In this document: positions 1 through 64,000 of the stretch, in pieces | How positions within the stretch are numbered: the stretch's first letter is position 1 | Layout of the letters: each line of letters begins with the position of its first letter | From: Natrinema hispanicum | GTDB lineage: Archaea > Halobacteriota > Halobacteria > Halobacteriales > Natrialbaceae | Assembly: GCF_900111485.1 (NCBI RefSeq) | Contig: NZ_FOIC01000002.1 | Coordinates: 1 to 64,000 of the forward strand | Length of the DNA: 64,000 bases | Direction: 5' to 3' | Made by a program: the position numbers and the translations under genes | Notes under the pieces: generated by a model | The model's database searches: none | What the model was told of the DNA's origin: nothing | Seen by the model: the letters and a program-made list of their open reading frames with translations, nothing else

Positions 1-277
1 CGTTGCCATCAAGTTTGCGTTCGTACTCCCGATCGGGCTTGCGGCGATGAATCGCCGCGAGCCCTCGTTCAGTGTAGTCTTTGCGCGTGTTGTGGACAGT
101 TTGGGGATGACAGCCGACGTGCTCACTGATTGTCGCATCAGTGAGCCCGTCGTCAGCTTTCAGAAGGATGCGTGCGCGTGTGTTCTCTTGTGCTCTCTGT
201 TCACCAGTGGACGTGAACTGTTCGAGCGTCTTGCGGTCTTCGTCGCTGAGATCAACGATATACTTCTTCGCTCCCAT
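1..277 (-). CDS. IS630-family transposase, N-terminal part (runs off the window)
   Basis: Reading the minus strand from the ATG at 277 gives an open frame of 92 codons that leaves the window at base 1. It starts MGAKKYIVDLSDEDRKTLEQ and contains the helix-turn-helix stretch with GCHPQTVHNTR, typical of the N-terminal DNA-binding part of haloarchaeal IS630-type transposases; the DDE catalytic domain would lie outside the window. Whether the element is intact cannot be judged. It marks the edge of an AT-richer, probably transferred segment next to the glycosylation genes. No terminal inverted repeat could be assigned with confidence in 278-345. Confidence 0.85.
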   Translation of the reverse strand, partial: MGAKKYIVDLSDEDRKTLEQFTSTGEQRAQENTRARILLKADDGLTDATISEHVGCHPQTVHNTRKDYTERGLAAIHRRKPDREYERKLDGN

Positions 278-359
278 TCTGTGAGATACGCGTTCAGAGA
301 ATATATCGTTATACGCTCACGCTTGAAGCTACACTAAGAAGATCCGATTCAGTTTGACG

Positions 360-482
360 GTGCCAAAAGATGCAATTGACGAGTTAGTCGATCACAGTCC
401 TGCTTGAGGGGATGAACAAGACGCTGTCCTCCGAGCGACCGAAGCACAACTTGAGATCGACAAGACCGACGAAGTAACGTAA
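360..482 (+). pseudogene. Possible gene remnant with internal stop
   Basis: The stretch between the transposase and the first glycosyltransferase has no intact gene. One frame reads VPKDAIDELVDHSPA, a stop, then DEQDAVLRATEAQLEIDKTD and a final TAA at about 480-482. The acidic, haloarchaea-like composition on both sides of the internal stop suggests a decayed 3' end of a gene, perhaps cut by the neighbouring insertion sequence. The family is not recognised, and a chance open frame is possible. Confidence 0.3.
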
Positions 483-604
483 CCATTGTCAAAAACCGCG
501 AGCCCGCGAACGTGGCAGGGAACAGGCTTCGGGAATGGCTACGCTGTCGTGCTAAGAGAAGGGGTCGGTCGCTACGGCAACAGTTCTCCCGGTTCCTGTT
601 TCAG

Positions 605-614
605 AAATATAGAT
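605..614 (+). promoter_or_regulatory. TATA box of the GT4 glycosyltransferase gene
   Basis: The AT-rich box AAATATAGAT lies about 30 bases before the ATG at 640, the normal distance for a leaderless haloarchaeal transcript. Confidence 0.5.
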
Positions 615-639
615 ATGTTGGTGGCCCGAGTACATACTC

Positions 640-1782
640 ATGCATGAAAAGTCACCATCAACTGACAGTGAGAGACTTCGAATCCTGTTGGTAAGCCATC
701 TGTTCCCGCCAGAAACCGGCGGTGTTCAGCGAGTTGCTGCACATCTGGCAGCCGACAGTTCACACAACGTGACTGTGCTCGCTCCGCCGGCTGACGACAC
801 CAGTTGGGACGACCAGTATGATGGGGTAGTCTATCGACACCCACTGACTGGCATTCGTGGGTTACTGACGCAATTGATACTCGTCTGTTGGCTCTCGCTC
901 AAGGTCGATGTCGTTTACTATGCACGACCAGAATACGCTTTCCTTGCAGCGCCAGCCCGTCTCTTTGGTCGGCCTGTTATTTCGCACGCGCACGGCAGCG
1001 AGTTATATATAAACGGCAGACAGCTCCATGCATTATATCTTAGATTGAGTTTTTTGACGATCACACACTTCGTGGCGATCAGTGAGTGGACGGAAAATCG
1101 GCTCGTCGACCTTGGTGTCGCCAAGGCAGACATTACACTCATTCCGAATGGTGTTGATTTCGAGTCATTCCACGATCCGGATACCGGCTGTGTTGAATGG
1201 CCATACGACGAGGACAAGCCTGTGATCCTTACCGTGAGTCGGCTTACCCCACGCAAAGGCCAACAGCACGTGATCCGGGCGCTTACGCGACTTGAGGACG
1301 ATGTCGAGTATCTTGTCGTTGGACCGGGGGACGCATCCGATTTCGAGGCAATCGCCCGGCGCGAGGGCGTCGCAGATCAGGTCCATTTCCTCGGGAAGGT
1401 TCCAGAAGATCAGCTTCGTGCCTATTATGCGCTCGCTGACCTCTTTGTCATGCCAGCGGAATTTATCGAAGGTGATGTTGAGTCATTTGGACTTGTCTAC
1501 CTCGAAGCAAATGCGGCCGGAACGCCGGTTATCGGGTCGAATATCGGCGGTATTCCGACTGCGATCAACGATGGAGAAACGGGACACCTCTGTGAGCCTA
1601 CGCCAGAGTCAGTCAGTGAATCGATTAGGGAACTGCTTTCAGACCGTGAATTGAAGTCGGAACTCAAGGTCAATGCTGTCGAGTGGGCGTGCGAACACGA
1701 CTGGAAAACGGTCATCACACGCTGGGACCAGATCATTGCAGATCAATATTGGAAGGAGCAAACGGGCCTCAATCACGCCTGA
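640..1782 (+). CDS. Glycosyltransferase family 4 (GT-B fold)
   Basis: This 380-residue protein has the two-domain architecture of GT4 glycosyltransferases, which move a sugar from a nucleotide-activated donor to a lipid-linked or polysaccharide acceptor at the inner face of the membrane. Visible signatures are the glycine-rich N-terminal loop (PPETGGVQRVA, about residues 24-34), the donor-domain start VSRLTPRKGQQ, and the C-terminal EX7E-type motif around ESFGLVYLEA followed by GTPVIGSNIGGIPT. A TATA-like element about 30 bases upstream supports a leaderless start here. Base composition is clearly AT-richer than most of the window. Its 3' end overlaps the convergent flippase gene by 10 bases. 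Acceptor and sugar cannot be told from sequence; a role in surface glycan assembly is inferred from the neighbours. Confidence 0.85.
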   Translation: MHEKSPSTDSERLRILLVSHLFPPETGGVQRVAAHLAADSSHNVTVLAPPADDTSWDDQYDGVVYRHPLTGIRGLLTQLILVCWLSLKVDVVYYARPEYAFLAAPARLFGRPVISHAHGSELYINGRQLHALYLRLSFLTITHFVAISEWTENRLVDLGVAKADITLIPNGVDFESFHDPDTGCVEWPYDEDKPVILTVSRLTPRKGQQHVIRALTRLEDDVEYLVVGPGDASDFEAIARREGVADQVHFLGKVPEDQLRAYYALADLFVMPAEFIEGDVESFGLVYLEANAAGTPVIGSNIGGIPTAINDGETGHLCEPTPESVSESIRELLSDRELKSELKVNAVEWACEHDWKTVITRWDQIIADQYWKEQTGLNHA

Positions 1783-3227
1783 GTCTGAGTCGGGCGAAAT
1801 CGACCGTAGACTGTTTTTGCGATTCGGCGACCCCGGCGGCTTGCAGTCAATAGCACAGCTGCGTAGACAATTCCACCAATACCAATGAGGAAAGCTGTGA
1901 TCAACCAGGACGAAGCGCCGACGTAAGCAGATACACCGGCAACGGCGCCCGTCATCACCATAGCGGCCAGTGCTTGCTCAAGGACAAACCGCCACGAGAG
2001 ACGATCCACATCCACAACGCGTTGATCAACGAACCAGTAGGCAGTGGCCATCCAGCTGGCGTATGCAGCGATGAGTACTAATAGGAATGCGAGTCGGCCG
2101 CCGAGAATCATCACGATCATAAAAACAATCCCCGCTCCGATTGCATGTGCGATGTTGGTCTTGGCCGTTGCGTCGGGGTGATCGGCTCCGTTGAGCGTGC
2201 TGATAAGGATGCGTGCCTGTTGGTCGAAGACGCGTGCTGCTGCAACGGCCACAAGGACATAGCCGGCGTTTTCGTAGCCGGCACCGAATACCAACGGCAT
2301 CAACGAATCGCCGAGGATAACCGCACCGGCAATCAGCGGAATGCCGAAGATACTTGCAATATCGATCCCAGTCTGGATCGGTGTCACGTCGACTGCCCCG
2401 CGCTCGAGGTCGCCACTCACCTGGACGAAGATCGATTTGACAACACTTCGGCCGGGGAGATCGCCAGGCATCGACAGCGTTTGTGCCGACCGTATCCATG
2501 ACGCCAGTGTTGGGGAAACAAATACACCTGCGAGAACAGTCGGCCAGTTGTGAAAGGCTTCGATGCTCACGCGGCCAACCAACGACCACCCAGCGAACGT
2601 TTTGATATCGGCAACCGTGTCGCGTGTCGGTAACGCTGTCGGCATCCCGAATTGGAGGTAGTAAGCGACAGTCCCGACCATAGCTGCCGATAGCGCACCG
2701 CTATAGAGGAGTCCAGATGGGCCAAACCCGAGTCCAAGAATGAGGACAAAACGGAGGAGAGCAGTCAGTACGCCGTCGACGAAATCAAGACTGGCGGCCG
2801 CGCCGGTCATTCCGACGCCGTCGTATACCCGCTCAACGTGGAACAGAAATGGTCGCGTACCAAGGTGGACGAGTCCCGCAAGTGCGAGGACCTCGAATCG
2901 GCTTTCGACAAGTTTTATCACCACAGTAACCACGGCCGCTGCGAACAGCACGAAGGCGATGATTGACGCAACCCCGAGAGTGAAATACGGATCGTAGGTG
3001 CGTGTATCTTCACTGATGCGTTTCGAAATCGCATCAGCGATTGCCTTCGGTGCGCTGCCAGCCATCATGCTGATTCCAATGACCGTGTAGGCGGTGCCAA
3101 ATGCATCAGTGGTGAAGTAGTTTGCAAAGTATACAAAGGCGATAAAGGCAGCAATCTTGTCCAATGAGTCGGACAAGAAGGTAATGATTGACTCGCGGAT
3201 AAAGTCTACATTGGCTGGAGATTTCAT
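1773..3227 (-). CDS. Polysaccharide/oligosaccharide flippase (Wzx/MVF-type membrane protein)
   Basis: A 484-residue integral membrane protein with about 12-14 hydrophobic segments, the size and layout of Wzx-like lipid-linked oligosaccharide exporters of the MATE/MVF superfamily. The N-terminal region contains YFANYFTTDAFGTAYTVIG, recalling the FARxLG...G signature at the start of such flippases. It would turn a lipid-carried glycan over the cell membrane. It converges on the GT4 gene and points away from aglF, sharing a 320-base intergenic region with it. Composition is AT-richer than the core cluster, fitting a transferred glycan module. It is distinct from the second flippase at 6075-7530. 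Substrate unknown. Confidence 0.8.
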   Translation of the reverse strand: MKSPANVDFIRESIITFLSDSLDKIAAFIAFVYFANYFTTDAFGTAYTVIGISMMAGSAPKAIADAISKRISEDTRTYDPYFTLGVASIIAFVLFAAAVVTVVIKLVESRFEVLALAGLVHLGTRPFLFHVERVYDGVGMTGAAASLDFVDGVLTALLRFVLILGLGFGPSGLLYSGALSAAMVGTVAYYLQFGMPTALPTRDTVADIKTFAGWSLVGRVSIEAFHNWPTVLAGVFVSPTLASWIRSAQTLSMPGDLPGRSVVKSIFVQVSGDLERGAVDVTPIQTGIDIASIFGIPLIAGAVILGDSLMPLVFGAGYENAGYVLVAVAAARVFDQQARILISTLNGADHPDATAKTNIAHAIGAGIVFMIVMILGGRLAFLLVLIAAYASWMATAYWFVDQRVVDVDRLSWRFVLEQALAAMVMTGAVAGVSAYVGASSWLITAFLIGIGGIVYAAVLLTASRRGRRIAKTVYGRFRPTQTQA

Positions 3228-3546
3228 ATTACTATATTCACAAATTTATTTCATCCGTATGAGAAACACTTCATGTGAACTAGGGTTATTGACAATCATA
3301 CAGACAGGCAGATACTGATTCTACATGTCGATATCATTCGCTGAGAGAAGAACTCCTGCTAACGGTTTGCTGTTTGAGTGAAAGTCTGGGATTCAACGAA
3401 AAGCAGCCAGTCTGGCCGCAAACACATCTGGCGTGGCAAGCAGTGTATCATTTGTTGGAATAACCACCTCTAACGTTCGGAGCTACTCACTAAAGTTGTA
3501 AGCTATTCCCAAAGACATATACTTTTTGAATAGAGCGAACAATAGT
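3228..3546. other. Divergent intergenic region between flippase and aglF
   Basis: This stretch of about 320 bases has no credible gene. It is AT-rich near both ends: an ATATTACTATATTC-like segment just upstream of the minus-strand flippase, and a TATA box for aglF at 3516-3524. The apparent in-frame upstream ATG of aglF at 3526 overlaps that TATA region and is not used in this annotation. Confidence 0.6.
3516..3524 (+). promoter_or_regulatory. TATA box of aglF (leaderless)
   Basis: CATATACTT is centred about 27 bases before the ATG at 3547, the usual distance from box A to the first transcribed base in haloarchaea. It argues for translation starting at 3547 rather than at the in-frame ATG at 3526. 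Confidence 0.6.
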
Positions 3547-4278
3547 ATGCAAGCAGTCGTACTGGCCGCGGGCAAAGGAACCCGCCTCCGGCCGCTCACC
3601 GAAGACAAACCCAAGGTCCTCGTGGAGGTCGACGACAAACCACTCCTCGAGGACGTCATGGATAACCTAATCGAGGTCGGTGCGACCGAGTTCGTCCTCG
3701 TCGTCGGCTACATGAAAGAGAAGATCATCGAACGCTACGGCGACGAATACGAGGGCGTCCCGATTACCTACGCCCACCAGCGCGAACAGCTCGGGCTCGC
3801 CCACGCGATCCTCCAGGCGGAACCGCATATCGATGACGACTTCATGCTCATGCTGGGGGACAACGTCTTCCGAGCAAATCTCGGGGACGTGATCAACCGC
3901 CAGCAGGAAGAACGGGCCGACGCCGCGTTCCTCGTCGAGGAAGTCCCCTACGAGGAAGCCTCGAGATACGGCGTTCTTGACACGAACGAGTACGGCGAGA
4001 TCGTCGAAGTAACCGAGAAGCCGGACGATCCACCGTCTAATCTCGTCATGACCGGCTTCTATACGTTCACGCCCGAGATTTTCCACGCGTGCCATCTCGT
4101 CCAGCCCTCCGACCGCGGCGAGTACGAGCTGCCGGATGCGATCGATCTGCTCATCCAGTCCGGGCGGACGATCGACGCGATCCGCATGGACGGCTGGCGG
4201 ATCGACGTTGGGTATCCCGAAGACCGAGACCGCGCTGAAGAGCGCTTAGCAGAACTCGCTCCAGTTCAACCAGAATAG
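3547..4278 (+). CDS. aglF: Sugar-1-phosphate nucleotidylyltransferase (AglF type)
   Basis: This 243-residue enzyme activates a sugar 1-phosphate with a nucleoside triphosphate, giving the nucleotide-sugar used for S-layer N-glycosylation. It opens with MQAVVLAAGKGTRLRPLTED, the GxGxRL(x)PLT nucleotide-binding loop, followed by KPKVLVEVDDKP, the metal-binding GDN motif (LMLGDNVF) and EKPDDPPSNLVMTGFYTF. The length and sequence closely resemble Haloferax volcanii AglF, a glucose-1-phosphate uridylyltransferase; there is no C-terminal acyltransferase-like beta-helix. The chosen start skips seven codons of a longer frame because the TATA box lies at 3516-3524. The aglM gene follows, whose enzyme would use the UDP-glucose made here. 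Confidence 0.9.
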   Translation: MQAVVLAAGKGTRLRPLTEDKPKVLVEVDDKPLLEDVMDNLIEVGATEFVLVVGYMKEKIIERYGDEYEGVPITYAHQREQLGLAHAILQAEPHIDDDFMLMLGDNVFRANLGDVINRQQEERADAAFLVEEVPYEEASRYGVLDTNEYGEIVEVTEKPDDPPSNLVMTGFYTFTPEIFHACHLVQPSDRGEYELPDAIDLLIQSGRTIDAIRMDGWRIDVGYPEDRDRAEERLAELAPVQPE

Positions 4279-4324
4279 AAATATATAACTGATTCATCAT
4301 ACAATGATTACATTAATTTGACCG

Positions 4325-4510
4325 ATGCAATCTTCGCATTCCCAAATTGACCAGTCGGTGAAACTTTTGGAGATACTCGAAGAAACTGCTTGTTCTTTTT
4401 GTGATGACGGCAATCTGGTTCGAGACCAGTACAAAGGTAACGAGGCGGTTGTCTGTGTGTCTTGTGGAACTCCTAACGCACAGGTGTGGAACGACACTCT
4501 GGGGTTATAA
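4325..4510 (+). CDS. HVO_A0556-type zinc-finger mini-protein
   Basis: A 61-residue protein with two CxxC knuckles: CSFC at residues 23-26 and CVSC at 44-47, the second followed by GTPNAQVW. This matches the small haloarchaeal zinc-finger family usually named after HVO_A0556, with the pattern CxxCxxGxLxRxxYKGxxAVVCxxCGTPxAxVW. Such proteins probably bind one zinc ion; their role is not established. It sits between aglF and aglM on the same strand, 46 bases after aglF. The region is AT-richer than aglF and aglM. Confidence 0.75.
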   Translation: MQSSHSQIDQSVKLLEILEETACSFCDDGNLVRDQYKGNEAVVCVSCGTPNAQVWNDTLGL

Positions 4511-4575
4511 TCCAGCAATGGTCTTGCTTACTCGATCCATAAACGACTAATCAACCCTCTCACCATTTGAGACAC

Positions 4576-5865
4576 ATGAACGTCTCTATCGTCGGCAGCG
4601 GCTACGTCGGGACGACCGTCGCCGCCTGTCTCGCGGATCTGGGCCACGACGTGACGAACATCGAGATCGACGAGGACATCGTCGACGCCATCAACGCCGG
4701 CGAGGCACCGATCCACGAGTCGGGCCTCGAGGAACGGATCGCAACCCATGCGGGCACGAACCTGCGCGCGACGACGGAGTACGATGCGGTCTGCGAAACC
4801 GACGTCACGTTCCTCTGTCTCCCCACACCCCAGGCGGACGACGGCAGTCTCGACCTCGCGATTATGCAAGCCGGTGCGGAATCGCTCGGCCGTGCTCTTG
4901 CAGACAAAGATGACGATCACCTCGTAGTCGTCAAGAGCACGGTCCTCCCCGGCACGACTGAAGAGGTCGTCGCACCCATCCTCGAGACCGAATCCGACAC
5001 GCCGATTGGTGATGGCCTCGAGGTCGCCATGAACCCCGAATTCCTCCGGATGGGAACCGCAGTTCAGGATTTCCTTGAGCCCGATAAGGTCGTTCTCGGT
5101 ACGGCGAGTGACGATGCAGCCGCTACCCTCCGCGATCTCTATGCACCGATCCTCGATCGAGCAGAGACGGCCCTCGTCGAGACGGGCATCCGCGAGGCCG
5201 AACTCATCAAGTACGCGAACAACGCCTTCCTCGCGTCGAAAGTCTCGTTGGTCAACGAACTGGGTAATATCGCCAAAGAGTACGGCGCGGACGCCTACGA
5301 GGTGCTCGAGGCGGTCGGCCTCGACGACCGAATCTCCGAACGGTTCATGCGTTCGGGACTGGGCTGGGGTGGCTCCTGTTTCCCGAAGGACGTCAACGCC
5401 CTGCGGGCCGGCGCACGCGAACAGGGATACGAACCGGAACTGCTCGATGCGACCGTCGCGGTCAACGACGAACAGCCACGACGGCTCGTCGACCTGCTCG
5501 AAGACCACGTCGCTCTCGAGGGAGCCCGCATTGCTGTCCTCGGGCTGTCGTTCAAGCCCGGCACCGACGACATACGGAAATCCCGCGCGCTAGACGTGAT
5601 CAATACCCTCCAGAATCGTGGTGCAGACGTCGTTGCCTACGATCCGGTTGCAATCGAGAACGTCCGACCTAACTATCCCGAACTCGAGTACGCCGAGTCG
5701 GCCGAACGTGCACTCGAGAACGCAGACGGCGCTGTTGTCGCAACCGGCTGGCCCGAGTTTGACGACCTCTCGTTTGAGAACATGGCCCACAAAGTGCTGG
5801 TCGACGGTCGCCGGATCGACGTCGACGAAGACGCCCTCGAGGTCTACGAGGGGCTGACCTGGTAG
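4576..5865 (+). CDS. aglM: UDP-glucose/GDP-mannose-type dehydrogenase (AglM)
   Basis: A 429-residue NAD-dependent dehydrogenase that oxidises UDP-glucose twice to UDP-glucuronic acid. It starts MNVSIVGSGYVGTTVAACLA, a Rossmann GxGxxG fold, continues with the substrate-binding block EAELIKYANNAFLASKVSLVNE and the catalytic cysteine in GWGGSCFPKD, and ends with the C-terminal UDP-binding domain (LGLSFKPGTDDIRKSRA). Sequence and length resemble H. volcanii AglM, which cooperates with AglF to supply hexuronic acids for the N-linked glycan. The start at 4576 is preferred over an in-frame ATG three codons upstream because it begins exactly at the Rossmann strand. Confidence 0.92.
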   Translation: MNVSIVGSGYVGTTVAACLADLGHDVTNIEIDEDIVDAINAGEAPIHESGLEERIATHAGTNLRATTEYDAVCETDVTFLCLPTPQADDGSLDLAIMQAGAESLGRALADKDDDHLVVVKSTVLPGTTEEVVAPILETESDTPIGDGLEVAMNPEFLRMGTAVQDFLEPDKVVLGTASDDAAATLRDLYAPILDRAETALVETGIREAELIKYANNAFLASKVSLVNELGNIAKEYGADAYEVLEAVGLDDRISERFMRSGLGWGGSCFPKDVNALRAGAREQGYEPELLDATVAVNDEQPRRLVDLLEDHVALEGARIAVLGLSFKPGTDDIRKSRALDVINTLQNRGADVVAYDPVAIENVRPNYPELEYAESAERALENADGAVVATGWPEFDDLSFENMAHKVLVDGRRIDVDEDALEVYEGLTW

Positions 5866-6074
5866 CGAAACGGCTGGGCCACGAATGAGGTTCGCTCTGG
5901 GAAATCCAATAGCCCAATAGTCAAATTCCCCTTACTTTCTTTCAATATCTAATTTTTCACCCGATAGAACGACACACATTCACAAAACATATCCATTACG
6001 AGGTATTTCGCTGTTCAGCGAACAGGCTCGGCACGAGATCGACTCGCCAGTCGCCCTACTCGAACACGTACCTC

Positions 6075-7530
6075 ATGAGAATCGGTCAAACGTCGTTCGT
6101 CGTCTTCGCCTCCAAACTCGTCGGTTCAGCGCTCGGGTTCGTCGCGACGCTGTATTTCGCGCGGACGCTCGGAGCCGCGGTCCTTGGGCACTACGCACTT
6201 GTTCTCGCGATCGTCGGATGGCTTGCGCTCGGCGGCCAATTGGGTATTTCCTCGGCGATCGTCAAACGGATCAGCGAGGGCGAAGAACCGGCGGCACATT
6301 TCACCGCTGGCATGATCGTCGTCGCGGCGCTCGGACTCGTGCTCTCGAGTGGGGTACTTGCGCTCAGAGGTGTCGTGAACGCCTATGTCGGGACACAGGT
6401 CGCGCTATTCGTGGCACTCCTGTTGCTGATTCGCCTCGCCTCGTCGGTCGTCAACGCGGGGCTGAAAGGCGAGCGGCACGTCCATATCTCTGGGTTTCTC
6501 ATGCCGGTCCAAACCGGCTTTCGGAGCGCGTTCCAGATCGGACTTGTACTAACTGGATTCGGACTGAGCGGGATGCTCCTCGGGCACGCGATCGGTGCCA
6601 TACTCGCCGTCTTCGTGGGAGCAGCCTTCCTTTCGATCGACATGATACGGCCGAGTCGACGCCACTTCCGGAGTCTGTTCGACTTCGCGAAGTTCTCGTG
6701 GCTCAGCGGACTCAAATCCCGCTCGTTCAACGATGTCGACATCGTCGTCCTTGGTGCGCTCGTCCCCTCTGCGCTCGTGGGTGTCTATTCTGTCGCGTGG
6801 AGTCTCGCCACGTTCCTGACGCTATTCGACAGTGCGGTGAGTTCCACGCTATTCCCCGAACTGAGTCACGCGGACGCGTCAGCGGAGCACGACCGGGTCG
6901 CAGGGTTGATCACCGATTCGCTCACCTATGGTGGCCTCATCGTCATTCCGGGGCTTTTCGGCGGCATCGTGCTCGCCGATCGACTGCTCCGCATCTATGG
7001 CGACGAATTCACACAGGGTGCTGCTGTCCTCGGACTCTTGATCCTTGCGTCGCTCGTGTATTGGGTATCAGAAACAGCTGATGAACGCGTTGAACGCGCT
7101 TGATCGCCCTGATGTCGCATTCCGCGTTAACATCGTGTTCATCGTCACGAACGCTGTTCTGAACGTCGTCCTCGTTTTCTGGATCGGCTGGATCGGTGCA
7201 GCGATTGCAACCGTCACGTCCGCGTGTGTCGGGTTGGGACTCTCGTACTACTCGCTTCGGCAATTGGTCACCTTTGCGGTCCCAACTGGAGAACTCTCCC
7301 GCCAGATTATCGCTGCACTGTCGATAGCTGGGCTCGTCGGCGGTGGTCGATACCTTCTCGAGAGCCTTGATGTAACCCACAACGCCTTCATTGTCGTCTC
7401 ACTCACTGCGTTCGGCGCAGCGATGTATTTCCTCATTTTATTCACGATTTCCCAACAGTTCCGCACGACAGTGATCGCCAACACTCCGGATCAGCTTCCG
7501 AGCGTACTGGATACGTTCACTGCGGAATAA
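6075..7530 (+). pseudogene. aglR: AglR-type oligosaccharide flippase, frameshifted in this sequence
   Basis: Two overlapping frames encode one flippase. The first (6075-7103) begins MRIGQTSFVVFASKLVGSAL and carries most of the MVF/Wzx membrane segments; it ends in VSETADERVERA after losing frame. The second frame, readable to 7530, continues with GYQKQLMNALNALDRPDVAF and the last four or so membrane helices. Removing one T near 7060-7062 in the run TATTGGG joins them as VYGYQKQLMNALNALDRPD and gives a single 484-residue protein resembling AglR, proposed to help present the charged dolichol-phosphate glycan outside the cell. Either the base is a sequencing error, or the gene is recently inactivated. 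Another flippase at 1773-3227 might compensate. Confidence 0.8.
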
Positions 7531-7632
7531 TTCGGGATATCGTGATCGTCACTCAGTGCCAACTATCTTCGAGAACGACCGGCCACTGATCAATCAGTAG
7601 CCTTTTGCGGTTCGGTGGGGGAGTAATGCCCA

Positions 7633-8640
7633 ATGGAAGACGACGCGGTTCGCGCGGCCTCGAGTCCCCGCTCGGACGGTGGCGACGTCGTCGCCGTGAC
7701 CGAGCAGACGCGCGAAATCTCGCCGGAGGAGGTCTGCGTACTCATTCCGACGCTCGAGGAGGCGGCCACGATCGGCGACGTGATCGAGGGCTTCTATGCG
7801 GAAGGGTATACGAACGTCGTCGTGATCGACGGCGACTCCGAGGACGACACCCGCGAGATCGCCCGCGATCACGGCGCGGAGGTACTGGTCCAGTCGGGCA
7901 GCGGCAAGGGCCAGGCGGTCCGTGAGGCACTCGAGTACGTGACGGTCCCCTACGTATTGATGCTCGACGGCGATGGGACCTACGATCCGGCCGACGCCGA
8001 CAAGATGATCGAGCCGCTCGCGCACGGGTACGACCATGTAATCGGCAACCGGTTTGCCGACATGGACGACGACGCGATGCGGGCGTTGAACGGCTTCGGG
8101 AACCGGATGATCAACCGCGCGTTCGCGTTCGTCCACGGGGCCAACTACCAGGACATCCTCTCGGGGTACCGAGCATTTACTGTCGACTCGTTCCGACAGC
8201 TGTCACTCGATTCGGACGGCTTTACGATCGAAACCGAACTCGCCGTCGAATGCGTCAAACACGGGATTAACACGACGGTCGTCCCGGTGAGTTACCACGC
8301 TCGACCCGACGAATCAGAGACCAACCTGCATCCGGTCAAAGACGGCGGGACGATCTTGCTCGCGCTGTACTCGCTGGCCAAGACGAACAATCCCCTGTTC
8401 TACTTCGGCAGCCTCGGCGTCGGCGGCATTGCCTCCGGTGCCCTCATTGCAGTGTACGTCCTCTGGGAGTGGATTCAGTACACACGAAGCCACGAGGTTC
8501 TGGCAGTGGTCTCGGCGGCCGCGATCATCCTCGGCGTCCAGTTACTCATGTTTGGCGTCCTCTCGGATATGCTCGTCACGCTTCATCGCGAGCAGCGCCG
8601 TCGCTTGGAGCGGATCGCTCGAGACGAGCGCGACAAGTAA
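7633..8640 (+). CDS. aglJ: Dolichyl-phosphate glycosyltransferase AglJ (GT2)
   Basis: A 335-residue GT2 enzyme that adds the first hexose to dolichol phosphate in haloarchaeal S-layer N-glycosylation. After a roughly 30-residue acidic N-terminal tail comes the GT-A domain: VCVLIPTLEEAATIGDVIEG, the nucleotide-binding VVIDGDSEDDT, the metal-binding DGDGTYDPAD and the QDILSGYRAF acceptor motif. The last 90 residues hold two hydrophobic segments (about 258-278 and 289-312), as in AglJ of H. volcanii. A second ATG is not obvious near the start of the conserved domain, so the tail is kept. It closes the agl cluster and is not overlapped by neighbours. Confidence 0.88.
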   Translation: MEDDAVRAASSPRSDGGDVVAVTEQTREISPEEVCVLIPTLEEAATIGDVIEGFYAEGYTNVVVIDGDSEDDTREIARDHGAEVLVQSGSGKGQAVREALEYVTVPYVLMLDGDGTYDPADADKMIEPLAHGYDHVIGNRFADMDDDAMRALNGFGNRMINRAFAFVHGANYQDILSGYRAFTVDSFRQLSLDSDGFTIETELAVECVKHGINTTVVPVSYHARPDESETNLHPVKDGGTILLALYSLAKTNNPLFYFGSLGVGGIASGALIAVYVLWEWIQYTRSHEVLAVVSAAAIILGVQLLMFGVLSDMLVTLHREQRRRLERIARDERDK

Positions 8641-8714
8641 AACCATTCTTCGGCTCCGCGATCGGCTGGGCCGCTACTACGGCTGGAAACAGCAAACTCG
8701 AGGCGACTGCGCGA

Positions 8715-9044
8715 TCAAAACGGTAGCAGCGACCGAAACTGCGAGACGACGCTGCCCGAGCGGTTCCGTCGGTACTCCTCGAACGGCTCGTGAAGCTCGT
8801 TCAGCAGCTCCTGACGGGAGTCGAAGCGGTCTGTCGGGACGTCGTCGAGTATCTCACCGAGTGCAACGTCGTTCCCGTGGACGTCATAGGGGATGTGTTC
8901 GTGGCCGAGTTCGGCTCTGATGTCGTCTTTCGTGGCCGGAAAGGACAGCGCCGCGTCCTTGAGGTGAGCGTCGACGGCAGCGATGCCGAACTCGATACTG
9001 TCGGGGTTCTCGTCGTCTCCGCTCGATGGTGGCCGGACTCCCAT
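8715..9044 (-). CDS. DUF5789-like small haloarchaeal protein
   Basis: A 109-residue acidic soluble protein. Residues 35-75 (FPATKDDIRAELGHEHIPYD followed by VALGEILDDVP) and the following segment with aromatic and acidic residues resemble the DUF5789 family, a haloarchaea-restricted group of unknown function that looks like a small folded domain with a helical C-terminus. It is convergent with aglJ. No catalytic motif, membrane segment or metal-binding cluster is visible, so no role is proposed. Confidence 0.6.
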   Translation of the reverse strand: MGVRPPSSGDDENPDSIEFGIAAVDAHLKDAALSFPATKDDIRAELGHEHIPYDVHGNDVALGEILDDVPTDRFDSRQELLNELHEPFEEYRRNRSGSVVSQFRSLLPF

Positions 9045-9218
9045 GCCTTACCTCTTGCTACGGAGCCGAATACAAAAATGTCTGTGGAGACAGTCGACGA
9101 CCGTCACTGACCGCTGACTGTGTCCGACCGCCGCCGACAGGGGAGACGATCCCGGCGACGGCAACGTATTATCCACCGCTGTCGACACGCATTTGGGCCC
9201 TGCGACGGACTCTAGTGT

Positions 9219-9428
9219 ATGACCGACTACACCACGGTGTCGATCCCGAAGGATCTCGCCGATCGCGTCGAGGAGACCATCGAAGGGACGAGTTTTCAGA
9301 GCACGAGCGACCTCGTTCGATTCCTGCTGCGCAGTATCGTCATCCAGCACCAGAAGGAAGGCGAGCTCACCGAAGCCCAGTTCGAAGAGATTACCGAACA
9401 GCTCCGTGGCCTTGGGTATCTCGAGTGA
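9219..9428 (+). CDS. Ribbon-helix-helix (CopG-like) DNA-binding protein
   Basis: A 69-residue protein with the pattern of a ribbon-helix-helix dimer: a beta-strand TTVSIPKDLADRVEE, helix A, the turn region EGTSFQSTSDLVRFLLRSIV and helix B, then a short charged tail ending LRGLGYLE. RHH proteins bind operators as dimers through the N-terminal strand. It stands alone, about 175 bases after the divergent DUF5789-like gene and with no toxin partner beside it, so it is more likely a small regulator than an antitoxin. Targets are unknown. Confidence 0.8.
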   Translation: MTDYTTVSIPKDLADRVEETIEGTSFQSTSDLVRFLLRSIVIQHQKEGELTEAQFEEITEQLRGLGYLE

Positions 9429-9530
9429 AACCGGCTCGAACGCCCCTTTAGCCGGTCGCTGCCGAACAGCCACGAAAGGGGGAACAGCCCTTTTCGGCCT
9501 CGAGATCGTATCCACAGACGGGGGAGAGAC

Positions 9531-9650
9531 ATGCCCCACATTCCGGACTTTCCATCCGACGGCGATGACGACGATGGACGTGACCGGAGCCCCGGCGGCA
9601 TCATCGATCGGATCATTGGGGACGACGAGTTTCCAGTTCCGACCGGGTGA
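9531..9650 (+). CDS. Possible 39-residue acidic mini-protein
   Basis: An ATG at 9531 opens 39 codons ending at the TGA 9648-9650, giving MPHIPDFPSDGDDDDGRDRS then PGGIIDRIIGDDEFPVPTG. The acidic composition and good haloarchaeal codon use (GAC/GGC-rich, third-position G/C) suggest a real gene, but it is short. A dispersed hairpin repeat begins at the very next base, so the repeat may serve as its transcription end. No family is recognised. Confidence 0.35.
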   Translation: MPHIPDFPSDGDDDDGRDRSPGGIIDRIIGDDEFPVPTG

Positions 9651-9738
9651 CTCATACGGTCTGCTGTCCCGATGTCCCGGTGGGACCGCAGTGCGGGTCG
9701 CGATCCCACCGGCACTGACTGACAGGAGTCCGTATCAC
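9651..9738 (-). repeat. Dispersed hairpin repeat, copy A
   Basis: On the minus strand this reads ATACGGA, CTCCTGTCAGTCAGTGCCGG, a stem-loop CCGGTGGGATCGC / GCGGTCCCACCGG, then GACAGCAGACCGTATGAG. Two related copies lie at 49755-49873 and 56959-57049. The stem arms differ from copy B but still pair (one T-G wobble), so structure is kept while sequence changes. The ends carry short inverted CATACGG/CCGTATCA arms. It lies between a 39-codon ORF and the 3' end of a minus-strand gene. Confidence 0.75.
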
Positions 9739-9799
9739 AGGGCCGCTTTTTTCGAGCGCGAATCAGTGTGTAGCACTCCACGGAACCAGCAGCGCTACG

Positions 9800-10222
9800 C
9801 TAGTCCGTCAGCGACTGGTTCGGCGGCGAGGCGTCGATGATCTCGAGGGGGTGGCGCTCGCCGCTGCGGTCGAACGCGGCGAACGACCGGTCGTCGGTTT
9901 GCCAGGGTGGGACGGCGACGAAGACGACCTCGGCAAGGTCGTCCTGTCGCGTTACCTCGAGTTCGCCGACCGGATGGGAGACGAACCGGCCTTGGGCCTG
10001 CCGAGCGGGTGTCGAGAGATCGACACCGAAGACGGCGTTGACGGAGTTGCCGGGATCGGGGAGGAAGAAATCCGTAAAGACCGGTGTCTCGGGATCGAGG
10101 CGGTCCGCACCCTCGAGTTCGCCGGCTAGGGTAACCGAGACGCCCGTCGTCACGTCGTCGGGATCGGCATCGCTGGCCAGGTCCAGCAAGACGTCAATGA
10201 GCGCACGAGTGACGTAGACCAC
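9800..10222 (-). CDS. Conserved haloarchaeal protein of unknown function
   Basis: A 140-residue soluble protein starting MVYVTRALIDVLLDLASDAD. It contains a central VFTDFFLPDPGNSVNAVFGVDLST segment (split here by position about 46-69) and a C-terminal block DLAEVVFVAVPPW. The general strand pattern and the opening VTRALID resemble small JAB/MPN-like domains, but the metal-binding HxH...SxxD motif is absent, so protease or deubiquitinase activity is not supported. The gene ends near repeat copy A and lies 70 bases downstream of the MBL-like gene on the same strand, possibly one transcript. Confidence 0.55.
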   Translation of the reverse strand: MVYVTRALIDVLLDLASDADPDDVTTGVSVTLAGELEGADRLDPETPVFTDFFLPDPGNSVNAVFGVDLSTPARQAQGRFVSHPVGELEVTRQDDLAEVVFVAVPPWQTDDRSFAAFDRSGERHPLEIIDASPPNQSLTD

Positions 10223-10291
10223 AGGCCACCTTTGGGTGGGAAGTAGTTAGAGGTATGCCCTCCAGCAGGTAGAGCGCTTCGCCAGTACGTT

Positions 10292-10975
10292 TCACATCGG
10301 CAGCATGTCCCAAGCCGTCTCGACGTACAGCCGGGGCGCTCGCCGACGGGAACTGGCGAACGCGTCCTCGAGCGCACGCGCAGCACCCTCGAGCACGCCG
10401 GCACCGTGACCGACGAGGACGCGTTCGGGCCTGATGCCGCGAAACGCCGCTCGTGGCGGGTTCAGTCGCAACATCGGATGCACGCCGAGTCGCTCATCAC
10501 CAGCCAGAAAGTAGTCGACGGTCCCGACCGTTTCAGGGACGACGAGTGTGCCGTCGGCTGGATTGTAGAGGGCGACTTCCTGCCAGAAGCGGCTATCGAC
10601 GACGGTGTGTGCACGGATTCCAGTGTCCGAAAGTTCGTCACTGAAGCGGGCGACCGCAGTGTCAATATCGCCAGTCACGCCATCGAAGAACTCGGGGAGG
10701 TAGACCGGCACGCGATGCCGCTTCGCGATGGTGGCGGCGTCGCGTTTGTGCCGATCGAGCGTGACGACGACGCCAGCCACGTCGCCGAACTCGGCGAACA
10801 ACTCGTCGATCCCCGCAGCGTCGACCGGATCGATCACCCATACCTCGCCGTCGACTGCGAGGGCGTGGCTGGCGCGTTGCATTCGTTCGTCGGGATGGGC
10901 GAGCCAGCCGACACCACCCTCGAACCGATCGATCTCACGGAAATCGGTCGCACGCTCGTCAACGCGAAAGGACAT
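10292..10975 (-). CDS. Metallo-beta-lactamase-fold-like protein with altered metal motif
   Basis: This 227-residue protein starts MSFRVDERATDFREIDRFEG at 10975; the frame continues upstream but with an un-haloarchaeal, basic sequence. A TATA element (CATAAAATC on the plus strand, about 11000) lies 27 bases from this ATG, fitting a leaderless start. The order of strands (VWVIDP, GVVVTLDRHKRDA, VVPETVGTVDYFLAGDERLG, RVLVGHGAGV) looks like the MBL fold, but the canonical HxHxDH is replaced by DRHKRD. It may be a degenerate or differently metallated member; the reaction is unknown. The next gene downstream on the same strand is the unknown protein at 9800-10222. Confidence 0.6.
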   Translation of the reverse strand: MSFRVDERATDFREIDRFEGGVGWLAHPDERMQRASHALAVDGEVWVIDPVDAAGIDELFAEFGDVAGVVVTLDRHKRDAATIAKRHRVPVYLPEFFDGVTGDIDTAVARFSDELSDTGIRAHTVVDSRFWQEVALYNPADGTLVVPETVGTVDYFLAGDERLGVHPMLRLNPPRAAFRGIRPERVLVGHGAGVLEGAARALEDAFASSRRRAPRLYVETAWDMLPM

Positions 10976-11141
10976 ACCCCTGTGTATGGACGCAGCACTC
11001 ATAAAATCACGTCGCAGAGTGGCAGCCGGCCGGCAGCGATACCACAAGCCGCCGATGCGACGCTGAACGTCTCGACGACGGGATTCGACGGTTGGACGAC
11101 AATCCTTTTTCTCTGCCGACACCTCGGTCGAGCTATATCGA

Positions 11142-11471
11142 ATGCCAGCACTGATTCCGGACATCGTCGCAACAGTCGTTGCGCTGACGCTCGCCCAACA
11201 ACTCGAGCAGACGATCAGTTTCGGGATCTTCGTTCTCGGTGGGGCGCTAGCGGTACTCAGCGCGCTGGCGTGGCGACGAGAACGCGACCGGCGCATGGCC
11301 GTCGTCGCCGTCGGCTATCTCATGTTCGCGATCTACGGATTCGTCGTCTTCCTTGAGTACTATCTCCTGCCGTATCTCACTGTTCGGACCGTCGAGTTGT
11401 TGGAACACAGCGTGGCAGCGCTCATTCTCGTGGGACTGCTCGCGTTCTTCGTCGCGCTGACCCGGGAGTGA
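11142..11471 (+). CDS. Small three-helix membrane protein (DUF7521-like)
   Basis: A 109-residue protein with about three membrane helices: ISFGIFVLGGALAVLSALAW (residues about 25-44), a second around MAVVAVGYLMFAIYGFVVFL, and a third near the C-terminus (ALILVGLLAFFVAL). It overlaps or abuts the following winged-helix regulator (stop at 11471, next ATG at 11474), so the pair is almost certainly co-transcribed. Such membrane-protein/winged-helix pairs are common in haloarchaea and may form a sensing unit, but no ligand is known. The DUF7521 name is a recollection from the arrangement rather than a motif match. Confidence 0.6.
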   Translation: MPALIPDIVATVVALTLAQQLEQTISFGIFVLGGALAVLSALAWRRERDRRMAVVAVGYLMFAIYGFVVFLEYYLLPYLTVRTVELLEHSVAALILVGLLAFFVALTRE

Positions 11472-11473
11472 CC

Positions 11474-12013
11474 ATGACGGACTCCGACCCGGGCGATGAA
11501 CCAGAACTGGAACTCCAATCGCGGCGAACGATCTATCAGCACGTCCGCGACAGTCCAGGGACTCATTTTCGCGCTCTCCTCGACGGCCTCGAGTACGCAC
11601 AGGGGACGCTGCAGTATCATCTCCGCTGGCTGGAAGATCAGGGACTACTCGAGGAGTCGGACGACGGCAAGTACACGCGATACTATCCGGCAGAGGAATT
11701 CGACGAAATCGATCAGGCGGTCATGAACGCGCTCCGACGCGAGTACGCCCGTCGAATCATCGCCCACCTCGTCGTCGAGGGTGCGCTCTCGACCGCCGCG
11801 TTGAGTGATCGCCTCGAGCGCTCGCCATCGACAGTGTCGTGGCACCTCTCGAAACTCGAGGAGGCGGATCTTGTGACCAAGGAGCGACAGGGCCGGAGCG
11901 TCGAATACGAATTGCGCGACCCGGAGCGCGTGCAGTATCTCTATACCGTCCATCGACGGACGTTCACCGATCGGGTCGTCGACCGGCTGTTCGACCTCTG
12001 GGATAGCTACTGA
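11474..12013 (+). CDS. Transcription regulator with two winged helix-turn-helix domains
   Basis: A 179-residue DNA-binding protein with two winged helices. The first (about residues 15-75) contains GTHFRALLDGLEYAQGTLQY, HLRWLEDQGLL and the wing GKYTRYYP; the second (about 85-150) contains LSDRLERSPSTVSWHLSKLE and the wing GRSVEYEL. This tandem arrangement is typical of haloarchaeal regulators near ArsR/MarR. It starts three bases after the small membrane protein gene and probably acts with it. A GTG two codons upstream (11468) would also open the frame; the ATG is preferred. Target genes are unknown. Confidence 0.8.
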   Translation: MTDSDPGDEPELELQSRRTIYQHVRDSPGTHFRALLDGLEYAQGTLQYHLRWLEDQGLLEESDDGKYTRYYPAEEFDEIDQAVMNALRREYARRIIAHLVVEGALSTAALSDRLERSPSTVSWHLSKLEEADLVTKERQGRSVEYELRDPERVQYLYTVHRRTFTDRVVDRLFDLWDSY

Positions 12014-12014
12014 C

Positions 12015-12560
12015 CTATTGCTTCGCGGTCGCAGGTGTCGACAGCCGCCCGCTGGCCACCAGCAGGCGCAACAGCAGGACGTAGCCGAGGAACGCGATCG
12101 CCGGGCCGAAGACCGGGCGGATCAGCCCTGCGACATCGGTCCCGATAGCAGCAGCATGGATGGTCGCAAACACAAAGCCGCCGTAGGCGAACGCGTGGAC
12201 GACGCGCGGTCCCCAGGGACGGTCGAACCGCTGTGCGTCGAGAAAGGTGAGGACTGCGACGATGAGTACCTGCAGCGCCCCGGCGCCGACCACGACGCCG
12301 GCGATCAGGTACGTCGTCGAGTAGGCGGGCTGGGGGACCGATCCGGTGACGATGAACCAAGTGTCGAGAACGCCGAGGACGCCGTGGAGGAGCGTCACGA
12401 GCATCGCGAACACTGACACCTCGATGTGGGTCCGCCGGGCGAGTCGGTAGAGCGGGCCGAACGACCGCGCGGTGTAGAGAATCCCCGTCAGGACCGCCAG
12501 ATACAGCGCGGGATAAGCGACCAGCGCCGCACCACGGTCGAGATACCAGATGAGCTCCAT
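12015..12560 (-). CDS. Bis-heme transmembrane protein, ferric-reductase-like
   Basis: A 181-residue membrane protein with about five hydrophobic helices. Its only histidines form two spaced pairs, H45/H59 (H-x13-H) and H122/H135 (H-x12-H), the arrangement by which ferric reductase/NADPH-oxidase-type domains hold two stacked b hemes across the membrane. No flavin or NADPH domain is attached, so another protein must feed electrons. The start at 12560 is shared with the stop of the preceding gene (TGATG), implying coupled translation. It ends the operon with ApbE and the thrombospondin-repeat protein, suggesting trans-membrane electron transfer. Direction and substrate are unknown. Confidence 0.75.
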   Translation of the reverse strand: MELIWYLDRGAALVAYPALYLAVLTGILYTARSFGPLYRLARRTHIEVSVFAMLVTLLHGVLGVLDTWFIVTGSVPQPAYSTTYLIAGVVVGAGALQVLIVAVLTFLDAQRFDRPWGPRVVHAFAYGGFVFATIHAAAIGTDVAGLIRPVFGPAIAFLGYVLLLRLLVASGRLSTPATAKQ

Positions 12561-12847
12561 CACGAGGCCCCCGTGGTCTCGACGACGTCCGGACAGCCGT
12601 CGCCGTCCTGAAAGCCGTTCGTTGTCTCCGGTCGCGTCGGGCACTGATCTGCGTTGTCACGAACCCCGTCACCGTCGTAATCGTTCGGTGCCTGTCGCGT
12701 CGGCACCGTTGAGTCGACGAGATCCGCCTGCTTGCGGTCGACCGCCTGCGCCTCGCGAACGTCTGCGATCCCCCACAGCACCGGCACCGTTGCGATAAGT
12801 AACACAACAGCGACGACTGTGATCGTCCCGCTATGCGACGTGCTCAT
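12560..12847 (-). CDS. Membrane-anchored thrombospondin type-3 repeat protein with C-terminal TTGAS
   Basis: A 95-residue protein with one N-terminal membrane helix (about residues 8-28, VVAVVLLIATVPVLWG), a short stalk, and a calcium-binding thrombospondin type-3 motif at 56-87 (DYDGDGVRDNADQCPTRP, then NGFQDGDGCPD) whose aspartates and two cysteines (C69, C85) are intact. It ends DVVETTGAS. This tail resembles the D-x-x-(S/T)-G-A-(S/T) motif to which ApbE attaches FMN by a phosphoester bond, and ApbE is encoded by the overlapping upstream gene. The longer upstream frame is the ApbE overlap and is not used. That this protein is the ApbE substrate is an inference. Confidence 0.7.
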   Translation of the reverse strand: MSTSHSGTITVVAVVLLIATVPVLWGIADVREAQAVDRKQADLVDSTVPTRQAPNDYDGDGVRDNADQCPTRPETTNGFQDGDGCPDVVETTGAS

Positions 12848-13700
12848 CGAATCCCTCCGTCGTCCGAAAGACGCCGTCGTGGACCACGAACGCCTCGAGG
12901 CCCGGCCACGCCTCCGCACTCTCGAGCGCACCCGAAAGCGGTAGTGCAGCGAGCGTCGTCGCGAGCGCGTCGGCTTCCATGCAGTCGCGGTTGGCGACTA
13001 CGGTGACCGACTCGTGGCGCGCGCCGAGTCGCTCGCTCGTCGGATCGTAGACGTGATCGACGCCGTCGCGCTCCCGGCGATAGCCACCGGAGGTGGCGAC
13101 GTTCCAGTCAGTCTCGAGGACTTTGAGCGGCCGCGAATCCCCGTAAGGACTTTCGACGGCAATCGGCCCGGTCGGCGGCGACATATCGCCACCGCCGCTG
13201 ACGAAACCACGCCGGCCCGGTCCCGACACCGCAACGGCTGCGCGGTCGACGATGTAGCCTTTCGCGAGACCATTGAGGTCGAGTTCCGTTTCGGTGACGA
13301 CGCGGTCGCCGTCGACGCGTACCGACCCAGTCTCGAACGTCGCCGACACCGTCTCGCGGTCGCCGCGGAGGTACGCCTTCAGATCGTGTTCGACCGCTCC
13401 ATACCGAATGTCGAAGACGCCGTCGGTGCGCTCCCCGTACTCAAGGCCGCGTCGAACCAGTCGGGCGACGTGTTCGTTCTCGACGCGTCCTGTCCGGTTG
13501 AGACGCGCGACCGCGCTGTCTGGATCGAACGCGTCGAGTTCGGCCTCGAGCGATAGCGCGGTGTTTCGCGCGCGTTCGGCAACGCTCTCGGCACGGTAGC
13601 CGCTCGTTTGGATCGAGAAGTCGGTGTCACAGCACCGAAACTCGAGTCTGGCGCCACCGAGTCGCGCCCGGGCGGCGCTGAGAGTGTCTGCCAGACTCAT
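12831..13700 (-). CDS. apbE: FAD:protein FMN transferase (ApbE)
   Basis: A 289-residue ApbE-family enzyme, which splits FAD with a divalent metal and links FMN to a threonine or serine of a target protein. Visible motifs are DLNGLAKGYIVDRA, the FAD-binding FVSGGGDM, VATSGGYRR, HVYDPTSER and the metal-binding CMEADALATTLAAL. Many bacterial ApbE proteins are exported lipoproteins, but no signal peptide is seen here, so it may act in the cytoplasm or before target export. It overlaps the thrombospondin-repeat gene by 17 bases and begins three bases after the stop of the acidic exported protein, placing it in a four-gene redox operon. Confidence 0.9.
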   Translation of the reverse strand: MSLADTLSAARARLGGARLEFRCCDTDFSIQTSGYRAESVAERARNTALSLEAELDAFDPDSAVARLNRTGRVENEHVARLVRRGLEYGERTDGVFDIRYGAVEHDLKAYLRGDRETVSATFETGSVRVDGDRVVTETELDLNGLAKGYIVDRAAVAVSGPGRRGFVSGGGDMSPPTGPIAVESPYGDSRPLKVLETDWNVATSGGYRRERDGVDHVYDPTSERLGARHESVTVVANRDCMEADALATTLAALPLSGALESAEAWPGLEAFVVHDGVFRTTEGFDEHVA

Positions 13701-13702
13701 CG

Positions 13703-13987
13703 TCAGTCTTCCTCGTATTCCTCTTCGTATTCTTCGTGCTCCTCATACTCCTCTTCATGTTCTTCGTACTCGTCGTCCTCGTGTTCACCACCGCCTTGCG
13801 TCCCGACCGCCGGCGTGAAGTCTTCGTTCGGTGCTGGCGCGTCGCTTGCGACCGCCGGGTTCTCACTATCGGTCAGCGAGTCGACGCCGAGTCCGGGGGC
13901 TGCCAGCGCGAGCGCGACGACGCTAGTTAGCACCGCGCCGGCGAGCGTGAGCGAAACGAGTCTGTTCGTCGGAACTGGGATTCTCAT
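13703..13987 (-). CDS. Exported acidic protein with Glu/Asp/Tyr/His tail
   Basis: A 94-residue protein with a signal peptide or membrane anchor at residues about 10-30 (SLTLAGAVLTSVVALALAA), a short linker rich in Ala/Pro, and a tail from residue 68 made almost only of Glu, Asp, Tyr and His (three His, four Tyr). No folded domain is recognised. As first gene of the ApbE operon it may bind metal or cations outside the cell near the redox proteins; this is a guess from composition. The ApbE start lies just after its stop. The tail-coding bases are a degenerate GAA/GAG repeat, prone to length variation. Confidence 0.6.
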   Translation of the reverse strand: MRIPVPTNRLVSLTLAGAVLTSVVALALAAPGLGVDSLTDSENPAVASDAPAPNEDFTPAVGTQGGGEHEDDEYEEHEEEYEEHEEYEEEYEED

Positions 13988-14133
13988 TGGACAGGTGCAG
14001 CTAGCTCACGGCCTTATCTATCGTTTCGCGTCCATCGGTCGAATGTTCGTCCAACCGTCGAATCGTCCGGCAGCGCCGACACCGGTCGCAGACCGCCGAC
14101 GGTTCTTTATCCCTCCTTCGAGTAACCTGCGTC

Positions 14134-14820
14134 ATGCTAACAGGGCTTTCCTGGCTGGCACTCGAGGTCAAATATCTCGAGCCGGCGCGGGCGTTTTACG
14201 AAGAACGGCTGGGACTGTCCGTCCGCAAGCGCGGGGACGATGAAATAGTTGCGACGGCCGGCGAGACCGATCTCGTGCTCCGCCGGCCGAGTGGACTCCC
14301 TCGAGGTGGCCTCCACACTCACTACGCGTTCGCGATCCCCGACGACGAGTACGACGAGTGGTGGGACCGCCTCTCCGAGACCCACGATCTCGAGGAGGCA
14401 CAGTTCGGTCCCGCGCGGTCGCTGTACCTGTACGACCCGGACGGCAACTGCGTCGAACTCGGCCAGCAGGACGTCGCCGGCCCGGGGATCGACGGCATCT
14501 TCGAGGTCGTCCTCGAAGTCGAATATATCGACCGCGCGCGAGACTTCTACGAGGAACTGGGCTTCGAAACCGTCGACGAGGGCGACGACCGAACCCGGAT
14601 ACGACTCCACGGGCCGATGGCGCTGGAACTCTGGGAACCCCACTTGGGACTTGCCGACGCCCGCGGCGGCGTCCACGTCGACCTCGGTTTCGAGACGGAC
14701 CAACCGAGGGCGGCACTCGAGGCAGTTCGTGATCGCGTCCAGACAGTCGATCGGGAGACCGACGACGAGATCGTCGCTCGCGATCCGGACGGTCACGTCC
14801 TGACGTTCCTCGCACCGTGA
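14134..14820 (+). CDS. Two-domain VOC (glyoxalase/extradiol dioxygenase fold) protein
   Basis: A 228-residue protein made of two beta-alpha-beta-beta-beta VOC modules: residues about 1-110 (LALEVKYLEPARAFYEERLG through LYLYDPDGNCVELGQQD) and 118-228 (EVVLEVEYIDRARDFYEELG through VARDPDGHVLTFL). The YDPDGN(C)xELG segment is the usual place of a metal-ligand glutamate. The family covers glyoxalases, dioxygenases and drug-binding proteins, so the reaction cannot be fixed. A TTTAT box about 27 bases upstream supports a leaderless start. It is divergent from the redox operon, sharing about 145 bases of promoter region. Confidence 0.75.
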   Translation: MLTGLSWLALEVKYLEPARAFYEERLGLSVRKRGDDEIVATAGETDLVLRRPSGLPRGGLHTHYAFAIPDDEYDEWWDRLSETHDLEEAQFGPARSLYLYDPDGNCVELGQQDVAGPGIDGIFEVVLEVEYIDRARDFYEELGFETVDEGDDRTRIRLHGPMALELWEPHLGLADARGGVHVDLGFETDQPRAALEAVRDRVQTVDRETDDEIVARDPDGHVLTFLAP

Positions 14821-14877
14821 ACGTGCCCGCAGCCCTATTACCGTCCTCGTGGAAGGGCGATAGACGGCGAAACACGA

Positions 14878-16251
14878 ATGGTTCGATCGACAGTCGCGGC
14901 AGCAACTGACCGACTCACTCGAAACCACGTTCGGATCGTTTTCCTCACGATACTCATCGCGTGCGCTGCGGGAATTATCTTCAACGCAGCTGGCGAGTCC
15001 GCGAGCGAACGGACGGCTGCACCCGCCGATGCGCCCCCAGCCGATACCCACACCGTCATCACGCAGTCGGGACGGGCCGGTAATATCCTCGCGTACGCGC
15101 CCAACGGAAGTCGCATCTACGCGAACGATACCCACACGAAGTACTACGACGTCGATCCCGTCGAAAACGAGTCGATGACCGTCGAGTACGCCGCGACGGA
15201 CACGCTGTATGCCGACAGTCCCCGCTGTCAGGACCCGCCCTGTGCGCGCAACGTCATCGAACGGGCGAACCTCTCGACGGGCGAGGTGACCGAGGTCTAC
15301 GCCCAGTACGTTTATCGAGAGACCGCCGGCGAGTGGCACGACGCCGACCGGATCGACGACCAACACATCGTCGTCGCCGACATCGCCGCCGATCAGGTGT
15401 TCATGGTCGACACCCAATCCGAGATGATCGAGTGGACCTGGGATGCCCAGCACGACTACCCCGTCGAGGGCGGTGGCTCCTACCCCGGCAACTGGGTCCA
15501 CCTCAACGACGTCGAGGTCCTCGCAGACGGGCGCGTGATGGCCAGCCTCCGCAACCAAGATCAGGTCGTCTTCATCGATCCCGAGACCGGACTGGCAGCG
15601 GACTGGACGCTTGGAGCAGAAAACGAGTATTCGATTCTAAACGAGCAACACAACCCGGACTACATTCCCGAAGCACGCGGCGGTCCCGCCGTCGTCGTCG
15701 CGGACTCCGAAAACGGCCGCGTCCAGGAGTTCCAGCGCGAAAACGGAGCCTGGAACCGGAGCTGGGTCTGGTCCGACGACCGGCTGCAGTGGCCCCGCGA
15801 CGCCGACCGGCTGCCAACCGGGAACACGCTCATCACCGATACTGGTGGCGAGCGCGTCCTCGAGGTCAACCAAAGTGGCGACATCGTCTGGCAACTCGAG
15901 ACACCACATCCTTACGACGCCGAACGACTCGAGACCGGCGACGAGAGCACCGGCGGACAGAGCGCAGCGGCGCTCGGCCTCGAGTCGCGGACGAGCGGCG
16001 CTGACGACGGAGGTCGGCAAAACGTCGATCTCGGCGTCTTCGATCCGATCGTCGATCGGGTTCGGTCGGTCGTTCCGTCTCACGTCGTCACGTTCGTCGT
16101 CTACGCCAGCCCGTCGTGGCTGGGGCTGTCCGCTCTCGGACCGGTGACCGTCGGCCTCGCGACGGCGCTCCTCTGGGGGTGTGTCGAACTCAGATGGGCG
16201 CTTCGCGCACGGGGAATCCGGATTCGCTGGCCCGTGTACAAAGAGAAATAG
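14878..16251 (+). CDS. Arylsulfotransferase-like beta-propeller membrane protein
   Basis: A 457-residue protein with a membrane helix near residues 20-37 (VFLTILIACAAGIIF), a large extracellular part and a second helical hairpin near the C-terminus (about 405-440). The central part has propeller-like repeats (HIVVADIAADQVFMVDTQ, WVHLNDVEVLADGRVMAS, TGNTLITDTGGERVLEVNQS) as in the arylsulfotransferase (ASST) superfamily, including WVHLNDVEVL, which recalls the histidine region of those enzymes. It may transfer sulfate between phenolic compounds or merely keep the fold. It follows the VOC gene by 57 bases on the same strand. Substrate unknown. Confidence 0.7.
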   Translation: MVRSTVAAATDRLTRNHVRIVFLTILIACAAGIIFNAAGESASERTAAPADAPPADTHTVITQSGRAGNILAYAPNGSRIYANDTHTKYYDVDPVENESMTVEYAATDTLYADSPRCQDPPCARNVIERANLSTGEVTEVYAQYVYRETAGEWHDADRIDDQHIVVADIAADQVFMVDTQSEMIEWTWDAQHDYPVEGGGSYPGNWVHLNDVEVLADGRVMASLRNQDQVVFIDPETGLAADWTLGAENEYSILNEQHNPDYIPEARGGPAVVVADSENGRVQEFQRENGAWNRSWVWSDDRLQWPRDADRLPTGNTLITDTGGERVLEVNQSGDIVWQLETPHPYDAERLETGDESTGGQSAAALGLESRTSGADDGGRQNVDLGVFDPIVDRVRSVVPSHVVTFVVYASPSWLGLSALGPVTVGLATALLWGCVELRWALRARGIRIRWPVYKEK

Positions 16252-16325
16252 CCGTCCGTCTTTCACCAGTTGCAAGAAGCGGTCCGCCGAGCCGACGACT
16301 GGTGCCTCGAGTCCGGATGGGAGCG

Positions 16326-16703
16326 TTATGTACCCGCTGCGAGTGCGTGTGCGATCTCGAGCAACTGGAGTGCAGCAGTGTCACCGATCCGATAGTAGGT
16401 CCACTTGCCTTGGCGTCGCGTCTTGACCAGTCCCGCGTCTTTGAGCTCTCGCAGATGACTCGCCACCGTCGACTGGGGCGCGTCGAGGACAACCTGTAAC
16501 TCACATGCACACAGTTCGCCTTCTTTGAGCGCCTCGAGGATTCGGATCCGGTGTTCGTTCGCCAGCGCTTTGAACACGCCAAGCTGTGCGTCCACCTGTT
16601 CGTCGTCCGGTGCGAGTTCGAACAGCGACGTCAGTCGGTTTTCGGGGTCCTCGTAGAGTCGGTCCAGCGTCTGCCGTGTCGATTCGGGCACTGAGTCACT
16701 CAT
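16326..16703 (-). CDS. arsR: ArsR/SmtB-family metalloregulator (first)
   Basis: A 125-residue winged-helix repressor. The domain from about residue 40 contains FKALANEHRIRILEALKEGE, the metal-sensing ELCACELQ (Cys-x-Cys in helix alpha3, as in arsenic-responsive ArsR), the recognition helix LDAPQSTVASHLRELKDAGL and the wing RRQGKWTYYRIG. Binding of As(III) or another soft metal should release it from DNA. A 24-codon ORF precedes it, and the promoter motif upstream is nearly repeated in front of the thioredoxin/permease genes, suggesting this regulator controls both transcripts. The N-terminal 40 residues are acidic and specific to haloarchaea. Confidence 0.85.
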   Translation of the reverse strand: MSDSVPESTRQTLDRLYEDPENRLTSLFELAPDDEQVDAQLGVFKALANEHRIRILEALKEGELCACELQVVLDAPQSTVASHLRELKDAGLVKTRRQGKWTYYRIGDTAALQLLEIAHALAAGT

Positions 16704-16709
16704 CGTTGC

Positions 16710-16784
16710 TTATTGCTCTCCATCGTTAGTCGATCCTGCGCCGGCGAATGCAGCCGCAATCTTGCCGAACAACGAATTAGCCAT
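16710..16784 (-). CDS. Short ORF ahead of arsR
   Basis: The ATG at 16784 opens 24 codons (MANSLFGKIAAAFAGAGSTN then DGEQ) ending six bases before the arsR ATG at 16703. It begins right at the promoter motif shared with the thioredoxin/permease operon, and an ORF starts at the same place in that promoter copy. It may be a small amphipathic peptide or only a leader; no family is recognised. Confidence 0.35.
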   Translation of the reverse strand: MANSLFGKIAAAFAGAGSTNDGEQ

Positions 16785-16826
16785 ACATATCGATAAAGGC
16801 CGTTTTAATACTAAAGGTTTCGATCA
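16782..16826 (-). promoter_or_regulatory. Promoter/operator motif shared by arsR and the permease operon (copy 1)
   Basis: The plus strand reads CATACATATCGATAAAG near the ATG and GGTTTCGAT about 30 bases further, with a TAATACTAAA box between. Copy 2 at 18315-18360 has CATACATATCGACAAAG and CGTTTCGATA. The ATCGA and TCGAT ends form an inverted pair that flanks the TATA region, a plausible ArsR operator. Confidence 0.5.
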
Positions 16827-16980
16827 GATAGGGGTATACGGGCCGAATGTTTCTCATTCCAGTATTGAACGTTGTCTTTTCAATTCAGTAATTCCCGATA
16901 CGAGATGGCGATCTCGGAACGAACTACCGGATGCAATCTCGGATGAATCGCTTTATTCTACAGGCGGGCAGGCTGAGTGC

Positions 16981-17014
16981 CTCGGGGCTTGACCCCGAGC
17001 GGTTCACTGTGAAC
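16981..17014. other. Two adjacent perfect hairpins near the permease 3' end
   Basis: CTCGGGG-CTTGA-CCCCGAG (16981-16999) is followed at once by GTTCAC-T-GTGAAC (17002-17014). They lie just downstream of the permease stop codon at 17029. They could terminate the permease transcript or be the remnant end of a mobile element; no transposase gene is adjacent. The rest of 16785-17028 shows no credible gene. Confidence 0.4.
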
Positions 17015-17028
17015 AGCCGACTGCGAAT

Positions 17029-17958
17029 CTAGAGTAGTAGATTGAAGAGCAATCCAATAGTCAAGATACCTGCCGCTAGTGTGGTCGCATATGCCGCGAT
17101 CAGTTCCTTTTTCATCACTTTATTCAGGATCATGAACTGCGGGAACGAGAGTGCGGCGACCGACATCATGAACGCCAGACCCGTTCCAACTGGCAGCCCT
17201 TTCCCGATCAGCGATTCGACGACCGGTATGACGCCGAGGATGTCGGTATACATTGGGACACCGACGGCGACCGCGCCGAAGACGCCGAGCGGTCCCGACA
17301 AGTACTGTGTCACCAGTTCGCCGGGCAGGTATCCGTGGATAACTGCACCCGCACCGACGCCGACGATAACGTATGGAACGATTTCGACGATGATGTCTTT
17401 TGCCTCGACGTAGGCCTCTCTGGCACGTTCTTTCCGGGTGGGCTCATCGATTTCGACATCCGAGTCGCCGAAATTGAACTCCTCGATGTATCTGTCGAAG
17501 CCCAGTTTATTGAGGGTGTAGCCGCTGGACATCCCGATTACGATCCCACTCACCGCATACAGAGCTGTCAGTTTGAACCCGACGACACCCGGCAGCACGA
17601 CGAGCGCAGCCTCGTTGATCATTGGCGAGACGGCGAGAAACGTGATCGTGATCCCGAACGGGATTCCCGCACCGACCATTCCGAGGAATATCGGAATCGT
17701 CGAACAGGAGCAAAACGGGGAGACGATTCCGAGCAACGCAGCGAGTGCGTATCCGGTTATTGCTCGCTTCCCCTCGAGATAGTCTCTGATCTTCTCCGGT
17801 GGAAAATACGTTCGAAGATACGTCACACCGAAAATCACGACGACGAGTATCGAGAGGATCTTCAGCGTGTCGTAGATCCAGAAATGAGCCGCCGCTCTCA
17901 GCGACCCCGTGAGCCCGAGAGCCTCGACTACGTACGTGGCAATCTGTTGAAAAACCAT
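17029..17958 (-). CDS. Permease of the DUF318/ArsP family
   Basis: A 309-residue membrane protein with about eight helices. It carries the family hallmark SPFCSCSTIPIFLGMVGAGI (cysteines 83 and 85), then AVSPMINEAALVVLPG and a repeated second half with a long cytoplasmic loop at about 155-190. ArsP members export trivalent organoarsenicals; other members handle unknown metals. The gene follows a thioredoxin-like gene by six bases, with an ArsR gene just downstream on the same strand, so metalloid efflux is likely. Base composition is AT-richer than the Acr3 operon, hinting at separate acquisition. Confidence 0.82.
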   Translation of the reverse strand: MVFQQIATYVVEALGLTGSLRAAAHFWIYDTLKILSILVVVIFGVTYLRTYFPPEKIRDYLEGKRAITGYALAALLGIVSPFCSCSTIPIFLGMVGAGIPFGITITFLAVSPMINEAALVVLPGVVGFKLTALYAVSGIVIGMSSGYTLNKLGFDRYIEEFNFGDSDVEIDEPTRKERAREAYVEAKDIIVEIVPYVIVGVGAGAVIHGYLPGELVTQYLSGPLGVFGAVAVGVPMYTDILGVIPVVESLIGKGLPVGTGLAFMMSVAALSFPQFMILNKVMKKELIAAYATTLAAGILTIGLLFNLLL

Positions 17959-17964
17959 GGTTTC

Positions 17965-18207
17965 TTACAACCGTTCCTCGATGAGCTCCTGTAACTGGTC
18001 TTCTGGCGGATTCGACCCGCTGAAGACCATTTCACCGTCGATTTCGAAACCTGGTGTGGACATAATGCCTTTCTCCGCCAGTTTCGCCATGTCTCCTTCC
18101 TTCTCTACGTCCGCGTCGAATCCGTTCTCCTCGACGACGTTCTGCGCTTTCTCCTTGAGCCGCGAGCAGTTGCTGCAATCGCCCGGTCCATAAACGATGA
18201 TTTTCAT
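17965..18207 (-). CDS. Thioredoxin-like small redox protein
   Basis: An 80-residue protein of the minimal thioredoxin type (TIGR00412-like, redox-active disulfide protein). It begins MKIIVYGPGDCSNCSRLKEK with the redox pair C11-x-x-C14, and has the cis-proline region IMSTPGFEIDGEMVFSG. It would reduce a disulfide or assist metalloid handling beside the downstream permease. The start at 18207 overlaps the stop of a 37-codon ORF (ATGA), and a longer frame upstream is basic and unlike the family. It is probably the second cistron of a promoter at 18315-18360. Confidence 0.85.
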   Translation of the reverse strand: MKIIVYGPGDCSNCSRLKEKAQNVVEENGFDADVEKEGDMAKLAEKGIMSTPGFEIDGEMVFSGSNPPEDQLQELIEERL

Positions 18208-18317
18208 CGGTCGCCTCCGATTTTTTCGATTTCGCCGGTCCAACGCCGGGAGTCATCTGCCGTCAAACCTGTTCTCGCCCGTGCGTCCACGGTCTTGTCG
18301 ACCACTGGATCTGCCAT
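18204..18317 (-). CDS. Short ORF coupled to the thioredoxin-like gene
   Basis: The ATG at 18317 opens 37 codons (MADPVVDKTVDARARTGLTA and onward to IEKIGGDR) and its TGA overlaps the thioredoxin-like ATG as ATGA. It starts within the promoter motif shared with arsR, so it is probably the first translated cistron on that transcript. No family is recognised; it may serve mainly to couple translation. Confidence 0.4.
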   Translation of the reverse strand: MADPVVDKTVDARARTGLTADDSRRWTGEIEKIGGDR

Positions 18318-18360
18318 ACATATCGACAAAGCTCGGTTCGGTATTAGTACGTTTCGATAA
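18315..18360 (-). promoter_or_regulatory. Promoter/operator motif of the thioredoxin-permease transcript (copy 2)
   Basis: The plus strand reads CATACATATCGACAAAG then, about 20 bases on, CGTTTCGATAA. It aligns with 16782-16826 over nearly its whole length with one gap, whereas the surrounding DNA does not align, which points to a functional regulatory block. Confidence 0.5.
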
Positions 18361-18662
18361 AAGCCAATTTGTTTGCGCAGAGCTCACTCAAAGCTGCCCT
18401 CGAGAGGGGCATGGATTCCGGGTTCGGAAAAGACAGATTCGGGGACAAATGGCCCCTATTCGTAGGGCTAAGGGAAGATGCTCCGGGAAACGCAAGTGCG
18501 AATATGAATCGATCGGGTACAGATCGAGTGCGACTGAACTCGAATCGAGTACCAATTAAATTGAGAAATCACGATGTAGTGGCCACTGCAGTTTACATGG
18601 AGGACACACTCCGATACGCTGTTTCTCGGATAGCGTTCAGCTATCCCACAAGAACGAACACC
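18361..18662. other. Intergenic stretch without a recognised gene
   Basis: About 300 bases of mixed composition between the permease promoter and the 3' end of the Rid-family gene. An open frame of about 114 codons crosses it on the plus strand, but it lacks the acidic composition and codon use of haloarchaeal proteins and overlaps the Rid gene. Nothing else is seen. Confidence 0.5.
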
Positions 18663-19085
18663 TTACTCGATCGCCGCAACCGCGTCGAGCTGAACGCGTG
18701 CACCGCCAAGTAACTCAGACACACCGACGATACTGCGCGCTGGAAGCTGTTCGCCGAATGCCTCGCGATAGACTTCGTTGACCGAGTCGTACTGCTCGAG
18801 GTCGGTGAGATACACCGTCACTTTGAGCACGTCGTCGAGCGTTCGGCCCTGTTCCTCGAGTGCCGTCTCGAGGTTCGAGAGCGCGTGTTGCATCTGTTCT
18901 GCCGCGGACTGTGCTGATGGGACGGTCCCGTCTTCGGTCGGCAGTTGGCCCTCCAAAAAGAGGAGGTCAGAACTCCCGGTCTTCGTGCCATAGCCGCCGG
19001 TAAATGCCGTTCCGGCACGCTGTTTGCGGCCAGTGGTACTTGCACGAGACGACAACTGGTGCTGATCGGTTTTCGACTGTTGCAC
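18663..19085 (-). CDS. Rid (YjgF/YER057c/UK114) family protein
   Basis: A 140-residue protein with the chorismate-mutase-like Rid fold: LLFLEGQLPTEDGTVPS, the long helix EQMQHALSNLETALEEQG, LDDVLKVTVYLTDLEQYDSV and the C-terminal PARSIVGVSELLGGARVQLD with the arginine that binds the carboxylate in RidA. Rid enzymes hydrolyse reactive enamines from amino-acid metabolism; some members lack activity. The start is taken at the GTG at 19085 because a minus-strand CCTATAAG box lies about 26 bases upstream; an ATG at 19136 lies upstream of that box. The first 30 residues are family-atypical. It lies between the two arsenic modules. Confidence 0.75.
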   Translation of the reverse strand: MQQSKTDQHQLSSRASTTGRKQRAGTAFTGGYGTKTGSSDLLFLEGQLPTEDGTVPSAQSAAEQMQHALSNLETALEEQGRTLDDVLKVTVYLTDLEQYDSVNEVYREAFGEQLPARSIVGVSELLGGARVQLDAVAAIE

Positions 19086-19192
19086 AGTACGATTGAGGGG
19101 CTGCTCACTTATAGGAGTGTTGGGTGAACTGCACAAGTCTGTCTCGGATCAGAAATCAATGATATGAGAGATAGAACGGAATACCAGTCGGA

Positions 19193-19220
19193 AGTATTAA
19201 TTGAAGAGTCCTTCAATCAA
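19193..19220 (+). promoter_or_regulatory. arsR-acr3-arsC promoter with inverted-repeat operator
   Basis: The TATA-like AAGTATTAAT (19192-19201) runs into TTAATTGAAG-AGTC-CTTCAATCAA, an inverted repeat with 9 of 10 positions paired, centred at 19208-19209. It sits between box A and the arsR ATG at 19228, where a bound ArsR dimer would block RNA polymerase. Confidence 0.6.
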
Positions 19221-19227
19221 AGAGGTG

Positions 19228-19626
19228 ATGGCAACAGCGACACAACGTCTCCAGCGCTACCTCGAGGACGAACTCGAGGACTGTCGTCCCGAGGACGTCG
19301 ACCAGCGGCTCGACGAACTGGACACGCTCGAAGCGGTGCTCTCGACGGATCGGATCGAGGGAGACCTCGATGTACTGACGGCGCTTGCAAACGAGACGCG
19401 ATACAAACTCGTACGGCTCCTCGTGGCCGCCGATGGCGAGCTCTGTGTCTGTGAACTAAACGCGATGATCGATGCAAGCGAGAGTGCGATCAGCCACGCG
19501 CTCTCGGATCTGACCGACGCTGAACTCATTACGTGCCGAAAGGACGGGCGCTGGCGGAAGTATCGTGCCTCGAACGGCGCGATTGCGATCCTGACGCTGT
19601 TGGATGGAGTGTTCGCGAATGAGTGA
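19228..19626 (+). CDS. arsR: ArsR-family arsenic-responsive repressor (second)
   Basis: A 132-residue winged-helix repressor. After an acidic helical N-terminal part comes LTALANETRYKLVRLLVAAD, the sensor motif GELCVCELN (the classic ELCVCDL-type arsenic site), the recognition helix ASESAISHALSDLTDAELIT and wing CRKDGRWRKYRAS. It lies first in the arsR-acr3-arsC operon and its stop region overlaps the acr3 start by eight bases. The ATG at 19228 is chosen because the operator and TATA box lie just upstream; nine further upstream codons would cover the operator. It very likely represses its own operon until As(III) binds. Confidence 0.88.
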   Translation: MATATQRLQRYLEDELEDCRPEDVDQRLDELDTLEAVLSTDRIEGDLDVLTALANETRYKLVRLLVAADGELCVCELNAMIDASESAISHALSDLTDAELITCRKDGRWRKYRASNGAIAILTLLDGVFANE

Positions 19627-20785
19627 TACCGACGGGCACGAACACGGCCCGAACTGTGGCTGTGAGAGCTGTGGCGACCCGCGGTCGATGGATTTTCTCG
19701 ACAAGTATCTCACCGTCTGGATCTTCGGGGCGATGGCTCTCGGCGTCGGTCTCGGCTTCGTTGCGCCGTCAGTCACCCAGCCGATTCAGGAGCTCCATCT
19801 CGTTCAGATCGGGCTGATCGCGATGATGTATCCGCCACTGGCGAAAGCTGACTACTCGCGACTCCCGACCGTCTTTCGTAACTGGCGCGTCCTCGGGTTG
19901 AGTCTGATCCAGAATTGGCTCATCGGTCCGACGCTGATGTTCGGGCTCGCGGTCGTCTTCTTCAGCGGACTCGTTCCCGGACTTCCCGCGCGCCCGGAGT
20001 ACTTCCTCGGACTCGTCTTCATCGGCATGGCCCGGTGTATCGCGATGGTGCTCGTCTGGAACGAACTCGCCGACGGCTCGACCGAGTACGTCACCGGGCT
20101 GGTCGCCTTCAACAGTCTCTTCCAGATCGTTACCTACGGCGTGTACGTCTGGTTCTTCGGCCTGTTTCTCCCGCCGCTCCTTGGCATGGAGACGCTCGTC
20201 GCCGGCATCGAGACGTTCAACGTGACGCCAGCACAGGTGTTCAGGGCGATCGTCATCTTCCTCGGCATTCCCTTCGCCGGCGGCTTCCTTACCCGATATA
20301 TCGGAACGCGAACCAAAGGCGAAGCGTGGTACGACGAGGAGTTCGTCCCGAAGATCGATCCCGTGACGCTGGTCGCGCTCCTGTTTACCGTCATCGTGAT
20401 GTTCGCGACCCAGGGCGAGGCCATCGTCGCATCGCCCGGTGACGTGCTCTTGATCGCCGTCCCGCTGACGATCTATTTCGTCGTCATGTTCCTCGTGAGC
20501 TTCGGGATGGGCAGAGGGATCGGCGCGGATTACTCGACGACGACGGCGATCGGTTTCACCGCCGCCTCGAACAACTTCGAACTCGCGATCGCGGTCGCGG
20601 TCGCCGTCTTCGGCGTGGGCTCCGGCGTCGCCTTCACGACCGTCGTCGGCCCACTGATCGAAGTCCCCGTTCTGCTCGCGCTGGTCAACGTCGCGCTGTA
20701 CTTCCAGCGGCGCTTCGACTGGAGTGGTGCCACGACCGGCCGCCTCGAGCCATCAGCCCCAAAATCGACCCCCGACGACGACTGA
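19619..20785 (+). CDS. acr3: Arsenite efflux permease Acr3
   Basis: A 388-residue ACR3 transporter with about ten membrane helices that exports arsenite using the proton motive force. It contains LVQIGLIAMMYPPLAKADYS, the essential cysteine motif MARCIAMVLVWNELADG, and late-helix AIGFTAASNNFELAIAVAVA with the conserved glutamate. The N-terminus (residues about 8-20, HGPNCGCESCGDP) adds three cysteines and histidines not part of the core, a possible metalloid docking tail. Start at 19619 overlaps arsR (ATGAGTGA) and is preferred to an in-frame ATG five codons upstream inside arsR. arsC follows after six bases. Confidence 0.92.
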   Translation: MSDTDGHEHGPNCGCESCGDPRSMDFLDKYLTVWIFGAMALGVGLGFVAPSVTQPIQELHLVQIGLIAMMYPPLAKADYSRLPTVFRNWRVLGLSLIQNWLIGPTLMFGLAVVFFSGLVPGLPARPEYFLGLVFIGMARCIAMVLVWNELADGSTEYVTGLVAFNSLFQIVTYGVYVWFFGLFLPPLLGMETLVAGIETFNVTPAQVFRAIVIFLGIPFAGGFLTRYIGTRTKGEAWYDEEFVPKIDPVTLVALLFTVIVMFATQGEAIVASPGDVLLIAVPLTIYFVVMFLVSFGMGRGIGADYSTTTAIGFTAASNNFELAIAVAVAVFGVGSGVAFTTVVGPLIEVPVLLALVNVALYFQRRFDWSGATTGRLEPSAPKSTPDDD

Positions 20786-20791
20786 TACCCA

Positions 20792-21238
20792 ATGACTTCA
20801 CACACCGATTCCACCGATCCGACTCGTATCGCCTTCGTCTGTGTCCAGAACGCAGGCCGGTCACAGATGGCCTACGCGTTCGCAAAGCAAGAACTGGAAA
20901 CGCGAGCGCTCGCCGCCGAAATCGACCTCATCACCGGCGGCACGCGACCCGCCGACCACGTCCACGACGAGGTCGTCGACGCGATGGCCGACACGGGAAT
21001 CGACATCGCCGATCGGACGCCACGAGAGGTTACCTTCGAGGACCTTCAGGCGAGCGACTACGTCATCACGATGGGCTGTTCGGCTGCCGACGTCTGCCCG
21101 GCCAACTGGGCTGGCGAGAACCGTGACTGGGATCTCGAGGACCCGGACGGAAAATCACCGGCGGCAGTCGCGACGATTCGTGACGAGATCGAACACCGCG
21201 TGGGCTCGCTGTTCGACGAACTCGAGACGACCCGGTAA
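20792..21238 (+). CDS. arsC: Arsenate reductase, low-molecular-weight phosphatase type
   Basis: A 148-residue LMW protein-tyrosine-phosphatase-fold arsenate reductase. The P-loop is CVQNAGRSQM (C-x5-R-S), followed by the aspartate/Cys region DYVITMGCSAADVCPANWAG, which supplies the resolving cysteines of thioredoxin-coupled ArsC; and the DPDGK loop with the general-acid aspartate. It turns As(V) into As(III) for export by Acr3, encoded six bases upstream. The thioredoxin-like protein at 17965-18207 could be an electron donor, but this is a guess. Confidence 0.88.
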   Translation: MTSHTDSTDPTRIAFVCVQNAGRSQMAYAFAKQELETRALAAEIDLITGGTRPADHVHDEVVDAMADTGIDIADRTPREVTFEDLQASDYVITMGCSAADVCPANWAGENRDWDLEDPDGKSPAAVATIRDEIEHRVGSLFDELETTR

Positions 21239-21248
21239 GCTAGCGCGA

Positions 21249-21539
21249 TCAGAGCCGGTCCGTACTCACGTCTACGCCCGGCGGCATCACGAGCAGAAAG
21301 CCACGGAAGTGAATGAGATTCCCGCCTGATTCCTTGACGTCGCGTGCGAACCCGGAGGCCAGTTCGTTTACGTTCCCCTCGACGTTGAGGACCAGTACGT
21401 TCCCCTTTGAAACCGCCTCGAGCCACTCCTCGGCCGGCGTCTCCCCGTCGAGGACGCCGAGGACGATGCTGCCTTCGATCTCGAGTTCGTCGTCGATGTG
21501 TTCCTCGACGGTCCGAAGGTCGAGGTCGAAATCGCTCAT
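21249..21539 (-). CDS. DUF5779 family protein
   Basis: A 96-residue haloarchaeal protein starting MSDFDLDLRTVEEHIDDELE. It has alternating strands and helices (SIVLGVLDGETPAEEWLEAV, VLVLNVEGNVNELASGFARD, NLIHFRGFLLVMPPGVDVST), fitting the DUF5779 family, which is conserved in haloarchaea and of unknown function. The in-frame ATG 22 codons upstream is not used because the added residues are basic and outside the family. It converges on arsC with ten bases between stops, and appears unrelated to arsenic resistance. Confidence 0.7.
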   Translation of the reverse strand: MSDFDLDLRTVEEHIDDELEIEGSIVLGVLDGETPAEEWLEAVSKGNVLVLNVEGNVNELASGFARDVKESGGNLIHFRGFLLVMPPGVDVSTDRL

Positions 21540-21666
21540 ACCGGGTGGGTCGAACTGCGGCGAGAAAAACGTTCGCCTCGGCCGGACGGTCCCGTGGACG
21601 ATCACATGCGGCGTTTCACGCCCTCCGCTGTGGCTGTACGCTCATGTGACGGGAGGAGATATCGCG

Positions 21667-22122
21667 TCAGTCCATCGGGAACTCTTTCTGGAAGCCGCGG
21701 AACTCGGTGCGGTGGGCCTCCTCGTCGGCGAGGATCGTCACCGCCACGTCTTCGGTAACGGGATCGTTCGCATCGTCGGCTGCCTCCACCAGCGACCGAT
21801 AGGTCTCGATGGCTGCTTCCTCCGCCTCGAGGACGCCGTCGATGACTGACTGGACGTCGGTGGTGTCTTCGGGCGGCTGGAGGCTGTGCTGGTTGGCCTC
21901 GAACGACTCCGAACCCGGCGGAGACTCGTCGAGTTGCTTCAGCCGCTCGCCGAGAATCCGCGCGTGGTCGAGTTCCTCCGGGATATCTTCCTCGAGACTC
22001 TCTTTGACTTCCTCGGCGTGAATGCCGTCGAGAACAATGGCGTTCGTCCGGTAGTTCATTACAGTCTCGAGCTCGTCGATATACGCCTCCGTCAGCAGGT
22101 CGATGATTTCGTCGGTCGTCAT
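21667..22122 (-). CDS. Ferritin-like / rubrerythrin-type four-helix protein
   Basis: A 151-residue helical protein starting MTTDEIIDLLTEAYIDELET. Carboxylate and histidine ligands suitable for a di-iron site occur in the right places: E in AYIDELETVMNY, EELDHARILGERL (E-x2-H type), EAEEAAIETYRSLVEAADD and DEEAHRTEFRGFQKE. It likely oxidises or stores iron, or protects against peroxide, in the cytoplasm. A start further upstream is possible but the extra residues are not family-like. It stands alone between DUF5779 and the leuA promoter region. Confidence 0.75.
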   Translation of the reverse strand: MTTDEIIDLLTEAYIDELETVMNYRTNAIVLDGIHAEEVKESLEEDIPEELDHARILGERLKQLDESPPGSESFEANQHSLQPPEDTTDVQSVIDGVLEAEEAAIETYRSLVEAADDANDPVTEDVAVTILADEEAHRTEFRGFQKEFPMD

Positions 22123-22563
22123 GCCTGTCGCTCTACGACAGCCGGATATAAAGTATTGACATGTGTTCGCGCTCGTCCGTCCCGTCACCGCTCACTCGTA
22201 AACCTCGTGTGCGCGCCGTTACGGACTGGCCACTTATCCAGAAACGAGAGCGAAAGTAGCACAGTTCACGTTTCGAGCGGCCTACGAGCAGATAGAGTGA
22301 CCGTTTGTCGATCAGCGACCGCGCGCGAGCGCTCGAGCGAGGTTGAGTGGGGCAAGCAGGGAGGAATTCGTGGCCACTGCTCGAGAAACACGTCGATCGG
22401 CGGGCTCGTGCTATACAGTATTAGGAGATATGGTCGGATAATAGGTAGGCGCTGTCATGCGATTTTCGGATCTCAATAAACGATTGTGATGATCTCGATC
22501 GTCGATCACTGTCAGGGACAGCGGTAGTTTTATATATATCGTCGCACCTGGGATTCAGATACA
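22123..22563. other. Long intergenic region upstream of leuA
   Basis: About 440 bases between the divergent ferritin-like gene and leuA. Composition falls toward the leuA end, where the TATA box is found. Open frames here lack haloarchaeal protein character. No RNA gene or strong hairpin was recognised. Confidence 0.5.
22529..22540 (+). promoter_or_regulatory. TATA box of leuA (leaderless)
   Basis: TTTATATATATC is centred about 28 bases before the ATG at 22564. It fixes the true start of the frameshifted leuA gene well upstream of the longest intact frame. Confidence 0.65.
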
Positions 22564-23797
22564 ATGTCTTCACAAGACAGCCCATCCTCTGACAACAGTC
22601 AGGGGGGTCGAGTTCTTCCAGGGCACGTTAGATTCCACTGACGAAATAGAGTCAGCACGTGTCTTTGATACGACCCTCCGGGACGGCGAGCAGTCGCCCG
22701 GCACTTCGTTCTCTTACGACGATAAACGGCAGATCGCGTCCATCTTGGACGAGATGGGAACCCACGTCATCGAGTCCGGGTTCCCCGTCAACTCGGACGC
22801 GGAGTTCGAGGCCGTTCGTGATATCGCTTCGGCAACCAGTTCGACGACCTGTGGCTTAGCCCGCGTCGTCGACAAAGACATCGAAGCGGCACTCGATTCC
22901 GGCGTCGAGATGGTGCACACGTTCGTGTCCACCAGCGACGTTCAGATCGAGGATTCGATGCACGCCACCCGTGAGGAGGTCGTAGAACGCGCAGTCGAGT
23001 CGGTCGAACGCATCACCGAGGCAGGCGCAACCTGCATGTTCTCGCCGATGGATGCGACGCGAACCGACGAACAGTTCCTGATCGAGGTCATCGAGGCGGT
23101 CACCGAGGCTGGAACCGACTGGATCAACATTCCCGACACCACCGGCGTCGCCACACCGACCCGGTTCAAGGCGATGATCGAGAAGGTCCTGGCCCACACT
23201 GACGCTCGGGTCGACGTCCACGCACACGACGACTTCGGGCTGGCCACCGCCAACGCCTTAGCCGGCATCGAAGCGGGCGCATCCCAGGCGCAGGTCTCGG
23301 TCAACTCCATCGGTGAGCGGGCCGGCAACGCCGCCTACGAGGAGTTCGTGATGGCCGTCGAGTCGCTCTACCAGACCGACACGGGGATCGACACGACGCG
23401 GATCACCGAGCTCTCGGAGATCGTCGAGGAGAAAAGCGGGATGCCGACACCGGGCAACAAGCCCGTCGTCGGCGACAACGCTTTCTCTCACGAGAGCGGC
23501 ATCCACGCCGCCGGCGTCATCGAAAACTCCGACACCTTCGAGCCCGGCGTGATGACCCCCGAAATGATCGGTGCCGAGCGCAAGCTCGTCATGGGGAAAC
23601 ACACCGGTACCCACTCAGTTCGGGAACGACTCGTCGAGTGTGGCTTCGATCCCACCGACGAGCAGGTGCGCGCCGTCACCCGCCGCGTCAAAGATTACGG
23701 GGCCGAGAAGCGCCGCGTCACGGTCGACGTCTTGGAGCGCTTCGCCGAGGAGGCTGGCGTCGAACGCCAGTCCGAGGAAGAGGAGGTGCGCGTCTAA
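22564..23797 (+). pseudogene. leuA: 2-isopropylmalate/(R)-citramalate synthase, frameshifted in this sequence
   Basis: The leaderless ATG at 22564 opens MSSQDSPSSDNSQG and then loses frame in a run of six G (22602-22607). Deleting one G continues with VEFFQGTLDST, the catalytic RVFDTTLRDGEQSPGTSFSY, then the HMG-CoA-lyase-like TIM barrel (ESGFPVNSDAEF, DVHAHDDFGLATANALAGIE, NSIGERAGNAA) to 23797, giving 410 residues. The protein condenses acetyl-CoA with 2-oxoisovalerate or pyruvate. It lacks the roughly 130-residue C-terminal regulatory domain of classical LeuA, so (R)-citramalate synthase is a real alternative. The intact downstream reading frame and intact pathway genes make a homopolymer sequencing error the simplest explanation. 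Confidence 0.85.
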
Positions 23798-23874
23798 GGG
23801 ATGTCTTCCCTGTTTGCTACCGGCCGCGAGCCCCAGCTATCGCGTTCGCTCCAGCGAACTGGCGCGACTCGTAA

Positions 23875-23882
23875 GGATTATC
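23875..23882 (+). promoter_or_regulatory. TATA box upstream of the ilvB leader ORF
   Basis: GGATTATC lies about 31 bases before the ATG at 23910. It would start a transcript at the leader ORF, leaving about 210 bases between transcript start and ilvB. Confidence 0.4.
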
Positions 23883-23909
23883 ACCCTCGAGAGAGCTACG
23901 TAATCAGTA

Positions 23910-23996
23910 ATGACGGTTCGCGCTTCCCTGTCGGCTCGTGTCCGCACAGTCGACACCAGCGCGCTCGCTCCGATTCGTATTGTAGGGGCATCCTAG
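23910..23996 (+). CDS. Leader ORF upstream of ilvB
   Basis: Twenty-eight codons reading MTVRASLSARVRTVDTSALA and PIRIVGAS, ending at TAG 23994-23996. Eight of the 28 residues are Val, Leu or Ile, the amino acids made by the pathway, mostly in the last third. A short hairpin, GGGGC-ATCCTA-GCCCC (23985-24000), covers its stop codon. It could be a leader peptide involved in amino-acid-dependent control, or a chance ORF; the bias is modest. Confidence 0.35.
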   Translation: MTVRASLSARVRTVDTSALAPIRIVGAS

Positions 23997-24067
23997 CCCC
24001 ATCTTCAGTACCTCGCAGCTCCGGACCGGAATCCGCATCGTTCTCCGAGCGATCAGCAATCCACCAG

Positions 24068-24124
24068 ATGACACACTACCGTACACCACCCGATCGCCAC
24101 ACACTGGCGGGAGGTAATCGATGA
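24068..24124 (+). CDS. 18-codon ORF overlapping the ilvB start
   Basis: The ATG at 24068 opens MTHYRTPPDRHTLAGGNR and its TGA overlaps the ilvB ATG (ATGA). A Shine-Dalgarno-like GGGAGGT lies inside its end, five bases before ilvB. This layout suggests coupled or re-initiated translation of ilvB from a leadered transcript, in contrast with the leaderless genes around. Confidence 0.35.
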   Translation: MTHYRTPPDRHTLAGGNR

Positions 24125-25944
24125 GCGAACGCGCAGCAAAGGTCACGCCAACAGACGACGAACAGACCGACGAGCAGATCACCGACAGTGCCGCGCCCGA
24201 CGCGGCGACCGAGCCCGACTCGGCAGCCGAGACCGAGTCCGAGACGACGCCCGAACCCGTCACCACGGGTGCCGAGGCCGTCGTTCGCGCACTCGAGAAC
24301 GCAGGCGTCGAGTACGCCTTCGGCGTTCAGGGCGGGGCGATCATGCCCGTCTACGACGTCCTCTACGATTCGGACATCCGGCACGTGACGATGGCCCACG
24401 AACAGGGCGCAGCCCACGCGGCCGACGCCTACGGTATCGTCTCGGGCGAACCGGGCGTCTGTCTTGCGACGTCGGGGCCGGGCGCGACCAACCTGGTCAC
24501 CGGCATCGCCGACGCCGACATGGACTCGGATCCACTGCTCGCGCTGACGGGACAGGTCCCGACGGAGTTCGTTGGCAACGACGCCTTCCAGGAGACCGAC
24601 ACCACCGGCGTCACGACGCCGGTCACGAAGGACAATACGTTCGCGAGCGACGCCGACCACGTCGGCAGCGACGTCACCGAGGCGTTCGCGCTGGCCCGCG
24701 AGGGCCGACCGGGGCCGACCCTGGTCGACCTCCCCAAAGACGTCACCAACGGCGAGACCGACCGCGAGCCCGACGACCCGAAAACGCCCGACACCTACCA
24801 CGTGCAAGAGCGGGCCGACTCAGAAATCGTCGCGGCCGCGGCCGAGCGGATCGAGAACGCCGATCGTCCCGTCATGCTGCTTGGCGGCGGCGTTATCAAA
24901 GGCGAGGCCAGCGAGGCCTGTCGCGAGTTCGCCATCGAACACGAGATTCCGGTCATCACCACGATGCCCGGTCTCGGCGCGTTCCCCGAGGACCACGAGC
25001 TGTCCCTCGAGATGGCTGGCATGCACGGCACCGGCTACGCCAACATGGCGATCACCCACTGTGATACACTGATCGGGATCGGCACCCGATTCGACGACCG
25101 CCTGACCGGCGGCATCGAGACCTTCGCACCCGATGCGGAGGTCATCCACGTCGATATCGACCCCGCCGAAATCTCGAAGAACATCCACGCGGACTACCCG
25201 CTGGTTGGCGACGCCGAAATCGTCGTCGAACAACTCGCCGACGCGGTCGACGAGTCGCCGGCAGCCACGAAGTGGCGTGCCCAGTGCCAGCAGTGGAAAT
25301 CCGACTACTCGATGGCCTACGAGGCACCCGAGGACAAACCGGTCCAGCCGGAGTTCGTCGTCGAAGCCTTAGACGAGGCCACGAGCGATCGGGCGATCGT
25401 CACCACCGGCGTCGGCCAACACCAGATGTGGGCCGCTCAGTACTGGACCTACACCGAACCGCGAACCTGGGTCTCGAGTCACGGCCTCGGAACGATGGGC
25501 TACGGTCTGCCCGCGGCAATCGGTGCGCGGCTGGCAGCTGACGACGACCAAGAGGTCGTCTGTGTCGATGGCGACGGCTCGTTCCTGATGACGCTGCAGG
25601 GACTCTCCGTGGCCGTCCGCGAGAACTTGGATATCACGGTCGCCGTGCTCAACAACGAGTACATCGGCATGGTCCGCCAGTGGCAGGACGCCTTCTTCGA
25701 GGGCCGCCACGCCGCTTCGGACTACAACTGGATGCCCGAGTTCGACAAGCTCGCCGAAGCCTTCGGCGCTTGTGGCTTCCGAATCGACGACTACGACGAC
25801 GTCGCCGAGACCATCGAGGAGGCACTCGCCTACGACGGCCCCTCGGTGATCGACGTTCACATCGATCCCGACGCCAACGTCTACCCAATGGTGCCAAGCG
25901 GCGGCGACAACGGTCAGTTCGCACTGACGGAGGATCAATTATGA
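24121..25944 (+). CDS. ilvB: Acetolactate synthase, large (catalytic) subunit
   Basis: A 607-residue thiamine-diphosphate enzyme that joins two pyruvates, or pyruvate and 2-oxobutyrate, in valine and isoleucine synthesis. After an acidic 55-residue haloarchaeal N-terminal tail come the TPP domain (EYAFGVQGGAIMPVYDVLYD, AHEQGAAHAADAYG with the catalytic glutamate), the FAD-binding middle domain, and the C-terminal TPP/Mg motif VDGDGSFLMTLQGL...NN. A good ribosome-binding sequence GGGAGGT precedes the start. The ilvN start overlaps its stop (ATGA), so the subunits are translated in a coupled manner. Confidence 0.93.
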   Translation: MSERAAKVTPTDDEQTDEQITDSAAPDAATEPDSAAETESETTPEPVTTGAEAVVRALENAGVEYAFGVQGGAIMPVYDVLYDSDIRHVTMAHEQGAAHAADAYGIVSGEPGVCLATSGPGATNLVTGIADADMDSDPLLALTGQVPTEFVGNDAFQETDTTGVTTPVTKDNTFASDADHVGSDVTEAFALAREGRPGPTLVDLPKDVTNGETDREPDDPKTPDTYHVQERADSEIVAAAAERIENADRPVMLLGGGVIKGEASEACREFAIEHEIPVITTMPGLGAFPEDHELSLEMAGMHGTGYANMAITHCDTLIGIGTRFDDRLTGGIETFAPDAEVIHVDIDPAEISKNIHADYPLVGDAEIVVEQLADAVDESPAATKWRAQCQQWKSDYSMAYEAPEDKPVQPEFVVEALDEATSDRAIVTTGVGQHQMWAAQYWTYTEPRTWVSSHGLGTMGYGLPAAIGARLAADDDQEVVCVDGDGSFLMTLQGLSVAVRENLDITVAVLNNEYIGMVRQWQDAFFEGRHAASDYNWMPEFDKLAEAFGACGFRIDDYDDVAETIEEALAYDGPSVIDVHIDPDANVYPMVPSGGDNGQFALTEDQL

Positions 25945-26603
25945 AACGAGGACTCGAAGGCCCACCACCGGAAGAACGACCCACGCCAGCGGGACGGCGC
26001 AACAAACAGGGCATTCGCATCGACCCCGAAGTCGAGGCGACCCACGAGCCCCGGCGCACCGTCATCTCGGCACTGGTCGCACACGAGCCCGGCGTGCTCT
26101 CGGACGTCTCGGGACTGTTCTCGAGACGGCAGTTCAACATCGAGAGCCTGACCGTCGGGCCCACCGAAGATGAGGATCGCGCGCGAATCACGATCGTCGT
26201 CGAGGAGCCCGACCCCGGAATCGACCAGGTCGAAAAACAGCTGCGAAAGCTCGTGCCGGTCATCTCCGTGCGCGAACTCGAGCCCGACGCGATGCGCCGC
26301 GAGCTGGCGCTCGTGAAAGTCGACGCCGAGGACCCGGCGGCGGTCAGCGCCGTCGCGGACATGTACGACGCGACGGCCGTCGACTCGAGTCCGGAGACGG
26401 CGACCTTCGAGATCACTGGCTCGCGCCAGAAGATCGAAGCCGCCGTCGACACCTTCAGCCAGTTCGGAATCCGAGAGGTGTCCCGGACGGGACTGACGGC
26501 GATGGCTCGTGGCACCGACCAGACCGCTGGAGCCGACCTGACAGCACAGCCCGCCGACGAGGCGAACTATAGCGACGCTACCCAACCAGCAGACGATGAC
26601 TGA
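25941..26603 (+). CDS. ilvN: Acetolactate synthase, small (regulatory) subunit
   Basis: A 220-residue protein with an N-terminal ACT domain (about residues 39-110: [60 protein letters not shown]) that binds valine for feedback inhibition, and a C-terminal ALS_ss domain ([13 protein letters not shown] ... [20 protein letters not shown]). It overlaps ilvB by four bases and ilvC by eight. Acidic tails at both ends are a haloarchaeal trait. The much longer open frame extending upstream inside ilvB is a shadow. Confidence 0.92.
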
Positions 26604-27645
26604 CGAATTCACCACCGATATTTATTACGACGACGACGCAGACGTATCGACGCTTGACGACGAGACCGTGGCCGTACTGGGCTACGGCAGCCAGGGTCAC
26701 GCCCACGCGCTGAACCTCCACGAGAGCGGGGTCGACGTAGTCGTCGGCCTGCGTGAGGACTCCTCCTCGCGCTCGGCCGCCGAAGCCGACGGGCTCACCG
26801 TCGAAGCGCCCGCCGACGCGGTCGCACAGGCTTCCTACGTGTCCGTGCTCGTGCCCGACACCGTTCAGGCGTCGGTCTACGAGAACGCCATCGCGCCCAA
26901 CCTCGAGGCGGGTGACACGCTCCAGTTCGCCCACGGGCTGAACATCCACTACAATCAGATCGAGCCGCCGGAAGACGTCGACGTTACGATGGTCGCGCCC
27001 AAGAGCCCGGGCCACCTCGTCCGCCGCAACTACGAGAACGACGAAGGGACCCCCGGCCTGCTGGCAGTCTACCAGGACACGACTGGAGACGCAGCCGAGC
27101 GTGCCCTCGCGTACGCGAAGGGAATCGGCTGTACCCGCGCTGGCGTCATCGAGACGACGTTCCAGGAAGAGGTCGAATCGGACCTCTTCGGCGAGCAGGC
27201 CGTCCTCTGTGGCGGCGTCACCTCGCTGGTCAAACACGGCTACGAGACGCTGGTCGACGCGGGCTACTCGCCCGAGATCGCCTACTTCGAGTGTCTCAAC
27301 GAACTCAAGCTGATCGTCGATCTGATGTACGAAGGTGGCAACATGGAGATGTGGAACTCCGTCTCCGACACCGCCGAGTACGGCGGTCTCACCCGTGGCG
27401 ACCGCGTTGTCGACGAGTCCGTCCGTGAGAACATGGACGAGGTCCTCGAGGAAATCCAGAACGGCGAGTTCACACGCGAATGGATCGTCGAGAACCAGGC
27501 TGGCCGCCCGAGCTACGGCCAGCTCCGCAACGCAGAACAGAACCACGAGATCGAAGACGTTGGCGAGCGACTGCGCGACCTGTTCGCCTGGGCCGAGGAC
27601 GACGAAACCGAAGAGGAGTCCGTCCAGGTGCAAGCCGACGACTAA
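26596..27645 (+). CDS. ilvC: Ketol-acid reductoisomerase
   Basis: A 349-residue class I enzyme that isomerises and reduces acetolactate with NAD(P)H and magnesium. The N-terminal Rossmann domain has [20 protein letters not shown]; the knotted C-terminal domain carries the Mg ligands in [14 protein letters not shown] and [19 protein letters not shown]. The charged loop after the GxGxxG motif ([16 protein letters not shown]) would decide cofactor preference. An acidic tail of about 20 residues follows the catalytic core. It overlaps ilvN by eight bases, continuing the operon. Confidence 0.93.
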
Positions 27646-27668
27646 CCGAAAACGGAAAGCGACCAATC

Positions 27669-27959
27669 ATGAACGAAACCGACACCACAACAGACACGAT
27701 GGCTGACATCAGCCATACGAATCCCTACACCGGGGAGACAGCCGGCCGGCTGTTCAACCGGGGGCCGATCGTCGCCGCCGACGGGGGCGAGGCGGAGGCC
27801 AACGGAAACGGGCGTACCGACAAGAAACAGAAAATGCGTGACGTCGATCACACGCCACCGAAACAGGCAGCCGACGCAAACCGCGTCTTCGAGCGCGGGA
27901 CCGAACACGAGCGGCGTTCTGACCGTGAGACGGTAGTAGAAGAAGAGGAAGAGGAATGA
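27669..27959 (+). CDS. Small acidic protein of the ilv-leu operon
   Basis: A 96-residue hydrophilic protein. It contains [20 protein letters not shown], a central glycine/asparagine-rich linker ([20 protein letters not shown]) and a tail ending in six glutamates. No known domain is recognised and much of it looks disordered. It starts 24 bases after ilvC and its stop overlaps the leuC start (ATGA), so it is part of the operon. A gene in this place seems to be a regular feature of haloarchaeal ilv-leu clusters, which would suggest a role with IlvC or the LeuCD enzyme; this is inference. Confidence 0.7.
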
Positions 27960-29377
27960 GCGAGGGAACACTGTACGACAAGGTCTGGGATCGACACAAA
28001 GTCACCACGCTGCCGACCGGACAGGATCAGCTGTTCATCGGCCTCCACCTCATCCACGAGGTCACGAGTCCGCAGGCGTTCGGGATGCTCCGCGAGCGCG
28101 ACTTAGAGGTCGCCTATCCGAAGCTAACCCACGCGACAGTCGACCACATCGTCCCGACGGCCGACCAGTCTCGTCCCTACGAGGAGGACGCGGCCGAAGA
28201 GATGATGTCCGAACTCGAGGAGAACGTCCGCGAGGCCGGCATCGAGTTCTCGGACCCGACGACGGGCGATCAGGGGATCGTCCACGTTATCGGACCAGAG
28301 CAGGGCCTAACGCAGCCCGGCAAGACGATCGTCTGTGGAGACTCCCACACCAGCACGCACGGTGCGTTCGGTGCGCTCGCGTTCGGGATCGGGACCTCCC
28401 AGATCCGCGACGTGCTTGCGACGGGCACCGTCGCCATGGAGAAACAGAAGGTCCGCAAGATCCAGGTCGACGGCGAACTCGGCGAGGGTGTCGAAGCCAA
28501 AGACATCATCCTCGAGATCATCCGCCGACTCGGAACGGAAGGCGGCGTCGGCTACGTCTACGAGTACGCCGGCGAGGCCATCGAGAACCTCAACATGGAA
28601 GGGCGGATGTCGATCTGTAACATGTCCATCGAGGGCGGCGCTCGCGCGGGCTACGTCAACCCCGACGAGACCACCTACGAGTGGCTCAAAGCAACCGACT
28701 ACTTCCAGGAGAACCCCGAGAAGTTCGACGAGCTCAAACCCTACTGGGAGTCGATCGCGTCGGACGAGGACGCCGAGTACGACGATGTCGTCCACATCGA
28801 CGCAAGCGAGCTCGAGCCGGTCGTCACCTGGGGCACCACGCCCGGCCAGGGCGTCGGTGTCACCGAGCCGATTCCGGCACCCGAGGAGCTACCCGCGGAG
28901 AAACAGGATACGGCACGACGCGCTCAGGAACACATGCGCGTCGAGCCCGGCGAGACGATGGAAGGCTACGACATCGACGTCGCCTTCCTCGGCTCCTGTA
29001 CGAACGCCCGCCTGCCGGACCTGCGACGCGCTGCCGAGATCATTGAGGGCCGACAGGTCGACGACGACGTCCGTGCAATGGTCGTTCCTGGCAGCCAGCG
29101 CGTTCAGCACGCTGCCGAGGAAGAAGGCCTCAAAGACACGTTTGAGGAAGCCGGCTTCGAGTGGCGCAACGCCGGCTGTTCGATGTGTCTCGGCATGAAC
29201 GAAGACCAACTCGAGGGCGACGAGGCAAGCGCCTCCTCCTCGAACCGGAACTTCGTTGGCCGACAGGGCTCGAAAGAGGGCCGAACCGTGCTGATGAACC
29301 CACAGATGGTCGCTGCGGCGGCAGTCACTGGGGAAGTGACTGACGTGCGCGACTTACAGGAGGTGACCGTCGCATGA
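27956..29377 (+). CDS. leuC: 3-isopropylmalate dehydratase, large subunit
   Basis: A 473-residue aconitase-superfamily subunit that carries the [4Fe-4S] cluster and, with LeuD, isomerises 2- to 3-isopropylmalate (or citramalate to methylmalate). Cluster cysteines lie in [10 protein letters not shown] and in [33 protein letters not shown] is the family substrate-binding block. The length matches the bacterial-type LeuC rather than the shorter archaeal type. It overlaps the small acidic protein gene at its start and leuD at its end, both by four bases. Confidence 0.93.
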
Positions 29378-30015
29378 GCGGAAGCGACGAGGTCGAGATT
29401 CCGGAAGTCGATTACGTCTCGGGATCGGGCATCCCGGTCCGGGGCAACGACATCGACACCGACCAGATCATCCCTGCGCGCTTTATGAAGGTCGTCACCT
29501 TCGACGGGCTGGGCGAGTTCGCCTTCTTCGACCTGCGCTTCGACGACGACGACAACCCCAAAGACCACCCGATGAACGAGGATCGGTTCCAGAATTCGTC
29601 GGTGATGGTCGTCAACAGTAACTTCGGCTGTGGCTCCTCGCGCGAGCACGCTCCCCAGGCGCTAATGCGCTGGGGCATCGACGCGATCATCGGCGAGAGC
29701 TTCGCCGAGATTTTCGCGGGTAACTGCCTGGCGCTCGGGATTCCGACCGTCACGGCAGACAGCGAGACGATCCAGGAACTGCAGGACTGGGTCGACGAAC
29801 ACCCCGACGAGGAAATCGAGATCGACGTCGAAGCCGAGGAAGTCACCTACGGCGATACCACGATCGACGTCACCGTCGATGAGGCCCAGCGCAAGGCCCT
29901 CGTCGATGGTGTCTGGGACACGACGGCGCTGATGAAGTCCAACGCCGACGCAGTCCGCGAGAAGGCTAAGGAACTCCCCTACGTCGACGACGAAGCGATC
30001 CCCGAAGCGGAGTAA
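29374..30015 (+). CDS. leuD: 3-isopropylmalate dehydratase, small subunit
   Basis: A 213-residue swivel-domain subunit. Visible motifs are [20 protein letters not shown] at the start of the domain and the substrate-binding [17 protein letters not shown], then [19 protein letters not shown]. It completes the LeuCD enzyme encoded just upstream. The acidic C-terminal tail ([12 protein letters not shown]) is a haloarchaeal trait. Transcription may stop in the T-rich stretch after the stop codon (CCGTTTTTCTCC, about 30038-30050). Confidence 0.93.
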
Positions 30016-30170
30016 GGAGTCGGTTTCAACCGGTCGCTCCGTTTTTCTCCTGACTCGAATCGAGTCGAACTGCCGACACCTCGAGTCGCCACTCTCCGCT
30101 TGCGATCACGAACGCGATTAGAGGCCACGGAATCGCGAGATACTTCGGACGATAGCCCGGACGATCCTGT

Positions 30171-31085
30171 ATGGCTCGCTCCCTCGACGTGCCCCTTTTC
30201 GTGTTCCTCGCCGTTCTCTGGGGACTGTCGTTTCCGGCGATTTCGATCGGCCTCGAGCATCTCCCGCCGCTGCTGTTTGCAGCCGTTCGATACGACATCG
30301 CGGCAATCTTGCTCCTAGCCTACGCTGGCGCTCGAGTCGATGGCTGGGTGCCGACTCGCCGGAACGACCTAGCAGCTGTTACGGGCGGCGGTATCTTTCT
30401 GATCGGTGGCAACGGCTTGCTCTTTCTGGCCCAGCAGACCGTCCCGAGCGGCGTCGCCGCGATCATCCAGGGACTGGTTCCCATCATCACCGCGTTGTGG
30501 GCGGTCGTGCTGCTCGGTGAGCGGCTCTCGCCGCTCGGTGCCGTCGGGGCCGCGATCGGCTTTTTCGGCGTCGCGCTCGTCGTCCAGCCCGATCCGAGCA
30601 ATCTGCTTGCGGGCGACACACTCGGCCGGCTGCTCGTCGTCGGACAGGTGTGCAGCATCGCGCTCGGTGGAGTTCTGATTCAGCGCGCCGGCCCGACTAT
30701 CGAGCGTGGGGCGCTGGTCGGCTGGTCGATGGGCATCGGCAGCATCGTTTTACACGCCGCCAGTCTCGCCGCTGGAGAGGTTCCATCGCCGTCGCTCGTC
30801 GTCCCCACCGCAGTCGGCGCGCTCGTCTATCTCGGCGTCTTCGCGACTGCTATTGCCTTCCTGATCTACTTCCGGATCCTCGAGGAACACGGCGCGTTCG
30901 AGGCGGCGCTGGTCGGCTACGTGGTCCCGATCGTCGCGACGGTTGCGGGCGTCGTGTTTCTCGAGGAGTCGATCAGTACGGTGACGGTTGCCGGGTTCGG
31001 GCTGGTCGTCGTCGGGTTCGCGTTGCTCAAACGACGTGCGATCGCCAACGCAATCGGAATCAGCACTGGTGTCGGAAGTCCCTAA
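30171..31085 (+). CDS. EamA-family (DMT superfamily) permease
   Basis: A 304-residue protein with ten predicted membrane helices arranged as two EamA repeats of about 140 residues; repeat ends show the family feature in VPIITALWAVVLLGERLSPL and VPIVATVAGVVFLEESISTV. DMT carriers move small metabolites, often exporting amino acids. Its position between leuD and leuB suggests export or exchange of branched-chain amino acids or intermediates, but this is only context. It has its own 155-base upstream gap, so it might be separately transcribed. Confidence 0.82.
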   Translation: MARSLDVPLFVFLAVLWGLSFPAISIGLEHLPPLLFAAVRYDIAAILLLAYAGARVDGWVPTRRNDLAAVTGGGIFLIGGNGLLFLAQQTVPSGVAAIIQGLVPIITALWAVVLLGERLSPLGAVGAAIGFFGVALVVQPDPSNLLAGDTLGRLLVVGQVCSIALGGVLIQRAGPTIERGALVGWSMGIGSIVLHAASLAAGEVPSPSLVVPTAVGALVYLGVFATAIAFLIYFRILEEHGAFEAALVGYVVPIVATVAGVVFLEESISTVTVAGFGLVVVGFALLKRRAIANAIGISTGVGSP

Positions 31086-31142
31086 GCGACGACCAGTCCG
31101 GCAATCGATACCCTCTTTTCGGCCCCGCGACGATGGTTGGCC

Positions 31143-32126
31143 ATGACTCACGAAATCGCCGTGATTCCGGGCGACGGGATCGGACAGGAAGTAACACCCG
31201 CTGCAGTCGAAGTCCTCGAGACGCTCGACATCGACTTCGAATTCATCGAAGCGGAAGCCGGCGACGCGGTCAAAGAAGAGACCGGCGAGGCGCTCCCACA
31301 GGAAACCTATGACCTGGCGGCGTCGGCCGACGCGACGCTGTTCGGTGCGGCTGGTGAGACGGCCGCGGACGTCATCCTGCCGCTCCGTGAGGCAGTCGAT
31401 TCATTCGTCAACGTCCGGCCCGCGAAGGCGTATCCGGGGATCGACGCTGTTCGCCCCGAAACTGATCTGGTCTTCCTCCGGGAGAACACCGAGGGTGTCT
31501 ATTCGGGCCACGAGGATCGACTGACCGACGACGTCTCGACGCTCACCCGCGTCGTCACGGAGTCGGCCTCCGAACGGCTCGCCGAGTTCGCCTGTGACTA
31601 CGTCGCCAACAGCGACAAGCACGACAGCTTCACGATCGTCCACAAGGCCAACGTCATGCGTGAGACGGACGGACTCTTCCGTGATACCGTCAAGTCGGTC
31701 GCCGACGAGCAGGGCGTCGACACCGACGAGGTGCTGATGGACGCCTTCGCGACGCGGGTCTGTCTCGATCCCGACCAGTTCGACGTCGTTGTCTGCCCGA
31801 ACCTCGCGGGCGACGTGCTCTCCGATCTGGCTGCTGGCCTCGTCGGTGGGCTCGGCCTGCTCCCCTCGGCCAACATCGGCCCCGAGCGCGCCCTGTTCGA
31901 GCCGGTCCACGGGACCGCACCCGACATCGCCGGCGAGAGCGTCGCGAACCCAGCCGCAAAGATCATCTCTGCCGCGATGATGCTCGAGTACCTCGGCTAC
32001 GAAGAAGAGAGCGAGGCCGTCAACGCGGCCGTCGAAGCCACGCTCGCCGAAGGGCCGCGCACGCCCGACCTGGGCGGAGACGCGTCGACCGAGGACGTGA
32101 CTGCCGCGGTCATCGACCGACTGTAG
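31143..32126 (+). CDS. leuB: 3-isopropylmalate dehydrogenase
   Basis: A 327-residue decarboxylating dehydrogenase that converts 3-isopropylmalate to 2-oxoisocaproate with NAD. It starts [20 protein letters not shown], and includes [12 protein letters not shown] (substrate arginine/tyrosine region), [18 protein letters not shown], the Mg-binding [20 protein letters not shown] and [20 protein letters not shown]. It is the last step of the leucine branch and the end of the cluster; it lies 57 bases after the EamA permease. A TTG two codons upstream is not used. Confidence 0.92.
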
Positions 32127-32231
32127 CGCCGCCACACTGGCCGTCTCGTTTTCAACGGGTCCGAACTGGCAGCGCCGCGGCCAATTCACTCCGGCCGGAG
32201 AATTATCAGGGATGGTGTGGTATCGAGTGCC

Positions 32232-33320
32232 ATGTTTCGAGACGACACTCTCGCAGGTGTCGATTCACGGATCGCCGATACCGACCGCCTCACAACGCAC
32301 TATCTCGAGTCAGGTAACACCGATCAAAGCGGAACCGGGGAGGAGGGCCAGACTGTTATTTTCCTTCACGGAAACGTCTCTTCCTCGCGGTTCTTCGAAG
32401 ACGTGATGGCCGCTTTGCCTGCACGTCATCGGGCGATTGCACCCGATCTGCGCGGATACGGTGATTCGGAGACGGGGCCGGTCGACGCGACAACCGGACT
32501 CGACGACTACGGAGACGATATACACGCGCTCGTAGCCGAGCTCGAACTCGAGACGCCGTTCGTCCTCGTGGGCTGGTCGAACGGCGGCGGGGTCGCGATG
32601 CGGTACGCGATCGATCACCCCGAAGACGTCGCCGCCCTCGTACTCGTCAATCCGCTCTCGCCGTACGGATTCGGCGGGACGAAAGACGTCGACGGAACGC
32701 CCTGCTTCGACGACTATGCCGGTTCCGGTGGCGGAATGGGTAACGATGCGTTCGTTGCGGGCCTCGCGGATCGCGACCGGAGTGAGGAAGACCAAGCCTC
32801 GCCGCGAAAGGTCCTGCGAACCTACTACGTCGATCCGACCCACGAGTTCGACCCCAACCGCGAGGAGTCCTATCTGACTGGAATGCTCGATACGGCGACC
32901 GGCGACGAGAACTATCCGGGTTCGTCGACACCGAGCGACAACTGGCCGGGCGTCGCGCCGGGCGAGCTGGGCGTGAATAACGCCATCTCGCCGAAGTACT
33001 GCGACCTCGAGGCGATCACCGAGATTGATCCCGACGACAAGCCGCCGGTGCTGTGGCTCCGCGGTGACTCAGACCAGATCGTCTCGAACGCCTCCCTGTT
33101 CGACCTCGGCACGCTCGGCCGAATGGGCGAACTCCCGGACTGGCCCGGCGAGGACGTCTTCCCACCGCAGCCCATGGTCGACCAGACCCGCGCCGTCCTC
33201 GAGCGTTATGCCGACCGCGGCGGCGCATACGAAGAAGTCGTCTTCAGCAACGTCGGACACACGCCCCACGTCGAGGTTCCGAACGACTTCCTAGAACAGA
33301 TCACTGGAGTCCTCGAGTAG
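32232..33320 (+). CDS. Alpha/beta hydrolase
   Basis: A 362-residue alpha/beta-hydrolase. The oxyanion-side motif LHGNVSSSRFF, the DLRGYGDSE strand and the nucleophile elbow GWSNGG (Ser in G-x-S-x-G) are present, with the acid in LRGDSDQIV and the catalytic histidine in NVGHTPHVE near the end. An insertion of about 120 residues between the core strands (starting around DGTPCFDDYAG) forms a large lid, longer than in simple esterases, as in epoxide hydrolase or haloperoxidase-like members. A TTATC box about 28 bases upstream supports the ATG at 32232. Substrate unknown. Confidence 0.82.
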   Translation: MFRDDTLAGVDSRIADTDRLTTHYLESGNTDQSGTGEEGQTVIFLHGNVSSSRFFEDVMAALPARHRAIAPDLRGYGDSETGPVDATTGLDDYGDDIHALVAELELETPFVLVGWSNGGGVAMRYAIDHPEDVAALVLVNPLSPYGFGGTKDVDGTPCFDDYAGSGGGMGNDAFVAGLADRDRSEEDQASPRKVLRTYYVDPTHEFDPNREESYLTGMLDTATGDENYPGSSTPSDNWPGVAPGELGVNNAISPKYCDLEAITEIDPDDKPPVLWLRGDSDQIVSNASLFDLGTLGRMGELPDWPGEDVFPPQPMVDQTRAVLERYADRGGAYEEVVFSNVGHTPHVEVPNDFLEQITGVLE

Positions 33321-33321
33321 C

Positions 33322-34095
33322 TCAGACGATATCGAGCGTGTCCCGATCAGCACCTGCCAGTTCGACCAGCGCGTCGGCCTCGAGCAGGTGACACTCGCCG
33401 GGAACCACGAGCAGATGCAGCGGGTCGCCGAACTCTTGTTGTGCGAGTTCGGTCATCGTCCCGGCCTCGACGAGCGGCTCCGGGCTGCCCGCACGGGCGA
33501 CGACGACGCCGACGAGATCAGGATATTCCTCAGCGAGTAGCTCTGCGCCGACGTCGGCAGTCATGTACTCCTCACGTTCGGCTTTGATATCCAGATAGAC
33601 GACCGTGTGAAGGCCGTCAGCGCGGTTCTCGTCGATCGTTTCGGTTACGCTTGCGGGAAGCCCTTCAGCACCGTGGGCGTAGGGGAAGGGAAGCGTCGTC
33701 GCCTTGCCGAACCGGTAGTTCTGGAGGCCGGTCAGCGAGCTGGTCGCCGTCTGGGCCGTGACACCGTGGATGACCCGCGTCTCGATCCCGCGCTCGTGGG
33801 CTCGCAGGCGCAGGTCGACGTGGGTCGTCGAGATCATCGTGTCGCCCGCCGTCAGGAACGCGACGTCCTCGTCTTCGGCCGCCTCGAGCATGTCTTCGGG
33901 GTGTTGTTCGACGCCGGCGCGGTCTCGGACGTCGATCTCGAGATCATGGGAGGACTCGAGGTCATCGATCGTCGTCCCGATTAGCTGGCTGGTGTAGAAC
34001 TCGGCGTAGACGCGGTCGGCCGCCTGCAGGGCGTCTCGCCCCTCGACGGTGATCGAGCGTTCGTCGTAGAGGCCGAGGCCGATGAAGGTGAGCAT
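33322..34095 (-). CDS. dphB: Diphthine synthase (DphB/Dph5)
   Basis: A 257-residue S-adenosylmethionine-dependent methyltransferase of the tetrapyrrole-methylase fold that methylates the modified histidine of elongation factor 2 to diphthine. It starts MLTFIGLGLYDERSITVEGR, and has VAFLTAGDTMISTTHVDLRL, IHGVTAQTATSSLTGLQNYR, TLPFPYAHG and VVARAGSPEPLVEAG, all characteristic of archaeal Dph5. An upstream in-frame extension of 44 codons is rejected because GLGLYD is the N-terminus of the family. It converges on the hydrolase gene with one base between stops. Confidence 0.92.
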   Translation of the reverse strand: MLTFIGLGLYDERSITVEGRDALQAADRVYAEFYTSQLIGTTIDDLESSHDLEIDVRDRAGVEQHPEDMLEAAEDEDVAFLTAGDTMISTTHVDLRLRAHERGIETRVIHGVTAQTATSSLTGLQNYRFGKATTLPFPYAHGAEGLPASVTETIDENRADGLHTVVYLDIKAEREEYMTADVGAELLAEEYPDLVGVVVARAGSPEPLVEAGTMTELAQQEFGDPLHLLVVPGECHLLEADALVELAGADRDTLDIV

Positions 34096-34319
34096 AGCCG
34101 CTCGTAGTCGTAGCGGCCGGAATACGCTTTCGAGATGCTGCCCCTGCGAACCCTGTTGGCGTATCGTCTCGAGCGGACAAGTGATCGAGACAGTCATCGA
34201 TGAAGGTACTTTCACAGCGCCGGACATTCTATATAGCGATTATTGGTTTATCTACCGTGCTGCAGGGGAGCAGTCGGCCAAAACGTCAGCGTTACAGCGC
34301 CTCGCCGGCCAGTCCGAGT

Positions 34320-35309
34320 ATGGAAGTTCCGTGCGTCCGCGTCGCGCGTGAAGCCGGCGAAGCGACGCGTACGACGCTCGCCGACGCGGATCTGATCGAC
34401 GACGACTACGAAATCGCCGTCGAAGACGGCTGGCTCTATATTCCGATTACCGACCCCGACGCCGTTCAGGCAGTGCTCGAGGACGGCGAAATCGTCTCCC
34501 GGACGGTCGACGAACGCGACACGCAGACGACACCGGCCGATCTCCTCTCGTTCGAGCCCTCCTACGAACGGCTCGGCAGGGCCGCGCTCATCGACGAAGA
34601 CGATTCCGAGCGCGCACGTGAGATCGCAGACGCCATCCTCGAGTCCGATCTTCCTGTCGAGACAGTGCTCAACAAGGCCTCGAAGGTCAAAGGCGAGACG
34701 CGTGTCCGTGACTGGGAGCTGCTCGCAGGCGAGGACACCGAAGTCGTCCACCGCGAGTACGGCTGTGAGTTCGCACTCGATCTCGCCGAGGTGTACTTCT
34801 CGCCACGACTTGCGACCGAGCGCAACCGTGTCGCCGAGCAAGTCCGAGCGGGTGAACATGCCTTCGACATGTTCGCCGGCGTTGGCCCTTTCGTCGTCCC
34901 GTTTGCGAACCGCGGCGCGGAGTGTGTCGGGGTGGATATCAACGCCGACGCGATCGACTACCTGCGCGAGAACGCCCGCCGCAACGGGGTCGAAGACCGT
35001 GTGACGGCGATCAACGACGACGTTCGCGACGTCGCAACCGACTACGAGGGCTGGGCTGACCGCATCATGATGAATCTCCCCCACAGCGCCGACGAATTCC
35101 TCGAGGCGGCCGTGACGCTCGCCGGCGACGATTGTGTCCTCCACTACTACGATATCCAGCACGAAGACGACCCATTCGGGCCGGGCGAACGCGCGATCCG
35201 TGCGGCCGCCGAGCCAGAGTACGACGTGACCGTCGAGACGCGCCACACCGTCCGGTCGTACGCCCCCCACGAGCTGAACGTGTGTCTGGACGTGCGCCTC
35301 GAGCGATAA
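34320..35309 (+). CDS. trm5: tRNA (guanine37-N1)-methyltransferase Trm5 type
   Basis: A 329-residue class I SAM methyltransferase. Motif I and its surroundings are AFDMFAGVGPFVVPFANRGA, then the acidic SAM ribose ligand in CVGVDINADAIDYLRENARR, and the NLPHSADEFLEAA motif IV of the Trm5 family. N-terminal residues 1-130 form the D1/D2 region that holds the tRNA. It would methylate N1 of G37 in tRNAs, preventing frameshifts. The 40 codons upstream of the ATG at 34320 are basic and not conserved. The next feature is a tRNA-Thr gene. Confidence 0.88.
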   Translation: MEVPCVRVAREAGEATRTTLADADLIDDDYEIAVEDGWLYIPITDPDAVQAVLEDGEIVSRTVDERDTQTTPADLLSFEPSYERLGRAALIDEDDSERAREIADAILESDLPVETVLNKASKVKGETRVRDWELLAGEDTEVVHREYGCEFALDLAEVYFSPRLATERNRVAEQVRAGEHAFDMFAGVGPFVVPFANRGAECVGVDINADAIDYLRENARRNGVEDRVTAINDDVRDVATDYEGWADRIMMNLPHSADEFLEAAVTLAGDDCVLHYYDIQHEDDPFGPGERAIRAAAEPEYDVTVETRHTVRSYAPHELNVCLDVRLER

Positions 35310-35401
35310 TCTGTTAGCCAGTGGCTCGGAACTCGTTCACACGACTGGATCGATTCGCAACCCTTATGGCTGGTATCGGCCCTACGAATGAATGCAATCG
35401 C

Positions 35402-35475
35402 GCCGGTGTAGCTCAGACTGGCAGAGCGAATCCTTCGTAAGGATTAGGTCGAGGGTTCAAATCCCTCCACCGGCT
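35402..35475 (+). tRNA. tRNA-Thr (anticodon CGU)
   Basis: The cloverleaf folds by eye: acceptor arms GCCGGTG and CACCGGC, D-arm GCTC...GAGC, anticodon stem AATCC/GGATT around the loop TTCGTAA with anticodon CGT, variable region, and T-arm GAGGG-TTCAAAT-CCCTC. The discriminator is T at 35475, expected for archaeal tRNA-Thr. CCA is not encoded. A TTATGG box about 30 bases upstream (35370s) may be its promoter. No intron is present. Confidence 0.95.
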
Positions 35476-36004
35476 TCCTTCTAGACGATCGATACAATAT
35501 TTGAACTAGTTCTTACTGGCCTCATTCGGCTGAAGCGAAGCTCCGTTGGCGACCCGCTCGGTGCGCGATTCAGGTGAAATGTATTATCGAGTACCACAGT
35601 GTCTACGTTCGGCCGTGAACAATTGACGTCGTATCCGTCGTCCGGTGTTTCGCGGTGTTCCGTGTTTGATTGCACTTCGAGCGGTACCTATTGACTGACT
35701 ACGAGAGTGAGTCCCGATTCGTCCGTTTCAAATCTGCTACGACAGTGTTTTAGACGAACAGACTGGCCTGGAACCACATCGAGACGATGAAATAAATCTT
35801 ATATGACGATATAGAATTCGTCGGCTGGTCCCAGTGTGGCCATAGAGCCAATCGAAAGCGGGATCGGGAGCGCTCGCGAGACCCGCTGCAGTGATCCGAC
35901 AGCGGTCATGGGAACCCGCGAATCACGGACTGCAGTCGCTTGTTTACGTTCGCCCGGACTCGAGGAGAACAATCGCGAAACAGGTGTTGCAGCGAAGCGG
36001 TCGG
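35476..36004. other. Intergenic region downstream of tRNA-Thr
   Basis: About 530 bases with no credible gene. It is AT-richer around 35785-35825 (AAATAAATCTTATATGACGA and following). No integrase gene, direct repeat of the tRNA 3' end, or mobile-element remnant was found, so there is no sign that the tRNA is a used attachment site here. Confidence 0.5.
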
Positions 36005-36517
36005 TTAGTCCGCCAGCGGCGACTCGGTCCCGCGGACGCTGTCGACGATGACATCACCGTCGGGCCGGCAGGCGATCCAGAAGAGCTTGTAGGCGTCGAC
36101 CGACCGAGCGAAGGTCACGTCCGGCTCGGAGCCGACTGCGACTTTTCTGAGCGTCCATTTGAACACGGCGTCCTCGGCCTTTCGGCAGGTCTGTTCGTCG
36201 GAGAGTTCCGATGGGATCACGAGCACGTCGTCGACCGTTCGCGTCTGCGTTTCCGGGAACGTGTCGGCCCGCACAGCCAGCCGACGCGCGCGATCGACGG
36301 TGACGATGTAGTCGATGTCGCGGTCCGTGATCACTGGCCGCTCGATCGTCGCGACTGCGTCGTAGACGCGGTAGGGATACGCGACGGCACCGACGCGGCC
36401 GCTCGAGTCGACGTCCTCACGCGCGACCGTCGGTGTGATGACCGGCAGTTCGGTACGCTCGTGGCGACCGCCTGTGGCATCGGCCGGTGGTTCCGGCGGG
36501 CGACGTGGCGTGCTCAT
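36005..36517 (-). CDS. Conserved haloarchaeal protein downstream of a sodium symporter
   Basis: A 170-residue soluble protein. It has no recognised domain; it contains AVAYPYRVYDAVATIERPVI, then DRDIDYIVTVDRARRLAVRA and a C-terminal VDAYKLFWIACRPDGDVIVD with an aromatic/cysteine segment. The ATG directly follows the stop of the symporter gene on the same strand, so it is in one operon with it and may be a regulatory or trafficking partner. The function is unknown. Confidence 0.6.
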   Translation of the reverse strand: MSTPRRPPEPPADATGGRHERTELPVITPTVAREDVDSSGRVGAVAYPYRVYDAVATIERPVITDRDIDYIVTVDRARRLAVRADTFPETQTRTVDDVLVIPSELSDEQTCRKAEDAVFKWTLRKVAVGSEPDVTFARSVDAYKLFWIACRPDGDVIVDSVRGTESPLAD

Positions 36518-38206
36518 TTACTCGTCACCCTCGTCCCAGTAGTCGGTCGCGTCGACGTGAGCGCGGATGGTGTCGGTCTCTGTGACAGCCTTCGGGGAGA
36601 CGTCGCGACCGCCGTCAGTGACGTAGTCGGGCGTTCCAGTCGGACTCTCAGTGCTCGAGAGCGCCGAAAGCGGTTTGTCGAACACGTTGAAGTGGTCGTT
36701 GACGCCCTCGGGCGGACGCGTGAGCAGCGAAACGACGACCAACGTCGTCGTCGAGAGGATAAAGGCAGGGAAGAGCCCGTAGACGCCCACCAGTCCCGAG
36801 AGGAACGGCGACGCGTCGACTGCACTCTGAAGTCCGAGCACGCCGAGGAGTGCCGACAGCTGCGTCCACAGGAACATCGTCGCCGTGCCGACGATCATGC
36901 TCGCGACCGAGCCCTTGGCTGTGACGCGTTTCCACCACAGCGACGCGATCAGTGTCGGGCCGATGGCCGCACCGAGACCGCCCCAGGCGTAGTCGAGGAC
37001 GAGCGTGTAGATCGGGGTGTCTTTCGCGATGTAGGCGAAGGCGATACTCGCCGCACCGAGCGCGAGCGTGACGAGCTGAGAGTAGCGGACGAGTTTCGCC
37101 TGGCTCGCGTTCGGATTGACATAGCCGTGGTAAACGTCCTCGACGATGGCGCTGGTCGCGACGAGCAGCTGCGAGTCGGCGCTCGACATCATCGCGGCGA
37201 GGGCCGCCGCCAGGATGATCCCCGCGATCGCGCCGGGGAAGAACTCGAGCGTGAGCATCGGCATGACGTTATTCGGGTCATCGATGCCACCCTGACCGAA
37301 GGCGACCAGCGCGTACAGTCCGACGAAGCCAGCGCCGATGTAGGCGACGAACATGAACAGTTGGGCGACCAGCGCCGCCAGCCGGATGTTTTTGACCTCA
37401 TCGATCCCCATGAAACGCACCATCACGTGGGGGTTCCCTGGGATACCGAGTCCGATGGCAGCGTAGCTAATGATGCCGAAGATCGCCGCCCAACCGGTCA
37501 TTCCGGCCGTGATACTTGTGTACGAACTCCCGACAGACGCGAGGTCGTTGAACGGAAGCCCGTAGTTGGTAAACGCCAGGATCGGCAGGATGATGAACGC
37601 GAGCAGGATGATCGCGCCCTGGAAGTAGTCGGACCACGCGACGGCGAAGTAGCCGCCGAGCATCGTGTAGCCGACGACGATGACGCCGCCACCGAGGATG
37701 CCGACCAGCGGCTCGACGCCGGTGAGCACCTCGAGTAGCGTCCCGGCGGCGACGATCTGTGCACCCACGTATCCACCTTCGAAGATCATCAGCACGACTG
37801 CCGAGACGCCCTTGACGAGTCCGGTGTCGTCCTGCAGACGCGTCTCGAAGAAGGTCGGTAGCGTGACCGCTTTCACGATCTCGGTGTATTTCCGGAGGCG
37901 TTTCGCGAGCCCGGCCCAGGCGAACAGGTCGGCCGGAATCATGCCGAGCCCGTTGTAGAAGGCCATCACGCCCGTCCCGAAGGCGTCGCTTGGGACACCG
38001 AGCGTGAGCCAGCCGCTCATCTCGGAGGCCCGTTCGGAAAAGCCCGTGACGACTGGGCCGACGCTTCGACCGCCGATGACGTAGTCGTCGACGGTGTCCA
38101 TGAGCCGAGAGGAGTAGAGCCCGATCCCGAGCAGGATGAGGAGATACGCCGCGAACGTTCCGAGGACCCACGCGCCGGCTGAGCCGGCGAGTCCGCTACT
38201 GGGCAT
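36518..38206 (-). CDS. Sodium:solute symporter (SSF family)
   Basis: A 562-residue transporter with about 13 membrane helices of the LeuT-like SSF fold. Family signatures include the N-terminal DDYVIGGRSVGPVVTGFSER (the DF/YxxGGR motif) and GYTMLGGYFAVAWSDYFQGA (GG-x-x-AVxWTDxxQG), which form the sodium and substrate sites. The length and order of motifs fit proline- or acetate-type symporters; the substrate cannot be decided. It is preceded by a 48-residue one-helix protein overlapping by 11 bases and followed by a conserved unknown gene. The acidic tail (last 60 residues) is cytoplasmic. Confidence 0.9.
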   Translation of the reverse strand: MPSSGLAGSAGAWVLGTFAAYLLILLGIGLYSSRLMDTVDDYVIGGRSVGPVVTGFSERASEMSGWLTLGVPSDAFGTGVMAFYNGLGMIPADLFAWAGLAKRLRKYTEIVKAVTLPTFFETRLQDDTGLVKGVSAVVLMIFEGGYVGAQIVAAGTLLEVLTGVEPLVGILGGGVIVVGYTMLGGYFAVAWSDYFQGAIILLAFIILPILAFTNYGLPFNDLASVGSSYTSITAGMTGWAAIFGIISYAAIGLGIPGNPHVMVRFMGIDEVKNIRLAALVAQLFMFVAYIGAGFVGLYALVAFGQGGIDDPNNVMPMLTLEFFPGAIAGIILAAALAAMMSSADSQLLVATSAIVEDVYHGYVNPNASQAKLVRYSQLVTLALGAASIAFAYIAKDTPIYTLVLDYAWGGLGAAIGPTLIASLWWKRVTAKGSVASMIVGTATMFLWTQLSALLGVLGLQSAVDASPFLSGLVGVYGLFPAFILSTTTLVVVSLLTRPPEGVNDHFNVFDKPLSALSSTESPTGTPDYVTDGGRDVSPKAVTETDTIRAHVDATDYWDEGDE

Positions 38207-38342
38207 ACTCGCTCTCCTCGTATTGTGCTCGCAGTCGTTTTTCGCGCCGTCCTTCCCAGACGTAGTACACGCCGAGCATCACCAGATACACGACGAAGGG
38301 ACCGAACAGCCACACGAGATCGACCGAACTATTCGCAGGCAT
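38196..38342 (-). CDS. Small one-helix membrane protein, symporter partner
   Basis: A 48-residue protein with one membrane helix (VWLFGPFVVYLVMLGVYYVW, residues about 9-28) and a charged C-terminus (EGRREKRLRAQYEES). Its 3' end overlaps the symporter start by 11 bases, a strong sign of coupled translation. Small partner subunits of this size are known for several SSF-type carriers. The in-frame sequence upstream of the ATG at 38342 is arginine-rich and not accepted. Confidence 0.7.
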   Translation of the reverse strand: MPANSSVDLVWLFGPFVVYLVMLGVYYVWEGRREKRLRAQYEESEYAQ

Positions 38343-38416
38343 TACCGTCGTGTCGACACCACCCGGATATAAGCGCGTCGAGGGAGAGCGCCGCCGACCT
38401 GTCAGCCTCTCGAGCG

Positions 38417-39121
38417 CTAATAGAACGCGGACACCGCGAGGATGACAGCGAGACCGAGGACGGGATAGTCGACTCGCGAGAACGCAAGCGCCGGGAGCGT
38501 GGGGTTCCACGCGAAACACCGCGCCCGCAGCGCGAGCGAGAGTCGGTCAGCCCGATCGAACGCGCGCGCGACGCCGAGCATGCCGATCGTGCTGGCGCGG
38601 TCGACCACGCCGCGTTCAGTTCCCAGCCGGGCGGCCATCGCTTCCCGGATCGTCCGCAGATCGCCACGGAGGACGGGGAGAAACCGGAAGACGAGCCCGA
38701 CGCCAACGCCGAGGAGCTGTCCCGGCTTGCCGGGGATCGTCCGCTGGATCGCCGCTCGAGAGTCACGTACCGGCGTCGATCGGACATAGGCGGCGCTGAC
38801 GAGCAGGATAAGCAGCACCCGATAGCTCGCCAGCCCCGACGCAACGGCGGCCGATCGGTCGAACCAGGGTGGGCCGACGGTGACACCCGCGAGCAGCGGC
38901 GCGAGCGCGAGGACGACCAGCGCGAGCCGGTAGGAGACGAGGGTCCGTCGGAGCGACAGCCGCGCTGTGGCCATCGCGACCGCCGTCAAAGCCGAGAAGG
39001 CGATGAGCGCACGCGGCGTCGTATGCGCCAGCGCGGTGGCGGCGAATCCGATCTGGACCGCCAGCTTGGCTCGCGGATCGAGCCGGTGTGCGAGGCTTTC
39101 GTCTGGTTCGTAGGTCAGCAT
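38417..39121 (-). CDS. Energy-coupling-factor transporter transmembrane protein (EcfT/BioN)
   Basis: A 234-residue membrane protein with about five helices. It begins MLTYEPDESLAHRLDPRAKL (the conserved HxLDPRxKL segment) and carries the two coupling motifs with Ala-Arg-Gly-like sequences, MAARLGT and LRARCFAW, that contact the ATPase. With EcfA and BioY it forms an ECF importer. It overlaps ecfA by seven bases. The BioY partner shows that biotin is the substrate of this module, hence also called BioN. Confidence 0.85.
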   Translation of the reverse strand: MLTYEPDESLAHRLDPRAKLAVQIGFAATALAHTTPRALIAFSALTAVAMATARLSLRRTLVSYRLALVVLALAPLLAGVTVGPPWFDRSAAVASGLASYRVLLILLVSAAYVRSTPVRDSRAAIQRTIPGKPGQLLGVGVGLVFRFLPVLRGDLRTIREAMAARLGTERGVVDRASTIGMLGVARAFDRADRLSLALRARCFAWNPTLPALAFSRVDYPVLGLAVILAVSAFY

Positions 39122-39828
39122 CGTGTGGTATCCGGTACGCGTACCTCGAGTCCGTCGAGTTCGGCCAGTGCGTCCGCAGGCGGGCCATCGACGGCGACGC
39201 GGCCGTCGTGCATGGCGATCACCCGGTCGGCAAGTTCGCAAACGTCCCGAAGATCGTGGGTGGCAAGCAGGACGCCGGTGCCGTCGGCTGACAGCGACGC
39301 GAGGCGCTCGAGAACCGAGCGGCGCGCGGGAGCGTCCAGGCCAGTAAATGGTTCGTCGAGGACGAGGTGGGTCGGCTCCATGGCGAGCGCGCCGGCGATC
39401 GCCACGCGGGACTGCTCACCGCCTGAGAGCGCGTCGATACGCTCGTCTTCGCGGCCGGCCATGTTCACGGTCTCGAGTGCGGCCGTGACGCGGCGGTCGA
39501 TCTCCGCGCGGTCGAGCCCGAGGTTTTCGGGGCCGAAAGCGATGTCCTCGCCGACGGTTGCGGCGACGAACTGGTCGCGCGGGTGCTGGAAGACCATGCC
39601 GACGCTCGAGCGGGCGGCGATCAGGTCCTCGGCGACCGGCGTTCCGTCGACGAGCACCTCGCCGGAGTCGGGCTCGAGGAGGCCGTTGGAATGGCGCAAC
39701 AGTGTCGTCTTCCCGCTGCCGTTTGCTCCCGCCAACAGGACGAACTCGCCGGCGTCGATCGACAGCGAGACGTCCTCGAGGACGGGGACATCGTCGAACG
39801 CGTGGGAGACAGATCGAAACTCGATCAT
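39115..39828 (-). CDS. Energy-coupling-factor transporter ATP-binding protein (EcfA/BioM)
   Basis: A 237-residue ABC ATPase: Walker A GANGSGKTTL, Q-loop VFQHPRDQFV, signature LSGGEQSRVAIAGALA, Walker B HLVLDEPFTGLD and H-loop LATHDLRD. It powers uptake through EcfT and BioY. The signature reads LSGGEQSR, as in other ECF ATPases (LSGGxxQR type). The start at 39828 begins the first strand (MIEFRSVSHAF); upstream codons are not family-like. It overlaps ecfT at its 3' end, and bioY lies 25 bases upstream. Confidence 0.9.
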   Translation of the reverse strand: MIEFRSVSHAFDDVPVLEDVSLSIDAGEFVLLAGANGSGKTTLLRHSNGLLEPDSGEVLVDGTPVAEDLIAARSSVGMVFQHPRDQFVAATVGEDIAFGPENLGLDRAEIDRRVTAALETVNMAGREDERIDALSGGEQSRVAIAGALAMEPTHLVLDEPFTGLDAPARRSVLERLASLSADGTGVLLATHDLRDVCELADRVIAMHDGRVAVDGPPADALAELDGLEVRVPDTTRC

Positions 39829-39853
39829 CGCTGCTGTGTAAGCTGGGGACCGG

Positions 39854-40435
39854 TCATGTGGCGATACGTTCGGCCTCGACGATGGCAACCACGGCCGCGA
39901 TCTTGATGAGATCGCCCGGAATAAACGGCACGACGCCGATTTCGATCGCTTTGACTGTGCTGAGTTCGAGAACGTACCCGAGCCAAGCGGCCCCGAGCAG
40001 GTAGATAACGGTCAGCGCCGCGAGTAGCGTCACGACGAGGACCGGCCGCGACAGGTCGGCGGGATCACCGTCTTCGCTCAGCCGGTGGACAACGGCTCCA
40101 ATCAACAGCGCCGCGGTCGGATACGACCAGAGATAGCCGGCGCTGTTGCCGACGAGGACCCCGAGTCCGGAGGCACGTTCGGCGAAGATGGGGAGTCCGA
40201 CCGCGCCGGCAGTTAGGTACAGCAAGAGCGAGAACGCTCCCCAGTACGGGCCGAGGTAGAGTCCCGCGAGATAGACGACGATCACCCCAAGCGATATCGG
40301 TATCGGCGAGAACGGGATCGGGATTGACCCGACGAAGACGGCCGCCCCCATCAGCGCTGCGAGGACGGCTGCCCGTGCGAAAGGCTTGACGACATCGTCG
40401 TCAACGAGTTCGACTGAATGCTGATCCGTTGCCAT
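39854..40435 (-). CDS. bioY: Biotin transporter substrate-binding protein BioY
   Basis: A 193-residue S-component with six membrane helices. The N-terminal helix (AAVLAALMGAAVFVGSIPIP), IPISLGVIVVYLAGLYLGPY and the late GVVPFIPGDLIKIAAVVAIV with the conserved FIPGDLIK are BioY signatures. It binds biotin with high affinity and hands it to the EcfA-EcfT module encoded downstream. The ATG at 40435 starts the protein; the preceding DNA at 40448-40479 matches the BirA operator. The organism probably uses imported biotin, since no biotin synthesis gene is seen in this window. Confidence 0.9.
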   Translation of the reverse strand: MATDQHSVELVDDDVVKPFARAAVLAALMGAAVFVGSIPIPFSPIPISLGVIVVYLAGLYLGPYWGAFSLLLYLTAGAVGLPIFAERASGLGVLVGNSAGYLWSYPTAALLIGAVVHRLSEDGDPADLSRPVLVVTLLAALTVIYLLGAAWLGYVLELSTVKAIEIGVVPFIPGDLIKIAAVVAIVEAERIAT

Positions 40436-40447
40436 ACCTCCGCTCTC

Positions 40448-40479
40448 TCGTAAACCAGGATGAAAACTTCGGTTTCCGA
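40448..40479 (-). promoter_or_regulatory. Candidate BirA operator upstream of bioY
   Basis: The plus strand reads TCGTAAACC, 14 bases, GGTTTCCGA. The consensus described for BirA in bacteria and archaea is TTGTAAACC-N14/15/16-GGTTTACAA; 8 of 9 and 7 of 9 positions agree and spacing is exact. It lies 13 to 44 bases before the bioY ATG, where the promoter should be. The BirA at 47699-48637 has the needed DNA-binding domain. Confidence 0.65.
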
Positions 40480-40673
40480 GACGAGGTATGAGCGGACCGA
40501 CATGTCCTTGCAAGCGATCACCGGCTCAGTACCTAGAATCGGCGCGAAACAGGATGCTTCCTCTCAGCGTCACTGGCAGTTTCGATCGACCCACGACACG
40601 TCAGCGACGGCAGGTTCGAGCGTCAATCGGCTGTCTACGACCGTCGAACGCACAACGGGCCATAGTAATAGCT

Positions 40674-40703
40674 GGTTGTCTCGGTTCGCTAACCGAAACG
40701 ACC
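40674..40703. promoter_or_regulatory. Inverted repeat in the bioY / giant-protein intergenic region
   Basis: GGTTGTCTCGGTT-CGCT-AACCGAAACGACC pairs over 11 of 13 positions. It lies just upstream of the TATA box of the coupled ORF at 40742 and 239 bases from bioY. It may be an operator for the large secreted-protein gene or a bidirectional hairpin; nothing decides between them. Confidence 0.4.
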
Positions 40704-40707
40704 GGCG

Positions 40708-40716
40708 GCCTTATGC
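40708..40716 (+). promoter_or_regulatory. TATA-like box before the 35-codon ORF
   Basis: GCCTTATGC lies about 30 bases before the ATG at 40742, so a transcript would begin at or beside that codon and carry the giant gene as second cistron. Confidence 0.45.
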
Positions 40717-40741
40717 GATCGTTCGGTCCGGTGGTGGGAAA

Positions 40742-40849
40742 ATGAGTCGTCTGCGTTCAGAGCCGAGACGGGGCGAAATCGGGGACTGTCCGAAGGAGAG
40801 TGAGCAGGCGTTCGCAGATTGGGAGGTGCCGACAGATGAGACGGATTGA
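40742..40849 (+). CDS. 35-residue leaderless ORF coupled to the giant secreted-protein gene
   Basis: The ATG at 40742 opens MSRLRSEPRRGEIGDCPKES and EQAFADWEVPTDETD, ending at TGA 40847-40849. A TATA box at 40708-40716 puts it at the very 5' end of the transcript. Its end overlaps the start of the 1683-residue protein by 14 bases, and a Shine-Dalgarno-like GGGAGGTG lies inside it. Acidic composition and codon use look haloarchaeal. It may be a functional micro-protein or a device coupling translation. Confidence 0.5.
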   Translation: MSRLRSEPRRGEIGDCPKESEQAFADWEVPTDETD

Positions 40850-43800
40850 GACGAACGCGGCTGTCGTTGTACTGCTTTCGGCCGCGCTGGTCGGCAGCGC
40901 GATGGCGCTGCCGCTGCTGGGCGGAACCGGCGGGCGAGTCGTCAGCGACGAGGCGGCCACCGAAGCGGCCGCCGGGGCACCGGCCACACTCGAGCAGGCC
41001 GTCGTCCAAAACGACTCGCAGCCCACTGCCGAGTCCGAACTAGTGACCTTCGATCAGGAGGCGACGGCTGACGGTGGAACCGAGCAAGTGACGGGCCAGG
41101 AAACCACTGCAGCCGTCGAGGCCGGCGTCGCGGAAGGTGTCGACCTCGCTCAAGCCCAAGGTATCGAAGTGACACAGGAACAGCGAACGGCGGCGCTCGA
41201 GGCCGCTCAGTCGGCAGTGCAGCAGTATCAAACCGTCGAGGCCGAGCAGGTGCAGGCGGCGACGGCAGGGGCCGTCCACGGCTCGCTGATCCAGTCACAG
41301 TCGGTCAACGTGACCCAGATTCAGTCCGCAGTCAGCGGGGCGACCGACGGCGCGCTCTCACAGTCCCAGTCGGCGAACGTGACCCAACTCCAGAGCGCGA
41401 CGTGGGGCGCGGCACACGGGGCGCTCGCCCAGAGCCAGCGCGTCAGCGCCGAGCAGATTCAGGTCGCGAGTCGGGGCGCGGCTGCAGGTGCCACGCGAGA
41501 AGCAGGGGTGAACGATATCGGCAAGGCACCACACGTACAGGAAGCCGCCCAGGGCGCGGCCTACGGTGCGCTGACGCAATACCAGTCAGTCACGGCCGAG
41601 CAGCGCCAGCGAGTCACCCTCGAGCATGTCCAGCACGCGGCCGCCGGGGGTGCAGCCGGCGCGCTCGCAGGGAGTACACGCGCAGTCCTCACACAGGAAC
41701 AGCGCGTTGACGTCGAGCAGCGCCAGCGGGTAACGATCAAGCAGGTCCAGAAGGTCGCAGCAGGGGCGGCAAAAGGCGCGCTCGTCCAGGAGCAGTCAGT
41801 CTCGGTCGAGCAGACGCAAGCCGCCGCTCGCGGGGCCGGACGCGGCGCGCTGACACGGGTCCAGCGCATCAGTATCGAGCAGCGCCAGCGGATTTCGATC
41901 ACGCAGGTGCAGGAAGCCGCCTTCGGCGCGGCGAAGGGCGCGATTTCGCAGAGTCAGGAGGCGACCGTCGAACAGATTCAGGCCGCCGCTGCCGGGAGCG
42001 CGGGCGGCGTGCTCGTCCAGCGCCAGTCGATCTCGGTTTCGCAGATCCAGTACGCCGCAGTCGGTGCCGCTGAGGGTGCAGTCACGTCCGCGATCCAACG
42101 TCAAGCAGTGACGATTGAGCAGATTCAGGCGGCGGCGTTCGGTGCTGGCGAGGGTGCAGTAACCCAGACGCAACTCGTCGAGGTGACGCAAGTCCAGCGC
42201 CTCGCAGCCGGTGGTGCAAGCGGTTCGCTCGTTCAGGCACAGTCGGCGACAGTCACGCAGATCCAGACGGCAGCCCAGGTCGCCACGCAGGAGACGGCCC
42301 AACTCGTCCAATCCCAACGAATCAGCATCACGCAACTGCAGACGTTGACCCAAGAGGCCGCAGCCGAGGCGACCGCCTACGCGGTGGACGAAGACACCAA
42401 CGACGTGACCCAAATCACCCAGCGCGTCACGGTCATCATTGAACAGCGGATCGAAACGATCGACCGGCTCGAGGGGACAGCATCGATCGACTTCCCTGAC
42501 CAGGAGTCGACCGGTGAGCAAGTCACTATCGCGAACGTGTCGCTCTCGGAGGGCGGGTTCGTCGCGGTCTACGACAGCGCAGACACCGACCCGGACGGCG
42601 TCGTCGGCGTCTCCGACTATCTCGAGCCGGGAGACCACCAGAACGTCACGATCGACCTCGACGAGCCGCTCGCGGCCAGCGGCACGCTCGTGGCGGTCCC
42701 ACATCACGACACGAACGACGACGAAACGTTCCAGTACGTCGACGCAGACGGCGAGGTGGACGTGCCATACGTCACCGGTGCTGGCGCGCCGGTGAGCGAC
42801 AGCGCGGTCGTGACGCTCACAGACGACACCGATGCTGACGAGACCGACGCGACGCTGTCGGTCTCGGACCAGGAAGGCAGCGGCGAGACGCTCACTGTCG
42901 ACGAAGCGAACGCGTCCGTCCCCTACACCGTCACCGCGTCGTACGACGGTGAGACGGTCACAAGCGACACGTTCGCTGCTGGCGAGGCAATGACAGATCT
43001 CTCGCTCGAGCTAGAGCCACCGATCGAAGAGAACACCTCCGTCAACGTCTCCGTAGTCGGCGAAGACGGTGCCACGCTCGCGACCGAGACCGTCGGGTAT
43101 ACCGTCGTGAACGATACCACCGACGACAGCCCCGAAGTGTCGCTGTCGGTCGACAACCAGACCGGTGACGGCGAAACGCTGACGATCGACGCGGCGAGTG
43201 CGTCGGTTCCGTACGTTCTCGCGGCTGAGTATAACGGAGAGCGTGTCACAAGCGACACGATCGAGGCGAACGCGACGGTCGCAGCCGAACCCCTCGCGCT
43301 CGAGCCGCCGATCGAGGAAAACACCACCGTCGACGTCTCCGTACGCGCCGCGGCCGACGACGCGGTGCTGGCAAACGACTCCATCGAGTACGCGGTCGAG
43401 GAGCCGGAACCCGGGGAGCCGACGGCGAATCTCACGGTGGCCGATCAGGTCGGTGACGGCGAGACACTGACCGTCACACAGGCGAATGCGTCCGTCGCGT
43501 ACGCCATCACCATCACCGACGAGGACGGGACCCAGCTCGCAGCGAGTGAGGTCTTCACTGCAAACGAGACGATCGGTCCCGAGGAGTTCACGCTCGAGCC
43601 GCCGCTCGAGGCGAATGCGACGCTCGAGGTGGCGGTCGTCACGGCCGATGATGGGACGCCCATCGAGACGGCGAGCGTCGAGTACACGGTCGACGGCCCG
43701 CCGCCGGGATTCGACGTGGAGTTTACGAGCTGTCAGCGCGCAGAAGTCACTGCGTCGCTTGCGGAAGGTGACTCGGTCGCCGCCAGTACAATATTCTACG

Positions 43801-45887
43801 CACCCGGCGGCGTCGGCAACACCATCGTGGAAGACATCGTCACCGCCGGTGACGAGATTCCGGCACCGTACAATGGAACGATCGTCTTCGAAATCGGCGA
43901 CGAGCGCCGTGTCACGACAGAGGGCGAGCAGGTGCTCGTCGAAGTGCCAGATTATGGCTCCTTCGGGACGTACATCTCGGGGATCAGTTCGCCCGAAGCG
44001 GCACCGATCGGCAGCATCGACTATCCGAACTTGTTGGAGGGGTGTGACGAAGAGATACGACCCGAACGGCCGTCGATCGCGGTCGAAGAGACGACGCCTA
44101 CCGAGGATGGCATCGACGTGACGTTCAGCTACGAGAACCCGAACGACGCCCCGTTGGGCTCGTCCAGCCGATTCGTCGAGGGCACCACGACAGCCGAGCC
44201 GCCATCCGAGTTCGAGCCGGGCCAGCACACGTTCACCGTCGAGTGGACGCCCGAGAGCGACGACGAACGGCTCGTCTGGGAGGCCGACTTCTCGACGTTC
44301 GGGTACGAGGAGCCACTCACCGCCGCGACACCGCCCGCCGGCGAGCTCGAGCCGTCCGAGCCTGCAACGTTCGGCGTTTCGATTACAGACTCCAACAGTC
44401 CGGTCGTGCAGGGTGAGCCACTCGAGGTCGATGCCGAAATCGGAAACGTCGGCGGTGAAAACGGGACCCAGACCGTCTCGCTGGCGATCGACGGGACCAC
44501 CGTCAACGAAACGTCGGTCTCGCTTGCCCCCGGCGACAATCAGACGGTTTCGTTCACTGCAGCAACCGATAATCTCGAGCCCGGCGAGTACCCGCTGTCG
44601 GTATCGACTGCAAACGAGACGGCAGAGACGGTAGTGACTATCGAAGAACCAGCGGAACCAGCGGCGTTCGGCGTTTCGATCACCGGCACCAACAGCCCAG
44701 TCGAGCAAAGCGAACCGCTCGAGGTCGATACCGAAATCGAGAACGTCGGCGGTGAGAACGGGACGCAAAACGTCTCGCTCGCGATCGGCGAAACACCCGT
44801 CGACGAGCAATCAGTCACGCTTGCGCCCGGCGAGACGCAATCCGTGCCGTTTACCGTCCCAACTGATGCGCTCGAGCCCGGCGAGTACCCGATCACGGTG
44901 GCGACCGAAAACCAGACGGCAGAGGCCACGATCACCGTTACGGAGCCCGGTGAGCCCGCAACCTTCGGCGTCTCGATCGACGGGACGAACAGCCCAGTCA
45001 TCCCGGGTGAACCGCTCGCAGTCGAAGCCACCCTCGAGAACGTCGGCGACCGCGCGGGGACACAGGACGTCGAGATTGCCGTCGGCGGTACCGCCGGTGA
45101 GACGACGGCAGTGACGCTCGGCCCGGGCGAGTCGCGGACGATCACGCTGAATTATGAGACGGCGGATCTCGAACCAGGTGAGTATCCGCTTACCGTGTCG
45201 ACCGAAAACGAGACGGCGGAGACGACGGTGACCGTCGAAGAGCCGGCGACGTTCACCATCGCCGACGTGACAGCGCCCGAAACCGGCCAGCCCGGCGATG
45301 AGGTGACGGTAAGCGCGACGATCGAAAACACCGGTGACCGCGAGGGTACCCAGACGGTGATCTACGCGATCGACGAACAGGTCGTCGATGAGTCGTCCGT
45401 GACGCTTGCAGGCGGAGATACAACGACGGTTTCGTTCACGACCCAGTTGCCGCCGGGAACGTCGACGCATACGATCGCGACCGACGACGATCAGGCATCA
45501 GTGACGATCGAGGCGGTTCCGGCAGATGGCGGGGGTGCGGACGGAAACGGTGAGACGGGGCCGGACGGTGGACCCGAGACACCACCCGAACCCCCGACCG
45601 AACCGGTGCCGCCGCAGCAGCCCGAAGCGCCTCAACCACCAGAGCCCGAACCGCCGCAGCCACCTGAGCAACCACCCGAACCGCCAGAACCACCGCAACC
45701 ACCCGCGGAGCCACAGCCAGAGACGGTGCCAGCCGGGCCGGGTGATGGCGGCACAGCTGAGGCCACCGACGGTGGGGCAGGTGACACGACTGCTGGCCAA
45801 GGGACCGGGGCAGCCGACGGCGATACGGCCGGAGCCGCCGCTGACGGGACGACTGGCAGCGAAAACGAGACGAGCGGTGCTGGCTAG
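40836..45887 (+). CDS. Giant secreted repeat protein (Gln-rich repeats, CARDB-like domains, Pro-rich tail)
   Basis: A 1683-residue protein starting MRRIETNAAVVVLLSAALVG, a signal peptide or anchor. Residues about 120-548 hold some 13 repeats of a 23-residue unit of the form (S/R)QxxxVxQIQxAAxGAAxGALxQ, predicted amphipathic helix with Gln stripes. A DUF7282-like beta-domain (about 549-665) and three related repeats of about 95 residues (669-955) follow. A unique domain (956-1172) holds the only two cysteines (FTSCQRAE and LEGCDEEI). Then come four CARDB-like repeats (1172-1565), a Pro/Glu segment and a Gly/Ala/Thr-rich end. No C-terminal membrane helix or PGF motif is seen. It is probably an extracellular adhesive or structural protein; the exact role is unknown. 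Confidence 0.8.
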   Translation: MRRIETNAAVVVLLSAALVGSAMALPLLGGTGGRVVSDEAATEAAAGAPATLEQAVVQNDSQPTAESELVTFDQEATADGGTEQVTGQETTAAVEAGVAEGVDLAQAQGIEVTQEQRTAALEAAQSAVQQYQTVEAEQVQAATAGAVHGSLIQSQSVNVTQIQSAVSGATDGALSQSQSANVTQLQSATWGAAHGALAQSQRVSAEQIQVASRGAAAGATREAGVNDIGKAPHVQEAAQGAAYGALTQYQSVTAEQRQRVTLEHVQHAAAGGAAGALAGSTRAVLTQEQRVDVEQRQRVTIKQVQKVAAGAAKGALVQEQSVSVEQTQAAARGAGRGALTRVQRISIEQRQRISITQVQEAAFGAAKGAISQSQEATVEQIQAAAAGSAGGVLVQRQSISVSQIQYAAVGAAEGAVTSAIQRQAVTIEQIQAAAFGAGEGAVTQTQLVEVTQVQRLAAGGASGSLVQAQSATVTQIQTAAQVATQETAQLVQSQRISITQLQTLTQEAAAEATAYAVDEDTNDVTQITQRVTVIIEQRIETIDRLEGTASIDFPDQESTGEQVTIANVSLSEGGFVAVYDSADTDPDGVVGVSDYLEPGDHQNVTIDLDEPLAASGTLVAVPHHDTNDDETFQYVDADGEVDVPYVTGAGAPVSDSAVVTLTDDTDADETDATLSVSDQEGSGETLTVDEANASVPYTVTASYDGETVTSDTFAAGEAMTDLSLELEPPIEENTSVNVSVVGEDGATLATETVGYTVVNDTTDDSPEVSLSVDNQTGDGETLTIDAASASVPYVLAAEYNGERVTSDTIEANATVAAEPLALEPPIEENTTVDVSVRAAADDAVLANDSIEYAVEEPEPGEPTANLTVADQVGDGETLTVTQANASVAYAITITDEDGTQLAASEVFTANETIGPEEFTLEPPLEANATLEVAVVTADDGTPIETASVEYTVDGPPPGFDVEFTSCQRAEVTASLAEGDSVAASTIFYAPGGVGNTIVEDIVTAGDEIPAPYNGTIVFEIGDERRVTTEGEQVLVEVPDYGSFGTYISGISSPEAAPIGSIDYPNLLEGCDEEIRPERPSIAVEETTPTEDGIDVTFSYENPNDAPLGSSSRFVEGTTTAEPPSEFEPGQHTFTVEWTPESDDERLVWEADFSTFGYEEPLTAATPPAGELEPSEPATFGVSITDSNSPVVQGEPLEVDAEIGNVGGENGTQTVSLAIDGTTVNETSVSLAPGDNQTVSFTAATDNLEPGEYPLSVSTANETAETVVTIEEPAEPAAFGVSITGTNSPVEQSEPLEVDTEIENVGGENGTQNVSLAIGETPVDEQSVTLAPGETQSVPFTVPTDALEPGEYPITVATENQTAEATITVTEPGEPATFGVSIDGTNSPVIPGEPLAVEATLENVGDRAGTQDVEIAVGGTAGETTAVTLGPGESRTITLNYETADLEPGEYPLTVSTENETAETTVTVEEPATFTIADVTAPETGQPGDEVTVSATIENTGDREGTQTVIYAIDEQVVDESSVTLAGGDTTTVSFTTQLPPGTSTHTIATDDDQASVTIEAVPADGGGADGNGETGPDGGPETPPEPPTEPVPPQQPEAPQPPEPEPPQPPEQPPEPPEPPQPPAEPQPETVPAGPGDGGTAEATDGGAGDTTAGQGTGAADGDTAGAAADGTTGSENETSGAG
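41200..42470 (+). repeat. Tandem 69-base coding repeats (glutamine-rich 23-residue unit)
   Basis: About 13 degenerate units with CAG-rich ends, such as QSQSVNVTQIQSAVSGATDG, RQAVTIEQIQAAAFGAGEGA and TQLVEVTQVQRLAAGGASGS. Spacing is 23 residues in most units, with a few units longer. Nucleotide identity between units is low, so the array is old and kept by selection on the protein rather than by recent duplication. Confidence 0.75.
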
Positions 45888-45922
45888 TCAATGCCAGCAC
45901 GCGATCGATAGTCGGCAGCCGA

Positions 45923-46213
45923 TCAGTGCTGGTGGCCGGTCGCTTCGCCGAACGTAACGCCGAAGCGTTCCTCGAACAGATCCATCACTTCGGCCTCCTG
46001 GGCCTCGAGGTCCTCGTCTGCCTCGTGGCCGTGGTGGACGATGTGGTGGGCGCGGCTGGCAAACGAGAGGAGGACGAGGTCGCCGACCGTTTCGGCGTCG
46101 GTCTGGTCGCCCTCGGCGACGAGGTCGACGAGGCCGGATGGAACCGTGACCTCGTCGGTTTCGCCGTCGTCGGAACTGATCGAGAAGGTCGTCGTCTGAA
46201 CTTCGTCTGTCAT
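45923..46213 (-). CDS. Small acidic haloarchaeal protein (DUF7545-like)
   Basis: A 96-residue very acidic protein starting MTDEVQTTTFSISSDDGETD, with a helical C-terminal half (AEVMDLFEERFGVTF) and a His cluster in SRAHHIVHHGHEADED. It ends in GHQH. The overall pattern resembles the haloarchaeal DUF7545 group of unknown function; metal binding by the histidines is possible but unproved. It converges on the giant secreted-protein gene with 35 bases between stops. Fifteen in-frame codons upstream are rejected as non-conserved. Confidence 0.6.
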   Translation of the reverse strand: MTDEVQTTTFSISSDDGETDEVTVPSGLVDLVAEGDQTDAETVGDLVLLSFASRAHHIVHHGHEADEDLEAQEAEVMDLFEERFGVTFGEATGHQH

Positions 46214-46334
46214 ACCCATACGGTCGGGAAGCGTGCCTAAAGGTGCTGTGGCTTGCATCGGGAACTGCCTGCGTCCAAACGGTGTGACTCATACCGCCGT
46301 GGTGTTTTTGCTGATCGGCGACGAACGATAGAGT

Positions 46335-46478
46335 ATGCCATCCGTCGAACTCGACGAGGAGACGATCGAGCGCCTTGATGGGCTGCGCATCGAGGACGAG
46401 TCCTACGACGAGCTCGTCATGGAGCTCATCAACATCTACGAATCGAGCGAGTACACGATGTTCCACGCTGGCGACTGA
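46335..46478 (+). CDS. 47-residue antitoxin-like protein (DUF7557-like)
   Basis: The frame MPSVELDEETIERLDGLRIE, DESYDELVMELINIYESSEY, TMFHAGD looks like the small haloarchaeal DUF7557 family, with an N-terminal strand and two helices (LDEETIERLDGLRI and YDELVMELINIYE) as in ribbon-helix-helix or VapB-type antitoxins. A TGTTTTTGC box lies about 30 bases upstream. No toxin gene adjoins. Its stop lies 12 bases from the end of the convergent DUF5799 gene. Confidence 0.7.
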   Translation: MPSVELDEETIERLDGLRIEDESYDELVMELINIYESSEYTMFHAGD

Positions 46479-46490
46479 CCGGCGAAGCCG

Positions 46491-46958
46491 TTATTGGTCG
46501 GCGGCGGCAGCGTCCCGAACCGTCTCCCATCGGCCCTTCGACTCGAGGTGAGACTGCAGTTCTGCGGCGTACTCCTGTGTGAGCCGTTCGGCCGCTTCCC
46601 GTTGTTCTCGGTGGTCGTCGCTCCCGTCGTCACCCATCCCGAGGGCACCCATGATCGAGTCGAGGAGTCCGCCGCCCGAGGCGTTCGAGCCGCCCTGATC
46701 GGCACCTGGGCCGCCCATCGCGCCCATTCCTGACTGAATGTTCTCGAGTTCGGGGAGAATCCCCTCGAGTTTGTCCGTGTTGGCGACGATCTGCGCCTGT
46801 TCGGGATCGTCGGGCTGTTCGATTTCGAACTCCGTGGCGGTCATGATCAGACTCCACTGCTGGTTGGAGAACTGCGACTGCTGGATCCGCTCGGTAAACG
46901 TCTGATCGACGGCCATCCGCTCGCCGACGATCCGATCCGTCCACGGGGTGTCGCTCAT
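46491..46958 (-). CDS. DUF5799 family protein
   Basis: A 155-residue protein with an N-terminal conserved segment TDRIVGERMAVDQTFTERIQ, QSQFSNQQWSLIMTATEFEI, a strongly acidic stretch, then a glycine/methionine-rich loop (SGMGAMGGPGADQGGSNASG) and a helical end. This fits the haloarchaeal DUF5799 family, of unknown function. The gene is single, convergent with the antitoxin-like gene and divergent from the UspA gene. Confidence 0.7.
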   Translation of the reverse strand: MSDTPWTDRIVGERMAVDQTFTERIQQSQFSNQQWSLIMTATEFEIEQPDDPEQAQIVANTDKLEGILPELENIQSGMGAMGGPGADQGGSNASGGGLLDSIMGALGMGDDGSDDHREQREAAERLTQEYAAELQSHLESKGRWETVRDAAAADQ

Positions 46959-47096
46959 GGCCCTCGATTGGACTGGTGGCTGTATCAGCGTTTCCCTCCC
47001 GCATGTGGCTATCGAGACGCCGAAAAGCCGTCATCCGAACTGACCGTCGTTCATGTCAGAATAACGTTAATATATGCGACTGTTGTATGATATCAT

Positions 47097-47579
47097 ATGG
47101 CACTATACGACAGCATTCTCGTTCCGACAGATGGCTCTCGAGAGGTGGAGCAAGCCCTCGAGCATGCGTTCGACCTTGCAGCCACGCACAATGCGACGAT
47201 CCACGCGTTGTACGTCATCAATGCTGCCGGCTATGGCGGACTGCAGATGGAAGCCGCTCTCGAGGGGATTGCCACCGCCTTACACGGCGAAGGTGAGGCT
47301 GCAGTTAATCGCGTCGAGCAACTCGCGCCGGCGAACGTCACGGTCGAAACAACAGTCCGCAAGGGGGCACCGAGTCAGGTCATCGTCGATGAGGCTGACA
47401 CAGTGGCGTGTGATCTGGTGGTAATGGGGACACACGGCCGCGGCGGGATCGATCGACTGCTGCTCGGCAGCGTCACCGAACGGGTCGTCCGTCGGTCGCC
47501 GGTCCCTGTCCTGACTGTGCAGGTCGAACAGGACGATGCCGAGGACTCCTCCGAACGGTCGCGGATCGCGCTCAAGTAA
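47097..47579 (+). CDS. Universal stress protein (UspA family)
   Basis: A 160-residue UspA-fold protein. It begins MALYDSILVPTDGSREVEQA and has the ATP-binding signature G-2x-G-9x-G-(S/T) in GTHGRGGIDRLLLGSVTERV. It would bind ATP as a dimer and assist stress survival. An AT-rich promoter region lies just upstream (ATATATGCGACTGTTGTATG near 47070-47090). It has no operon partners. Confidence 0.9.
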   Translation: MALYDSILVPTDGSREVEQALEHAFDLAATHNATIHALYVINAAGYGGLQMEAALEGIATALHGEGEAAVNRVEQLAPANVTVETTVRKGAPSQVIVDEADTVACDLVVMGTHGRGGIDRLLLGSVTERVVRRSPVPVLTVQVEQDDAEDSSERSRIALK

Positions 47580-47698
47580 CGTGAGCACGACTCGTGGCCA
47601 CCAACTCACTTACGGCGGGAACGCCGATGCGGATCGGCTACTCGAAGCGGGACAACGCTCAGTACTGGGCTACCCGACAGGAGACAGTTCGTCGCCGG

Positions 47699-48637
47699 TC
47701 AGACAGGACGCAGATGCTCACAGTCACCTGCTGAGACCGTCTCCCGGCCCTCGTCGGTCTCGACCACGAGCGCACCCGATTCCGTCACGTCGACTGCGTC
47801 CCCGACTACTTCACCCGACGGGCGATCGACCCGGACGTGCTGTCCGAGCGTATGCGATAGGTCGCGCCACGCCGGGACGATGGCCTCGAGGTCGTTGCGG
47901 TAGTGGTCGAACTCCTCTAAGAACCGCTGGACGAAGCGACGCCGATCGACGTCGCCGGCCTCGTCACGGATGCTGGTTGCACCTTCCGGGAGCGTGTCGG
48001 CGTCGATATTCGCGTTGACGCCGACGCCGACGATGATCCACTCGACGCGATCCATCTCGCCTTCCATCTCCGTGAGAATCCCCGTGAGCTTCCGGTAGTC
48101 GCCCTCGTCGCCAACCGGGACGACCACGTCGTTCGGCCACTTGATCTGGGCGTCGACGCCTGCCTCTCGAGCCGCCGTCGCCGCCGCAACCGCCGACGCG
48201 AGCGTATAGAGCGGTGCCTGTGCGGGCGTGATCTCGGGTCGGGAGATGACGCTTACCCAGACACCACCCGACGGTGCGGTCCACTCTCGCTCGAGGCGGC
48301 CGCGGCTGCCGACCTGTTCGTCTGCGAGGACGGCCACATCCGCTGCGCCGTCGGCGGCGAGTTCGCGGGCCCGATCGTTCGTGCTCCCCACGGCGTCGTG
48401 ATACTCGATGGAAAACGGGGCCTCGAGTCCGAACTCGACTGCCGGCCCGTTGTACGCCGTCACCTCGCCGAGTTCGTAGCCGTTCGATCCGCTCTCGATG
48501 TCGAAGTCGGCGTCGCGTAACGCCTCGATGTGTTTCCAGACCGCCGCCCGTGAGATGTCGAGCGACTCGGCCAGTTCCGGTCCCGATACCGGCCCGTCGG
48601 CGAGCGCCTCGAGGACCGCTCGTCGCGTCTCGTTCAT
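47699..48637 (-). CDS. birA: Biotin-protein ligase with N-terminal repressor domain (BirA)
   Basis: A 312-residue BirA. Residues 1-60 form a winged helix (LEALADGPVSGPELAESLDI, SRAAVWKHIEALRDADFDIE) that allows operator binding. The catalytic domain has GSRGRLEREWTAPSGGVWVS (biotin-binding GRGRxxRxW), the lysine motif KWPNDVVV and the dimerisation part; a C-terminal SH3-like domain follows (VRVDRPSGEVVGDAVDVTES). It attaches biotin to carboxylase subunits and, with biotinyl-AMP, should repress the bioY promoter at 40448-40479. It is downstream of and convergent with the UspA gene. Confidence 0.92.
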   Translation of the reverse strand: MNETRRAVLEALADGPVSGPELAESLDISRAAVWKHIEALRDADFDIESGSNGYELGEVTAYNGPAVEFGLEAPFSIEYHDAVGSTNDRARELAADGAADVAVLADEQVGSRGRLEREWTAPSGGVWVSVISRPEITPAQAPLYTLASAVAAATAAREAGVDAQIKWPNDVVVPVGDEGDYRKLTGILTEMEGEMDRVEWIIVGVGVNANIDADTLPEGATSIRDEAGDVDRRRFVQRFLEEFDHYRNDLEAIVPAWRDLSHTLGQHVRVDRPSGEVVGDAVDVTESGALVVETDEGRETVSAGDCEHLRPV

Positions 48638-48741
48638 GGACTCGCAAGGGGGCCGCTCGTACTTGAATCGGCTGGATTCGTCCGGTCATCGGTCGACGCG
48701 GACAGCAGTGAGAAGAGACAGCGCCGTCCGCCGTCGCGTGC

Positions 48742-49722
48742 TTACGCTCGCAGTTCGCGCAGCTTCTCGCGGCCCGGCGCGATCAGTTCGTCGAGATAGG
48801 TCGCAAGCGTCCCTTTCGCGTCGGCGGGGTGGAGTTCGCCCGACTCGAGATCGGCGGCCAGCCGCTCGTACTCGTCGTAGGTCAGATCGCCGCCGTACTT
48901 CTCGGGGCGCTCGACGACGACTTCGTCGAAGCGAGGGAAAACGTGGTACTCGAAGAGTTCGAGCACGGGGTTCTCGAGATCGCCCTCTGGATCGCGCGTC
49001 GGTGGACAGAACGCCGAGTTGACCTTCTCCTCGAGTTCCTCGGTCGAGTCTTCCATCGAGATGGTGAGTCCCTCGCTCGAGGACATCTTCCCTTCGCCGC
49101 TGGTGAGATCGGCGACGATCGGCGTGTGGAGTGCAGGTCGGACCTCGTAGTCGAGTTCGGGCAGTTTCTCGCGGGCGAGCATGTGGACCTTGCGCTGATC
49201 GAGTCCACCGACCGCGAGATCGAGGTCGAGGTATTCGATGTCCAGGGTCTGCATCAGCGGGTAGACGAGGTGGCTCACCTTGGCCGTCTCGTCACCCTGC
49301 AGTTCGGCCATCGCACGTTGAGCGCGGTTCATCGTCGTCGCCTGCTCGAGGTAGTGGAGATCGAGCGCGTAGTCGTCGTCGAGCTGGAACTCAGAGCCGT
49401 AGACGAACTCGGTCTTGTCCTCGTCGAGCCCGTAGGCGAGGAACTGGGCTTTCATCTGCTCGGCCGTCTCGCGGATTTCCTCGAGCGTGCCCTTCTCGTT
49501 GAGGTACGCGTGGACGTCCGCCAGCAGGACGACGACCTCCATCCCCGCCTCCTGCAGATCGATGAGTTTGGTCGCAGTCAGGAGATGGCCGAGGTGGAGC
49601 ACGCCGGAGGGCTCGTAGCCGACGTAGGCGCGTTTCCCCGCCGGGTCGTCGGCGAGGTCGCGGACCTCTTCGTCGGTGACGACCTCCTCGGCGTTGCGCG
49701 TGACTAACTCGTAGGTGTCCAT
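48742..49722 (-). CDS. tyrS: Tyrosyl-tRNA synthetase (archaeal type)
   Basis: A 326-residue class I synthetase. ATP motifs are HLGHLLTA (HIGH-like) and GEGKMSSSEG (KMSKS-like), with the tyrosine pocket including YVGYEPSG and YLEQATTMNRAQRA. It lacks the S4-like C-terminal domain of bacterial TyrRS, as expected for archaea. A minus-strand TATAAATT box (about 49744-49752) supports the ATG at 49722. The TATA box borders a dispersed hairpin repeat (49755-49873). Confidence 0.93.
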   Translation of the reverse strand: MDTYELVTRNAEEVVTDEEVRDLADDPAGKRAYVGYEPSGVLHLGHLLTATKLIDLQEAGMEVVVLLADVHAYLNEKGTLEEIRETAEQMKAQFLAYGLDEDKTEFVYGSEFQLDDDYALDLHYLEQATTMNRAQRAMAELQGDETAKVSHLVYPLMQTLDIEYLDLDLAVGGLDQRKVHMLAREKLPELDYEVRPALHTPIVADLTSGEGKMSSSEGLTISMEDSTEELEEKVNSAFCPPTRDPEGDLENPVLELFEYHVFPRFDEVVVERPEKYGGDLTYDEYERLAADLESGELHPADAKGTLATYLDELIAPGREKLRELRA

Positions 49723-49754
49723 GTGTGACAGGAACCGGAGGAGGAATTTATACC

Positions 49755-49873
49755 TCCTGATACGGACGACTGGTAGGAGACCGTCTCATACGGTCTCCTG
49801 TCAGTCAGTGCCGGTGCACCCGCGACCGTCCTGCGGGTGCACCGGTAAACAGTGACAATAAACCGTATCAGGA
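49755..49873 (+). repeat. Dispersed hairpin repeat, copy B, with outer inverted ends
   Basis: The core reads CATACGGTCTCCTGTCAGTC then AGTGCCGG, a perfect stem CCGGTGCACCCGC / GCGGGTGCACCGG with a nine-base loop, and a right end ACCGTATCAG. It is nested inside a perfect 11-base inverted pair, TCCTGATACGG (49755-49765) and CCGTATCAGGA (49863-49873), and contains a second hairpin GGAGACCGT-CTCAT-ACGGTCTCC. Its right arm overlaps the stop codon of the zinc-ribbon gene; its left arm touches the tyrS promoter. Confidence 0.8.
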
Positions 49874-50185
49874 CTCGCGCCACTTGTGGCCGCACTCGAC
49901 GCAGGTGAACAGCCGAACCTCGTAGGAGCCGCCCGGCTTCGGCATCAACTCGGAGTAGGCCCGGTCGCTGTCGCAGTCCTCGGCCGGACAGGGCTCCTGC
50001 ATCGTCTCGGTGGAGCCCTGGGTCGCGTCGGCCACGGCGGGTACCCCGTCGTCCCGCTGTTCATCCTGGGTCGCCATCGCCGCTTCTGCTTGCGAGTCCC
50101 GCGACTCCTCGTTCTCACAGGAGCGACACACCCACGTGTCGCCTTCTGTGTGCATCATCGAACCACACTCGTCACAGAATTGCAT
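49868..50185 (-). CDS. TFIIS/RPB9-like zinc-ribbon protein (TFS paralogue)
   Basis: A 105-residue protein with an N-terminal zinc ribbon (C4, C7, C20, C23) and a C-terminal TFIIS-type ribbon (C66, C71, C95, C98) joined by an acidic linker. It resembles archaeal transcription factor S, but the loop that in cleavage-active TFS carries an Asp-Glu pair reads MPKPGGSYEV here, without it. It may bind RNA polymerase without stimulating transcript cleavage, as reported for some TFS paralogues. A TATA-like TAATACATATAT about 28 bases upstream supports the ATG at 50185. The stop codon lies inside repeat copy B. Confidence 0.75.
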   Translation of the reverse strand: MQFCDECGSMMHTEGDTWVCRSCENEESRDSQAEAAMATQDEQRDDGVPAVADATQGSTETMQEPCPAEDCDSDRAYSELMPKPGGSYEVRLFTCVECGHKWRES

Positions 50186-50333
50186 ATAAGATGGGATACT
50201 GTTGCCGGATATATGTATTAACTTCCGATCCGTTGTGGATTTCAGGCAACTGCTCATGCTGACTGTACTGAATTGTCGAAGAGGCAACAAGCAACATTTG
50301 ATTGCCTGACATCTATCAACTGGCCACGGGGCC

Positions 50334-51113
50334 TTAGAGATCGCCCGATCGGATGCGCTCTTCCGCGTTCTCGAGCGCCCGCTCCCGATCGAACTCCTCG
50401 ATAACCGACCGCAGTTCGGCCTCGTCGGCATCCGCCAACGCCTGCGCGTGTTCGGTCATGTTCGGCACCGCGCGGATGATGTTGTCGACGACCGGGACGT
50501 CGGCCACCTGTGGCGAGCGCGAGAGTGGGTTGAGGTCGATCACGATCTCAGTCTTGCCCATCTCATCTAAGGCCTCGGCGCGGTCGCCGTCCTCGAGCGG
50601 GACGAGCACCACGTCCGCGTCGTAGATGCCGTCAGCATCGACTTTCGCTCGCTTGTGCTCGAGATTCGGAATGCGGGCGTCAGCCTCGAGCCCCTTCACG
50701 TCTTCCGCACCGTGTTCGCGCAGGTGGTCGGCGATGGCGTCGATCCGTTCCGGCGTGCGATTGAAGAGATTAACCTCGAGATCGGCGTCGACGGCCTCCG
50801 CGAGGGCGACCATCTCGCCGGGGACCAGCGCCGCGACGTTACCGTTGATCGAAAGGACCGGGTGGTCGGCCAACAGCAGGTGGGCCGCAGCCGCCCGTTC
50901 GGCGTCGTCAGCGCTCGGAATCGTCTCCTCGCCCAGCAGGTAGTCGAACGCGCTGCCTCGTCCCTCGGCGTGCATCCCCTGGAGGTGTGTGATCCCCTTC
51001 TCGACACCCGCCTCGATTCGGTGGCGGGTGAGTAGATCTTGATATCTGGGGTGGTCCTCCGGAATCTCCTCCTCGTGTTCGACGTCGGCGGAGACGCTGT
51101 CGTAGTCGCTCAC
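50334..51113 (-). CDS. pps: 4-phosphopantoate-beta-alanine ligase (archaeal phosphopantothenate synthetase)
   Basis: A 259-residue enzyme of the DUF137 family. Archaea make CoA with pantoate kinase followed by this ATP-dependent ligase, instead of bacterial pantothenate synthetase and kinase. Motifs include HPRYQDLLTRHRIEAGVEKG near the start, HPVLSINGNVAALVPGEMVA, NLFNRTPERIDAIADHLREH and ETEIVIDLNPLSRSPQVAD-like TEIVIDLNPLSRS. Pantoate kinase is encoded at 56065-56892 on the same strand. The two genes are separated by two membrane-protein genes, whereas they are often adjacent. Confidence 0.9.
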   Translation of the reverse strand: MSDYDSVSADVEHEEEIPEDHPRYQDLLTRHRIEAGVEKGITHLQGMHAEGRGSAFDYLLGEETIPSADDAERAAAAHLLLADHPVLSINGNVAALVPGEMVALAEAVDADLEVNLFNRTPERIDAIADHLREHGAEDVKGLEADARIPNLEHKRAKVDADGIYDADVVLVPLEDGDRAEALDEMGKTEIVIDLNPLSRSPQVADVPVVDNIIRAVPNMTEHAQALADADEAELRSVIEEFDRERALENAEERIRSGDL

Positions 51114-51159
51114 GAACGAGGACTCGCACCGATTGATAAAAAGTCGACTGATTGGGGCG

Positions 51160-54066
51160 TTACTCGGTGAACGTGATCCAGCCGTCGGGTACCTGCGCTT
51201 TCACGTCGTTCATCGCCTCGCGGGCAGCCGTCCGAGTCTCATAGGTCTGCGTGCTCTCGGCCATTGTCGCGCCGTACTCGTCGATCAGGTGCCAGACCCA
51301 GCCGTCTTCGGCTGTGTGGAGTTCGAACGAGACGCTGTCGATCTCGAGGATACTCGCCGACTCGATCAGGTCGCGAACGTCCGCGAGGGCCTCGCGGGCA
51401 GCGTCGGCTGTCTCGTGGGTTTCGGTGCCCGATGCGACGGTGCGGCCGTCCTCATCAATGAGCCGCCAGCGCCAGCGGTCGTCGTCGTCGGCGACAAGTT
51501 CGAACGAGGCCACGTCGAAGTCAACTCGGCCGGCCAGCGGCGCGAGCTGGCGAATCGTGTCAATCGTCTCGAGCAGGCCGTCTTTGGTGGTGACAGGGTC
51601 GACCGCCTCCGCAATTACCTCGCGATCGCGGTCGACGAGGTCCCACGACCAGCCGTCGTCGCCGTCGAGACGGATCACGGCATCCTCGATCGCGAAGATC
51701 GGCGCGTCGAGCGCGTGTGATTTGAGGAGGGCGACGATGTCGTCCGCTGCGGCACGGTCGGCATAGGAGACGGCTGAATCGGCGATTTCCTCGCGATTAC
51801 GGTCGAGCAGTCGGAACTGCCACTCGTCGGTTCCGTATAGCTGGACGGAGACGTCACCGATCGTGTGGCGGCGGGCCGACGTAGCGGCCTCGCGAATTGC
51901 CTCGAGCCCGTCGATGAGTTCGTCACGGGTGGGAGACGCTTCACCGTCGACGGCGACCGTCTCACCGGTCGGCATGACGAACCGCCAGTGCCAGTCACCG
52001 GTCGCGTACGGCTGGAAGATCGCCCGGTCCATCGTCCGCACGTCCGACTCGAGATGCTCGAGCAGACGGTCCATCGCCTCGCGTGCAGCGCTGCGGGTCG
52101 GATGAGTCGCTGGATCCTCGGCGACGAGCTTGCCGGCCTCGTCGATGAGCCGCCAGCCCCACTCGCCGTCTTCGTTGACAAAGAGTTCGAACGCCGCGGT
52201 CTCGATCTCGAGTAGTTCGGCATCGGGTGCCTGCTCTTTGAGCGTCATCATCGTCTCGGCGGCCTCGCCGCGGGAGGTGTGTTCCTCGCCGGAGTCGGCC
52301 AGCACGTTGCCGTCCTCGTCGATGAGTCGCCAGCGCCATTCGCCGGAGTCGGCCTCGTAGACTTGGAACGCAGCGTTTTCGAACTCGATGAGGTCGGCCT
52401 CGGCCGCCTGCTGTCGGACGCGCTCGATCGCGGCCGTCGCCGTCTCGGCATCAGCGTGGGACACCGTACTCGCCGCGATGACCTCGCGGTCGTCCGTGAC
52501 GAGTCGCCAGTGCCACGAGTCGGCGCTGTCCGCTCTCGGCGCGGCATCCGTGACTGTCCCACCGTCCGGGGCCGGTTCGGGATCCTCGGCCGCCACCGGA
52601 AGCGTCTCGGCTTCGTCGAACGTATACTCGTCACCCGTCGTGTCTGTGGCCGGATACACCTCGTATGCCGCGTCGTCGATCTCGACGATCTCCGCATCGG
52701 CGGCGTTGTCACCGAACTGCTTAGTCCACTCCGTAGCGTCATCGCGGTCAGTCGTCCGCTTAGGACTGCGCGCGACGACATGTTCGGTCTCGTCGACCAG
52801 CCGGTAGCGCCACTCGTCGCCGGACTCGTAGAGTTCGTAGGCAGGTTCGCCGGCGACGGTGACTGACGCCGACTCGAGTTCGGGGAGCAACGCTTCGGCA
52901 GCCCGCTCGGCATCGCGTCGGGAGTCGAACGTGTCGGTGCTGGTGGCAACGACCTCGTCGTCGGCGTCGACGAACCGCCAGCGCCAGCCGTCGGCGCGTT
53001 CACAGAGTTCCACGCCGATGCCCTCGATGTCGAGCACCCGTGCCTGATCGAATCGCTCGGCGAATTTGTGGGCGGCCTCCTCGGCGCGTTCCTGGGTCGT
53101 GTGGCCGGTCTCACTTGAGGCCAGCGGCGTGCGGCTGTCGTCGACCAATTGCCAGTACCACTGGTCGCGCCGTTGCTCGTAGGTAAACGCCGCGTCCTCG
53201 ATTTCGATAACGTCAGCGTCGGGCCCTTCGTCTTTCAGGAAACTCACCGACTTCTCAGCCCCATCGCGTTCGTCGAACTCGCCAGCACAGGCACCGACGA
53301 CGGAACCATCGTCGCGCGCAAGCGTCCACTGCCAGGTGCCGTCGCGGTCCTCGTAGAGGCGAAACGCCGAGGTCGTCAGCTCCATCAGCCCCGCAGAACT
53401 GATCTGTGACTTAACACGCTCGATGCCCGCCGTCGCCTCCGGCCGCGTCACGGCGCTGTCGGTGCTCTGAGCCAGCGCCTCGAGGTGGAGGACGTGCCAC
53501 TTCCAGTCACCGTTTTCGTCGCGGAAGACGGCGAACTGGGCACTTTCCATCGCGTCGCCCGTGAGAATGTCCGGGTCCTCGGTCTGTCCTTCCTCCTCGA
53601 CGAACATACCTTTCCGTCCCGTAAGCACGGGAACGAGCGCAGTCACGCCCGCGATGATGCCGATTCCGAGCGTATAGACCGTAATAACCTCTACACTGTA
53701 GTCCGTGCCCAGCTCTCGCCAATTGTACGGATATGCCCAGCCGAAAAAGCCGATGCCGCCCAGAGAAACGAGTAAGCCGACGACACTGGCCTGAATCCCC
53801 CGCGTTCGTACCGGCAACATAAGGACGATACCGAAGAGGCAGAAAGCGAGCCCCGTTGCCGCCGTGACGCCGGAAAACTTGATCAGCGTATACGAGTTGC
53901 CTTCGCCTGCATACCCAACGACGAACGCAGCGACGCCCGCAGCCCCGATGATGTAGCCGACGATGAACAGCCAGTACCCATAAACGTCCTTGGCCGAGTC
54001 GGGTTCGCCGACGTAATGTTCGTACAGTTGAAACAAATTTTGGTGAATGTCAGTCCAGGAAGCCAT
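51160..54066 (-). CDS. Membrane protein with 13 tandem DUF1508-like repeats (DUF7139-like)
   Basis: A 968-residue protein. Residues 1-150 have about four or five membrane helices (YWLFIVGYIIGAAGVAAFVV, VIAVTALV-like segments) and a cytoplasmic tail follows. From about residue 175 there are 13 repeats of 55-70 residues of the form (A/S)F(E/Q)LYxxxxGxWxWRLxDExGxVIAxS, the DUF1508/YegP or HVO_2922 module, usually found as one or two copies. Tryptophan pairs (WRWR) recur in each. The repeats are separated by acidic helical linkers. This long ladder tethered to the membrane is probably cytoplasmic and may bind a ligand or a partner many times. Function is unknown. Confidence 0.75.
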   Translation of the reverse strand: MASWTDIHQNLFQLYEHYVGEPDSAKDVYGYWLFIVGYIIGAAGVAAFVVGYAGEGNSYTLIKFSGVTAATGLAFCLFGIVLMLPVRTRGIQASVVGLLVSLGGIGFFGWAYPYNWRELGTDYSVEVITVYTLGIGIIAGVTALVPVLTGRKGMFVEEEGQTEDPDILTGDAMESAQFAVFRDENGDWKWHVLHLEALAQSTDSAVTRPEATAGIERVKSQISSAGLMELTTSAFRLYEDRDGTWQWTLARDDGSVVGACAGEFDERDGAEKSVSFLKDEGPDADVIEIEDAAFTYEQRRDQWYWQLVDDSRTPLASSETGHTTQERAEEAAHKFAERFDQARVLDIEGIGVELCERADGWRWRFVDADDEVVATSTDTFDSRRDAERAAEALLPELESASVTVAGEPAYELYESGDEWRYRLVDETEHVVARSPKRTTDRDDATEWTKQFGDNAADAEIVEIDDAAYEVYPATDTTGDEYTFDEAETLPVAAEDPEPAPDGGTVTDAAPRADSADSWHWRLVTDDREVIAASTVSHADAETATAAIERVRQQAAEADLIEFENAAFQVYEADSGEWRWRLIDEDGNVLADSGEEHTSRGEAAETMMTLKEQAPDAELLEIETAAFELFVNEDGEWGWRLIDEAGKLVAEDPATHPTRSAAREAMDRLLEHLESDVRTMDRAIFQPYATGDWHWRFVMPTGETVAVDGEASPTRDELIDGLEAIREAATSARRHTIGDVSVQLYGTDEWQFRLLDRNREEIADSAVSYADRAAADDIVALLKSHALDAPIFAIEDAVIRLDGDDGWSWDLVDRDREVIAEAVDPVTTKDGLLETIDTIRQLAPLAGRVDFDVASFELVADDDDRWRWRLIDEDGRTVASGTETHETADAAREALADVRDLIESASILEIDSVSFELHTAEDGWVWHLIDEYGATMAESTQTYETRTAAREAMNDVKAQVPDGWITFTE

Positions 54067-54432
54067 CTCGAAACTTGACCGGATAACTCGAACGAATCAT
54101 AATAAGTTTCTGGCTACTAGTACTCTGTATGTCATGTGTCTCATCTATAATTATAGCGCGTTTTGCTCGCGTGAAGTAGTCACCTCGGGATCAGAGGGGA
54201 CACACACGATAGCACGGTAGAACCGATCTCACGCGAAAAAAGAGCAAATTCGGGATTACCGGTTGGCATTGATGAACAATTAGATGATGATGAATTCAGG
54301 AAGTAAGTGCCGAATACAACTACATTGTACCCCTTGCTTGCGATTCTACTCAATTAATAGTATGGGAAGTGATATATCTAGCGGTTATTTAATTGTCGGA
54401 GTGTGGATATGGATTGGAGCCACCCACATTCG
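54067..54432. other. AT-rich intergenic region between two membrane-protein genes
   Basis: About 365 bases without a credible gene. It holds the promoter of the 968-residue protein (a minus-strand CTTATTATG box near 54097-54106), a perfect 12-base palindrome CTATAATTATAG (about 54150-54161), and an AT-rich part at 54330-54400. A 77-codon plus-strand frame here lacks haloarchaeal character. Confidence 0.5.
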
Positions 54433-55866
54433 TCAGCCACAGGTGGCATCAGTCCGCGTATATGCAATCGGTTCGCCGACCGGTCCGTCCGCATCGACAG
54501 GTTGTTCGACACGATAGATCGTCACCGACTCGACGTCGGCGGCCGTCCGTTCACAGACGTTCGCCGCGACTGGCTGGGCAACGCCGTCGATGCCCTGCGA
54601 TTTCGTCCCGTATCGTTTCCAGAGCGTCGTCGGATACCGTTCCATGGCGTTGGGTGGGCGATCGAAATCCACTGTCTCCCCGTCGACGAGATCGATTGCT
54701 TTCCCGGACTCGTACTCGGCTTCCACGACGTACCAGCTGTACGAATCCGGCGGGTTCGGCGCGAAAAACGCCCAACTCGCGCTCTCGAGCGTGCTACCGG
54801 CCCCCGACGAGGGCGTCTCGACGAGGCCCGCCGCGACGAGTTGCCAGCCAACCAGCACGACGAACAGACAGACCAGAAGGCCCGTCCCAGTCACTCGCAG
54901 TCCACGCCGAACGAGCAGTCTCATCCCCGACGGCGTCGAGTCGCTGATCTCTCGGCGGATGGGCTCGAGATGGGACGGGATGTCGCGTTTCGTGACGAGC
55001 CGATCGATGGCGTCCCAGAGTCGCGATGGGAGAAACAGCAACAAGACGGCACACATGACGAACGGAAAGGCCCCGAGTCGCATCGTCGCGGCCATCGAGA
55101 GGTGTGCGCCGATGAACGTGACGACCGTCGCGGTTCGGAGCCAGCCGGTTGCGGCTACGAGCAGCACCGATGCGGATAGCACAGCGGTCCAGAGCCAGTT
55201 GATTCCGGTGAGGACGGCGGGATACTCCGCGAGGGTCGGCCCCAGCAGGTACGCGAAGTCTTCGAGTTGGAAGATCCGCTGGACGGCCACGCCGCTCGTC
55301 CAGGCCTCGCTTTGGAACTTGAGGATTGCGTTGATCGCATAAATCACGACAATGTGAAGGAGTGTCGTGGCAGTCGCCACTGAGAGGAGCCGGTCGTCGT
55401 CCGCTCGAGGACGGTGGCGCAGCGACCACCGCGCGTCGAGTGGCAGAAACGCCGCGAGGAACAGTACCGAGATGAGAATGGTATCACCACCATTGACCAA
55501 GTATGGGTTGCGAGCATGCAGTGACGCAAGCAACACTGCAGTTCCAACTGCTGCGAATCGGGGGCGGTAGCCGACGAGCAGGCACGCGGTGAGGACGACT
55601 GTGAGGCCAAGCAACAGGGCTTGCACCCACAGGGAGCCGGAGATGGCGTACAGCGACCACCGAGCGAGCGTCGGGGCCACCTCAGCGAGTGTCGCTCGAG
55701 GCAAGACTCCGTCGTCCGTGTAGAACGTCGCCAGTTGAGGAGCCCGAAGGACGAGGAGATCGGCGATGATGACGAGGCCGACTCCGATCCGAAACGCGCC
55801 CAGCGCCCGCAGGTCGATTCCGAGATGTGATTGGATACGTCCGCGAAGCGACGCGGCCGTCGCCAT
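54433..55866 (-). CDS. HTTM-domain membrane protein (vitamin-K gamma-carboxylase-like)
   Basis: A 477-residue protein with about eight hydrophobic helices resembling the horizontally transferred transmembrane (HTTM) domain related to vitamin-K-dependent gamma-glutamyl carboxylase, e.g. LGAFRIGVGLVIIADLLVLR, FYTDDGVLPRATL and AINAILKFQSEAWTSGVAVQ. The C-terminal part from about 335 has one helix and an extracellular region containing WAFFAPNPPDSYSWYVVEAE. Archaeal members are of unknown function; carboxylation has not been shown. A perfect hairpin (55912-55934) lies upstream of its start. Confidence 0.8.
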   Translation of the reverse strand: MATAASLRGRIQSHLGIDLRALGAFRIGVGLVIIADLLVLRAPQLATFYTDDGVLPRATLAEVAPTLARWSLYAISGSLWVQALLLGLTVVLTACLLVGYRPRFAAVGTAVLLASLHARNPYLVNGGDTILISVLFLAAFLPLDARWSLRHRPRADDDRLLSVATATTLLHIVVIYAINAILKFQSEAWTSGVAVQRIFQLEDFAYLLGPTLAEYPAVLTGINWLWTAVLSASVLLVAATGWLRTATVVTFIGAHLSMAATMRLGAFPFVMCAVLLLFLPSRLWDAIDRLVTKRDIPSHLEPIRREISDSTPSGMRLLVRRGLRVTGTGLLVCLFVVLVGWQLVAAGLVETPSSGAGSTLESASWAFFAPNPPDSYSWYVVEAEYESGKAIDLVDGETVDFDRPPNAMERYPTTLWKRYGTKSQGIDGVAQPVAANVCERTAADVESVTIYRVEQPVDADGPVGEPIAYTRTDATCG

Positions 55867-55911
55867 ATCACCGTCAGTCGCAGTCGTCGATGGGGCGTGG
55901 GCGGCAGGTAT

Positions 55912-55934
55912 GGCGATCAGCTTCGCTGATCGCC
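55912..55934. other. Perfect 10-base-pair hairpin upstream of the HTTM gene
   Basis: GGCGATCAGC-TTC-GCTGATCGCC forms a tight stem with a three-base loop, 46 bases upstream of the HTTM ATG. It may act in the leader of that gene or end the pantoate kinase transcript. A second, 14-base palindrome, GCACTCCGGAGTGC, lies at 55975-55988, closer to the pantoate kinase stop codon. Confidence 0.5.
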
Positions 55935-56064
55935 GACTTCTAACCCATCATATAAGTGTTTTCTCCTTAGGATAGCACTCCGGAGTGCACGCCTGGCTGT
56001 GTCACACGTTCTCGTCTTCGTGCATTCTCGAGCAAGGGCTGTCACGGACGCGGTCTGCCTGCCA

Positions 56065-56892
56065 TCACCGCAACATGGCACCGGCTGGATGGGTGGCACA
56101 GACCGACGGCTCGTAGCCCGCATCGGACAGGCCCGTCCCGAGCGCAAAGACGGTGTTGCCGAGCATGGCCATCGAGGCCTGTCCGTCGACCGCCGAGACA
56201 TCGGCGATCGCCTCTCGCACTTGCGCTGTCAGCAATTCTGCGTCGCGTGCGAACCGCCGTGAGGCGTACATAAACGACAGTAGCGTCGGCTCTTCGACGA
56301 CGCGGGAGAGCGCGTCCTGTCCGGCAGCGGTCAGCGTCTCGGTATCCCCAGAGAGCACGTCGGCCGTCGAGAGTTCGCCAAAGGAGACGTACTCGACGCG
56401 GGCGCGAGCGGGAATCGTATCGAGGACGTTCTCTTGTGGGCTCCCGGGCTCGAGACGGATCGGGACGCCCCCGTGGGCCTGGGCAACCACGTCTCCCAGA
56501 CCGGTTCCGGCCTGGACCTCGGCCCCGTGGGCGATCGTGACGAGTTCGTTCATCGAGAGCTTGCACGCGAACACGCGGTTTGCCGCAAGCGCCGTCCCGA
56601 GGGCCATCGCACCTGAGACACCGAATCCGGCACCGAGTGGCAGGTCGGCGTCAGCGTCGACGCGGGCGGTCACATCGAGCGTCTCGAGGACGGTTGTCAC
56701 TGGATCGATCTCGAGTTCGTCGCCGTCGAGCACGACGGTCGTCTCCGTCGCCGGTTCGACCGTTACCTCGACACCGTCGGTCAGCGTCAGTCCCGCACCC
56801 CGTGAGCCGGCTTTCGTCGGGTCCTCGTCGGGATGGGCGCTGAAAAAGCCCGTAACGTGTCCGGGAACGAACGCCGTCGCCTCCTCGCGCAT
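56065..56892 (-). CDS. Pantoate kinase (GHMP family)
   Basis: A 275-residue GHMP kinase that phosphorylates pantoate in archaeal CoA synthesis. The ATP-binding loop is PLGAGFGVSGAMALGTALAA, the N-terminal FVPGHVTGFFSAHPDEDPTK is typical of pantoate kinase, and AEVQAGTGLGDVVAQAHGGV follows, with VCATHPAGAMLR at the end. The product is consumed by the ligase encoded at 50334-51113. The long in-frame upstream stretch contains repeat copy C and is not coding. The start at 56892 is well placed. Confidence 0.9.
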   Translation of the reverse strand: MREEATAFVPGHVTGFFSAHPDEDPTKAGSRGAGLTLTDGVEVTVEPATETTVVLDGDELEIDPVTTVLETLDVTARVDADADLPLGAGFGVSGAMALGTALAANRVFACKLSMNELVTIAHGAEVQAGTGLGDVVAQAHGGVPIRLEPGSPQENVLDTIPARARVEYVSFGELSTADVLSGDTETLTAAGQDALSRVVEEPTLLSFMYASRRFARDAELLTAQVREAIADVSAVDGQASMAMLGNTVFALGTGLSDAGYEPSVCATHPAGAMLR

Positions 56893-56958
56893 CACGCCTC
56901 CGCTTTCGACCGGAGCGATATAACGTTGAAGATTCCGCGCTTCCCTGCCCAGTGGGGG

Positions 56959-57049
56959 CTGAGACGGATTCCTGTCAGTCAGTGCTGGCCGGCCGCGACC
57001 GTCCTGCGGTCGCCCCGGGACAGCGGGACAGCAGACCGGATGCGTCTCG
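56959..57049 (+). repeat. Dispersed hairpin repeat, copy C
   Basis: It reads GAGACGGATTCCTGTCAGTC then AGTGCTGG, a perfect hairpin GCGACCG-TCCTG-CGGTCGC inside the variable stem region, and ACAGCAGACCGGATGCGTCTC at the right (20-base core). The left and right arms GAGACG/CGTCTC pair. It lies between the pantoate kinase start and the ZIP transporter promoter. The block TCCTGTCAGTCAGTGC is identical in all three copies. Confidence 0.75.
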
Positions 57050-57219
57050 AGTCGACACGAGGGAACTGGTCCGATCGATAGCAGACGACGCGGCTGCAGG
57101 GGGAGGAAGATCGAAGTCGTGGATGTCGGTATCGACGTCGTCGGTCCCGCGGAGAGAGATAGTATGTGTGCCACCATAAGAGTTAATAAGCTATAGAGTA
57201 TAGTTATTAATAGACAATA

Positions 57220-58089
57220 GTGCAAACCAGCAAGCTACAATCCGTCACGGAGCGCTGGCATCGCATTCGTTCCGACTCCGATCGGATGGTCGGGGGTGGG
57301 GGACTGCTCGCACTGATCGTCCTCTCGGGAGTCGCAACACTCGCTGGCGTCAACTGGAAACTCGTCGCGATCTCTTGGACGGCGTTTGCGGCAATGGCGA
57401 TCGGCGCACCGCTTGGGGCGCGTGCAGTACAGTCCGAACATCCGCTCGAGCCGATCTGGGGGTACGGACTCGCAAGCGGTGCGATGGTCACGAGCGCTGC
57501 GCTCTTTCTCGTTCCGCAAGCGCTGGGCCAGCACGGCCGTCTCGGAAGTCTCGGAATCGCGATCGGATTCCTCGGTGGGTACGTCGGGCACACGGTCGGC
57601 CACCGGTTTACGCACCTGAATCTGCCGATCGACAGCACCGCAGCCGAGTTGACCGTCCACGCGCTCTCTGCAGGTGCCATCATCGGTGCGATCTACACCG
57701 CAATGCCGTCGCTGTCGTCGATTCTCGGTGTTGCACTGATCTCGCACAAGGCACCTGCTGGATACGCGGCAGCGCGACGACTGGCAGAGCAGGGACGATC
57801 CGTGCTACCGCTGCTGTTGCCAGCGGCGGCTGTCGGGCTCGTTGCCCTCCCGGTCGGCATCGTCGGATTCGCACCGGCGAGTACGCTGCGGGGACTGCTC
57901 TTTGGCATCGCGGCTGGCGTGTTCCTCCACGTCGCCGTTGACCTGCTCCCGGAGTGTACCACTGGCAGTGAAACGTGCCCCGCCGACGGCGACAGTCACT
58001 TCCACCGGGATCGGCTCCGCACTCACGCCGCACTGAGCGCGACCCTCGGTGGAACGGCGGTCGCACTCGCGTGGGCGTTCGTCGTCTGA
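57220..58089 (+). CDS. ZIP-family metal transporter
   Basis: A 289-residue membrane protein with about eight helices. The metal-path histidines are in TVHALSAGAIIGAIYTAMPS, LISHKAPAGYAAARRL (HExPxG-like) and GVFLHVAVDLLPECT, and a His/Cys-rich loop (ECTTGSETCPADGDSHFHRD) follows. ZIP carriers bring zinc, iron or manganese into the cytoplasm. Translation likely starts at the GTG at 57220, close behind an AT-rich promoter (GAGTATAGTTATTAATAG near 57196-57212). Confidence 0.8.
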   Translation: MQTSKLQSVTERWHRIRSDSDRMVGGGGLLALIVLSGVATLAGVNWKLVAISWTAFAAMAIGAPLGARAVQSEHPLEPIWGYGLASGAMVTSAALFLVPQALGQHGRLGSLGIAIGFLGGYVGHTVGHRFTHLNLPIDSTAAELTVHALSAGAIIGAIYTAMPSLSSILGVALISHKAPAGYAAARRLAEQGRSVLPLLLPAAAVGLVALPVGIVGFAPASTLRGLLFGIAAGVFLHVAVDLLPECTTGSETCPADGDSHFHRDRLRTHAALSATLGGTAVALAWAFVV

Positions 58090-58199
58090 TCCTGCCGCTC
58101 TCTCCGGTTTCTGAGATCCGACAGCGATCGCTCGCTTTTTGGTAGCTGTCTCCCTCGAGCGGTCACTCAAAAAAGCGCGTTTCGGAGTTGTGCCGTCGC

Positions 58200-58388
58200 T
58201 TACGGCGATAGCCGCTGCCGGTCTGGCGAGACGTCCGTCGGTCGTCTCGCTGGCTCCCAGGTTTGCCGCCTACGGCGACAGCCGCTGACGGTCGCGTGGG
58301 AACACGGTCGGAGCAAAGCACCTCTCTGTTCCCGATCGACGAACAGCGACCTCGCCTACGGCGAGAGTCGCTGTCGGTCTCTCGGGAA
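58200..58388 (-). repeat. Three diverged copies of the aspS 3' end
   Basis: On the minus strand, codons for [10 protein letters not shown] plus a stop occur in aspS (stop at 58356-58358), again at 58270-58302 ([13 protein letters not shown]) and, shorter, at 58200-58226 (SPDRQRLSP, TAA). Differences are mostly synonymous (Arg AGA/CGC, CGA/CGT/CGG; Leu CTC/CTG/CTA). Spacing is 86 and 70 bases, so they are not in one frame. Each stop codon sits in a hairpin loop region, e.g. TCCCGA...TCGGGA arms around the aspS stop. Confidence 0.7.
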
Positions 58389-59660
58389 CAACACAGCCTC
58401 TCGGATGTTGTCCAGCCCGAGGATCGTCATGATCAAGCGCTCGCCACCGAGGCCGAAGCCGGCGTGAGGCGGCATGCCGTACTTGAACATCTTCGTGTAG
58501 TACTCGAACTGGTCAGGGTCGAGGCCCTGCTGTTCGAAGCCTTCGATGAGCTTCTCGTGGCGGTGTTCACGCTGACCGCCGGAGACCAGTTCCATGCGCG
58601 GGTGCATCAGGTCGAAGCCGGTCGAGAGGTCGGGATCGTCGTCGTGGTCCTTGATGTAGAACGGCTTGATCTCGCTCGGCCAGTCCGTGATGAAGTAGTG
58701 GCCACCGACGTCGTCGCCGAGTGCCTTCTCGGCCTCCGTCGAGAGGTCGTCGCCCCAGACGAGTTGTTCGTCGAGTTCGCCCGTCGCGTTGATGCGCTCG
58801 ATGGCGTCCTCGTAGCTGATACGCGGGAAGTCTCCGTCGGGGGCCTCGAACTCGTCCTCGAGACCAAGCGCCTCGAGTTCGTCGGCACAGTTCTCATCGA
58901 TGGCCTCGTAGGCTGCTTTGACGACGCCTTCGACGACGTCCATGGCGTCGTTCTGGTCACAGAACGCGCCCTCGAAGTCGATCGAGGTGGCCTCGTTGAG
59001 GTGCCGTGGCGTGTTGTGTTCCTCGGCGCGGAAGATCGGGCCGATCTCGAAGACGCGCTCGACGTTCGAGCCGGCGATCAGCTGCTTGAACAGCTGGGGC
59101 GACTGGTTCATGAACGCTTCTTCGCCGAAGTAGGTGATCGGGAAGAGTTCGGTGCCGCCTTCGGTCCCGGTCGCGACGATCTTCGGCGTGGTGATCTCCG
59201 TACAGCGGTACTCGCGGAATTGGTCGCGGACCGCGCGCAGAATCTCCGAGCGGATCTCGAAGATGGCCTGAACCTCGTCCTTGCGCAGGTCGAGGGTGCG
59301 GTTGTCCAGTCGCGTCGAGAGATCGGCGTCGACCTTGCCGGAGGGGTCAAGCGGCAGTTCGGGGTCGGCGGGCGCGACGACCTCGACGGACTCGGGCGTG
59401 ACCTCGACGCCGGTTGGCGCACGTGGCTCTTCTTCGACTGCGCCAGATACTTTGACGACGCTCTCGCGGGAGACGCCCAGTCCGGTCTCGACGAGATCCT
59501 CGTCCATCTCGTCTTTCTCGAACTTGATCTGGATCTTGCCCGAGGTGTCTCGGAGAATCAGGAAGGCGATGCCACCGAGATCGCGGATCTCGTGGACCCA
59601 GCCAGCGACGGTGACGTCGTCGCCCGGCTCGGCGTCGGCAGTGTAGGTTCTGTCCTGCAT
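58356..59660 (-). CDS. aspS: Aspartyl-tRNA synthetase (archaeal/eukaryal type)
   Basis: A 434-residue class IIb synthetase. Residues about 15-100 form the OB-fold anticodon-binding domain ([20 protein letters not shown]). The catalytic core has motif 2 ([20 protein letters not shown]) and motif 3 ([20 protein letters not shown]), ending [15 protein letters not shown]. The archaeal type is shorter than the bacterial one because it lacks the GAD insert. Whether it also charges tRNA-Asn cannot be decided here. Two extra, diverged copies of its last codons lie just downstream. Confidence 0.94.
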
Positions 59661-59754
59661 ACCACCTGATTCACGCAGGCGGAACTTAAACGCAGCCGTT
59701 CGGACCCGTCGATCGACGCTGTCTGTGGCATGGGTTCTCGAGCGACGAACGCCG

Positions 59755-61101
59755 CTAGCGCTCGTGGACGGTCATCGGAATCTCGTGTTTCGGCCGCGCA
59801 GTCACCGTTGCCATCAGATCTAGATCGGTCCCGGGGACAAGCTCGAGGTGGTAGTCACGGTAGATCGTCGCGAGGATGAGCCGGGCCTCGAGCATCGCAA
59901 AGCGGTCGCCGATACAGCGACGTGGACCCGCCGCGAACGGGAAGTACGCCAGTTTCGGGAGGTCGTTCTCGAAGTCGTCGGTCCAGCGGTCAGGACGGAA
60001 CGCGAGCGGATCGTCGTACCACCGGGGGTCGCGGTGGACGACCCACTGGTGCATCCGGACGGTCGATCCCGGTTCGATCTCGTAGCCGTCGACGACGTCG
60101 GGTTTGACCGGTTCGCGGACGATCCCCGGCACGGGTGGGTATAGTCGCATCGACTCTTTGACGACGCGTTCGGTGTACGTCAGGTCCGATAGGTCCTCCA
60201 TGGTCGGCGTTCGGTCACCGAGAACGTCCTCGAGCTCGGCGACGAGCCGTTGCTCGACTTGCGGGTTCTTTGAGAGGAGATACATCGTCAGCGTCAACGA
60301 CAGTGCCGTCGTCTCGTGGCCGGCAAGCAACAGTGTAACCACTTCGTCCCGGATCTGTTCGTTCGACATCCCAGTGCCGCGATCGTCGGTCGCCTCGAGC
60401 AGTTTCGAGATAACGTCGTGATCCGTCGGGTTGGTCCGCCGTTGCTCGATCAGCCGGTAGACGACCTCGTCGAGGTCCTCACGAGCGCGCTGGATTCGCC
60501 GTCTGGCCGGCGTCGGGACGGTCGGGGGCAGGACGTAGTTCGAGAGGCTCTCGGAGGCTTCCATGAACTGTTCGAGTGCCGAGCCGATCGTGTCGACGTG
60601 CTCGTCGACGTCGACGCCGAACAGCGCCCGGGCGACGATTTTCAGCGTCACTTCCATCATGTCCTCGTGGACGAGCCGCGTTTGACCGTCGTCCCACGAC
60701 TCGAGGGCTGTTTCAGTGAACTCCGTCATCATCGTCGCGTACTCCTGAATCCGGTCAGGGTGGAACGCGGGCTGGATCAGGTGGCGGTTGCGCCGCCAGA
60801 CTGCACCTTCGCTGTTGAGGATGCCGTTTCCGGTGAGCGGCCCGAGAACGCTCTGGAACCGCTTGCCTTTGACGTAGTTCTCGTTGTGCTGGACGAGGAC
60901 GTGCTCGATATAGTCAGGATGGTTGAGCTGGTAGACCCGGCCCTCGGGATCCTTCCAGGAGGCGATATCGCCGTACTCGCGGGCCGTTTGCGTCATAAAG
61001 CCGTATGGATCGCGGAGGAACGCGACCTGATTGCCGAGCAGCGGGAGCCCGTCCGGGCCTGGTGGATAGCGGTCAGCGGTCGCAGCCGTATCGTGGCGCA
61101 T
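59755..61101 (-). CDS. Cytochrome P450
   Basis: A 448-residue soluble P450. The proline-rich start ([20 protein letters not shown]), I-helix AGHETTALS with the oxygen-activating Thr, the K-helix [10 protein letters not shown] (ExxR), the PERF-like [10 protein letters not shown] and the heme loop [16 protein letters not shown] with the cysteine thiolate are all intact. It resembles the haloarchaeal CYP174 group, whose substrates are not established. Electrons would come from ferredoxin partners elsewhere. It is divergent from a Bat-type regulator gene, sharing about 85 bases, so the regulator may control it. Confidence 0.9.
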
Positions 61102-61156
61102 TCGTAGCCGGACAAAGGACCTGCGGCCACCTTGCTGTATGGCCGAGCATGCTAGG

Positions 61157-61165
61157 TGTTTTTAA
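61157..61165 (+). promoter_or_regulatory. TATA box for the uORF/Bat regulator transcript
   Basis: GTTTTTAAC is centred 28 bases before the ATG at 61189. The transcript would be leaderless from the short ORF. On the opposite strand the same AT-rich block (GTTAAAAAC) could serve the divergent P450 gene. Confidence 0.45.
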
Positions 61166-61188
61166 CTCGAGGGGCGATACGGACCGCC

Positions 61189-61257
61189 ATGAGTGCGTCC
61201 GTCGTTCCGATCGCAAACGCGCCGGCTGACGACGCCGTTGACGGTGATCTGCGATGA
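61189..61257 (+). CDS. 22-residue leaderless ORF coupled to the Bat-type regulator
   Basis: The ATG at 61189 opens MSASVVPIANAPADDAVDGD and LR, ending at TGA 61255-61257, which overlaps the regulator ATG at 61254 (ATGA). The TATA box places this ORF first on the transcript. It is probably a coupling leader or a micro-protein; no family is recognised. Confidence 0.4.
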   Translation: MSASVVPIANAPADDAVDGDLR

Positions 61258-61919
61258 GATACGCCACGATGGTACTGACGTGGGCTGACGGTCGGCTCAA
61301 CGCGATCGACGACCGTTTCAGCCGCAGCGACGCGGTCGCGATCGAGGCGATCCGCTACCTGAACCCGGTCCACGAACAGCGATACGTCGAACTCCTCGAG
61401 CTTCGTGGCGACCTCGAGCGGGCCCGCGCGTTGCTCGCCGACTGTCCAGAGGCGCTCGAGTACGACGTTGCCGGCACGGACGACCGTGGCGTCGCCTACG
61501 TACAGTGTCGGATCGTCGAACCCGTCGACGAGTTGCTGTCGATCCTCCGCGAGCACGAAATCGTCCTCGACTGGCCGATGACCTACGTCGACACCGACGC
61601 CGCTCGCGGGCCCGAGGTGACGGCACTCGGGACGAGCCGGGCGATCCAGCACGCTGCCGCGGCGCTTCCCGACGGGATCGACCTCGATCTCCAGCGGCTG
61701 GGTGAGTACGACCCCGGTGGTGGCCAGTCCTCGCCGACGCTGACTGCCCGCCAGCGGGAACTGTTCGAACTCGCCGTCAGCGAGGGCTACTACGAGGTGC
61801 CACGCGAGACGACCCACCGGGAACTGGCCGCGAAACTCGATCTCGCGACGGGAACCGTCAGCGAACACCTCCAGCGGATCGAAGCGACGCTGGCCGCCAG
61901 GCACACATCGGCACTGTGA
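61254..61919 (+). CDS. Bacterio-opsin-activator-type (HTH_10) transcription regulator
   Basis: A 221-residue regulator. The C-terminal HTH_10 domain (about residues 160-215) reads LTARQRELFELAVSEGYYEV, PRETTHRELAAKLDLATGTV and SEHLQRIEATLAA, the Bat DNA-binding domain. The N-terminal 150 residues (MRYATMVLTWADGRLNAIDD and a strand-rich part with ALEYDVAGTDDRGVAYVQCR) resemble the small sensor domain of Bat-like haloarchaeal regulators. It lacks PAS and GAF domains of full-length Bat. The gene is divergent from the P450, a likely target. Confidence 0.82.
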   Translation: MRYATMVLTWADGRLNAIDDRFSRSDAVAIEAIRYLNPVHEQRYVELLELRGDLERARALLADCPEALEYDVAGTDDRGVAYVQCRIVEPVDELLSILREHEIVLDWPMTYVDTDAARGPEVTALGTSRAIQHAAAALPDGIDLDLQRLGEYDPGGGQSSPTLTARQRELFELAVSEGYYEVPRETTHRELAAKLDLATGTVSEHLQRIEATLAARHTSAL

Positions 61920-61973
61920 TAATCGAGCGACCGATCCGTCTCGCTTTTATCGATCGACCGTCGCTCTCTCGAT

Positions 61974-62759
61974 ATGGACGACCTCGAGCGACTCGCCGAC
62001 GACATCCGGCGTGCAGACACCGTCGTGGCCCTGACTGGCGCGGGCATCTCGGCACCATCGGGCGTGCCGACGTTCCGCGGTGACGACGGTGTCTGGGATC
62101 GGTTCGACGAGGGACAGTTCGCCTACGGCCGATTTCAGCGCGATCCCGCGGGCTTCTGGGACGATCGTGTCGACCTCCAGCGGGAGCTGTTCGGCGACGA
62201 TCCCGACCCGAACGCGGCCCACGAAGCGCTGGCCGCGATGGGACGTGCGGGTGCCCTCGAGGCGATCTGCACCCAGAATACGGACGGGCTACACGGTGTG
62301 GCGGCCGACACGGTCACGGCTGAAGCCGCCGAACCGGCTACAGCCACCACGACGATCCTCGAACTCCACGGAAACGCCCAGCGAGTTCGCTGTCAGGACT
62401 GTGGGAGCCGCCGTGACAGCGAGCCAATCCTCGAGCGTGCAGCCGCCGGCGACTTGCCGCCGACCTGTGACTGTGGTGGCGTCTTCAAGCCTGACGTCGT
62501 CCTCTTCGGCGAACAGTTGCCGGGTGCGGCGATCCAGCGTGCGCGATCGCTCGCTCGCGAGAGCGACGTCTTCCTTGCGATCGGCTCCTCGCTGAGCGTC
62601 CAGCCCGCCGCTTCGCTCCCGCGGCAAGCCGCGGAAACCGGCGCGACGGTTGGGATCGTCAACCTCGACTCGACGCCGTGTGACAGCCTCGCCGACATCG
62701 TCTATCGCGAGGACGTGACAACCGTCTTGCCGCGGCTGCGAGAGCTCGTCGCCGAGTAA
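61974..62759 (+). CDS. Sir2-type NAD-dependent protein deacylase
   Basis: A 261-residue sirtuin. NAD-binding motifs GAGISAPSGVPTFRGDDGVW and the catalytic TQNTDGLHG with LELHGNAQRVRCQDCGS are present; the catalytic histidine is in LELHGN and the zinc is held by CQDC and CDC. AIGSSLSVQPAASLPRQA and VNLDSTPCDSLAD complete the Rossmann part. It removes acyl groups from lysines, for example on chromatin proteins or metabolic enzymes. The CDC pair is closer than in most sirtuins (usually CxxC). It is single, 54 bases after the Bat-type regulator gene. Confidence 0.92.
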   Translation: MDDLERLADDIRRADTVVALTGAGISAPSGVPTFRGDDGVWDRFDEGQFAYGRFQRDPAGFWDDRVDLQRELFGDDPDPNAAHEALAAMGRAGALEAICTQNTDGLHGVAADTVTAEAAEPATATTTILELHGNAQRVRCQDCGSRRDSEPILERAAAGDLPPTCDCGGVFKPDVVLFGEQLPGAAIQRARSLARESDVFLAIGSSLSVQPAASLPRQAAETGATVGIVNLDSTPCDSLADIVYREDVTTVLPRLRELVAE

Positions 62760-62819
62760 CGGGCGGCAGTAGCAGTTCGGCAACGGCGCTGTGGGCCACG
62801 TTGCTGACTGTTGTGTCGA

Positions 62820-63476
62820 TCAATTCCGGAGGAGCTCTAAATTCTGCACTGTCGGGAGATCCCAGTTGTACGTAACTGCAGCGAGCCGAGTCACGACGGT
62901 CACGACCGCACACACCACAGCGGCCGTACGCCCAGTTGCGCCGACCGTTCCCACGAGCCAGTATCCACTCCCGCCGAGGACTGCACAACTGGCATAGAAA
63001 TCTTCGAAGAGGATGAACGGGGAACGGTCGAGAAGGATATCTGCAAACGCACCACCACCGACGGCGTTGATCGTTGCGATCGTAACGACACCAAATACTG
63101 ACACACCCGCCTCGGTCGCGACGATCGCACCAGCTGTTGTAAAGGCAGCGAGCCCGATCGCATCTGAGACAAGCGTTATTGGATGCGTCTCTGGAGAGGT
63201 GAGGACGACACTCAGTGCGATCGCTAACCCGACTCCAAGCAGCCCCAGACTGATTTCGATCGGGGACTGCAGCGCTAATGGAACCCGTCTTACGAGAATA
63301 TCGCGCGTCGCGCCACCAGCAAATGCCATCGCCAGGCCAACGATCGTAATACCGAGCAAGTCGAATTCCTCACGGATCGCCTTCGACGATCCGACAAGGG
63401 CGAACGCGATCAACCCGATCGTGTTCATCACCGCAAATGGATCGCCAAACAATACGTCAAGGAGCTCCTGACCCAT
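62820..63476 (-). CDS. TRIC (UPF0126) cation-channel family membrane protein
   Basis: A 218-residue protein with seven helices in two repeats. The glycine/charged hallmarks are MAFAGGATRDILVRRVPLAL and INAVGGGAFADILLDRSPFI (GGxxRD type; in the second repeat Ala replaces Arg before Asp). Members form trimeric potassium-permeable channels in animals and prokaryotes. It stands alone between the sirtuin and the GGGP synthase genes. Confidence 0.85.
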   Translation of the reverse strand: MGQELLDVLFGDPFAVMNTIGLIAFALVGSSKAIREEFDLLGITIVGLAMAFAGGATRDILVRRVPLALQSPIEISLGLLGVGLAIALSVVLTSPETHPITLVSDAIGLAAFTTAGAIVATEAGVSVFGVVTIATINAVGGGAFADILLDRSPFILFEDFYASCAVLGGSGYWLVGTVGATGRTAAVVCAVVTVVTRLAAVTYNWDLPTVQNLELLRN

Positions 63477-63652
63477 TAGGCGCTCCTAAGAGAACGAGTC
63501 TCTTGAGTGCTCCGAGACGACTCGTCTTTAGCGCCACTCCCCCGCACGTGCGGTGACTGCACGACCTGTACTCACTGGGTCGTGAAATCCACAACGGATC
63601 GGTATGTGGGGAGAGAGCTGTCCTGCTCGAGGGAGACGAGAGACAGTCGCGT

Positions 63653-64000
63653 CTACGCGTCGTTGGCCGCTTCGACCGTTTCCTGAACGGCTTCGATACC
63701 CTCGTCGTGTGCGAGGTCGCCGACGACGATGACATCGGCGTACTGGGCCATCGAGTACGCGGAGTCGTAGTCGTGGATGCCACCACCGTAGAACAGCGTC
63801 GCGTCGTCGACTGCGTTGGTTGCGGCATCGACGACGCCTTCGTCACCGAGCATGCCCGAATACTCGACGTAGACGATCTCCTGGCCGAACATCCGTTCGG
63901 CGACCGTCGCGTAGGCGGCGACGTCGTCGGCATCGAGGTCGCAATTGGCCTCCGTCAGCGTCGCCACGTCGGCCTCGGGGTTCATGACGATGTAGGCTTC
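63653..64000 (-). CDS. Geranylgeranylglyceryl phosphate synthase (C-terminal part, runs off the window)
   Basis: The last 115 codons of a GGGPS/PcrB-family enzyme, whose 5' part lies beyond base 64000. It reads [20 protein letters not shown], the conserved [13 protein letters not shown] and the phosphate-binding [30 protein letters not shown]. It joins geranylgeranyl diphosphate to sn-glycerol-1-phosphate, the first committed step of archaeal membrane lipids. No gene symbol is certain for the haloarchaeal enzyme. Confidence 0.85.

Follow-up and report, generated by a model that had tools for sequence, protein, structure and literature searches.

A glutamine-rich repeat domain kept by most Natrialbaceae: a candidate solenoid head on an exported, stalked protein

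The window analyzed here, a stretch of 64,000 nucleotides, encodes an exported repeat protein of 1683 residues, some 460 of which match no entry of the libraries searched, are kept by most Natrialbaceae and, judged from substitution rates, are under strong purifying selection. We propose, with a probability of about 0.45, that these residues may form a capped, Gln-laddered solenoid head carried on a stalk and acting as an adhesin-like or envelope-binding rod. We infer the beta-solenoid geometry, the capping and the role of the stalk, and can only guess at the ligand and the biological task.

The reading frame translates to the 1683 residues given by a first-pass annotation of this DNA, and its ATG start codon at 40836 is where the first residues of the orthologues line up (Table 1). 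The closest matches (83-88% identity) come from Natrinema limicola, N. hispanicum and Haloterrigena sp. H1, all Natrialbaceae, indicating a haloarchaeal source. The protein is predicted to be secreted, as had been annotated: the Sec-type signal is its sole membrane-like segment, and neither a further membrane segment nor a PGF anchor was found after it (best 19-mer past residue 40, 1.01; last 120 residues, -0.14). An acidic linker leads from the signal peptide to the Gln-rich domain, which starts at residue 88. The beta-domains that had been placed after the repeats do follow the array, but DUF7282 among them had gone unrecognized; its match is full length (125.9 bits) and over the curated cut-off. 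The copy number of the Ig-like repeats differs among species. Exactly two cysteines are present, both in the single domain to which they had been assigned, for which a Pfam search gave no match. A further conserved domain (residues 1076-1170) separates it from the CARDB repeats, whose number, four, agrees with the earlier count. Outside the Natrialbaceae, the relatives L061, L083 and L070 have a likely hydrophobic C-terminal anchor (read by eye). The stalk of another relative, L072 (3805-9885), contains many Ig-like repeats and a long series of DxDxDG calcium-binding-like (thrombospondin-3-like) repeats.

Table 1. Features of the repeat protein and its gene, in window coordinates
Feature	Residues	Position	Strand	Remarks
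Whole gene, exported repeat protein	1-1683	40836..45887	+	1683 aa; orthologues align along length
Sec-type signal peptide (A-M-A before LPLLGG)	1 to ~24	40836..40907	+	Hydrophobic 19-mers from residues 8-10; cleavage site by eye
N-terminal cap (putative), conserved AxExGVxEGxxLxQxQGxxVxQxQRxAA	88-130	41097..41225	+	Alignment; low-confidence model has two helices (pLDDT 45-58)
Gln-rich repeat array, 8-residue xVxVxQxQ and 15-residue xAAxGAAxGALxQxQ modules	133-518	41232..42389	+	
N-module with H148, W190, H194, E236, Q239, Y243	133-250	41232..41585	+	42-sequence alignment
Irregular stretch, doubled or tripled 8-residue modules, e.g. RAVLTQEQ-RVDVEQRQ-RVTIKQVQ	251-322	41586..41801	+	
C-terminal end of repeat domain	519-548	42390..42479	+	Conserved in Natrialbaceae
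DUF7282 (PF23951)	549-660	42480..42815	+	E=1.1e-36
Ig-like repeats	661-955	42816..43700	+	12 N-glycosylation sequons
Two-cysteine domain, ~120 residues	956-1075	43701..44060	+	2 Cys; present in 15/21 orthologues
Four CARDB domains (PF07705)	about 1175-1560	44376..45500	+	Each copy above curated cut-off, 22.7 bits
Pro-rich, acidic, unanchored tail	1561-1683	45516..45884	+	

The Gln-rich repeat is far beyond chance. The identity autocorrelation of residues 81-560 is highest at lag 23 (0.247; maximum over 500 shuffles, 0.171), and further peaks fall at lags 8, 31, 46 and 54. The array is built from two modules, S (xVxVxQxQ, 8 residues) and H (xAAxGAAxGALxQxQ, 15 residues), which combine as SH (23 residues) or SSH (31 residues), with a triple S at residues 282-305. 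There are 13 recognizable A/G modules, which bears out the earlier count of "about 13" units, and degenerate copies lie at either end. The strict 23-residue spacing claimed at first is only partly borne out: 23 dominates, but spacings of 18+8 (=26), 25, 31, 39 and 49 are also present, owing to double or triple 8-residue modules and to variable loops. Among 591 distinct units, a set chosen by pattern and hence biased, Q6 was found in 98%, Q8 in 100%, G13 in 97% and G17 in 98%; in 45 aligned orthologues that were not pattern-selected, the entropies of these positions were 0.24, 0.12, 0.04 and 0.00, respectively. The earlier description of a regular, glutamine-striped repeat is thereby supported. 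The distance from Q8 to the glycines is rigid, with both glycines in 427 of 574 anchors and the first one shifted in 3, and indels of 2-5 residues fall after G17-A18-L19, as at a turn. In the pattern-selected set, position 7 is I/V/L in 89% of units, though it lies on the outer phase, and position 3 is S/T/N/D in 84%.

Searches of Pfam, NCBIfam, PHROG and the PDB gave no match to the Gln-rich domain, which the first-pass annotation had likewise failed to recognize, and the literature, searched for the domain, for DUF7282 and for glutamine-rich repeats in haloarchaea, yielded nothing about the domain. A profile built from eight orthologues detected the family in 111 of 391 Halobacteria genomes, comprising 84 of the 101 Natrialbaceae and 27 of the 290 others; it was absent from every sampled member of two Natrialbaceae genera (g5 and g19). 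A broader sample of the phylum gave 20 positives, all within the same order, and as far as tested the family is confined to Halobacteria. In its most divergent member, L084 (7581-9905), most outer residues are replaced by Asn (NQNVNINVILNAALGAAQGA). When used as the query, L084 recovered 110 of the 391 genomes, identical to those of the profile bar one, and since the reciprocal searches yield the same genomes the family is coherent. Asn takes up nearly the whole variable (outer) phase of L084, and its inner Gln is partly Val or Leu, giving N/Q ladders; its units vary in length between 21 and at least 25 residues. As a family, the Gln-rich head is separate from the DUF7282 and CARDB domains of the stalk; some homologues, such as L062, have neither of these. 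Some relatives are shorter and have what appear to be twin-arginine (Tat) signals (L073, 8562-10229; L074, 8098-9141; L080, 7215-9818), in some cases next to a full-length copy of that genome (G116, G144). L074 has QSQSVDVSQSQ motifs close to its C-terminus too. A mobile-element origin was rejected: viral contigs gave pattern matches only and none encodes a relative, a phage search returned no relative, and a plasmid search returned two records, both non-mobilizable haloarchaeal replicons.

In nearly all sampled Natrialbaceae loci the gene lies between bioY and DUF7545/DUF5799, which is not so in other families. In the window, the repeat gene lies between bioY with ECF transporter genes (cbiO and cbiQ-like), at 38417-40513, and a gene for a birA-like biotin ligase/repressor, at 47699-48637, making this a biotin uptake neighborhood. 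The neighbors bioY, cbiO, cbiQ, DUF7545 and DUF5799 are conserved in Natrialbaceae on the strand opposite to the repeat gene. This orientation and the missing linkage in other families led us to reject an operon or partner-gene link in favor of shared ancestry; the synteny is consistent with vertical inheritance, and its conservation with biotin transport genes gives no hint to function. Farther along, at 51160-54066 on the reverse strand, a 968-residue protein combines an N-terminal DUF7139 membrane domain with at least five tandem DUF1508 repeats, an array of about a dozen copies by eye and unusually long.

The domain has the character of a fixed unit. Of the 45 orthologous domains, most have a length of 452-476 residues, and units at the same position in different species are 76% identical while those at different positions are 46% identical. 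Units are therefore kept individually rather than homogenized, and, with the near-constant length, this indicates a fixed domain and not a drifting array. The dN/dS of the domain (0.10-0.23) was the lowest or near-lowest among the regions of the protein in each comparison. The near-fixed number of repeats and the conserved flanks at both ends would favor a discrete rod over an open-ended fiber; the fiber, adhesin and matrix roles offered in the first-pass annotation were guesses. The net charge of the domain is -0.02 per residue here and averages -0.043 over 46 homologues, whereas the remaining, C-terminal part of these proteins stands at -0.236. Near neutrality outside a halophilic cell suggests a surface that may be tightly self-packed or covered by ligand.

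The pattern of variability bears on the fold. Among the 45 orthologues, variability is greatest at positions 20, 22, 1, 3 and 9, and positions 19, 21, 23, 2, 6, 8 and 10 are conserved. Variability alternates with period 2 over 13 residues (positions 20 to 9; power 0.60 at 180 degrees, permutation p ~0.004), and these orthologues gave no 100-degree (helix) periodicity in the Gln/Val half. Variability of period 2 is the signature of a beta strand, and the alternation thus points to a strand in the Gln/Val half with the inner face L-Q-Q-V-V-Q-Q-A. In the A/G stretch (positions 11-18) the orthologue set gave p 0.07-0.10 for a period-2 strand and p 0.14-0.17 for a 100-degree helix. Only this half could be helical, and we do not claim helix periodicity for it because variability of ~100 degrees was significant solely in the pattern-selected units (p 0.015-0.035). 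Structure prediction returned strands, but at confidence too low to use: AlphaFold reached a pLDDT of 29.9 for the full domain with 8 alignment rows and 38.7 for seven units with 17 rows (26-29 in the other models). A Foldseek search with the seven-unit model returned insignificant matches throughout (E>0.1), mostly beta-helices, which we do not count as evidence. A well-behaved solenoid often models at better confidence. Given these low-confidence models, a solenoid is put forward as most likely the geometry of the domain.

Part of the outer face is conserved. The first ~175 residues of the domain were aligned across 42 divergent homologues, leaving out the short Tat-exported paralogues L073, L074 and L080. 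Near-fixed residues of the exposed phase were H194 (39/42), E236 (38/42), Q239 (38/42) and H148 (35/42), and an aromatic residue or His is found in 40 of the 42 at position 190 and in as many at 243. The entropies of H194, E236, Q239, aromatic 243 and H148 are 0.4-1.0 bits, the exposed-phase mean is 2.0 bits, and the patch positions are variable in other rungs. The N-module that carries these residues is the portion of the repeat domain best conserved across families, and in 45 closer orthologues E206, E325, R257 and K302 are nearly fixed as well. The putatively outward-facing cluster of H148, aromatic 190, H194, E236, Q239 and aromatic 243 is a new observation of this analysis. Near-fixed exposed residues of this kind suggest that the N-terminal third of the putative rod has a specific function.

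We hypothesize that the protein is Sec-exported and stalked and would be found at the cell surface or outside the cell. Its head (residues ~88-548) would be a capped solenoid with some 15 rungs. The alternating strand residues Q21-Q23-V2-V4-Q6-Q8 of every rung would point inward and stack into Gln ladders that flank a ladder of Val, and each rung would be closed by a tight stretch of Ala and Gly (A10 A11 x G13 A A x G17 A L). The acidic Ig/CARDB/Pro-rich part would serve as a spacer that keeps the head off the cell, and the exposed patch on rungs 2-6 may bind a constant ligand, for example, a metal ion or a polysaccharide of the envelope or matrix. A more tentative proposal is that the domain has a novel solenoid fold, in which a Val ladder lies between Gln ladders and a GxxxG-type Ala/Gly segment makes the return, that it is built from 8- and 15-residue modules with the number of rungs fixed at ~15, and that it carries a His/Glu/aromatic ligand or metal site and serves as a widespread and hitherto undescribed surface device of Natrialbaceae. 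Several observations weigh against the solenoid rod: neither AlphaFold model gives a reliable structure, the A/G half clearly fits neither strand nor helix, the hydrophobic position 7 sits on the outer phase, and single extra 8-residue modules fit poorly into a regular coil.

It is possible, although in our view unlikely, that the domain is a functional amyloid which polymerizes end to end into a cross-beta matrix fiber, as curli CsgA and FapC do. The repeat of CsgA has a period of ~23 residues, which the period here resembles. Curlin units bear Q/N ladders on strand-turn-strand repeats of 22-23 residues; of these traits, the Gln spacing and the 23-residue period were observed here. The near-neutral charge despite exposure to high salt and the existence of the Asn-rich L084 also fit, and fibrils of FapC (E 0.48) and CsgA (E 5) are among the insignificant Foldseek matches, which, however, come from a low-confidence model. 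Imperfect repeats with conserved Asn/Gln networks are a hallmark of bacterial functional amyloids (PMC12822426), and the imperfect repeats and conserved Gln network of this domain match it. However, the number of repeats is nearly fixed, the flanking segments are conserved at both ends, the protein is a multidomain one of 1683 residues rather than a small subunit, and the adjoining genes include no export or nucleator partner. The curlin profile of Pfam matched neither the repeat domain of 8 members (E up to 10) nor L084 (E up to 0.1). Because both ends and the repeat number are nearly fixed within a large multidomain protein, a ligand-binding rod is favored, and a fiber is less likely.

A beta-alpha solenoid, in which each Q/V strand is followed by a short A/G helix packed via GxxxG much as in leucine-rich repeats, would serve the same rod and is about as improbable as the amyloid. 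The invariant GAAxG spacing and the S/T/N/D preference at position 3, a typical helix cap, would suit it, as would the ~100-degree signal of the pattern-selected units, but that signal fades in the unbiased orthologues, both low-confidence AlphaFold models lack a helix in the A/G part, and a Pfam search gave no leucine-rich repeat match. Somewhat less probable again is a structural protein associated with the haloarchaeal envelope or S-layer that has no specific ligand. Its presence in 84 of 101 Natrialbaceae genomes, the strong purifying selection and the large stalk all speak for such a protein; the sampled Natrialbaceae proteins, however, lack a membrane anchor, whole genera lack the gene, and the conserved exposed patch suggests a specific interaction. 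The helical solenoid or coiled-coil fiber of the first-pass annotation can be largely set aside, since the high Ala and Gln content and the hydrophobic i, i+3/i+4 stripe V4-I7-A11-A14-A18 are countered by the period-2 variability and beta-branched V/I/T of the Q half, by a period of 23 with 8-residue inserts that fits no coiled-coil period (heptad or hendecad) and by the Asn/Val-rich L084 (NQNVNINVILN).

If the head is a beta-solenoid, it would show in a structurally simple case how a Gln-rich sequence can build something ordered and bounded outside the cell instead of aggregating without end, and can do so at high salt though it lacks the usual acidic surface. The His/Glu/aromatic patch provides named, mutable residues in an otherwise unknown surface protein. 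A staining study of Haloferax volcanii biofilms reported a putative amyloid and named one candidate gene (PMC4180959); the Gln-rich family is a further kind of amyloid candidate in the haloarchaea carrying the gene.

The family shares features with several known systems. As in the functional amyloids CsgA and FapC, the repeats are short and imperfect, Gln/Asn networks are conserved and the protein is exported, but the near-fixed length, conserved ends, stalk domains within 1683 residues, Ala/Gly-rich return segment and restriction to Halobacteria set it apart, and neither matched the domain in sequence. The sheath protein SH of Methanospirillum hungatei is likewise archaeal and extracellular and was described as amyloid-like, rich in beta strands and furnished with a cap domain, whereas it forms antiparallel beta-arches polymerized into rings, and no such repeat is described there (PMC10593813). 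Beta-solenoid adhesins such as EtpA and SRRP are rod-shaped, secreted beta-helices used for adhesion, a fold and a role only proposed here; they differ in coil length, in sequence and in their two-partner or accessory secretion, and no homology was found. The protein perhaps works in the manner of these adhesins or of the Gln/Asn ladders of curli, but by the tests made here it is a member of neither group. Leucine-rich repeats also have units of 20-30 residues, a polar ladder and possibly a strand plus a helix, whereas the present repeat has no Leu framework and a ladder of Gln, not Asn. With the DUF7282/CARDB surface proteins of haloarchaea the protein shares the domain families of its stalk, but not the separate family of its Gln-rich head.
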